Assembly (NCBI GenBank): GCA_029936935.1
Contig: JAPYRQ010000010.1
Location: 1 to 39,834 of the forward strand
Reading direction: 5' to 3'
Source: Dehalococcoidia bacterium
Lineage (GTDB): Bacteria; Chloroflexota; Dehalococcoidia; Lucifugimonadales; UBA1127
Length of the DNA stretch: 39,834 bases
Below are positions 1 to 39,834 of the stretch, in pieces; within the stretch, counting starts at the first letter, position 1; every line of letters starts with the position of its first letter. Both the position numbers and the translations under genes were made by a program. A model generated the notes under the pieces. It saw only the letters and a list, made by a program, of their open reading frames with translations. It was not told the DNA's origin and made no database searches.

Positions 1-650
1 CGGGGCTCCCCAACCCCGCGTTGAAGTCCCACTTCATAATGGGGTCTTGCGCGGTGCCTACGTTGGTTGGCTCTACCGTTGTTATGCTGCTGTCAGCGGA
101 GAAGGTGCTACCAGGTACGTAGGTGAAGCCTTTAGGTAGCTCATCGAATGCAATGGTCAGTCCCTCGGAAACTTCAGGACTAATCTGCTTCATGAATATG
201 GTGTAACGGGCCACCATGCCTGAAATGTTCTTAGGGAGGTCGAGGCAATCATCGTCGAAACCATCACCGCCCATGTCGCAGAGCACTTGGTTCGATGGCC
301 TGATTTTATCGTCCTCTGCTGTTGCCACGTTGAGTGACCCCTGGCTGGCGTGCCAGGCCAACGTTACCGTTGACGTCTCCCCATTCAGATTGACGGTGTA
401 CTCGGCCTCTGGGTTGACCTCGGTCAGGGTGGATGAGGTTCCAGACTGCGAATTCAGTACCACCATCCATGGCGTACTGCTCATTCAGCATGGTGGAGTG
501 TACCTGCTTGCCTCTCAGGGCGGTGCTGGACAGCCCAAGGCTGGGAACCAGGAAGAAGGTTCCCATAGTAAGCAGCATGAGAACGAAGAGGGTAATCATG
601 CCCTCTTCCTTCTTGCCGACTTCTTTGCCTGTCTATTTTGTCATGTGCGT
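1..650 (-). pseudogene. PilX/pilus-like secreted protein with DUF11-like extracellular domain, 5' part, frameshifted; continues beyond window start
   Basis: Minus strand reads ..KKEEGMITLFVLMLLTMGTFFLVPSLGLSSTALRGKQ..GGTEFAVWNL (hydrophobic pilin-like N-terminus). The continuation is in another frame: TLTEVNPEAEYTVNLNGETSTVTLAWHASQ..DDCLDLPKNISGMVARYTIFMKQISPEVSEGLTIAFDELPKGFTYVPGTFS... Frame switch near 425-435. Confidence 0.5.
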
Positions 651-968
651 TTGATGATCCCGTTCTATAGATACACACATTGGCGTGTGACACCCGTGAA
701 CATCTACATACCGTAGCTCCGTGACCCGATACGAAATGTTAACAATCCTGGGAATCCCATGTACATCACATAAACATTTCCAGGCACTATCGACCCATAG
801 ATTCAAAGAGCATTCATCCGAAAGAATGATTCAGTGGAATTTCAAGGACTTTGACGGGTCTGGTGGGTATAAGAGGAGCGGTGGGAGAAGGCAATTGAGA
901 GAGGGCGGTGCAATGTTGTTGCCGTATCACGTACAATGCGGGGCAGAAATTTAATGGAGGCGCGACAC

Positions 969-1457
969 ATGCCAGACCTAACCCCGTTAGCAACATCGGT
1001 GGGAGCGCTGCTCAAGGAACGCAAGGAAAACATCGCGGTGGCGGACTCGTCGTGTGGCGGATTGATTTCTGCGGCGCTGCTGTCCATACCCGGTGCATCG
1101 GCCTATTACGTTGGGGGAATCGTCTCCTACACCGGCGTGTCACGAGAGACACTGCTGGGTATCTCCGAAGACGATATGGCGAAGATTGGCATGCGCGCCA
1201 GCACAGAGCCGTATGCGGCGTTGATTGCGAAGAGTGTACGAGAGAAGTTTGGCACAACGTGGGCGGTCAGTGAGACCGGAGCCAGCGGCCCAACGGGCAA
1301 TCGCTACGGCGATGCTTCAGGACACGCGTGCTTCGCCGTCTCCGGCCCAGTGGAGCGCACCATCACACTGGAAACGCGTAGCTCCGATCGTGAAGCCAAC
1401 ATGTGGGCATTCACCAAGGCCGCGTTGGAACTGCTGGAAACCTGCCTTAAAGCGTAA
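969..1457 (+). CDS. CinA-family protein (nicotinamide-nucleotide amidohydrolase-like domain)
   Basis: MPDLTPLATSVGALLKERKENIAVADSSCGGLISAALLSIPGASAYYVGGIVSYTG..; GGAGG RBS upstream of ATG 969. Confidence 0.85.
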   Translation: MPDLTPLATSVGALLKERKENIAVADSSCGGLISAALLSIPGASAYYVGGIVSYTGVSRETLLGISEDDMAKIGMRASTEPYAALIAKSVREKFGTTWAVSETGASGPTGNRYGDASGHACFAVSGPVERTITLETRSSDREANMWAFTKAALELLETCLKA

Positions 1458-2355
1458 ACAGCTTCTCTGCAGTGCCTCCCAGGATGGCTTCTACACCACT
1501 CGGTGACAGAAATCCTGAGTCGCGTATCCATGCGGGCTGGCCCGGGTGGCCCATATCGTACGGGTAGTCCGTGCCCACCATGATGTGGTCCTCGCCGAAC
1601 ACGTCCACTACGTACTCCAGCGATTGCTTGGAGTGCACCAGGGCATCGGCGTAGAAGAGCTTCAAGTACTCGCTGGGCGCTTTATCGATCTTTGGCCCTT
1701 TCAGTCGATGCTCCCAGCCGTGATCCCATCTGCCGCGGATGAACGGGCACGTGCCGCCCCCGTGGGCCAGGTATATCTTCAAGTTGGGGAATGCCTTCAT
1801 CACTCCGCCGAAGATGAGGGAGCCGGCCGCCACCGCCGTGTCGGTCACAAACCCGATGAAGTTGTTGAGTTCGTACTTGGCCAAACGGTCTGCGCCCAGC
1901 GCGTTCACGGGGTGGATGAAGATGGGGATGCCCAAGGCCTCAACGGTCTTGAAGAACGGAGTGAACTCCGGGGCGTCCAGGTTCACACCCTCCACGTTGG
2001 AGCCGATGGCCACGCCACGGTGACCAAGCTCCTTCACGGCCCGCTCCATCTCCTTGGCTGCCGTCTCCGGCTCTGCCAGCGGAGCCACGGCTAGCCCGGC
2101 GAACCTGTCCGGGTGCTTGGCGACTCCTGCTGCGACAACATCGTTGACCTTCTTGGCTGTGGCCAGGTCTCGACCGTAGAAATCGGAGAAGGCAGAGACC
2201 ATCTGTATATCAACCCCGGAAGCGTCCATGTCGACCAACCGATTTTCCAGGCTGAGGAAGTCGCCACGCATGTTCTCCAACCCCGGCGTGCGTCCCACCA
2301 TTTCCCTGCACTCTTCCGGCAGGTAGTGGGCGTGGACATCGATTACGCGAGTCAT
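1447..2355 (-). CDS. amidohydrolase family protein (amidohydrolase_2 / ACMSD-like TIM barrel)
   Basis: MTRVIDVHAHYLPEECREMVG.. with the VHAHYLP metal motif, IFIHPVNALG, YLAHGGGTCPFIRGRWDHGW and GTDYPYDMGHP; start chosen at the internal ATG. Confidence 0.85.
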   Translation of the reverse strand: MTRVIDVHAHYLPEECREMVGRTPGLENMRGDFLSLENRLVDMDASGVDIQMVSAFSDFYGRDLATAKKVNDVVAAGVAKHPDRFAGLAVAPLAEPETAAKEMERAVKELGHRGVAIGSNVEGVNLDAPEFTPFFKTVEALGIPIFIHPVNALGADRLAKYELNNFIGFVTDTAVAAGSLIFGGVMKAFPNLKIYLAHGGGTCPFIRGRWDHGWEHRLKGPKIDKAPSEYLKLFYADALVHSKQSLEYVVDVFGEDHIMVGTDYPYDMGHPGQPAWIRDSGFLSPSGVEAILGGTAEKLFTL

Positions 2356-2463
2356 GGCGTCTCCTTTAGCATTAATGTCGGGCATGATACCACTTGGAGG
2401 CATTGCCCCCTCTGTTGACGATGTGTAGGCTTGGTTCCGAAGTCCAGGGAGGGCAAAACGGGC

Positions 2464-2915
2464 ATGGCGAAGAGCGAAGCAACGACTGTTGAAGACTACC
2501 TGACCGAGCTGACGTCCGAACGACGGGAGACGGTTGGTGCCGTACGTGCCGTCATCCTGAAGCACCTGCCAGAGGGGTTTGAAGAGGTGATGGACTTTGG
2601 GATGATCAGCTACGTCATACCCCTCTCGACGTATCCGACCACCTACAACAGCACCCACTGATGTACGCGGCGCTGGCATCGCAGAAGAACTACTGCTCTG
2701 TATACCTGATGAACATCTATGGGATACCTGAGTTGATGGAGTGGTTTGAAGCTGGATATCGGGCAAGCGGGAAGCGGATGGACATCGGCAAGGCGTGCGT
2801 GCGGTTCAAGTCGTTGGACGACCTGCCGCTTGAGCTTGTGGGAGAAGCCATCGCTCGGACGTCAGTGGCCGAATACATCGAACTGTACGAATCGTCGAGG
2901 CGAAAAACAGGTTGA
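2464..2915 (+). pseudogene. DUF1801 (YdhG/Fra-like) protein split by a 1-nt frameshift
   Basis: Frame 1 ..FEEVMDFGMISYVIPLSTYPTTYNSTH* ; next frame MYAALASQKNYCSVYLMNIYG..RMDIGKACVRFKSLDDLPLELVGEAIA. Together they form one DUF1801 domain; the two ORFs overlap at TGATG (2659-2663). Confidence 0.8.
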
Positions 2916-2973
2916 CAGCCACACCCCTCGGCCTACAATGACTCTACCAATACCAGCGCCAAGGAGACATACT

Positions 2974-3285
2974 TTGCATATTCTGTTTGTGACTATCAAA
3001 ATCAAGCCGGAGCATCATGACGAGTACATAAAAGAGCTGATGCTGAACGCTAAGGGCGCGAACGAGGACGAGCCCGGTTGCCTGCGTTTCGACGTGGTTC
3101 AGGACGGACAGGATGCCAATACCATCCACCTGTACGAGGTCTATAAGGACGAAGCGGCGTTCAAGGACCACCAGGCATCGGCGCATTTCAAGCGGTTCGG
3201 CGAGGTTGCGGGCGAGTGGCGGGACGGTCCGTCAGTGCTCAACGTCGGGCCGAACATCTACCCGTCGGACAGCGACTGGAAGTAA
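2974..3285 (+). CDS. antibiotic biosynthesis monooxygenase (ABM) domain protein
   Basis: TTG start after AAGGAG; HILFVTIKIKPEHHDEYIKELMLNAKGANEDEPGCLRFDVVQDGQDANTIHLYEVYKDEAAFKDHQASAHFKRF. Confidence 0.85.
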   Translation: MHILFVTIKIKPEHHDEYIKELMLNAKGANEDEPGCLRFDVVQDGQDANTIHLYEVYKDEAAFKDHQASAHFKRFGEVAGEWRDGPSVLNVGPNIYPSDSDWK

Positions 3286-3307
3286 GCGAAAATAAAAGGA
3301 GGAAACT

Positions 3308-3859
3308 ATGCCAAGGGTTAAGTTGATTGCTGAAAAGAGTGATGTTGGCGCAGACCAGCACGAGGAGATCGATTCCATTGTGGAGACGCTGGGTCGCGTC
3401 GCCGGTCCCTTCGGTGTGCTGGCGTACAGTCCGGGGCTTGCCCAGAAGGTCATGGAGGCCGGCGCCCACGTCCGATTGAAGTCGTCAATCACCATGGGAG
3501 AGCGTGAGATCACGATTCTGGCAGTATCGCGAGAGAAGGACGCCCGATATGAGTGGGCATCCCACGTGGGCACAGCCCGCAAGAACGATGTGCCTGAGGA
3601 GGCCATTGAAGCCGTCCGCCACAGCGCGGACGTGAGCGGCCTGGCCGAGGACTATCGCGACATCGTTACCTACACTCGACAGCTTCTGCAGACCAACAAG
3701 GTGGATCAGGGACTGTTCGATTCGATGATCAAGCGCAAGGGCACTCGATGGCTGGTAGAGATTACCGGCACTATCGGTCAGTACCAGTACATCTCAGCCA
3801 TTAACAATGCCTTCGACCTGCAACCCGCAGCGGACGCAGACCAATTGGAAGTTAAATAG
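3308..3859 (+). CDS. carboxymuconolactone decarboxylase family protein
   Basis: EREITILAVSREKDARYEWASHVGTARKNDVPEEAIEAV.. typical CMD core; AGGAGG RBS. Confidence 0.85.
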   Translation: MPRVKLIAEKSDVGADQHEEIDSIVETLGRVAGPFGVLAYSPGLAQKVMEAGAHVRLKSSITMGEREITILAVSREKDARYEWASHVGTARKNDVPEEAIEAVRHSADVSGLAEDYRDIVTYTRQLLQTNKVDQGLFDSMIKRKGTRWLVEITGTIGQYQYISAINNAFDLQPAADADQLEVK

Positions 3860-3909
3860 CCGCCTTAGGCGGTTCTGTGGGCAAAACGAGTTGTCCAAGC
3901 TAATGAAGA

Positions 3910-3946
3910 AGAGGGTTCTGCCTGTGAGGGTGGGGCCCTCTTTTTT
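3910..3946 (+). terminator. putative intrinsic terminator
   Basis: AGAGGG...CCCTCT followed by a run of T. Confidence 0.5.
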
Positions 3947-3980
3947 GTGTTACCGAGCTACCTCGTCGAGGTATGTCGAA

Positions 3981-4181
3981 TTAGCGCTTCTTGTGTTTCT
4001 TGCCCAGCGCCCCCATCAGTGGGGAACCTGCACCGACGAGAAATCCGAAGTCGTACCAGTTGCCGCTCTTAGCGGTGTTGTAGAACTCGTGCCCATTCCA
4101 GGCACCGAATACGTGAAGAAGCAATACTGCCCAGGCGATAAGGCCGTTCCAGAAACCCGCGAACAGGTCTGCATACCACAT
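3981..4181 (-). CDS. small conserved hydrophobic protein
   Basis: MWYADLFAGFWNGLIAWAVLLLHVFGAWNGHEFYNTAKSGNWYDFGFLVGAGSPLMGALGKKHKKR; membrane-type composition with basic tail. Confidence 0.65.
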   Translation of the reverse strand: MWYADLFAGFWNGLIAWAVLLLHVFGAWNGHEFYNTAKSGNWYDFGFLVGAGSPLMGALGKKHKKR

Positions 4182-4345
4182 GAGTCCACCAACTTTCTAA
4201 GCGGATTGGCCGCACTATACATGAGGGGCTGGACGCAACAAGAAGGTCGCTATTGGCGGGAACCCTGTTGGCTTAGAGTCCCTCAAATTTGACACGGTAC
4301 ATCGCGTATAACTACCCTTGGCAACAGATAATTAGGGAGTCGCGC

Positions 4346-4759
4346 ATGCAACAGAGCCCCGCCGGCCCGGGATCCGAAGAAACAGAACCACAGAGCACGC
4401 TGTATCAGCGTGTGGGCGGCATACCGTACTTCAAAGACCTGGTGGAACGGTTCTACCGGTTTGTGGAGGTGGACTCGGCGCTGCGGCCAATGTACCCGGA
4501 GGACCTGGAACCAGGCAAAGACAACCTGGCCATGTTCCTTGTACAACTCTGGGGCGGACCACCCTATTATTCGAGGGATAGAGGGCACCCGCGACTAAGG
4601 ATGAGGCACATGCCCTTCGCCATAGGGCAGATTGAGCGTGATGCGTGGTACCAGCACATGCGTGAGGCGGTGTTGGCTACCGATGCCGCTGAGGGCGACG
4701 TGGAGTTGCTCCTGAATTACTTCGACAAAGCTGCTACGTTCATGATCAACCGGGACTGA
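4346..4759 (+). CDS. group 2 truncated hemoglobin (trHbO/GlbO-like)
   Basis: LYQRVGGIPYFKDLVERFYRFVEVDSALRPMYPEDLEPGKDNLAMFLVQLWGGPPYYSRDRGHPRLRMRHMPFAI..WYQHM. Confidence 0.9.
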   Translation: MQQSPAGPGSEETEPQSTLYQRVGGIPYFKDLVERFYRFVEVDSALRPMYPEDLEPGKDNLAMFLVQLWGGPPYYSRDRGHPRLRMRHMPFAIGQIERDAWYQHMREAVLATDAAEGDVELLLNYFDKAATFMINRD

Positions 4760-4776
4760 GCTGCTGAGACTAAAGC

Positions 4777-5550
4777 CTACTTTATAGCGATCATGAACAT
4801 GCGTTTGAAGGGCATGATGGTCACTCCATCAGCCCGGGGCGGGTAGGCCTTCCGGACACGCTGTCGATAGTCATCCACAAACGCCGCCCCCTCTGATTCA
4901 CTAAGTTGGTCAAGCAACGGGCGTAGCATTGTGCTCATCGTCCACGTCACCACTGGGTCTTCGCCCTCAAGCTGCTGGTGGTAGATGGTCTCCCACATAT
5001 TCAGCGATGTGACGTGGGGTCGCAGTATCTGGTAGTACTCGCCCATCTCCTTGACTGGATGCTCCCGCTGAAATGGCTTCAACCGTTCCTGCCATGGGCC
5101 TTCCCGCACAACGTCTGCAATGGACGTGTGGCTTGGCGCAGAGAAGTTGTTGGGTATCTGAATTGCCATGACGCCACCGGGCTTCACCGCGTCAAGCAGT
5201 GCTGGGAGCAACGTCTCATGGTCGTCTAGCCAATGGAGAGTGGCGTTGGTGTAGAGAAGATCGGCCTGGGCGTCGGGACGCCACGTATTGAGGTCGGCCA
5301 ACTGCCATTCAATATCGCCGTTGACCGCCTTGGCCTTCTGAATCATGTCCGCCGACGAATCGATGCCAACAATCCTAGCGTTGGGCCATCGTTGCTTCAG
5401 GTGGACCGTAGCATTCCCTGGCCCACAGCCAAGGTCGTAGATGAGCTTGGGGTCTTCTGATGGTATCTGGGCCAGCAAATCAAGGGCTGGACGTAGTCGT
5501 TCATTGCCAAAGTTCAAATAGAGTGTGGCATCCCAATCGCTTGTGGTCAT
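4777..5550 (-). CDS. tam: trans-aconitate 2-methyltransferase-like SAM methyltransferase
   Basis: DWDATLYLNFGNERLRPALDLLAQI..IYDLGCGPGNATVHLKQRWPNARIVGIDSSADMIQKA. Confidence 0.85.
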   Translation of the reverse strand: MTTSDWDATLYLNFGNERLRPALDLLAQIPSEDPKLIYDLGCGPGNATVHLKQRWPNARIVGIDSSADMIQKAKAVNGDIEWQLADLNTWRPDAQADLLYTNATLHWLDDHETLLPALLDAVKPGGVMAIQIPNNFSAPSHTSIADVVREGPWQERLKPFQREHPVKEMGEYYQILRPHVTSLNMWETIYHQQLEGEDPVVTWTMSTMLRPLLDQLSESEGAAFVDDYRQRVRKAYPPRADGVTIMPFKRMFMIAIK

Positions 5551-5594
5551 GTGTATCTCGTTTGCTAAGAATGAGCAGATTAGGTTAGAGGGCG

Positions 5595-6167
5595 CTATGC
5601 GCGAGGCCGAACGTATCGGTCACGATCGTCCACGCCACCCTCGACGATTCCAAAATCGATGGTCCACAGTTCCTGCCGATACTTGATGTAGGGGACGTAG
5701 TGGTTGCCTACATTGTCCGTCCACAGGGTTCCTGGGAAAATCACGCTGTATCGTCGAAACTCCTCCGGGATCACCTTCTGGTTGTCGATTAGGTATTCGG
5801 CATGTCGCTGGCCAAGCTTGGATGTGATGGCGAGCACATGCTCCACCATGTCCTCTCCGATGAGGTCAGGCTGACCTTCTTCAATGAAGATTACCAACTC
5901 AATCGAGTCGGTTGAGATTTGTGCTGGCTCTGATTGGTCTTCCAAGAGCTTCCAACCCTCAGAACTCTTGTCGTTTTGAAGTGGCGCGTCGGCATCAATG
6001 GACCCTCCAGCTTCTACGGCCCCTAATAAGCCTCTCAATGCCTCTTCTAGGTTGTCCGGAGATTCCGTCAGACCCCTGGCGGTTGCTTCATCAATATCTC
6101 GGGGAAGTCGGGCGACGATTGCTCCGACGAATGCTGTGTACCACTCTGGAACCTCTGCCATGGCCAA
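5595..6167 (-). CDS. hypothetical protein
   Basis: 190 aa ORF with coherent composition (EWYTAFVGAIVARLPRDIDEATARGLTESPDNLEEALRGLL...VIFPGTLWTDNVGNHYVPYIKYRQELWTIDFG). No family assigned. Confidence 0.55.
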   Translation of the reverse strand: MAMAEVPEWYTAFVGAIVARLPRDIDEATARGLTESPDNLEEALRGLLGAVEAGGSIDADAPLQNDKSSEGWKLLEDQSEPAQISTDSIELVIFIEEGQPDLIGEDMVEHVLAITSKLGQRHAEYLIDNQKVIPEEFRRYSVIFPGTLWTDNVGNHYVPYIKYRQELWTIDFGIVEGGVDDRDRYVRPRA

Positions 6168-6325
6168 TGCTCCTTGATATGGGATGCCGCTATTGTATGC
6201 CCGACGGTGGGAGTGTCAACGAAATAGAGCGTTTCCCCAACTACATTCAGGGGTAGTCTGCTATCTGGGAGCAGGAAGTTCCAATACCATTGAAGTGAGC
6301 GGCCTCACTCGCGCGTTGAGATTGG

Positions 6326-6490
6326 TTATGCCGAGAGACCTGTCACAGATCCTAATAGAAGTCGTGCCATTAGTCTCGCGAGACCGTGGGCGTTGCCGGT
6401 AAGCCTACGCAGGAAGAGGTCGAGGACCTCCTGGTACCAGCCGACGGTCTTGGGCCGTTTGCCTTCCATCGTGATACATGCCTCCCTTTG
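6326..6490 (-). pseudogene. possible tyrosine recombinase (phage integrase SAM-like N-domain) remnant
   Basis: Minus-frame MEGKRPKTVGWYQEVLDLFLRRLTGNAH resembles integrase N-terminal core-binding helices (KT..WY...L..FL). No catalytic domain in frame. Confidence 0.3.
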
Positions 6491-6578
6491 GGCCAAGTGT
6501 CCTGGGGCAAGTACCCCCCATGCGTGATCACTGACGGAACCAGCAAAATTGTGATGATATGGAAAACCCAATCGGGCT

Positions 6579-7091
6579 ATGTCTAAATTGGAGCAAAAAC
6601 AAGACCTGTTTGATAGGTTAATCGACGACGTATCAATCGACATATCGGTGAGAATGAATGGCGATGAGCTATTTGGTCTCTTTGACTTAACGGCGCCTTC
6701 CCGGGGAAAGACGGTTAATACTCAACGGCCCCCAGGCTTGGAGCTTGAGGACAGATGTGCGACTATTTTGGAGCGTCGCGGGTATCGCGTGCAGAGAACC
6801 CCTCGTAGTCGAGATGGAGGGATCGACCTGATCGCGTTCAGGACCGATGAAGTCGGTATTGAGCAACAGCTTTACATCCAGTGCAAAGATCATGCTCGCC
6901 CGGTGGGTGTTGAAGTTGTTCGAGAATTGATTGGCGTTTTGCCTATAGATGGCAGTGCAATCCCTGTGCTAGTGTCGCCTGCTGGCGCGACCGCCGACGC
7001 TTTAAAGACGGCTGTTGAACGAAGTGCCTTCATATGGGATGAAAGTAGGCTATCCGAATTAGAGGAGACTGCCGACGCTACCGTTGTTTGA
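6579..7091 (+). CDS. Mrr-like restriction endonuclease (PD-(D/E)xK) domain protein
   Basis: CATILERRGYRVQRTPRSRDGGIDLIAFRTDEVGIEQQLYIQCKDHARPVGVEVVRELIGVL: DGGIDLIAF...QCKD motif. Confidence 0.75.
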   Translation: MSKLEQKQDLFDRLIDDVSIDISVRMNGDELFGLFDLTAPSRGKTVNTQRPPGLELEDRCATILERRGYRVQRTPRSRDGGIDLIAFRTDEVGIEQQLYIQCKDHARPVGVEVVRELIGVLPIDGSAIPVLVSPAGATADALKTAVERSAFIWDESRLSELEETADATVV

Positions 7092-7319
7092 TGTGAAACG
7101 ATATAGGAAACCGATTCCCTGCCCAAGGACTTGCGACTGCCGCTGATAGAACGTTGTTTCTCCTTACCCTAATGGGTTCGGCGGCGGTTCACCCTCACTC
7201 TGCCCGGTTATCCGCCCTTTTCGTCATCAGATCGCTTTAATTCATCTTAGGTAACTCGATTGTCGGTGCCTTCGACGGAATGACCCACCACAAGAACATT
7301 TCCTGAAGAGTACGAGCAG

Positions 7320-8057
7320 TTACGTAGTCGTTAGGGCTGTAGGTATACGAGTCCCCCCGGTCTCACAGGCCTGCAGCAAGACATGCCTGGTACCCCGGCA
7401 ATCCCACTGATTATGGCTAAGCATGTTCGTCCATTTAGCTTTTGCCACACTCGTGAGCGAAGCATAGGTTCCGCGGCGTTCAATCTGAGTCATAACATAG
7501 CGGATTCTTGCCGCTACAGGACGAAGGAAATTAGGGGTCGGCATACCTGTAAAATCCATGAAATTATTAAGACTGTTCCTCTGGCTCCGATGGTTCAGTG
7601 GAAACACAACGGCTGGGTAATTACGATTCTTCCAGCGCTTAGCTTCTGGCAATGCGTTACGAATCCTGGACTTGAAAATAGCGGTGATGGTTGGGTTTAC
7701 CTGAGCCTCTGCTACTGCCTGCTCCTCTCGCGTGCTCCATTCGATAAGCAAGCGGTCCTCTGATTCCGCAACAAAACACAGCGCCTCGAGCGCATTCTCA
7801 AGGGAATCCAGATAAACACACGTTCCACCACGTTCCACTGCTTTAGCTCTTGCGGCACTCTCAAGGGTTTTCTCGAATACGTACTGCACAAAGTGTTCCT
7901 TCTTGGCGTCATCAATCCAGTACGCCCCCAAAAGAACCGGTGGGGCATCCATCACTCCCTCGAAGTCTATGTATATAGCTCTCGTAGCTTCAAATCCAGA
8001 AATCGTCCTTCTCATTACGGCTTGCCTCCACGTTTGGGTTTCGGGTTTTGATTGCAT
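7320..8057 (-). CDS. putative RNase H-fold/DEDD exonuclease-like hypothetical protein
   Basis: N-terminal IYIDFEG, C-terminal HNQWDCRGTRHVL; the acidic-motif layout suggests an RNase H-like fold. Assignment tentative. Confidence 0.5.
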   Translation of the reverse strand: MQSKPETQTWRQAVMRRTISGFEATRAIYIDFEGVMDAPPVLLGAYWIDDAKKEHFVQYVFEKTLESAARAKAVERGGTCVYLDSLENALEALCFVAESEDRLLIEWSTREEQAVAEAQVNPTITAIFKSRIRNALPEAKRWKNRNYPAVVFPLNHRSQRNSLNNFMDFTGMPTPNFLRPVAARIRYVMTQIERRGTYASLTSVAKAKWTNMLSHNQWDCRGTRHVLLQACETGGTRIPTALTTT

Positions 8058-8114
8058 GTACTGTCATCGATTTATTCTGTCGACACAATACAACTCATTC
8101 AGACGCACGCCTGA

Positions 8115-8897
8115 ATGTCCCGTAGGGAAACCGCGCGCTGCGAGTGGGGCGAGCGCATGGCGGAGGACATCTTGAGGAGCATCGGTTTTGTGGAGGGCGT
8201 CAACTACTTCAAGCAGAGCCAGATTGAGGGAGGGAGTTCCAGACCTGATTTTGTGTTCATGCTGCCCGACGACCTAAAGCTGAACATGGATGTGAAATTC
8301 CCTTTGGACAACTACATGCGACACCTTGAGGCAGAGTCCGAGGCAGAAAAATCTCAGTTTCAAACGGCGTTCCTGCGTGATGTGAGAGGCCGAATATCAG
8401 AAATCACCAATCGTGAGTATATTAACCCGGAACAGGGAACGTTGGACTACGTCCTGCTTTTCATTCCCAATGAAAGCGTCTACTCCTTCATGCATGAAAA
8501 GGATCCTGACCTTTTGGATTTCGGACTGCGAAACAAAGTTGTATGCTGCGCGCCTTTGACCCTTTTCGCGGTACTGGCGATGGTCCGTCAGGCCGCCGAC
8601 AATTTTGCTCTGCAAAAGTCATCTGAACAAGTCGTTTCGCTATTCGGAAGATTCAATACTGAGTGGGAAAAATTCACGGATTCGATGGAACAAGTCGGCA
8701 AAAGGCTCGACTCGACCCAGAAGGCGTATGGGTTCTTAAGGGGTACCCGTCGCCGCGCTCTGGAACGACCACTGGGCCAAATTGAGACTATTCGGGCCGA
8801 GAGGGGCATTCCCGTCGCGCTTACTGTTGACGACCTTCCTGCACTGACTGCACAGGAGGCGGTCGATTCTTCTGATTCGGGCGATGACGAAGATTAG
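8115..8897 (+). CDS. RmuC-domain protein, N-terminally truncated
   Basis: RCEWGERMAEDILRSIGFVEGVNYFKQ..RPDFVFMLPDDLKLNMDVKFPLDNYMRHLEAESE..VLLFIPNESVYSFMHE.. The upstream coiled-coil is absent; an in-frame TGA (8112-8114) directly precedes ATG 8115. Confidence 0.8.
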   Translation: MSRRETARCEWGERMAEDILRSIGFVEGVNYFKQSQIEGGSSRPDFVFMLPDDLKLNMDVKFPLDNYMRHLEAESEAEKSQFQTAFLRDVRGRISEITNREYINPEQGTLDYVLLFIPNESVYSFMHEKDPDLLDFGLRNKVVCCAPLTLFAVLAMVRQAADNFALQKSSEQVVSLFGRFNTEWEKFTDSMEQVGKRLDSTQKAYGFLRGTRRRALERPLGQIETIRAERGIPVALTVDDLPALTAQEAVDSSDSGDDED

Positions 8898-9080
8898 GAC
8901 GGTGGAATACGCAGAATGATGTGCATCGTTTGCTACTGGTCCTAGCGCGACCTCTCAAGAGCCTCATACAGGTCCGAGCGGGGAAAAGGCCGCTGCCTGA
9001 GTCGATTGGGGAGCGAGTGTCGGCTCTTAATGCTTATTGCTTGTTTATGGGTGATATGCAGCCGTTTTTATCTGGAGATT

Positions 9081-9155
9081 TGGAGCGGGCGATGGGAATC
9101 GAACCCACGACAGCCTGCTTGGAAGGCAGGTGCTCTACCGCTGAGCTACGCCCGC
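9081..9155 (-). tRNA. tRNA-Gly(TCC), CCA encoded
   Basis: GCGGGCGTAGCTCAGCGGTAGAGCACCTGCCTTCCAAGCAGGCTGTCGTGGGTTCGATTCCCATCGCCCGCTCCA; cloverleaf complete. Confidence 0.95.
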
Positions 9156-9203
9156 AATGGTACTTTTCTGCGTGAACAGAGAAGTGCCTGCTACTAGAAT
9201 ACT

Positions 9204-9542
9204 CTAGCCGCGGTATCCACCGCCACCGCCGCCGCCACTGCTGCGTTCTTCGCGGGGTCGCGCTTCATTCACTGTGAGGTCTCGACCGCCCATTTCCTTG
9301 CCGTTCAGGGCCTCGATTGCCGACTGCGCTTCGCTGTCCCCTGGCATCTCTACAAAGCCAAACCCCTTGGATCGACCGGTGTCCCTGTCCTTGATGATGG
9401 TGACAGATTCCACTTGTCCATATTGTCGAAACATCTCCTCAAGTTCCTCTTCTGCTGCTTCGTAAGGTAGGTTTCCTAGATAGATCCTCAAACCGGTCTC
9501 CTTCTGCTGTCTGCCAGCACCATTCTGAGAAAGGCCATTCAA
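9204..9542 (-). CDS. RRM-type RNA-binding protein with Gly-rich tail
   Basis: RIYLGNLPYEAAEEELEEMFRQYGQVESVTIIKDRDTGRSKGFGFVEM: RNP2 and RNP1 motifs; SSGGGGGGGYRG tail. Confidence 0.92.
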   Translation of the reverse strand: MNGLSQNGAGRQQKETGLRIYLGNLPYEAAEEELEEMFRQYGQVESVTIIKDRDTGRSKGFGFVEMPGDSEAQSAIEALNGKEMGGRDLTVNEARPREERSSGGGGGGGYRG

Positions 9543-9724
9543 ATAGATAGCATTCCTTGCGGACGTAGTATATCCCTATCCCTGCGGGAGTCCAGTGATT
9601 TGTTAACCATCTTAATGGTGCACGTTCAGTGATTCAGTTCAAGACGAACCGTTCATATGCAGGCAGAGATGCTTACGGACCGCGTTACGGTATAATGAAA
9701 TTGGAATCGTAGCTAGGGGAATGT

Positions 9725-10492
9725 ATGGATTTAGCGTTTGAGCGGGGAGACCCAACGTCACCAAAGGGGCATGCCCTTCTGTACTTCAGGGAGTCAGGCG
9801 GGACTGGGAAGTTGTACGCCACCTACGTAATTGTTCTGCCTATCTCCATTGACCTGGTCAAGTACATGCCTCCGTTCCTGGCCAACCAGGTACCCCAGAT
9901 TAATGCCCAAGAGCTATCGGCTTTCGCTTTTCCGCCGATGCCAGAAGAGGTTGGTGGGCAAGCAAGCCTGGAGAGTCTGGTAGCCGCTCGTGGGGACGAC
10001 TTGATCTTCGGTGGCGATGTTTCTACAGCTCAGATTCAGGACATGCTGGTTCAGGTGAACGACCTGGTTCAGGAGTACGCGCAACGCTATCAGTCATACA
10101 TCCAGGGTGCGGTAGATGCGATGCCTGTGGGGGCCACTCAAGAGCCGGAGTTCATTGGCGGGCCCGGGGTGAGCGAAGTGCTTTTCGAGTTGATGGGTGA
10201 GCGAGACCGACTTGCTGAACTGGCCAAACTCATCGGACAACTTCGGTTCGGCGTTGAAGGCAACGATGCTCGACAGATCCAAGAGGCCGAAGACGAGATT
10301 GCGATCCTGGGGCGGTTCCTGCCAGAGCGCTACCAGATGGATGCGCTGCTGAAGAGCGCCAAAGACCCTTCACGAAGCGGTGGCGACCTTGCACAACTCT
10401 ACCTTGAACGTTGCTACAAGCTGGCGGACGAGGACTACACGAGCCTTCAAGACATCGAAGAGCGCATACGCGTCATTGAGTCGGCGTCGTAG
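9725..10492 (+). CDS. hypothetical protein
   Basis: 255 aa coherent ORF (MDLAFERGDPTSPKGHALLYFRESGGTGKLYATYVIVLPISIDLVKYMPPFL...). No family recognised. Confidence 0.7.
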   Translation: MDLAFERGDPTSPKGHALLYFRESGGTGKLYATYVIVLPISIDLVKYMPPFLANQVPQINAQELSAFAFPPMPEEVGGQASLESLVAARGDDLIFGGDVSTAQIQDMLVQVNDLVQEYAQRYQSYIQGAVDAMPVGATQEPEFIGGPGVSEVLFELMGERDRLAELAKLIGQLRFGVEGNDARQIQEAEDEIAILGRFLPERYQMDALLKSAKDPSRSGGDLAQLYLERCYKLADEDYTSLQDIEERIRVIESAS

Positions 10493-10513
10493 ATTGCTTG
10501 GGAAGTCTGGGTG

Positions 10514-10588
10514 TGGTGGGCCCGGATGGATTCGAACCATCAACCCAACGATTATGAGTCGTTTGCTCTGCCATTGAGCTACGGGCCC
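10514..10588 (-). tRNA. tRNA with CAT anticodon (Met, or Ile2), CCA encoded
   Basis: GGGCCCGTAGCTCAATGGCAGAGCAAACGACTCATAATCGTTGGGTTGATGGTTCGAATCCATCCGGGCCCACCA. Confidence 0.93.
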
Positions 10589-10633
10589 TAAAAGGATGAT
10601 AGCATAGGGCCATTCTGTTGGGAGCAGCTTATC

Positions 10634-10822
10634 GTGTCATTCGGTAATTTTCTGTTCCTGTTGGGCATAGGCCTTGTGGTCTTCGGGCTGGTCTGGCGCA
10701 CAAAGAGACGCCAAGCCAGAATCACGCCTAGTCGACGCTCCTTCTTCACCGGCCCCTTCGGCCCCATCTTCATCGGCGTCATCATTGCCATCTGGAGCCT
10801 CTACGAAACAGGCGAATTGTAA
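10634..10822 (+). CDS. small membrane protein
   Basis: MSFGNFLFLLGIGLVVFGLVWRTKRRQARITPSRRSFFTGPFGPIFIGVIIAIWSLYETGEL; two hydrophobic helices. Confidence 0.5.
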   Translation: MSFGNFLFLLGIGLVVFGLVWRTKRRQARITPSRRSFFTGPFGPIFIGVIIAIWSLYETGEL

Positions 10823-11002
10823 CTAGGGGCAGCTCTGCAATGTTTTAGGCCCTCCCTCTATGAGGCCTCTGCCCCTTCCCCACCACGTAGACAGCCGCTA
10901 TGATGAGAACCCGTTGGCGAGAATATTCATCTAAGCTGTTGGTGGTAAAAATCACCTAATCCCTGTTGGCTCAGCCAACAATTACGTGTGAGGAGTACAT
11001 TC

Positions 11003-12388
11003 ATGGCGGAAGAGTTTGATGTCATAGTCATCGGCGGTGGTGCTGCCGGTGAGAACCTGGCGGGTCGTGTCCAAGATGGAGGGCTGACTTCCGTTGTTGT
11101 CGAGTCGGAGCTTGTCGGTGGTGAGTGCTCATACTGGGCGTGCATGCCCAGCAAGGCACTACTCCGACCGGGCGAGGCACTGGCCGTGGCAAAACGTGTC
11201 CCATCCATCCGTGACGCCATCACCGGCGGCATCGATGTTGAGAAGGCGCTGAGCAGCAGGAACGCTTTTGCCAGCAACTTCGACGATAGTGGCCAGGAGC
11301 AGTGGCTGGCGTCTGTGAACGCCACGTTGATTCGCGGCATCGGCACAATAACGGGCGAGAAGACCGTCACGGCAGTTGAGAAAGATGGCACTGTCCGGGA
11401 GCTTGTGGCCCGAAAAGCGGTAGTCGTTGCCACCGGAAGCACATCGTTCATGCCACCCATAGACGGGTTGGCTGACGCAGCTGCATGGGACTCTCGCAAG
11501 ATCGTCACGTCCCCCGCCGTGCCAGAACGACTGGTCATCCTTGGCGGCGGCGTGGTAGGTATTGAGATGGCACAGGCGTGGAACTCCCTGGGTTCTGATG
11601 TCACGGTCATTGAGATGCAGAGCGGACTACTTCCCCTGGAAGAGCCTGCAGCCGGAGAGTTTGTTGTGAAGGCGTTTGAGGAGAAGGGCATCAAGGTCCT
11701 CACGGGCAAACGCGTGACGACGGTCAGTAGCAATGACCGAGAGGTCACTGTAACGCTGGACGATGGCGGCTCCGTGATGGGCACTGAACTTGTGGTTGCT
11801 GTGGGCCGTGCGGCGAATACCAACGAGCTGGGCGTGGAATCAGTGGGTCTTGAAGCCGGTAAGTACATTGATGTGGACGATCACCTGGTGGCTACCGGAG
11901 TCTCCGGTGGCTGGCTCTATGCCATTGGCGATGTGAACCGGCGTAACCTGGTTACCCACATGGGCAAGTACCAGGCGCGTATCGCGGGCGACCATATCCT
12001 CGGCAAGGATGTCACTGCTTGGGGAGACAACATGGGCACGCCTCGGGTAGTGTTCACTGACCCTCAAGTGGCATCGGTAGGATTCACGGAAAAAGTTGCG
12101 CGTGAGAAGGGGATTAACGTGCGCGTGGTCACGTGGCCGTACGGCGCGAGCGGCGGCGCAGCTACCATGGGTGAGGGCATTGACGGCACCTGCATCTGGG
12201 TGGTGGACGAGGACAAGCGCGTACTGGTAGGCGCAACTTTCGTGGGACCGGGCGCGGGCGAACTGCTCCATGCGGCTACCATCGCCATTGTTGGACAGGT
12301 TACGTTGGATACGTTGTGGCATGCGGTGCCGGCGTTCCCGACGGTGAGTGAGTTCTGGCTGCGATTCCTGGAGAGCTACGGCCTCTAA
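11003..12388 (+). CDS. FAD-dependent pyridine nucleotide-disulfide oxidoreductase (dihydrolipoyl dehydrogenase/mercuric reductase-like)
   Basis: MAEEFDVIVIGGGAAGENLAGR..GGECSYWACMPSKALLRP (CxxxxC redox pair)..VVIATGS-type motif..AIGDVN..; C-terminal dimerisation domain. Confidence 0.9.
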   Translation: MAEEFDVIVIGGGAAGENLAGRVQDGGLTSVVVESELVGGECSYWACMPSKALLRPGEALAVAKRVPSIRDAITGGIDVEKALSSRNAFASNFDDSGQEQWLASVNATLIRGIGTITGEKTVTAVEKDGTVRELVARKAVVVATGSTSFMPPIDGLADAAAWDSRKIVTSPAVPERLVILGGGVVGIEMAQAWNSLGSDVTVIEMQSGLLPLEEPAAGEFVVKAFEEKGIKVLTGKRVTTVSSNDREVTVTLDDGGSVMGTELVVAVGRAANTNELGVESVGLEAGKYIDVDDHLVATGVSGGWLYAIGDVNRRNLVTHMGKYQARIAGDHILGKDVTAWGDNMGTPRVVFTDPQVASVGFTEKVAREKGINVRVVTWPYGASGGAATMGEGIDGTCIWVVDEDKRVLVGATFVGPGAGELLHAATIAIVGQVTLDTLWHAVPAFPTVSEFWLRFLESYGL

Positions 12389-12419
12389 ACCGAAGGACCC
12401 TTAAACCTCGTAGCGATTC

Positions 12420-12453
12420 GAGGAAGCAACCCGTTTAGGGGTTGCTTCCTTTT
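12420..12453 (+). terminator. intrinsic terminator
   Basis: GAGGAAGCAACCCGTTTAGGGGTTGCTTCCTTTT. Confidence 0.8.
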
Positions 12454-12638
12454 GCTTTCATCGAATCCTTTGGGTGACCCAATCCGTATAAAGTGCAGAG
12501 TCTCTGGAGAGTCATCAACCCTCACAGCAATGGAATCTGCTATGTGGAGGTGGTTGACAATCAAATATGTGTTTGGTACGGTTACCGCCGCCGTAACATA
12601 CTCTACGGGAATAATGCATATTTCAAGGGGGGGTAACC

Positions 12639-14480
12639 ATGAGTAGATCAGTACTTGGCATAAAGCCAGTTCTGTTTTTAGCACTTGCGCTGGTCCTAGC
12701 CTTAGCAGCAGCTTGCTCAAATGGTGACAGTGTCACGACGACAAGTTCGGCGGGCACGACAGCAGCAGCACCTGCAGCAGCAGCAGCAGCAGCAGCAGCA
12801 GCACCACCAGAAAAGGTAGCAGTTTCTGGAATTGGAGCTCAAGAAGCGGCTCCCGCTGCCGCACCCGCTGCCGCGACGACGGGTTCAATCGCAGCCCCGG
12901 TAGAGGCAAAGGTAAACAGAGTCATTTTTGGCCTCATCACCCCCTCTACAGAGCACTACACTCCGGCAAAGCAGGGGCCTCCGACTTCTCAGCCGCTTAC
13001 TCCAATGTATGAGTACCTGGTGGGAATGGACCCCGTAACCGGCACACTCGTCCCTCAATTGGCAACGGAGTGGTCCGTCGATGCGGACGGCAAATCATGG
13101 CGCTTCAAGCTCCGCGAAGGTGTCCAGTTCCACAATGGGTGGGGTGAATTCACTGGCAAAGACGTGAAGCACACGTGGCAGGAGATTGCTGCAGATGACG
13201 CCCTCCATGGAAACCATGGCAGCTTTAAGAGATTTGTATCGGATGTTGAAATCGTCAATGACCATGAGGTTGTCTTCCGGGCGCCGAACCCGACTGCCGA
13301 CCTGTTTATCCTGACGAGCCAACTGTCCCAAAGTTTGTTGATACAGAGCAAGGATCACAGAGAAGCAGCAGGGCTGCCAACGTTGGGTTCTGGTGAAGGA
13401 CCTACCGCGGGTACAGGTCCGTATCGTTTTGCAAAAGGAGTCCCTGGTTCAATGATTCGGTACGAGCGGACACCCACTAAACATTGGCGCATGACACCGG
13501 ACTTTCCTGAATTGGAGATGCGGTGGATGCCTGAAGCGTCCACCAGGCTTGCCGGCTTGCTAGCCGGAGAAATCCACCTAACGACTATTCCCCAAGACAA
13601 CGTGGCACAAGCGACGAAAGCCGGAATGAAATTGGTTACTGGCAACGTTCCAGGCCTCCGAACTTTCTTCTCAATTCGCTGCTGTGTGCGGTTGCCTGCT
13701 GATTTACAGAATCGTCTTAAGCAACCTGCATACGATGCCCCAATGAAGTACCCGGACGCTCCTATGCAGGATATCCGAGTACGTGAGGCCATTAATCGCG
13801 CAATCGACCGAGACGCCCTAAACGAAGCATTCTTTGGGGGCAAGGGCGAGACAATGGTGGTCAACAACTTCCATCCGACACGCGAAGGATGGAATCCGTC
13901 TTGGGCTGAGCGGTTTGAATCACTCTATGGATATGACCCCGCGAAAGCCAAGGCACTCTTGGCTGAAGCTGGCTATGGCCCTGACAATGTCTTGGAAATA
14001 GGGCTACAGTCAAAGAATCTGTCTCACTACTCCGGTTCACTTGATGTTGTTGACGCAACAGTCGAGTATCTCCGTGCCATAGGAATCAAACCTAAGCTCA
14101 TTGTCCAAGATGCGGCAACGGAAAGTGCTGAGGGTAGGGCCTTTAAGCATCGCAACCGTTTGACCATCACCGGGACTAGCTCTCACCTGCTACTGGGCAT
14201 CCGGGTTTATGCCACTCATTCCACACCAAGAACAGGAAACCCGGAGTGGGGTGATACCGACAAGCTCTTCATTGATATCCGTGGAACGCTGGACCCTGCA
14301 AAGCAATTGAAGTGGCTAGACGAATTGGGAGAATTGACGTTCCTTCGTTACCAGACAGTTCCGCTGTTTTGGCTCCCCCCTGAGGCGGTGATCAACCCGG
14401 ACATTGTTAGTGATTACGTGTTCCCAGGCGCTATCACCAGTACTTGGACGCACCTTGAATTCATCAAGGCTGCCCAGTAA
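12639..14480 (+). CDS. ABC transporter substrate-binding lipoprotein, family 5 (peptide/nickel type)
   Basis: Lipobox LALAAACSNG; ..MYEYLVGMDPVTGTLVPQLATEWSVDADGKSWRFKLREGVQFHNGWGEFTGKDVKHTW..VREAINRAIDRDALNEAFFGGKGE. Confidence 0.93.
   Translation: MSRSVLGIKPVLFLALALVLALAAACSNGDSVTTTSSAGTTAAAPAAAAAAAAAAPPEKVAVSGIGAQEAAPAAAPAAATTGSIAAPVEAKVNRVIFGLITPSTEHYTPAKQGPPTSQPLTPMYEYLVGMDPVTGTLVPQLATEWSVDADGKSWRFKLREGVQFHNGWGEFTGKDVKHTWQEIAADDALHGNHGSFKRFVSDVEIVNDHEVVFRAPNPTADLFILTSQLSQSLLIQSKDHREAAGLPTLGSGEGPTAGTGPYRFAKGVPGSMIRYERTPTKHWRMTPDFPELEMRWMPEASTRLAGLLAGEIHLTTIPQDNVAQATKAGMKLVTGNVPGLRTFFSIRCCVRLPADLQNRLKQPAYDAPMKYPDAPMQDIRVREAINRAIDRDALNEAFFGGKGETMVVNNFHPTREGWNPSWAERFESLYGYDPAKAKALLAEAGYGPDNVLEIGLQSKNLSHYSGSLDVVDATVEYLRAIGIKPKLIVQDAATESAEGRAFKHRNRLTITGTSSHLLLGIRVYATHSTPRTGNPEWGDTDKLFIDIRGTLDPAKQLKWLDELGELTFLRYQTVPLFWLPPEAVINPDIVSDYVFPGAITSTWTHLEFIKAAQ
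12774..12803 (+). repeat. (GCA)10 trinucleotide microsatellite encoding poly-Ala
   Basis: Uninterrupted GCA x10 in the SBP linker, preceded by further GCA units. Confidence 0.9.
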
Positions 14481-14513
14481 GGGATAGCCGGAGATCCGTC
14501 TCATAAGGAATAT

Positions 14514-14551
14514 AAGAAAGGGCCCCGTGCCTAGCACGGGGCCCTTTCTTA
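14514..14551. terminator. strong (possibly bidirectional) intrinsic terminator
   Basis: AAGAAAGGGCCCCGTGC-CTA-GCACGGGGCCCTTTCTT, perfect stem. Confidence 0.85.
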
Positions 14552-14575
14552 GTCATTGATAGGGGTACTACCGCT

Positions 14576-15173
14576 TTATGGTGTAGCGTCTTCCAATATC
14601 TCCAACTCCCGTCTGACCGTCGCTGCCCCTGTTGCGAAAAGCTCCAGCACCTCTTCGTTGACCGCTGCTGCGTAAGCGAGGCCCAGCGTGCGAGGGCCTT
14701 TGTAGTGCTCATCGACTGGCTGCTGCGACATGGTGAAGGGGCCAGGCACGGTCACCTTGATGGTGCGGTCTGTGTTGCTTCGCAGGAACGCACGTCCTCC
14801 ACTCGCACCGGGCGGGAACGCCTGATAGGGCCGGCGACGCGAGGGACGTAGACCGTGGTGCCGGGGCTTCTACCGGGTACTTCGCCGGACGTTCGGTATC
14901 GATGCCGGCCAGTGCGGTGACGAACCTGTTGGAGTAGCTCTCGCGGCGAATCTCGCCGTCGGAGATGATATCGATGCCTGCCTGCTCCAACGCGCGGATT
15001 GCCAGCACCGTGGCGTCATTCTGATCCTCGTCGAGCAGTTCCGGGGCCACGTTCCAGAAATCTGTCTTCCGGATTCGTGGGACGGTGCGTCCGCCGAGGG
15101 AGTCTCGTCTGACCAGCCAGTTCGGCTGCAGATAGCTTCCAACCACCGTTGTGGGCAGCAGCTTGTCAGTCAT
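14576..15173 (-). pseudogene. MetE-like (cobalamin-independent methionine synthase family) remnant with two frameshifts and missing C-terminus
   Basis: MTDKLLPTTVVGSYLQPNWLVRRDSLGGRTVPRI..EIRRESYSNRF..KYPVEA / PGTTVYVPRVAGPIRRSRPVRVEDVR / LRSNTDRTIKVTVPGPFTMSQQPVDEHYKGPRTLGLAYAAAVNEEVLELFATGA. Frame breaks near 14863-14866 and 14785-14790. Confidence 0.85.
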
Positions 15174-15264
15174 TGTGAATGCCCCATATGATAAAGCTTG
15201 AGACAACGAAATCGCGTCTCCAGCTTTACTTTGGCCACTAGCTACATGGTACCCTCAGAGAGTG

Positions 15265-16449
15265 CTAGCCCCAGAGTTCCTTGGTGGCGATCTGTGCGCC
15301 TTCCACAAGGGCCTTGGCCTTGGCCCAGGCGAGTTGGGTGTGGACTCTGCCGCCCAGGCCGCAGTCCGTACCTGCAATCACGTTCTCCCGCCCGACCAGG
15401 CCTGCGTACTTCACAATGCGATCTGCCACCAACCTTGGGTGCTCAACAACGTTGGTGGCGTGGCTGACGACGCCTGGAACGAGGACTGCGTTCTCCGGGA
15501 GCTTGGTGGTCTCCCACACGCGCCACTCGTGATCGTGGCGGGCGTTGCCTGCTTCAATCGAGAAGGCATCGGCGTTGACCTTGAGCATGATGTCCACGAT
15601 GTCTTCCAGCGGGATGTCATAAGTGTGCGGGCCGTGCCAGCTTCCCCAGCAGATGTGATATCGCACCTGGGACGAAGGGACGTTGGCCAGTGCGTGGTTC
15701 AGCGCCTCAATACGTAAGTCCACGTACTTGCGATACTCGGTCAGGCTGGGTCGAGATACCAACATGTCCCAGGTGTCCGGCAGGCCCGGGTCATCGATCT
15801 GCACGATGAAGCCCGCGTTGGCTATGGCTTCATATTCTTCCTTCATCACGTCGGCGATGGCGTAAACAAACTCTTCTTCCGTCTTGTAGAAGTCGTTGTA
15901 CAGCCTGTGATCCACTGTGCCAGGTGCGAGCGAGGGGATGAAGGCCTCTTCATACTTGACGCCGGTCAGGGCCGCCTGGAAGTTGGCTACATCTGTCTTC
16001 ACCTGTTCCTTGCCAATGTAAGAGAGAGGGCCGGTGCAGACCAAGCGCTTTTGTACTCGCGGCGTAGTCCTGGTTCCATAATCAGCGAATGTCCTACCGC
16101 CGGTGTCCATTGCGGCATAGAACTCCCGGAAGTCCGTGCGATCGCGGCCGTCCTGGCTCATGGCGGGAACCTGACCAGGCTCCAACTCCTTCAGTTCAAA
16201 CCCTGACATGCGCTCATCCAGGTAGCTGTTGAAGCCGGGCTTGGACTCTTCGCCCTCACCGATGACGTCGATGCCGATCTCAACCTGCTTATCGACGACT
16301 TCTTTGACGGCCATCATGACGCGCTTATCGAACTCAGCCTGGTTGTAGGCCTCGCCCTGATTCTTGGCGTCCAGCATGGCCCGGAGTTCCGGAGGCCTTG
16401 GTAGGCTTCCCGCGTGGGTGGTCAATATCCGATTTTCACTGCGTTTCAT
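15265..16449 (-). CDS. cobalamin-independent methionine synthase (MetE C-domain-like) family protein
   Basis: MKRSENRILTTHAGSLPRPPELRAML..IVQIDDPGLPDTWDM..VRYHICWGSWHGPHTYDIPLEDIVDIMLKVNADAFSIE..VIAGTDCGLGGR. Confidence 0.9.
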   Translation of the reverse strand: MKRSENRILTTHAGSLPRPPELRAMLDAKNQGEAYNQAEFDKRVMMAVKEVVDKQVEIGIDVIGEGEESKPGFNSYLDERMSGFELKELEPGQVPAMSQDGRDRTDFREFYAAMDTGGRTFADYGTRTTPRVQKRLVCTGPLSYIGKEQVKTDVANFQAALTGVKYEEAFIPSLAPGTVDHRLYNDFYKTEEEFVYAIADVMKEEYEAIANAGFIVQIDDPGLPDTWDMLVSRPSLTEYRKYVDLRIEALNHALANVPSSQVRYHICWGSWHGPHTYDIPLEDIVDIMLKVNADAFSIEAGNARHDHEWRVWETTKLPENAVLVPGVVSHATNVVEHPRLVADRIVKYAGLVGRENVIAGTDCGLGGRVHTQLAWAKAKALVEGAQIATKELWG

Positions 16450-16479
16450 GAAATCGCTCCTTTTGCTTACAGGCTGGGT

Positions 16480-16794
16480 TTAGTTTCGCCGTAAATTGGC
16501 TACCTGGGCGATGTCATCGTCGGCCGCTTGGAGGTCCTCTGCGGTCATTGCGACGCTGATATCGACCGATGCATTGAACGCCTGGAAGAGGGGCTCGGCC
16601 ACAGCGGGGATACCGCTAGAATCGTCAACGTTGACGACGATGACTGCGCCACGTTGGCTGTCCACTGTGGTGAAGTAGGCTGCTTCAGGCTTGATAACGG
16701 CCAGGATCCTTCCCATGGTGGGGCCGAAGGTGCCGGCCTTCATCATGGAGTTACAGGGTTATATTGAAAGGGATACCTTGAACATCAACCGCAT
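16480..16794 (-). pseudogene. small GYD/DUF3303-like protein interrupted by in-frame TAA at codon 12
   Basis: AAGGAGCAGATC-ATG CGG..: MRLMFKVSLSI*PCNSMMKAGTFGPTMGRILAVIKPEAAYFTTVDSQRGAVIVVNVDDSSGIPAVAEPLFQAFNASVDISVAMTAEDL; the TAA (16759-16761) is in frame with both halves. Confidence 0.6.
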
Positions 16795-17019
16795 GATCTG
16801 CTCCTTTTGAATGGACACTATCGGTGGGATTTGAATGCGCATCAAATACGACGCGCCAGCCTCCAAAATCCTATGGATTGGCGAAGGCTCTGTCAAGGCG
16901 AAAAGTCGTATACTCACTATCGCGTACAGGTATGCAAGACATATGTGCTATGATAGATGAGTAGGTTTTTGCTGGCCGTTGGGGTCAGCATATTTTTTTG
17001 GACACAGAGAATCGAAGCA

Positions 17020-18864
17020 ATGACACAACAAAAGCGCCAAGATATTCGTAATATCGCCATCATCGCCCACGTTGACCACGGCAAGACTACGCTTGTAGAT
17101 GCCCTTCTCAAGCAGAGCAAGGTCTTTCGTGATAACCAGATTGTGGGTGAGCTCATCATGGACTCCAATCCCCTGGAACGGGAGCGGGGTATTACGATTT
17201 TGGCGAAGAACACCGCCATTACCTATAACGATGTGAAGATTAACGTCATCGACACACCCGGGCACGCGGACTTCGGCGGCGAGGTAGAGCGCGCGCTCAA
17301 CATGGCTGACGGGTGTCTGCTGATCGTGGACGCCGTGGACGGGCCCATGCCGCAGACGCGCTACGTGCTGCATAAAGCCCTTCAAAACGGCCTGCGCCCG
17401 GTAGTGGTCATCAACAAGATGGATAGGCCGAACGCTCGCATCGACGAAGTTGAGGTCATGGTTCAGGACCTGTTCCTGGAAGTGGTCACGGACGCGGATC
17501 AACTGGAATACCCAGTACTGTACGCGTCCGCTCGAGAAGGCTATGCACGTCGCAAACCCGAGGACACCGATATGGACATGGTTCCTTTGTTTGAGGCGAT
17601 CCTTTCTGAAGTACCTGCACCGGGAGGCGATGAGAACGCACCTCTTCAGATCCAGGTAGCAGCCCTTGATTACGATAATCACCTTGGACAGATTGCCTTG
17701 GGACGTATCTCCCAGGGCACCATTACTCAGGGCCAACAGATCGTACGAATCGACCGTGAGGGTGAGAAAGCCCAGTTTGGTATTGAGAAGTTGTACGTTT
17801 ACCATGGGTTGGCACGGCTGGAAGTCCCATCGGTATCGGTGGGGGACATCGTGGCTATGGCCGGCGTGACTGACGTCTCTATCGGCGACACGGTGGCAGA
17901 CGTGGACAACCCGGTAGCCCTTCCGTTCATCGTCGTGGACGAGCCTACAGTGACCATCACCGTAGGCGTGAACACCTCGCCCTTTGCGGGCAAAGAGGGG
18001 AACGCTGTAACGGCCAGGCAACTCCGTGACCGTTTGATGCGAGAGCTCAAGACCAATGTGAGCCTGCGTGTTGAGCCTACAGACCTGCCGAACGAGTTCC
18101 TGGTGGTGGGGCGTGGTGAGCTGCATCTGGGCATCTTGCTGGAGACGATGCGCCGAGAAGGCACTGAGATTGAGGCATCGCGACCACAAGCGATCACCAA
18201 GATGATAGATGGTAAGAGGCACGAGCCGTACGAGAAGGTCTACATCGACACCGACGACGAGTTCATTGGTGCGCTGACGGAAAACCTTTCCAAGCGCCTG
18301 GCCAAGATGGAGGACATGCGGTCTGATGGGCAGGGCCATGTGCACATGGTGTTCAAGGTGCCTACACGCGGACTCATTGGTTTCCACAGCTTTTTCCTCC
18401 GCACCGTCCACGGCAACGGCGTGATGAGCGCAGAGTTCATTGACTACGAGCCCGTAGTGGGCACGATGCAGTCCATTCGTACGGGTGCGCTGATATCCTC
18501 TGAGGAAGGTTTGGCCATTACCTTTGGCCTGAACAACGCCCAAAACAGAGGCAACACCTTTGTGGACGCGGGAACCCCGGTCTATGAGGGAATGATTGTG
18601 GGCATCCATCCCCGTGACTCCGACATGATTGTGAATGTCTGCAAAGAGAAGAAGATGAGCAACGTGCGTTCTTCAACTTCTGACATTGCTGTCCGACTGA
18701 CGCCGCCTATCATCATGAGCCTGGAGGAGTCGCTGGACTTTGTTGGCACCGATGAGTTGGTGGAGATAACGCCGAAGACGATCAGGACTCGGAAACGGCT
18801 GCTGGGCGACAGTGAACGACGCAAGTTCGATAGGAACACCGCCAAAGCGGCCAACCCCCGCTAA
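17020..18864 (+). CDS. typA: translational GTPase TypA/BipA
   Basis: [71 protein letters not shown].. Confidence 0.97.
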
Positions 18865-18928
18865 GTGCCGAAGGCACCTATGTGCGCTTCGCGCGTTTTG
18901 TAAGCCTGCCCGAAAAGGAAACGAAAAA

Positions 18929-18966
18929 AGACCCCTGCTCCAATCAAGGAGTGGGGGTTCTTTTTG
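18929..18966 (+). terminator. probable intrinsic terminator
   Basis: GACCCCTGCTCCAATCAAGGAGTGGGGGTTCTTTTTG; imperfect stem plus T-run. Confidence 0.6.
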
Positions 18967-19016
18967 TTGCGACGTAATTATGCCGTCAGGGAGAATAGGT
19001 GCAGGATAAATCCTGC

Positions 19017-20300
19017 CTAGTCGACTATACGATGGAAGGCGTCACGCAGCCTTGGGCCTACCTGAGCAAGCTCGTCTATCGTTGCGAAGCTGAGGGCCAG
19101 TCGGATGTGGGTGGTGTCAGACTCCTCACGTTTGGCGAAGAAATTTGATCCGGCCGCAAATGTCACACCTTCAATAGCCGCTTCCTTGGCAATCTCCTGC
19201 GCGGTTGCGCCAATGCACTCCGCCCAGATGAAGAAACCGCCGTCCGGTACCTCAAATCGTAGATATGGCTCACAGTACTCCTGGAGCGAGGCGACGAGTG
19301 TCTCGCACTTCTGGCGATAGAGGTCACGCATGCCGTCCAGGTGGGACTCCACTTCTCCTGAAGCCACATACTTTGCGATGGCCCGGTGGAGCAGAGGGCT
19401 GCCGCCCATATCGTACCGAACTCTTGCTACTGACTCGATGACCGGCACCTTGGCCTGAACCCAACCGACCCGGAGTCCGGTGGCGATGATCTTGCTGAAG
19501 GTGCCTATCTGTATGACACCGTGGCCGTCGGCGACCGCGTACAGCGAGGGCGGTGGTGGCTCATCGAAGAAAATCTCCGTGTAGGCCATGTCTTCCATGA
19601 TGAGGATATGGTGCTTGGCGCAGACCTCTATGAGGGCTTCACGAGTGGCCAGGGACATGGTTGCGCCTGTGGGGTTGTGGAAGTCAGGCACTGTGTAGAG
19701 AAGCTTGACCCGTTTGCCATCTGCCTCAACCTTGTTGGCAGCAGCATCGACACGGGCAGCAAAGTCGCCATCTTCTCCCAACTCCGCTTCAATAATGTCA
19801 CAGAGGTGGCCACGGATGGTTCGCAGGGAACCGGCGAAGTTCGGCTGCTCAGCGATGACGGTATCACCGGGGTCCAGGAAAGTATCGCAAATGGTGTCGA
19901 TTCCACCGGCGCTGCCGTGGGTCAACAGGAAGTTGTCCATAGTAAGGGAAACACCCTGGATACGTCCCTGACGGTCCGCCAATACTTGGCGGAGGTCATC
20001 AAAGCCAAAGACACCGCCATAACGGAGCGCCTCTGCCGGGTCTGATGCCAGCACGGAATCGAATGCTTTTTGAAGTCCAGAGACCGGTAGGCTGTCCGGG
20101 TCCGGGATGCCTCCACCCAGGTTAATAGGCGTAGCATGATTCGTAGCGGTGAAGCTGATCGACCTGCCTGGAGTACCCGCTTCTGTGGCGCTGATAGATG
20201 GCATTACTGCTGCGGATTTGGACAGAAACTGGGTGATGTCCTGACCTTCCCAACTCTGAGCTGCCTCTACTGCGCGTGTCTTGATTTTAGCTTGTGCCAT
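19017..20300 (-). CDS. PLP-dependent aminotransferase class I/II (2-aminoadipate/MocR-type)
   Basis: ..LRYGGVFGFDDLRQVLADR..VPDFHNPTGATMS..EDMAYTEIFF..GTFSKIIATGLRVGWVQA.. Confidence 0.9.
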   Translation of the reverse strand: MAQAKIKTRAVEAAQSWEGQDITQFLSKSAAVMPSISATEAGTPGRSISFTATNHATPINLGGGIPDPDSLPVSGLQKAFDSVLASDPAEALRYGGVFGFDDLRQVLADRQGRIQGVSLTMDNFLLTHGSAGGIDTICDTFLDPGDTVIAEQPNFAGSLRTIRGHLCDIIEAELGEDGDFAARVDAAANKVEADGKRVKLLYTVPDFHNPTGATMSLATREALIEVCAKHHILIMEDMAYTEIFFDEPPPPSLYAVADGHGVIQIGTFSKIIATGLRVGWVQAKVPVIESVARVRYDMGGSPLLHRAIAKYVASGEVESHLDGMRDLYRQKCETLVASLQEYCEPYLRFEVPDGGFFIWAECIGATAQEIAKEAAIEGVTFAAGSNFFAKREESDTTHIRLALSFATIDELAQVGPRLRDAFHRIVD

Positions 20301-20435
20301 ACTAGTCTCCCGTAAGCGATTTTCCATTTGACAGTCTACAGATTACCTATGATTCTGTCGACAGCGCGCTTGCCCTCGTCCGCGAGCGGGCGGATAATAC
20401 CCGGCAACAAAGCACATGACCCACAGGAGGATGAA

Positions 20436-21122
20436 ATGTCTGATGCCAAGCTGTCCGAATACAAAAAACAGATTTCTGATGCTGCCGATAATATCATGGG
20501 TTCCGGCATCCTTGGGAAAAGCTCCCACGGGAACATCAGCGCCAGGATACCCGGGACGGATACATTCCTGCTGACCTCCGTGAGCAACCTGAAGCAGATC
20601 ACCATGGACAATATCGGGTTGTTTGACCTGGACAACAACCTCCTGGACGGCTCTGTTATGCCGGCGAGTGCCGAGATTATCCCGATGCACGGCATCGTGT
20701 ACAAGATGCGCCCCGAGGCCGGCGGCGCAGTCCACACCCACGCACCTCGTGCAACCGCCTTTGCGGTGGCTGGCGTGCCGATACCCCCATCGTACGAACC
20801 TATGGTGCGCTTTGGTATGGCCAACGGCGTCCCAGTAACAACGTACGGCCCACGAGGGTCACAGGAGTCGGTGGACCTGATTGAGCAGGCCATCGATGGG
20901 AAAGAACAGATTCGAGGCTTGCTGCTTGGGAACCACGGAGTGCTGTCATTCGGCAAGGACGTGCCGGACGCGGTTGACGCTCACAAGATTATCGAAGAGT
21001 GCGCGGAGGTCATTCTGGCCTCTTACGCCCTTGGTGGCCCCAAGGAGATACCGGCGGCGCAGCGGTTGGCAGCGCAGGTTATCATGCAGACCTTTGCAGC
21101 GGTCGGTGAACAAAAGGCCTAG
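20436..21122 (+). CDS. class II aldolase/adducin family protein
   Basis: GSGILGKSSHGNISARIPGTDTFLLTS..HGIVYKMRPEAGGAVHTHAPRATAFAVAG..LLLGNHGVLSFGKD. Confidence 0.9.
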   Translation: MSDAKLSEYKKQISDAADNIMGSGILGKSSHGNISARIPGTDTFLLTSVSNLKQITMDNIGLFDLDNNLLDGSVMPASAEIIPMHGIVYKMRPEAGGAVHTHAPRATAFAVAGVPIPPSYEPMVRFGMANGVPVTTYGPRGSQESVDLIEQAIDGKEQIRGLLLGNHGVLSFGKDVPDAVDAHKIIEECAEVILASYALGGPKEIPAAQRLAAQVIMQTFAAVGEQKA

Positions 21123-21296
21123 GCAGGGCGTTCCCCCGATAAATCGGGGCAGGCCTGCACCCATATTCCTCCGGGTACCTAATGGAGATGTCCAGGATGC
21201 GGAGCGGTAAGGCGTTTGCCTGATTGGCGAGCCTTTGATACACTCGGCGCGCCGAATGGCGAAATATTGGCTATTTAACTTCAGGAGGGCTGACAC

Positions 21297-21920
21297 ATGA
21301 TCTATGAAATGAGGCGATACATTCTCAACCCCGGCACAGTCGCAGGGTGGGAGAAGGCTTTTGGGGATGCCTATCAGACCAGGGCCAAGTATTCTCAGTT
21401 GGGCGGCCTCTGGCACACGGAGATCGGTCCGCTAAACGAGGTCATTCACATCTGGCCCTATGAGAACCTTCAGCATCGGGCGGAGGTTCGTGCCGAGTCT
21501 GCAAAGGATCCTGCCGGCAATTGGCCACCCAGTGCTCCCGGCTCTGTTGTCACCATGGAGACTGATATCCTGGATCCGGTGAAGGGTATGACGGACTGGA
21601 CAGGCCCTCAGCAGTGGGGCAACCTCTATGAAATGCGTCAGTACACCTATGCTCCCGGCACATTGGGCAAGGTCGCTCCTGCGTTTGGCGAGGCTATTGC
21701 TGGACGAGCCGAGATCTATCCTGTTGCTGGCGTCTTCACAAGCTCCCTTGGCAACCTGAACCGCATGATTCAGTTGTTCCCGTTCAAGGACTGGGCCCAC
21801 CGCGACGAGGTGCGAGCCAAGTTCCGCGAGACCGGCGTATGGCCTCCCCACACCGATGCCAGTCCCGTTGCTCAGTTGGTGCGGCACATGATCCCCGCAG
21901 ACTGCTCACCGCTCCACTAA
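21297..21920 (+). CDS. NIPSNAP family protein (two tandem domains)
   Basis: MIYEMRRYILNPGTVAGWEKAFGD.. and NLYEMRQYTYAPGTLGKVAPAFGEAI.. Confidence 0.9.
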   Translation: MIYEMRRYILNPGTVAGWEKAFGDAYQTRAKYSQLGGLWHTEIGPLNEVIHIWPYENLQHRAEVRAESAKDPAGNWPPSAPGSVVTMETDILDPVKGMTDWTGPQQWGNLYEMRQYTYAPGTLGKVAPAFGEAIAGRAEIYPVAGVFTSSLGNLNRMIQLFPFKDWAHRDEVRAKFRETGVWPPHTDASPVAQLVRHMIPADCSPLH

Positions 21921-21943
21921 CACCTGCCATCGTTAAACGATAA

Positions 21944-21976
21944 GAAAGGGCGTCCCGGTCTCGGGACGCCCTTTCT
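21944..21976 (+). terminator. intrinsic terminator
   Basis: GAAAGGGCGTCCCGGTCTCGGGACGCCCTTTCT. Confidence 0.8.
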
Positions 21977-22026
21977 GTGTTCTATGCTTGGTTGCGTACC
22001 TCTGATGCTATAGGTACCCTCTGGTC

Positions 22027-22995
22027 ATGGACATGAAGGTCTACCTCTTTCGCCGCCTGCTCCAGGGCGTCCTGACGTTGTTCCTGGTCTCCATTGTGAT
22101 ATTCGTCATCCTTCGAGTTGCACCCGGCGATGTGGCAGACCTCATCATCACTGGTGGCGACGGCTCAAGCACCGGAGCGACGTCGCAGGAGAGGGAAGAG
22201 CTACGCCAGACGCTTGGGCTGGACCGCTCCCTGCTTCGACAGTACGTGGAGTGGTCCTGGGACATGGCAACGCTGAGCTGGGGGGAGTCGCTGTTCACAG
22301 GTCGCAGCGTTTGGGACGACTTCTTCCGCAAGCTCCCGGTGACCCTGCAGCTCAGCCTCATGGGACTGTTCATTGCGGTGGCGCTGGGGGTGCCCCTGGG
22401 CGTTGCTGCGGCGTTGAAGCAGGACACGTGGATGGACTACCTGGCACGCATCTTTGCGCTGGGCGGCGTCTCGCTTCCCCACTTCTGGCTGGCAACGCTG
22501 CTGCTGATTGCCGGTGTGCGCTATTTCACCTGGAGCCCGCCGTTGGGTTACGAATCGGTCATCGATGCTCCGTGGCGCAACATCACCCAGTTCATCTGGC
22601 CTGCTTTGGTGCTCGGCTACTCCGGGGCTGGCTTGCTAAGCAGGATGACACGATCCGCGGTCTTGGAGGTGATGCGACAGGAGTATATCCGCACGGCTAT
22701 GGCCAAGGGACTTCAAACTAGGGCTATCATGGGTCGACATACACTTCGGAACGCGCTGTTGCCCGTGATTACCGTTATCGGCATAGCCTTTGCGGCGCTG
22801 GTCAGTGGTTCCGTAGTGCTGGAGCAGGTGTTTGTGCTGCCGGGCGTGGGGCTGTTCTTGCTCGAGGCGGTGAAGTTCCGCGACTACACAGTGGTGCAGC
22901 CCATCATCGTCTTCTTTGCTGCGTGGGTGGTGCTGGTCAACATGACGGTGGATGTGATCTACACGTGGCTCAACCCGCAGGTGCGACATGGATAA
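22027..22995 (+). CDS. ABC transporter permease (DppB-type)
   Basis: YLFRRLLQGVLTLFLVSIVIFVILRVAPGD..LLSRMTRSAVLEVMRQEYIRTAMAKGL.. EAA motif. Confidence 0.93.
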   Translation: MDMKVYLFRRLLQGVLTLFLVSIVIFVILRVAPGDVADLIITGGDGSSTGATSQEREELRQTLGLDRSLLRQYVEWSWDMATLSWGESLFTGRSVWDDFFRKLPVTLQLSLMGLFIAVALGVPLGVAAALKQDTWMDYLARIFALGGVSLPHFWLATLLLIAGVRYFTWSPPLGYESVIDAPWRNITQFIWPALVLGYSGAGLLSRMTRSAVLEVMRQEYIRTAMAKGLQTRAIMGRHTLRNALLPVITVIGIAFAALVSGSVVLEQVFVLPGVGLFLLEAVKFRDYTVVQPIIVFFAAWVVLVNMTVDVIYTWLNPQVRHG

Positions 22996-23839
22996 CGTTG
23001 TTGTGCGATGGCTTGGCCGGACGGCCAGGGACAAGCCCCTTGGCGCCATCGGCGGGGTTGTGGTGCTGGCGCTGGTGTTGATTGCCCTGCTGGCACCGCT
23101 TATCGCCACCGCCGACCCCGTAGCCCAGGACGCCGATAGCATCCTCCTATCGCCGGGGACGGACCACTGGCTTGGCACCGACAACCTTGGTCGCGACCTA
23201 TGGAGTCGCATCGCCCATGGCGCACGAGTGTCGTTGGGGGTTGGCTTCATCTCCATCGCCATAGGGTCGGTGTTGGGCGGCGTGGCGGGCCTCGTCGGTG
23301 GCTACTACGGGAGATGGGCTGACGGCGTGTTGCAGCAAGTGTCAGACGCGTTGATGGCATTCCCAACGCTGGTGCTGGCCCTGGGCATCGTGGCGATATT
23401 GGGGGCATCGGCGACGAATGTGATTGTGGCCATCGCACTGGTGCAGGCACCCCGAGCGGCCCGGGTGGTCAGGAGTCAGGCGCTGGCGGTCAAATCGATG
23501 GAGTACGTTGCGGCATCGAGGCTGGTGGGCGCGGGCAGCGTTCAGATCATGTTCAAGCACGTGCTGCCCCACTGCCTTGCGCCGTTCATCGTCATCTTCA
23601 CCAACGCCCTGGGCATCGCCATCGTGCTGGAGGCTTCGCTGAGTTTTCTTGGGCTGGGAATTCCGGCGCCGGAGCCATCGTGGGGCGGGATGCTGGCGGG
23701 GCCCGGTCGCGACTACTTCAACGTTGCGCCGTGGATGGCCATCTGGCCGGGGGTGGCCATCGCACTGTCGGTGTATGGCTTCAACCTGCTTGGTGATGCC
23801 CTGCGCGATGTGCTGGATCCGCGCCAAAGACCGCTTTAA
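22988..23839 (+). CDS. ABC transporter permease (DppC-type)
   Basis: HWLGTDNLGRDLWSRIAHGARVSLGVGF..EYVAASRLVGAGSVQIMFKHVLPHCLAPFIV..; overlaps the upstream permease by 8 nt. Confidence 0.93.
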   Translation: MDNVVVRWLGRTARDKPLGAIGGVVVLALVLIALLAPLIATADPVAQDADSILLSPGTDHWLGTDNLGRDLWSRIAHGARVSLGVGFISIAIGSVLGGVAGLVGGYYGRWADGVLQQVSDALMAFPTLVLALGIVAILGASATNVIVAIALVQAPRAARVVRSQALAVKSMEYVAASRLVGAGSVQIMFKHVLPHCLAPFIVIFTNALGIAIVLEASLSFLGLGIPAPEPSWGGMLAGPGRDYFNVAPWMAIWPGVAIALSVYGFNLLGDALRDVLDPRQRPL

Positions 23840-23904
23840 CGTGTGCGGTGTGTCCTTGACCCAGCTACCAACAGCGGCGATACTTGAATGCGTTCTATGG
23901 CTAA

Positions 23905-23980
23905 CCGCCCGTAGCTCAGCGGATAGAGCACTGGGCTTCGAACCCAGGTGTCGGGGGTTCAAATCCCTCCGGGCGGACCA
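23905..23980 (+). tRNA. tRNA-Arg(TCG), CCA encoded
   Basis: CCGCCCGTAGCTCAGCGGATAGAGCACTGGGCTTCGAACCCAGGTGTCGGGGGTTCAAATCCCTCCGGGCGGACCA. Confidence 0.95.
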
Positions 23981-24088
23981 GCTAACTACCTCGTGAAGAG
24001 TTCAAACGGTGTTGCGCACCTCAAGTTTGGATGGCTTCCCGATATACCCAAGATAAGCTATTCAGCTTCTGATTGAGGAACACTTACA

Positions 24089-24628
24089 ATGTTTGAAGCC
24101 GTCATCGTTGGGGTTGCTGCGTTCTCTGCGGCAATCATTTACGCCACCTTTGCAGAATGGGTCATCCACGGCACATTCATGCACAGGCCACTGGCAAAAT
24201 TTAGGCACTTCTACCACGGCCACGCTGAGGTGCATCACGGCATCTACGGCTCCGACTCCACCTATCTTGTGGGTGACCGACCCCGTGAGGACATCAAGCT
24301 TGCTGTGTGGGCTATGCCCTTCCCCGTACTGGCGCATATGCCTGTTCTGATTGCCATTGCGGTGTTTGTGGGCCTGCCTGTAGCGATAGGGGTGTTCTCT
24401 GCGCTGACGCTCTACCAGGTCAGTTACGAGTACCTTCACTATTGCATGCACGTGCCGAACAAGCGATGGTTTGAGGGTATGCGATGGTTCACGTTCCTGA
24501 ACGAGCATCACCTGCAGCATCATGCGAGGCCCAACAAGAACCTGAACATCGTGATTCCGCTGGCTGATTTCATATTGCGGACACGCGTAACGCCCACTGA
24601 ACCTCTGAAGGCATTGCTGAGGCACTAG
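24089..24628 (+). CDS. fatty acid hydroxylase/sterol desaturase superfamily protein
   Basis: His boxes HGHAEVHH, HYCMH and EHHLQHH with transmembrane segments. Confidence 0.75.
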   Translation: MFEAVIVGVAAFSAAIIYATFAEWVIHGTFMHRPLAKFRHFYHGHAEVHHGIYGSDSTYLVGDRPREDIKLAVWAMPFPVLAHMPVLIAIAVFVGLPVAIGVFSALTLYQVSYEYLHYCMHVPNKRWFEGMRWFTFLNEHHLQHHARPNKNLNIVIPLADFILRTRVTPTEPLKALLRH

Positions 24629-24635
24629 GGCATGA

Positions 24636-25600
24636 CGGCCTATCTGGAACCCATAACCGGCGTCAGCCGTGGATAGTGGGATGTACAGGTTGACCTCCAG
24701 GTCTTCCAGGGTTTCCGTCAGGGTGTTATAGACCAGCACATGCTTAATCGTGAAGCCGACGGGCGGCGTCGAGCCAGTAAGGGCTATCGCCACGAACTCC
24801 TGGTCGTCGTCGATGACCAGGCCCGTCTCCCCCTCCAGCAGTTCCACCGTGGTCAGTTGCTTGAAACTGCCGTCCAACCCCACCCTCAGAATGTCTATCT
24901 TGTTACCCGTTCTCTGTTCCACTGCCCAGTAGAGGGCATCGTTGCCGTAGAAGACGTGGCGCTCCGTTGGCCAGATGCCCTGCATGAGCCGTAGCGACAG
25001 CGTCTTGGATGACAACTCAGCGCCCGTGGCCGGGTCTCGCTGCACGATGGTGTTATCAGCGAACGATATGAGCTCATCGCCGATGCCTCGAAGCCGCACA
25101 CCGGGCAACGTCAGCTCATCCTCGCCCGACGAGCCAAGCCCGACAGTCATGAGTCTACCGCCGCCACGTGGGTTGCCGAAGAGGTCTCGACTTATGGGAG
25201 TTCGGTAGTAGAGCTGGTCGCCAGCGATGATGAACGAAGCCGCCGAGAAGGTGTTGTTGCTCAGTGATGTGCCTGTGATGATGTCCAACTCATCGACATC
25301 GAATCAGGTGTTGTCGGACGCCCAGTCAGAACCCCAATCGCGATAAGAGAAGAGCCTGCCATTGAGTGTTACCGGGTAGATGGAGTTCTTGGACCAGCTG
25401 GGGGACGTCACACGCCTGAGTACATCAAGCTGGTTGGTTTCCGGGATGTAGCGGAGGATGCCCTTGGTATCGTCCTCCCAAGTGATTTTGAAGCCGGAAC
25501 CCGTTAAGGACTCGGTCTGCGTGCCAAAGGTGACGCGGTAGAAGATGGCCAGGGCGCCAGAGGTATGGACGGTGTGGGTTCCGGTTCTGGAGTTGACGTA
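24636..25600 (-). pseudogene. beta-propeller-like protein fragment with in-frame TGA, truncated at both ends
   Basis: [130 protein letters not shown]..; no start, breaks off after VNLYIPLSTADAGYGF. Confidence 0.6.
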
Positions 25601-25845
25601 TCGGTGGCGAGCAGCAACGGGTGGCTATCGCGAGGGCGCTGGCCAACGATCCTCCACTCCTTTTGCGTGACGAACCTACAGGCGCACTGGACACCGAGAA
25701 CGGCGACCTTGTGATGAACACGCTGTTCCAGGCCCAGAGCGACCTGAACACTGCCATAGTCATCGTGACGCACGACCCGCGGATTGCAGAGCGGGCTGAT
25801 CGACGATTAGTCATGACGGACGACCGATTCATCGACGGGAGTTGA
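25595..25845 (+). pseudogene. LolD/MacB-type ABC ATPase C-terminal fragment
   Basis: [80 protein letters not shown]; no Walker A. Confidence 0.85.
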
Positions 25846-25899
25846 CGCGCGCGTGTTCGCGAAGTAGCCTTGCTTAAATCTCAATCGTAGAGGAGAGCA

Positions 25900-27213
25900 A
25901 TGCTAAACGCACAGGACAACGAACTCCTTTCCAAGGTTGGCCCTGGCACACCTATGGGAACCCTCATGCGCGAATTCTGGATTCCGATTGGTCTTTCCAG
26001 CGAAGTAGCGGAACCAGACTGTGACCCCGTCCGCATCTTGATCCTGGGCGAGCAGTTAATTGCCTTCCGTGACAGCGATGGGAAGCTCGGTCTTATCGAT
26101 AATTTCTGCCCGCATCGTCGCGCCAGCATGTTCTTCGGTCGTAACGAGGAATGTGGCCTGCGTTGCGTGTACCACGGCTGGAAGTTTGACACCAACGGCG
26201 ACTGCGTCGACATGCCCTCGGAGCCTGCAGAGAGCAACTTCAAGGACAAGGTGAAGATCACTTCATACAAACTGGAAGAGCGCGGAGGCCTTCTGTGGGC
26301 GTACATGGGCCCACGCGGCACGGCTCCTGAGCTTCCGCACCTTGAGTCCAACATGGTGGAGAACACCAGCATTCAGATTTACCAGCGCGAGTGCAACTGG
26401 ATGCAGGCGTTGGAAGGCGATATCGATACCGTCCACACTCTGTTCCTGCACCTAGGCAGCGCCAAGTATGAGGACGCTCCTGAAGGAAGTTGGGCATGGT
26501 GGCACCTGCAGAACCGTGCACCCCACTTCTCTGCGGTAGAGACGGACTTTGGGACACTGTACGGCGCGTTCCGCCCCACGGAAAAGGGGACGAACTACTG
26601 GCGTTTTGCCAACTTCCTGATGCCTTTCTACGCCATGACACCTCCCGGGGTGCTTGGCCTGGGCAGCAAGTTCCGTGCATGGGTTCCCATGGACGACACC
26701 CACACCCTGGCAATTTCCGTGAACGAGGTAGCACCGGGCGGAAGGAAACCACCGGCAGAGGGCAACTGGGCCACCGGCCAGACACAGCTGCACCCTAACG
26801 GCACAGGGTTCCTGAACCGCTTCCAGTGTGTTGCTGACAAGGCAAATGACTACTTGATCGACCGTGAAGAGCAGCGAACGAAGACCTATGCTGGTCTCCA
26901 GAGCATCTTCATTGAGGATCAGGCTGTCACGGTCAGCATGGGTGAGATTGTGGACCGAACCAAGGAGCGTCTGGGCACCAGCGACCAGATGATCATCCGC
27001 ACTCGCCAGCGCCTCATCAAGGCTGCCAGAGCCATGATGGAAGGCGAGAACCCGCCAGAGGTGGATCATCCCGAGTTCTATGCTGTACGTTCCGGTGGCG
27101 CAATGCTGCCGGTGGGTGTGGACTGGGTTGAGGCCACCAAGGAGCTACGGAAGGCATTTACCGCCCATCCGGAGCTTGACATCGCAGTCATCGGCGGCGT
27201 ACCAGCCGTCTAA
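25900..27213 (+). CDS. Rieske [2Fe-2S] aromatic ring-hydroxylating oxygenase alpha subunit-like
   Basis: NFCPHRRASMFFGRNEECGLRCVYHGWKFDTNGDCVDMPSEP (Rieske CxH..CxxH); GDIDTVHTLFLHLG mononuclear Fe motif. Confidence 0.93.
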   Translation: MLNAQDNELLSKVGPGTPMGTLMREFWIPIGLSSEVAEPDCDPVRILILGEQLIAFRDSDGKLGLIDNFCPHRRASMFFGRNEECGLRCVYHGWKFDTNGDCVDMPSEPAESNFKDKVKITSYKLEERGGLLWAYMGPRGTAPELPHLESNMVENTSIQIYQRECNWMQALEGDIDTVHTLFLHLGSAKYEDAPEGSWAWWHLQNRAPHFSAVETDFGTLYGAFRPTEKGTNYWRFANFLMPFYAMTPPGVLGLGSKFRAWVPMDDTHTLAISVNEVAPGGRKPPAEGNWATGQTQLHPNGTGFLNRFQCVADKANDYLIDREEQRTKTYAGLQSIFIEDQAVTVSMGEIVDRTKERLGTSDQMIIRTRQRLIKAARAMMEGENPPEVDHPEFYAVRSGGAMLPVGVDWVEATKELRKAFTAHPELDIAVIGGVPAV

Positions 27214-27234
27214 CGACTGCTAAGTTTCGTAAAA

Positions 27235-27276
27235 AACAAGGGCTGCGACTCCCAGTGGGAACCGCAGCCCTTGTTT
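27235..27276 (+). terminator. intrinsic terminator
   Basis: AACAAGGGCTGCG...CGCAGCCCTTGTTTTTG. Confidence 0.8.
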
Positions 27277-27433
27277 TTGTTTGTTTATCAAAGAGGGTGG
27301 AGACGCCAGGGGGATCTAGCATCCCTGACGCCTCCTGAGGAGGACCTTATATATCCGGGCGGGCCAGGCGGGTTGGTGTCCCGAATCTCTACGCCTGTCT
27401 GGTCAAAGTTCTATGGCCTGACCCGCCCCAGGG

Positions 27434-28363
27434 CTACGCTAACACTGGCGTTGGTGCCACTACCCCAGCCCGCATCAACAACACCGGGCTACCAGCGTGT
27501 CGTACAACCCTGTCCGCAACGCTGCCAAGGACGAACCGCCCGACGCCAGAGCGACCATGTGTTGACATAATAACCAAGCTATTCGGCGTCTCCTTGGCAA
27601 TGTCCACTACCTGGATGGCCGGAGGGCCAGTGACCACCATGATCCGAATCTTTTCCACACCTTCCAGCTTCAACTGGGCTGCAGTCTTATCTAGGGCATC
27701 GGTGGACTGCTTCTCCATCTCCTCCGTGAAGTTCTCTGTGGGCCACGGTGCGTACTCCGGCCCCGCGGCATAGGTGGTTGGGAGGCTGATGGAACGGATG
27801 AGCAGCACTTCCAACTTCAGCGCCTTGGCTATTGCCATCGCCATTGGGAGGACAGCCTCGGCTAGCACTGACCCGTCCAGCGGAACAATGATGGTCTTCA
27901 ACTCTGTCTCCGATTCAGGCAAGGCCTCGTCCGTTGATTTGACCACCAACATCGGCGTTGTGGCCAGGTGGATGACCTTGTCGGTCACAGAACCCATGAG
28001 CCATCGACCTACTCCACCGCGTCCGTGGGTGGACATCGCGATAAGCGTATCCTCTTCTCTGTCACCCTCTTCGGCGATGATCTCGGCTGGTTTACCGATT
28101 CTTGTGCCGTGGCCGATTACCACGTCTTTGAACGTCCGCTTGATTCCATCAAGATAGTCCTCAGACTGGCTACGCAGAGCCGCGCCTACACGATCCATGT
28201 ATTGACCGACCATGGGGTTTGCGATATCGACGGCGGCGTCACGCTCACCGATCTTGAGCAACTCCACCTTGGCCTTGAGCACCGGGGCCAGTGCCCTCAC
28301 ATACGGAAGAACCCCTTCAGCAACCGTGGACCCGTCCAACGGAACTAAGATTCTCTTTAGCAT
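27434..28363 (-). CDS. universal stress protein (two tandem UspA domains)
   Basis: MLKRILVPLDGSTVAEGVLPYV..STHGRGGVGRWLMGSVTDKVI.. and ..IIVPLDGSVLAEAVLP..STHGRSGVGRFVLGSVADRVVRHAGSPVLL. Confidence 0.95.
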   Translation of the reverse strand: MLKRILVPLDGSTVAEGVLPYVRALAPVLKAKVELLKIGERDAAVDIANPMVGQYMDRVGAALRSQSEDYLDGIKRTFKDVVIGHGTRIGKPAEIIAEEGDREEDTLIAMSTHGRGGVGRWLMGSVTDKVIHLATTPMLVVKSTDEALPESETELKTIIVPLDGSVLAEAVLPMAMAIAKALKLEVLLIRSISLPTTYAAGPEYAPWPTENFTEEMEKQSTDALDKTAAQLKLEGVEKIRIMVVTGPPAIQVVDIAKETPNSLVIMSTHGRSGVGRFVLGSVADRVVRHAGSPVLLMRAGVVAPTPVLA

Positions 28364-28420
28364 TCCACTACCTCCTCCGGTATTTTCTGAGGGCTTTTGC
28401 CCTTTTCTGGAATCTCCTGC

Positions 28421-28612
28421 TTATGCTGCCTTGGCTACCTGCCGCTCTGCTGCGCCGATAAACTCATGAACCTTGCGGGGGTGAAGGAGAACGAACTCCT
28501 CTGCGTCCGGAAGAATGTATCCACATTGCAGACATCCAATGTACGTTTCGTATATATCGGACTCCGTATGGAGGTCTCCCTTGCACCGGGAACAACTCTT
28601 TATCCAGATCAT
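28421..28612 (-). CDS. small zinc-ribbon-like protein
   Basis: MIWIKSCSRCKGDLHTESDIYETYIGCLQCGYILPDAEEF; CxxC...CxxC. Confidence 0.7.
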   Translation of the reverse strand: MIWIKSCSRCKGDLHTESDIYETYIGCLQCGYILPDAEEFVLLHPRKVHEFIGAAERQVAKAA

Positions 28613-28738
28613 GATGTTCTCCTCGAGCTTTGCCGTCTCTTGCGGCTCGACTTCATCCTAAAGACAGCCGAGAGGCGACATAACCTCCCGGCGAGTAGCG
28701 TTGGTGTAGGGCTGAAGTTCAGATGAGTAGTGGTGCTC

Positions 28739-28754
28739 CTACCCTGATGGGTAG
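28739..28754. promoter_or_regulatory. palindrome CTACCC-TGAT-GGGTAG upstream of the histidine kinase; TATAAT box at 28807-28812
   Basis: Perfect 6-bp inverted repeat in the intergenic region ~92 bp before ATG 28846; a second copy of the half-sites at 31009-31026. Confidence 0.45.
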
Positions 28755-28845
28755 CGATTTCCGCATGGCTACACTACGTGGCCAGCTTTACCGGACGGGT
28801 TCCCTGTATAATCGAGGCGGAATCCCAGGATGAGACAGGAGTGCG

Positions 28846-30288
28846 ATGAACGGTCGGCTCTCCGATGGCGAATCAAATACCGGCAACATGCCCCAATCCA
28901 CCTTTCGACGATTGGAGTGGGCTGGATTTGTTGCGCCTATAGCGTTCCTGGGTATCTACACGTATCTGGTAGAAGGCCCCGCCCATAACCTTATCCACTC
29001 CACCTGGGGGTTCATCACCCTGGTGGTGGTATCGGCGGTGATGGTTGTATCGTTCGCTCGATTGATGTTCTTCGGCATACGGCGAATTCATAGTCGACTC
29101 GAGAGCGTATCCAGGGTCTCTGAGATGAGGAACGACCAACTGCGGGCGTTGAACGAGGCCAACCTCGCCCTATCGGAAGAGCGATCCGTGGCATCGGTGC
29201 TGCAGCGGGTGGTTGACCTGAGCCGGGAGCTTGTGGGCGCACGGTATGCTGCATTGAGCGTTTTGGGCGAGGACGGCAGGCTCTCTGCGTTCCTTACATC
29301 GGGGATAGACCAGGAGACTCGTCAGGCCATAGGCTCGCCGCCAGAGGGCAAGGGGTTGCTTGGGCTCATGCTCAAACGCACGGACGCCCTTCGCGTGGAG
29401 AGCATCGCATCGCATCCGGATTCTGTAGGGTTCCCTGAGGGCCATCCAACCATGGAATCGTTCCTAGGTATGCCCATCCGTTACAAAGGCGAGGCTGTAG
29501 GCAGTCTGTACCTCACGGAAAAGATAGATGAGACAACCTTTGATGATGCGGATGAAGATGTGGTGAAGATGTTTGCCAACCAGGCGGCATTGGCCATCCA
29601 CAACGCTCGACTCTACGAGCAGATACAAGCGCTTGCGGTGGAGACGGAGCGAATCCGGATATCCCATGAGATGCATGACGGTCTTGCCCAGGTGTTGGGC
29701 TACGTGAACACCAAGGCCCAGGCGGTGGAGTCCTACTTGCAGTCCGGCCAACATGAGACCGCCCAGGAGCAGGTGCGAGAGCTAGGCCAGGCCGCGCGCA
29801 AGGTGTACCAGGACATCCGTGAGGGGATACTGGCTCTGCGCTCCCAGGTGGCATCGGACAGAAGTCTGCAGGACGTGTTGCAGGAGTATGTTCAGGAGTA
29901 TCAGCTACAGACAAAAATCCCGGTGCAGGTAGAATTAGCGGTAGACTCAGGCGAGTTGGGGCTGGGGCCGTTGCAGGAAGTGCAGGTGCTCCGAATCGTG
30001 CAGGAAGCGTTGACCAACATCAGAAAGCACGCGGGGGCTACGGAGATATCCGTGGGGCTGTTCCCCAGGAAAGACCGCCTGGAGATAGAAATCAGGGATA
30101 ATGGGACGGGCTTCAATCCCCTCGCCATCAAACGGGGTGAATTCCCACACCTGGGGCTGCAGACGATGCAGGAGCGGGCTGAGGCCATAGGCGGAAAATT
30201 TGAAGTGGACAGCGCTCCGGGCCGAGGGACGACTGTCCGGGTTTGGATCCCGGGGGTTGTCTATCCACGAACAGGGGGAGACGCATAG
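28846..30288 (+). CDS. sensor histidine kinase: TM segments, GAF domain, HisKA_3/HATPase (NarX/LiaS type)
   Basis: ..AVETERIRISHEMHDGLAQVLGYVNTKAQAV..VLRIVQEALTNIRKHAGATEI..EIEIRDNGTGFNP..GLQTMQERAEAIGGKFEVDSAPGRGTTV. Confidence 0.95.
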   Translation: MNGRLSDGESNTGNMPQSTFRRLEWAGFVAPIAFLGIYTYLVEGPAHNLIHSTWGFITLVVVSAVMVVSFARLMFFGIRRIHSRLESVSRVSEMRNDQLRALNEANLALSEERSVASVLQRVVDLSRELVGARYAALSVLGEDGRLSAFLTSGIDQETRQAIGSPPEGKGLLGLMLKRTDALRVESIASHPDSVGFPEGHPTMESFLGMPIRYKGEAVGSLYLTEKIDETTFDDADEDVVKMFANQAALAIHNARLYEQIQALAVETERIRISHEMHDGLAQVLGYVNTKAQAVESYLQSGQHETAQEQVRELGQAARKVYQDIREGILALRSQVASDRSLQDVLQEYVQEYQLQTKIPVQVELAVDSGELGLGPLQEVQVLRIVQEALTNIRKHAGATEISVGLFPRKDRLEIEIRDNGTGFNPLAIKRGEFPHLGLQTMQERAEAIGGKFEVDSAPGRGTTVRVWIPGVVYPRTGGDA

Positions 30289-30938
30289 TGAGAGTGATGC
30301 TTGTAGACGATCAGCCTTTGGTGCGTAACGGCATAGCTAGCTTGCTGCAGTCCAAGGGCCATCAGGTGGTGGCGGAGGCTTCTAATGGGCGCGAGGCGCT
30401 GGCGGTGGTCAAGGATGCTGCGCCTGACGTGATCCTGATGGACATCCGTATGCCGGAGATGGGCGGGTTGGAGACCACACGGCTGCTCAAGGCCCGGTAT
30501 CCGGGTATCACCATTGTCATGCTCACTGTGTCCGACGATGAACAGGACCTGTTCGAGGCGGTGAAGAGCGGTGCCCACAGCTACCTTCTTAAAGACCTGG
30601 AGGCCGCCGAGTTCTTTGAGGCGCTGGATTCCATTCAACGGGGCGAGGCTGTGTTGCCTACTCGCTTGGCTGGCAAGTTGCTGGACGAGTTCCGGACGCA
30701 GGCCAAGGCTGTTGCTTCTGCCGATGATGTTGAAGTGCTGAGCGCCCGGGAGCACGAGATACTCGGCCTGGTGGCCCAGGGAATGATGAACAAAGAAGTG
30801 GCGGAAAAGCTCTTCATCAGCGAGAACACCGTGAAGTACCACATGAAGAATATCCTGGACAAGCTGCACCTGCAGAACCGTGCGCAGGTTATCGCATGGG
30901 CTGTTCGACAGGAAGACCGAGGCGGTTCCGGCCGCTAA
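30288..30938 (+). CDS. LuxR/NarL-family response regulator
   Basis: GTG start overlapping the kinase stop (TAGTG); VMLVDDQPLVRNGIASLL..VILMDIRMPEMGGLE..LSAREHEILGLVAQGMMNKEVAEKLFISENTVKYHMKNILDKL. Confidence 0.95.
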   Translation: MRVMLVDDQPLVRNGIASLLQSKGHQVVAEASNGREALAVVKDAAPDVILMDIRMPEMGGLETTRLLKARYPGITIVMLTVSDDEQDLFEAVKSGAHSYLLKDLEAAEFFEALDSIQRGEAVLPTRLAGKLLDEFRTQAKAVASADDVEVLSAREHEILGLVAQGMMNKEVAEKLFISENTVKYHMKNILDKLHLQNRAQVIAWAVRQEDRGGSGR

Positions 30939-31008
30939 GTCGTCGAGAACCACCCTTCGCCACGCAATCCCCAGCTACACATTTGTTTCTACTTGCTCCT
31001 TTTCACCC

Positions 31009-31026
31009 ACTACCCTCGCGGGTAGT
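31009..31026. promoter_or_regulatory. palindrome ACTACCC-TCGC-GGGTAGT, same half-sites as 28739-28754
   Basis: Perfect 7-bp inverted repeat between the response regulator and the next ORF. Confidence 0.45.
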
Positions 31027-31147
31027 CCTACGCCCATCGCTGCCCCACCCTGACGCTACTCTCCCGGTGATTACGCCGTGTACAACCCATCGCTAGGATG
31101 AGTGTGTCGGTGTTTGGCGAGGTTCCAAACACAGTGGGACGAGCTAT

Positions 31148-31560
31148 ATGACTATCGATGGAAAAGTGAATCGGGTTGGACTGGGCGTGATGCTTGTGGT
31201 CTTCAGCATCGCCGCGAGGACATGGCTGGAAGAGGCCATCCGAGGCGTAGGGCTTGTAGCGATCACTATCGACGGTCGATCACCGGAAGCTTCGGGCAGC
31301 CTTAGAGCGTTTCAGGGCGATGTGGTTGTCGTTGGCTCAAGTTCTGAGGATGTGAGCTTCAACCAGACGGTGAGGGAAGTAGGGCGTGTCAGACCCAATT
31401 GTTTGGTTCTGGCGGTGGAGGATGACCGTCAGACGGTGTTCTGTGTACAGGGAAGGCCGCTTTGTAGGGGCTGTGGAGAGCCTGGAAGCCGGATTGCTGA
31501 ACCAGGCAGCGCTTGTTATAGCTGTGATGGCGCTACAACATAGGGGAAACGAAGAAGGGG
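31148..31560 (+). pseudogene. receiver-like protein, frameshifted near 31440
   Basis: ..FQGDVVVVGSSSEDVSFNQTVREVGRVRPNCLVLAVEDDRQTVF then, in another frame, VYREGRFVGAVESLEAGLLNQAALVIAVMALQHRGNEEGG. Confidence 0.5.
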
Positions 31561-31566
31561 GCAGCC

Positions 31567-31944
31567 ATGACGATGACACGGGTGGAACTAGAAGCGTATC
31601 CGAAACCGTTGATCTTGCGCGATGGCAGCAAGGTGGAGCTGAGGCTGTGGCGGGAGCAGGAGACGGTGAAGACCGCTATCAGGACAATCCAGGGTGGCGG
31701 TGTCTTTGGTTGGGCTGCGGTGTTGAATCCACCTACCGCCGTGACTTCCGCCCATACACTATCGAACACAACGCTGATTGCCATAGGCGGCGCTAAGCTA
31801 CGGGAGTTGCTCATCCACGAGAGTCCGCTGGCTTACAACATGATGGCCGAACTCTTCGGTGTGGTTGGTGAACGGGTTCGCGTTACCGGGCACGCACAAG
31901 CCATGGAGGAAGCGGTGACCGCCGCAGGGATGGAACTGCTCTAG
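31567..31944 (+). CDS. possible chimera: GNAT-like N-terminus fused to cyclic-nucleotide-binding (CNBD) C-terminal half
   Basis: YPKPLILRDGSKVELRLWREQE | GGGVFGWAAVLNPPTAVTSAHTLSNTTLIAIGGAKLRELLIHESPLAYNMMAELFGVVGERV. Confidence 0.5.
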   Translation: MTMTRVELEAYPKPLILRDGSKVELRLWREQETVKTAIRTIQGGGVFGWAAVLNPPTAVTSAHTLSNTTLIAIGGAKLRELLIHESPLAYNMMAELFGVVGERVRVTGHAQAMEEAVTAAGMELL

Positions 31945-31950
31945 CTAGCG

Positions 31951-32352
31951 CTAGGCGTAGTAGCGCACTTCCACTCGATTGCCTTCCGGATCCAGTAGGT
32001 AGACGGAGGTGCCGTTGCCCTTTGCCCCCCAACGGGTGACGGGCCCCTGCTCTACAGCTACGAATTGGGCCTCCAGGCGACCCGTCAGCTCAGCAAACCC
32101 CGCCTCAGATGTCACCATACAAAGATGGTTCATCGCTTCAACGCCTGCGGACTGGGCAGAGTCACCTTCCGGAATGGGCATGAAATCGATAATTGTGTCC
32201 TTGCTGATGCGTACGGAAGGGAAGGTCACCTTCCCGGATTTGAACTCGTCGACGCGTGCCGCAGTCAGCCCGAGGACATCGCAGTAGAAGGCCAGAGTGC
32301 GGTCAATGTCCTTAACGTTTATCGCCAAATGGTCGAGCCCGGTGTACTCCAT
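31951..32352 (-). CDS. VOC family (glyoxalase/bleomycin-resistance) protein
   Basis: MEYTGLDHLAINVKDIDRTLAFYCDVLGLTAARVDEF..SVYLLDPEGNRVEVRYYA. Confidence 0.92.
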   Translation of the reverse strand: MEYTGLDHLAINVKDIDRTLAFYCDVLGLTAARVDEFKSGKVTFPSVRISKDTIIDFMPIPEGDSAQSAGVEAMNHLCMVTSEAGFAELTGRLEAQFVAVEQGPVTRWGAKGNGTSVYLLDPEGNRVEVRYYA

Positions 32353-32645
32353 GATGTTCCTCAACTGAAGATGCCGTGTATAGGCAACAGTATACCGCAC
32401 GCATGAACGAGCCATTGGAAAGGCGAAGATAGGCTCTGAAATTGGAATTGTTATTCTTATGAAATTTAAATGAAACACAATTGTTATACGATGAATTTCA
32501 AGTATATATCAAATATAAAACTCCATTAGCCATAAAGTGCGACGACAGAGCCAAATGATGAGTTTTAAAGACTGAAACCAATCAGCAGTCTATTTGCCCG
32601 AATCCATCGTATTATTCAATGGCATTCTTGATTCCGGAGGAGTGG

Positions 32646-33497
32646 ATGACCGATCGAACTCGATTTTTGGCGACGTTTCGCGGACTGGTTCTTGTTACAG
32701 GCGTCTTCGCGTTGCTGCTGATTGGGGTTGCTTGCAACGGCTCCACTGGTGAAGGCGAAACATCCACTGAAGCCCAGCCCAGCGGCGCATCCTCTCTTTC
32801 CCCCTCTGCTGCTGCCGGTACTACGGAGGGCACGCAGTTCATTGCAGAGAAGCCCACCGCTGTAGGGGCAATATCCGAGTCATCGATAGACAATGAAAAT
32901 TTACCTTTGGCGCTACGTGACACTGATACATTAACTTCGACTCAAATTGGATCGCCAGCAAAGTCTGAGCCTCTGACAACCTCATCGATCCAAACGGAGC
33001 CGATTGTACAGTCGAACACTGCAGTGGCTGCGCCCGTAGCTATAGCGGTACCTGCGCGGAAGATAGGCTACAAGGTAGGTGAGCAGGCTCCAGACTTCAC
33101 ATTGTTCTCCGTTGATGGGAAAATCCATACGATTTCAGATGCCACAGCGTCGGGAAAATCCGTGTTGTTGTACTTCTTTGCTTCCTGGTGACCCCACTGT
33201 AATGCCGAGTTTCGGCATCTACAAGCGCTCCACCCCAACTACAAAGACGACGTACTGCTTCTGGGTATAGATACGGACGCTTTTGAAAAGGCGGACTATT
33301 TGGCGCGCTGGGGGGCGAGTCGAGGCTTCTACTGGCCCCTGACCACCTTCGATCGCGAAGCCCTGGTGGCTTACAACGTACGTACGCAGTCGACCAAGAT
33401 CGGTATCGACCGCAACGGCGTCATCGTACTGCGAGAGGGCTATGGCACCAGCAGCGCTGGTACGTGGGTTGAATGGCTGGACATGCTGTCTGAGTGA
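32646..33497 (+). CDS. candidate selenocysteine-containing lipoprotein redoxin (TlpA/AhpC-like, UxxC active site); TGA at 33189-33191 read as Sec
   Basis: GGAGGAG RBS; lipobox LLLIGVAC; low-complexity linker; GYKVGEQAPDFTLFSVDGKIHTISDATASGKSVLLYFFASW-[TGA]-PHCNAEFRHLQALHPNYKDDVLLLGIDTDAFEKADYLARWGASRGFYWPLTTFDREALVAYNVRTQSTKIGIDRNGVIVLREGYGTSSAGTWVEWLDMLSE*. Same frame on both sides of the TGA, no indel needed. Confidence 0.72.
33198..33223 (+). promoter_or_regulatory. candidate bacterial SECIS element
   Basis: TGTA-ATGCCG-AGTTT-CGGCAT-C-TACA: 6-bp upper stem (7 bp if A-T closes to a GTT loop), 4-bp lower stem with bulged C33219; apical loop begins 16 nt after the TGA with G at loop position 2. 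Confidence 0.6.
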
Positions 33498-33527
33498 ACA
33501 TAGCTGGGTACGGCTGAAATGGATGTT

Positions 33528-33560
33528 AAACGGCTCCTTCAAACGAAGGAGCCGTTTATT
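33528..33560 (+). terminator. intrinsic terminator
   Basis: AAACGGCTCCTTC-AAAC-GAAGGAGCCGTTT-ATTT, perfect 13-bp stem. Confidence 0.85.
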
Positions 33561-33611
33561 TGATTCTCCCTTAGGTAACCGCAGGCATATGGGTCAAGGG
33601 CATCGCCCTGG

Positions 33612-34508
33612 CTAGTCGATGACTGAAGCTACGCGATCCTTGATCTGCTTCACCAGATCTGCGTCCAACGCGCCCTTCTGGATGACACTGATGTTATCGG
33701 CGATGTGCTCCAGGCTCTGCGTCCCGGCGATGATCGAATTGATGTAAGGATGGCTGACCGTAAACCGAAGCATCATCTCCATCGGGTCGATCTCCGGTGC
33801 CAGAGAGGCCAGGTCTGCCGTCTCCCACCGGTCTTTCACCTTGGGGCCGGTCTGCCGCTTGGCTGCGTCCTCCAGGCCAGGTGTGCCCAGGGCCACGCCG
33901 CCGCGGATGATGGTGCCGATGCCCTTTTCAAACGCTCGTCGAATAACGTCTTCATGCTCCGGTTCCATAGCTGAGTAAGGTATCTGGAAGGTGTCAAAGA
34001 TGCCCATCTCAATGAACTCCTCAATGTAGGGCAGCACGGTGGAAATGCCGATGAACCGGGCCTTTCCCTGGGCCTGGATCTCTTTCAGCGTGTTGATGGA
34101 ATCGTGAGTGCGGACATCGTCGGGCGTTGCGTTGTGTAGCTGCAGGATGTCCACGTGGTCGGTCTTAAGTCGCTCCAGACTCTGGTTGATGCAGTTCATC
34201 ATGCCCTCGTGCGACCAACCGGAGTGGTCGGGGTCGTTGCGCCACCAGTGACCGCACTTGGTCGCCAACACATACTCGTCGCGGCGGTGCGATACGAAGC
34301 GGCCGATGAACTCCTCGCTGCGGTCATAGCACCAGGAGGTATCGATGAAGTTGACGCCGGAGTCCAGCACAGCGTTCAGCACAGCGCCGGCATGCTCCTC
34401 TGTTGGCAGCCTGCCGCCGTTTGCTATGGTGTCCTTGAGTTCCATGGCGCCGAAGCCGAGGTTGGTCACTTCCAGGCCTGTGCGGCCCAGTACCGATGTT
34501 TTCAGCAT
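33612..34508 (-). CDS. aldo/keto reductase
   Basis: MLKTSVLGRTGLEVTNLGFGAMELK..FIDTSWCYDRSEEFIGRF..DHVDILQLHNATPDD.. Confidence 0.92.
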   Translation of the reverse strand: MLKTSVLGRTGLEVTNLGFGAMELKDTIANGGRLPTEEHAGAVLNAVLDSGVNFIDTSWCYDRSEEFIGRFVSHRRDEYVLATKCGHWWRNDPDHSGWSHEGMMNCINQSLERLKTDHVDILQLHNATPDDVRTHDSINTLKEIQAQGKARFIGISTVLPYIEEFIEMGIFDTFQIPYSAMEPEHEDVIRRAFEKGIGTIIRGGVALGTPGLEDAAKRQTGPKVKDRWETADLASLAPEIDPMEMMLRFTVSHPYINSIIAGTQSLEHIADNISVIQKGALDADLVKQIKDRVASVID

Positions 34509-34567
34509 GGTTCCTCCCTTAGTGTGTACAGGCATTGTATTTGTGCGTGTAGCGGCCAGCAAGACGT

Positions 34568-36217
34568 CTAAGCAACCAACTCCACGGTGCCTGCCGTGCC
34601 GTCCACCCTGATGCGCATGCCGTCTTGCACTCGCGAGGTCACACCAGCGATGTCCAAAACGCAAGGAATCTTGTACTCGCGGGCTACGATGGCCGTGTGT
34701 GAGAGCGGGCCGCCACCTGCGGTAACGACTGCTGAGATACGAGAGAACAGGATGGACCAGGCCGGCGATGTGCTGGTGCACACCAGGATGTCTCCTGTCT
34801 CAAGCTTGCCTGCTTCACTCAGAGTCTTCACAACCACCGCGCGACCCTCAACAACACCCGCACTGGCTGCAAGACCCTTGAGGACCTCGCCCTTTGTGAG
34901 CACTGCTGGCCCGGTAGTGGCGACGTTTGCCGTGGCTTCGTGCTTTCCACCGATGTTGGCCGGCGGGTTGGTTGCCATCCGTGCGGCATGCTCTGCACGC
35001 CTCGTCGCAACGAGTTGCTTCCATGTGGCCTGGTCTGGATTAGCCGATGCCTTTTCAATCTCTTCAATGTGTAGGTAGAAGATATCGTCGGAAGTTTTCA
35101 AAACACCATGGTCAACAAAGACTTGACCAGCAACCAGGCAGGGCATTCTGAGGCTACCAGTCATGGTCATCTGCCAATACCCGCGGGATTCTTTGATGGG
35201 GACATACTGACTGGCGACCTCAAGCACACGGTTGAACTGAGCAAGTTTCTCTAGCTTTCCCTCTAATCGCTTCTGAAGGCGCCGCGTAGTTGCACGTCGA
35301 ATACGTGCGGACTTGATTGTTGCCAGATGGGGGTCGGGTTCGTCACAAGCTGCTGCACGTTGCAGTTCGTCCAGTACCATTTGGAGATTCTCTACTTGAG
35401 TAGGTGTGGTCAACTCGAACCAGACCTCCGCTCTGAACCCATATTGCTCTATGTACTTCGCCAGTCCTTTTGAGAACAGTGCGCCGTTTGGAGTCGCTGC
35501 GAGAGTCGTAATGATATCAGCCGCATCGATTGTCTGAAGGCGCTTTTGCAATTCCGGGTTGTTGCGGAGGATGTTCGCTAGCTGCCACATCTGGGCATCG
35601 GCGGAAGTCGTCCGGTTGGAATACCCACCTTCCAGCTCCTCTACCAAGGCACCGGCGTCCTCATCGAACTCTGCCTGGCAGAAAGCCACTAACGGGAGGT
35701 GAGCAGCCATCATCGGCCCAGCTGCCACCATCGTCAGGTCGAACCCGTCTGCCGCCAGGTCAACCAACTCCCTCAATCGGGCAGCCATCGCGGGGAGCGG
35801 CATTGAGGGGAATGTACTGTTTTTGATCGTATGAGAGCTTTTGACGACTATCGGCTCATGTTCCGCTTTCCAGGATTTCCACAGGTTTGGAGCCTCACGG
35901 GTGAACCGTTCTCGAATTGCCTGGAGCTCCGGCGCAACGGTGGTTGGAGGCGTTGGTGGGCGTTGGGGAATATACATATAGCCATGGGGATGGACGATGG
36001 TATCGATAAAGTGTCCGCCAGAAACGTGGACGAAGTCTTTAGGGCCATTTCGCGACCATACCGTAGAGAGGTAATCAATAGATAGTGGTGTGGAGGCGAA
36101 AGGCGTGTGTTGTGAATTCCACCAATACTCACGTTCAGCAATCTCTGCGTTGGGCCATTCCACGGGGAAATCGGAGCCATTCTCGTAGTGGTAGGTGGTT
36201 GTCAGTGCTGCCATCAT
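34568..36217 (-). CDS. PEP-utilizing enzyme with C-terminal swivelling His domain; no ATP-grasp domain
   Basis: C-terminus ..GDILVCTSTSPAWSILFSRISAVVTAGGGPLSHTAIVAREYKIPCVLDIAGVTSRVQDGMRIRVDGTAGTVELVA (GGxxSHxAIVARE). Confidence 0.85.
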   Translation of the reverse strand: MMAALTTTYHYENGSDFPVEWPNAEIAEREYWWNSQHTPFASTPLSIDYLSTVWSRNGPKDFVHVSGGHFIDTIVHPHGYMYIPQRPPTPPTTVAPELQAIRERFTREAPNLWKSWKAEHEPIVVKSSHTIKNSTFPSMPLPAMAARLRELVDLAADGFDLTMVAAGPMMAAHLPLVAFCQAEFDEDAGALVEELEGGYSNRTTSADAQMWQLANILRNNPELQKRLQTIDAADIITTLAATPNGALFSKGLAKYIEQYGFRAEVWFELTTPTQVENLQMVLDELQRAAACDEPDPHLATIKSARIRRATTRRLQKRLEGKLEKLAQFNRVLEVASQYVPIKESRGYWQMTMTGSLRMPCLVAGQVFVDHGVLKTSDDIFYLHIEEIEKASANPDQATWKQLVATRRAEHAARMATNPPANIGGKHEATANVATTGPAVLTKGEVLKGLAASAGVVEGRAVVVKTLSEAGKLETGDILVCTSTSPAWSILFSRISAVVTAGGGPLSHTAIVAREYKIPCVLDIAGVTSRVQDGMRIRVDGTAGTVELVA

Positions 36218-36241
36218 CGCCTCCCCTTGAGTTGTGATCGC

Positions 36242-37615
36242 TTATTTCCCGGCCAACAGTGGCCGTAGGTCACGGATGCTGGTCACCTTCTCGATGTTCA
36301 GCATCTTATCGATAAGCTCTTCCGTGGGGCCCTTGCCCAGCACCGGCGTCATCAGGTCCAGTGCCTTGGTGGTAACACCTGCTGTGTCCAGCGGGTTCTG
36401 AGGTGTTCCCGGCGCGTACTTGGTGTGATGCGTCAACGTGCGACCGTCCTTGGTTGTCACCTCAACGATAGCCTGACGGGGTGCCTCGGCCATGACCAGG
36501 CTGGCGTCAGGGATAACTTCTACGAGTGACTTCAGTTCAATGGCGGCGGGGTCTGACATCCGCTCGTAGTCGTGGGTTGATACGAAGGAGATGCCATCGT
36601 CGATCAGCATCAGCGCGATGCAGTGCCTGATGTTCACGTCTGGCATCGCACGATCGTTGACCACGCCCGCGCCGTCGGTAGGGAGCTTGGCGATAACCTT
36701 GGCCACGTCGGAGGCTTTTACGCCATCGCGTGACATAATCGTCGACAGCGCGTCCATCGCCGACTGTATGGGGTAGCCGACCGAGTAGGGCTTGATGGCG
36801 GTGGCTGCAATGCTGAACTCGATTCCCAAACGGTCCATCAGCGCTTCCGGGTGTGGGTCTGTAGAGAACGCCTGCAACACGTTGTGCTCGCCCTCCAGCA
36901 CGTCAGGGACTCCGGTGAACCCCGCTTGCACCATGGTGGCGGCTGTAACGCCGTTTCGCGCGCCCATCCCAGAGAAATCAAACGCTTTCTCAATATGCTC
37001 CTCGTCGCGCACCCACGCCCAGATGCCAGAAGCCTGCTGAGCCGCGTAGGACAGCACGTAGCGCATCTCTGTGGCGTTGAGCTTGGCTATGGACGCCGCT
37101 GCGCCCGTTGCACCCCACGTTGAGCCGAGGCCTTCCGCGCTGCGATGGGTCTTGCGTACCAAATCCGCGTTCATGGCGTGGAGCATTCTGACGGCCAGGT
37201 CGTAGCCCAGGGCCACTGCCCGCAGCAGCTCCGTGCCCGTTGCGCCATCGCGTTCCGCCATTGCCCAAGCCGCCGGGATTACGCTGCAACCCGGGTGGGC
37301 CTTGGACGATGGATCGAAGTCGTCGGTCTCATCGGAGTGACCGAGCATGCCGTTGGCCATAGCTGCGTTGGCTGCTGATGTGACATCGCCCGTGGTCATC
37401 AACATCGATTCGGGAGTACCGCCCAAGGTGCGCACGTACTGCAATGCCATCTGCCCAGGCTTCAGTGTGCTGCCGGACACGATTGCGGCAAGGCTGTCCA
37501 GGATGCGGTGCTTGGCCTCCCGGTCCACGTCAGGCGGCAGCGGGCGGTTGCGCGCCTCCGCCATGTAGGCTGCCAGGTTGCCGGTGAGGTTGAAGTCAGA
37601 TTGGCCGATGACCAT
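36242..37615 (-). CDS. MmgE/PrpD family protein
   Basis: ..GTPESMLMTTGDVTSAANAAMANGMLGHSDETDDFDPSSKAHPGCSVIPAAWAMAER.. Confidence 0.93.
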   Translation of the reverse strand: MVIGQSDFNLTGNLAAYMAEARNRPLPPDVDREAKHRILDSLAAIVSGSTLKPGQMALQYVRTLGGTPESMLMTTGDVTSAANAAMANGMLGHSDETDDFDPSSKAHPGCSVIPAAWAMAERDGATGTELLRAVALGYDLAVRMLHAMNADLVRKTHRSAEGLGSTWGATGAAASIAKLNATEMRYVLSYAAQQASGIWAWVRDEEHIEKAFDFSGMGARNGVTAATMVQAGFTGVPDVLEGEHNVLQAFSTDPHPEALMDRLGIEFSIAATAIKPYSVGYPIQSAMDALSTIMSRDGVKASDVAKVIAKLPTDGAGVVNDRAMPDVNIRHCIALMLIDDGISFVSTHDYERMSDPAAIELKSLVEVIPDASLVMAEAPRQAIVEVTTKDGRTLTHHTKYAPGTPQNPLDTAGVTTKALDLMTPVLGKGPTEELIDKMLNIEKVTSIRDLRPLLAGK

Positions 37616-37886
37616 GGTGCTCCCTTCGAGTGTCAGCTTCAGATAGGTATGCGCATTAGTATATCGATACCTGCAGACGTAGCAAGGGACACCTCTACCC
37701 CCTCAGGAGAGATGTCCCTAATAGCCACGCGATGGAGTTAGCAAAGAGGTTATCGCCAACGACGGATTGCAAGAATAGAACACGTGTTCCATAATTGTCA
37801 AGCGTTGTCTGGCGTAATGTTGATTCAGGGGAACCCCTCTGGCAAGGGGCCTTGGAGGATGTGCCCCCAATACTAATGGGAGCGAA

Positions 37887-38318
37887 TTGATGATTGAAGT
37901 TTCCTGGCAGGCGTTACTCATAGCGATTGCGGTGGTATCACTGGCGGCGGCGCTGGCGTACTGGATAGGGCTCGTCAAAGGCGGTCGACGCGCCACCCTC
38001 CGACACGAGGCAACCACCAGCGACCACTTGAAGCGCAGTCGACAGACGCTGGGCGGGCGGTTTGCTGAGCAGATGGCTCCTTACTTCGATGAGTTCGACT
38101 ATGACCCCACGGAGGCACGTTTTCTCGGCAGCCCCATCGATTTCGTGGTGTTTCCAGGCATCGCGACGGGCGAACCACGGGGCATTGTGTTCGTTGAGGT
38201 GAAGAGCGGCAAGGCGCAGCTCGATAGCGGGCAACGCAAGCTACGCGACATCGTGGAGCGGGTGGGGAGCAAGGACATCCGGTTTGAGACGATACGACTG
38301 CTCAAAGACGGTGCTTAA
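37887..38318 (+). CDS. predicted Holliday junction resolvase-related endonuclease (AHJR-like), N-terminal TM
   Basis: GGRFAEQMAPYFDEFDYDPTEARFLGSPIDFVVFPGIATGEPRGIVFVEVKSGKAQLDSGQRKLRDIVE: D...EVK nuclease motif. Confidence 0.85.
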   Translation: MMIEVSWQALLIAIAVVSLAAALAYWIGLVKGGRRATLRHEATTSDHLKRSRQTLGGRFAEQMAPYFDEFDYDPTEARFLGSPIDFVVFPGIATGEPRGIVFVEVKSGKAQLDSGQRKLRDIVERVGSKDIRFETIRLLKDGA

Positions 38319-39286
38319 TAACCCACGTCTTCCAAGAAGATGGGATCGTTGCGCCACTCGTTCCACACCTGCACCCACACCTCAAGGAAGATCTCCCGAC
38401 CGAACACCTCTTCCATCTGAAGTCGCGCCGCCGTGGACACGTCCTTCATAGCGCCGCCGCCCTTGCCGATGAGTATGCGACGCTGTGAGGCCTTGTTCAC
38501 GTACACCACTACCTGGATGTAGTCCTTCAACCGACTGACGCCGTCCGCCTCCTGGAACTCCTCGACCTCAACGGCGGTGTCGTAGGGTATTTCCTGACCA
38601 AAGGTGCGGAAGAGCTGTTCACGTACTAACTCCGAGGCGAGATAACGCTCTGAGCGGTCGGTGACTTCATCCTCGTCATACTCGGCTTCACGCTGGGGCA
38701 GTCGCTCGACCATGAGTTTGGTCAGCAGCTCTGTGCCATCGGATTGGATCGCACTGATGGGCACAATCTCCATGTCAGGATTGAGTGCTAAATACTTCTC
38801 CATGAGGGGGAGGAGCGAGAGTTTATCGATAGTGTCTACTTTGTTCATGACCAGGATGGTTGGCGTCTTTTCCTGGGTCAGGACTTTCAGCAGGGCTTTT
38901 TCAATGTCGCCGGGCGGCTTGGGCTCCACCACCAACAGCGCCAGGTCTGCAGCGAGCATGGCTTCCTGCACATGGCTCAGCATGCGGCGATCCAGGGCGT
39001 CACGTGTGCGGCGCATGTAGCCGGGCGTGTCCCAGAACACGATCTGGTAGCCCTCATGGGTCAGGACGCCAAGAAGCTGCTGGCGAGTGGTCTGGGGTTT
39101 GGGCGATGTGATGGCGAGTTTCTGGCCGAGCAGCGCGTTCAGGAGGGTGGACTTACCTACGTTGGGTCGACCCATGATGGTAACGAAGCCCATACGGTGA
39201 GGAGGGGGCTTGGGTTGGCGCTTCTTGGGTTCTGAAGGGCTCGCCTTCTTACGGGGCGGCTTTGCGGGGGCTTTCTCTTCTGTCAT
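38315..39286 (-). CDS. era: GTPase Era
   Basis: GFVTIMGRPNVGKSTLLNALLGQKLAITSPKPQTTRQQLLGVLTHEGYQIVFWDTPGY..; KH domain RRILIGKGGGAMKDVSTAAR. Confidence 0.96.
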   Translation of the reverse strand: MTEEKAPAKPPRKKASPSEPKKRQPKPPPHRMGFVTIMGRPNVGKSTLLNALLGQKLAITSPKPQTTRQQLLGVLTHEGYQIVFWDTPGYMRRTRDALDRRMLSHVQEAMLAADLALLVVEPKPPGDIEKALLKVLTQEKTPTILVMNKVDTIDKLSLLPLMEKYLALNPDMEIVPISAIQSDGTELLTKLMVERLPQREAEYDEDEVTDRSERYLASELVREQLFRTFGQEIPYDTAVEVEEFQEADGVSRLKDYIQVVVYVNKASQRRILIGKGGGAMKDVSTAARLQMEEVFGREIFLEVWVQVWNEWRNDPIFLEDVGY

Positions 39287-39317
39287 ACGTAATAGAGGAC
39301 TGCTGACGCAGCCCTGA

Positions 39318-39533
39318 CTAGGCTTTCTCTCGCTTGAAATAGGCAACCGTTGCGCCGGAGGCGATGCCGGGCTCGTCCGGATCAAAGCTGTCTACGTACT
39401 CGGTCTCGGTGACGGATACTAATTCCCAACCATCGTCGCCCAGGGCGTTCAGAACTTCTTCATAGGAAACGGTGCGGTCAGAATTCTGTTCTTCGTCTTC
39501 AAACTCTATGACTCGATATTCCCATTTGGCCAT
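39318..39533 (-). CDS. DUF4177-like protein
   Basis: MAKWEYRVIEFEDEEQNSDRTVSYEEVLNALGDDGWELVSVTETEYVD. Confidence 0.75.
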   Translation of the reverse strand: MAKWEYRVIEFEDEEQNSDRTVSYEEVLNALGDDGWELVSVTETEYVDSFDPDEPGIASGATVAYFKREKA

Positions 39534-39632
39534 TGGATGCTCCTGATGTTCAAGTAACAATAGGGTATGCGCAATACGGTGCGGGCGTCCACTCTGGAAC
39601 GCCCGTGATGGTGGTAAGGGGTAGTTATCGGA

Positions 39633-39834
39633 CTAACGGCCCTGGGCGATCTGGTAGATCTTGCCTTCTGCCTTGATGTCCGGTGCGTAAATCAATTCTG
39701 TCTGCTGAAGCTCACGGATGTTGAAGGCACCTACCATTCCCATGCAGGCCCTGAGTGCGCCCGTCAGGTTCATGGTGCCGTCCGTCCGCGAGGATGGCCC
39801 GAAGAGGACTTCTTTCAATGTACCCTTGGTGCCC
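39633..39834 (-). CDS. IMP dehydrogenase/GuaB-family C-terminus (partial, runs off window end)
   Basis: KEVLFGPSSRTDGTMNLTGALRACMGMVGAFNIRELQQTELIYAPDIKAEGKIYQIAQGR. Confidence 0.75.
   Translation of the reverse strand, partial: GTKGTLKEVLFGPSSRTDGTMNLTGALRACMGMVGAFNIRELQQTELIYAPDIKAEGKIYQIAQGR

Follow-up and report, generated by a model that had tools for sequence, protein, structure and literature searches.

A predicted selenocysteine-containing redoxin lipoprotein of a Dehalococcoidia bacterium and its family, in which the cis-proline is mostly replaced

Introduction

Prx-like and redoxin selenoproteins with a UxxC active site are already known (PMC13188914, PMC1088965, PMC2398784). Table 1 of PMC13188914 lists Prx-like thiol:disulfide oxidoreductase selenoproteins (PF00578, UxxC) and a redoxin-family selenoprotein (PF08534, UxxC).

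Here we analysed a stretch of 39,834 nucleotides from a Dehalococcoidia bacterium (contig JAPYRQ010000010.1 of assembly GCA_029936935.1, positions 1 to 39,834), hereafter the window. A preliminary description of the window, made from its sequence alone, pointed to a lipoprotein redoxin with an in-frame UGA in the active site and proposed that this codon specifies selenocysteine (Sec, U). We found that the gene belongs to a family of more than a hundred members with TGA at the same codon and a conserved hairpin directly after it.

Results

An in-frame UGA occupies the first active-site position in a redoxin domain

The features of the locus are as follows, all on the plus strand.

32636..32640, +: RBS-like GGAGG, read from the sequence; the ATG at 32646 begins 5 nt further on
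32646..33497, +: predicted selenoprotein gene from its ATG to the TGA stop, encoding 283 residues of which residue 182 is Sec (frame reading and Pfam)
32646..32735, +: signal peptide with lipobox-like LIGVAC, predicted lipidation at Cys 30 (translation, lipobox pattern)
32736..33065, +: low-complexity linker rich in Ser, Thr, Pro and Ala (translation)
33066..33494, +: ResA/TlpA-like redoxin domain, Pfam AhpC-TSA/Redoxin (Pfam, ResA alignment, model, fold matches)
33189..33191, +: in-frame UGA read as Sec, active site UPHC (frame and homolog alignment)
33198..33223, +: SECIS hairpin in which 33202-33208 pair with 33212-33218 as the core stem and GUU 33209-33211 forms the apical loop
33390..33392, +: TCG codon, Ser 249 at the cis-Pro position, TQ-S-TK (alignment with ResA and the family)
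33527..33558, +: intrinsic-terminator-like hairpin of 14 pairs with a T tail (pattern search)

The frame at 32646-33497 (MTDRTRF...LLIGVACNGS...YFFASW-TGA-PHCNAEF...LSE-TGA) is interrupted only by the TGA at 33189-33191, which falls at the first active-site position (FFASW-U-PHC), and it closes with the TGA at 33495-33497. Standard ORF calling ends the gene at 33191. When the internal TGA is read as a residue, the protein scores 54.5 bits against Pfam AhpC-TSA (cut-off 26) and 52.3 bits against Redoxin (cut-off 26.6), with both matches extending across the TGA, and the gene holds one redoxin domain. These results confirm the coordinates of the preliminary description, in which the same frame ran on past the TGA and completed the domain. 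The RBS and terminator that it assigned to the gene were located as well; matches to the terminator pattern arise about once per shuffled region, and 14 pairs are nevertheless long. The lipobox-like LIGVAC is likewise present and ends at Cys 30, with Gly at -3 as a pattern match, and a crude lipobox pattern is matched by 95 of the 125 Sec relatives described below. Lipidation and an extracytoplasmic location are predicted from this motif, and the surface anchoring that had been put forward keeps the same standing.

TGA is shared by many homologs and exchanges with Cys codons

A class-wide search returned some 20 homologs, each interrupted by one TGA, most of them bearing a U-P-x-C motif in the same place, and an order-wide profile search gave well over 100 TGA matches. 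The domains taken from the fetched loci comprise 125 with TGA and 17 with Cys at the same column; 15 of these Cys rows are members of the family, and the other two are TlpA-like proteins of the outgroup. As the preliminary description had placed it, the TGA therefore occupies the position of the first active-site Cys, and the site is TGA or Cys throughout, with the exception of one TGG (Trp) copy.

These homologs bear on the possibility that a Cys codon became TGA in a pseudogene or through a sequencing error. The codon lies one base away from TGC and TGT, and the contig belongs to a draft genome. However, TGA is found in the 125 homologous domains, which come from many genera, an agreement far above chance, the region 3' of it remains in frame and conserved, and conservation of the SECIS hairpin exceeds synonymous expectation (see below). 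The recurrence of the TGA in many independent genomes excludes a sequencing error, and we regard decay or error as exceedingly improbable.

A genome-wide reassignment of UGA, for instance to Trp or Gly, instead of local recoding to Sec would agree with the TGG found at the site in one relative (L235), but it hardly deserves more credence. Within family domains TGA occurs only at the active-site codon (any further in-frame TGA was seen in 3 of 142 domain envelopes, two of which, the window's and one in L056, are terminal stops), and Cys is the alternative residue in homologs. Moreover, TGA serves as the terminal stop of the window gene and its relatives, and both selABCD and the SECIS hairpin are present.

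The TGG copy of L235 (minus strand) is one member of a tandem pair and keeps a SECIS-like hairpin; it may reflect the recent loss of a Sec site or a fault of the assembly. The L149 protein has Cys and no Sec at the active site, and a TGA occurs close to its end. A quick family tree, built without bootstrap, requires 4-6 Sec/Cys label changes. Cys members of the family occur in Chloroflexi MAGs and in DPANN/Caldarchaeum archaea, among others, and the L068 domain is identical to that of G330, a genome of the window's order. The DPANN and Caldarchaeum Cys members (L069-L075) also lack the cis-Pro, which suggests gene transfer.

The genome encodes the selenocysteine machinery

A search for selA, selB, selD and tRNA-Sec, which the preliminary description had named as a check, recovered all of them in the window's own genome (2.05 Mb, 94.6% complete): SelA at 555 bits, SelB at 341 bits (cut-off 242), SelD at 380 bits, which likewise contains a UGA (HCAG-U-AAK), and a tRNA-Sec with anticodon UCA. 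These genes, the UGA-bearing SelD and a second selenoprotein candidate indicate that the organism very probably uses selenocysteine. The second candidate (genome G000, contig C90:10098-10493 minus; L148:3055-3599 minus) reads FYRGYF-U-GICRTQ, is SelL/Prx-like, has a Pro as its cis-Pro residue, and carries a 7-pair hairpin, GCAGCTC-GTG-GAGCTGC, downstream of its TGA.

SelA scored above cut-off in most of the checked genomes with Sec homologs. Those Sec genomes in which it did not are incomplete (G022, 81%; G001, 54%; G329, 83%; G424, 60%), and the SelA match of the Sec genome G297 covers a fragment and stays below cut-off. The near-complete genomes G157 (97%) and G330 (91%) have no SelA and carry Cys at the site, and G301, the sister of G330, has both Sec and SelA. 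The four f104 genomes also carry Cys at the site, and SelA is still present in three of them; loss of Sec at this site therefore needs no loss of the machinery.

The distance from the family gene to selA is about 8-16 kb in several genomes. We considered a functional linkage, but the intervening stretch holds housekeeping genes, rpsB-tsf among them (two f97 loci, identified by eye), and the proximity looks positional.

A SECIS hairpin is conserved across the family

The preliminary description had invoked a SECIS hairpin and had not shown one. Such a hairpin is present 11-27 nt downstream of the UGA, with a core stem that begins at 11 nt and pairs ATGCCGA (33202-33208) with TCGGCAT (33212-33218) around a GTT loop. 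Its minimum free energy of -12 kcal/mol (z -2.65 vs shuffles) is only moderately unusual when taken alone, and its folding energy against synonymous recoding was not significant (P 0.19). A comparison of 20 family sequences revealed compensatory changes on both sides for five of the six pairs, and the covariation score was reached by none of 500 shuffles. Among 120 distinct sequences, 597 of the 720 possible pairs form vs 400±11 (maximum 437) with synonymous codons, a z of about 17 that is inflated by relatedness among the sequences. This recoding control preserves the protein sequence, and the pairing is therefore not accounted for by conservation of the protein. The apical-loop G is kept in 119 of the 120 sequences, and Cys rows form 2.1 of 6 pairs vs 5.0 in Sec rows. 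Support for the SECIS thus lies in the family, not in the window hairpin alone.

Tandem genes are frequent, and two-Sec fusions occur in two taxonomic families

Tandem genes are common, as 33 of the 91 fetched loci contain two or more Sec domains. Both G297 and G298, which belong to the window's genus, have a single open frame that spans two domains and two UGAs, uninterrupted by a stop. The same arrangement is found in G306, which belongs to another family and in which each of the two domains has the other as its nearest row; the fusion therefore probably arose more than once. In G239, the two halves are located at contig ends. Two-domain, two-UGA frames were observed in L146 (plus strand, UGAs at 2767 and 3529), L147 (plus strand, UGAs at 8317 and 9061) and L206 (minus strand), which represent two taxonomic families and in which a Pro/Thr-rich linker joins the domains.

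A His-rich gene beside the fused gene of G297 and G298 was considered and rejected, as no counterpart adjoins the window gene in its ORF list. Comparison of gene neighbourhoods revealed no conserved neighbours and no consistent functional link.

The domain is ResA-like and usually without a cis-proline

An AlphaFold model built from a 20-row family alignment reached a pLDDT of 91, and its best match among solved structures is ResA (E 2.7e-13), with weaker matches to the peroxiredoxin AhpE. The fold and the CxxC-type site of the ResA/TlpA group are present, and the cis-Pro is absent from 120 of the 125 Sec members, the column, usually preceded by Gln, being Ser in 91, Ala in 21, Met in 7, Pro in 5 and Thr in 1. 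Alignment with ResA and across the family thus bears out the Ser at this position that had been read from the window, and the prevailing non-Pro residue supports the suggestion of a distinct subfamily. Since family Cys members likewise have no Pro there, the trait belongs to the family independently of selenium. Ser or Ala in place of the cis-Pro suggests altered substrate docking or redox tuning.

We consider it rather probable that the window protein acts as a disulfide reductase. The fold and the active-site motif behind the earlier designation as a thiol oxidoreductase are both there, and from these we infer the activity. A peroxidase-like selenoenzyme is the first alternative to weigh, given the Pfam AhpC-TSA and Redoxin matches, the AhpE-like folds and the fact that Sec favours peroxide chemistry. 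Nevertheless, we find it unlikely, as ResA-type proteins are the best fit and the family has UPxC with Ser/Ala, unlike the Thr/SerxxCys and Arg at the cis-Pro position of peroxiredoxins (PMC2757866). Loss of the cis-Pro could instead allow U and C to bind a metal or an Fe-S cluster, in keeping with the non-Pro column of nearly all Sec members and with human TRX1, in which the same replacements permit a [2Fe-2S] cluster (PMC6210436). This reading seems to us quite unlikely, since no metal-handling gene is consistently adjacent and ResA-type reductases are the best matches in both fold and sequence.

In 20 genomes, the window's included, no match above cut-off was obtained for CcdA/DsbD (DsbD_TM/CcdA profile), VKOR or DsbB; control searches with these profiles gave matches in known genomes, and diverged partners could still escape them. 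The usual reducing or oxidising partner is thus missing from these searches of the 20 genomes, a point against the proposed reading of the protein. The bacteria without such matches encode many thioredoxin-like lipoproteins.

Discussion

Given the codon, the decoding genes, the conservation of the hairpin, homology with TGA- and Cys-bearing relatives and the predicted fold, we hold with high confidence that the window gene encodes a selenoprotein in which UGA 33189 is decoded as Sec, as first proposed. SelB and tRNA-Sec would insert Sec at this codon with the SECIS hairpin as guide. In the mature protein, a flexible linker would join a lipid anchor to a single thioredoxin-fold domain of the ResA/TlpA type that bears UPHC, and the protein would be held at the membrane outside the cytoplasm. 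The selenolate would be the attacking nucleophile and the second Cys would resolve, the most likely role being reduction of disulfides or oxidised thiols outside the membrane. Lipidation, location, selenolate chemistry and substrate are all predicted here from the motifs and the fold.

More broadly, the family might represent lineage-wide extracytoplasmic selenoenzymes that do without a cis-Pro and without the known membrane relays (CcdA/DsbD, DsbB, VKOR), for example through metal binding or an unknown donor, with the sites of tandem or fused two-Sec forms passing electrons to each other; we view this picture as doubtful.

Wherever UGA is taken as a stop, more than 100 family genes would be annotated as truncated lipoproteins. 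The family also provides natural Sec/Cys exchanges, one of them between a genome that has Sec and SelA and its sister that has Cys and lacks SelA, together with naturally varied residues in place of the cis-Pro and with two-Sec fusions. It is therefore good material on why selenium serves outside the membrane and how a selenol stays reduced there.

The window family resembles the ResA/TlpA/CcmG-type extracytoplasmic thiol-disulfide oxidoreductases in fold, domain length, active-site position and predicted membrane tethering, and ResA is the best PDB match of the window protein in both sequence and structure. In contrast to them, the family has Sec for Cys and Ser/Ala for the cis-Pro, and CcdA did not score above cut-off. 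No NCBIfam model was reached by the window protein; the best was ResA NF002854, at 54.5 bits against a curated cut-off of 170. NF041054 (WAxxUGC_long) and NF053656 (TUGYCR) are likewise redoxin-like with Sec at the first active-site position, and the window protein is a member of neither (17.1 vs cut-off 300 and 14.5 vs cut-off 100, respectively). The pneumococcal surface lipoprotein thioredoxins Etrx1 and Etrx2, which are among the fold matches, have a lipid-anchored ResA-like domain outside the membrane, as is predicted for the window family. They are Cys based and their partner genes are known in pneumococcus, whereas the window family has Sec and its partner genes were not found.

A search of the open-access literature, which leaves most subscription journals outside, found no paper on the window family. 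The Prx-like and redoxin selenoproteins of PMC13188914 share with it the Pfam domains, UxxC and a bacterial SECIS directly after the UGA. What sets the window family apart from them, by description only, is the lipobox-like motif, the linker, the non-Pro residue at the cis-Pro position, the frequent tandems and the fused two-Sec forms. It may therefore be a lineage-specific branch of one of the families listed there, and what is novel is a variant within the known UxxC Prx-like/redoxin selenoproteins, not a new class.
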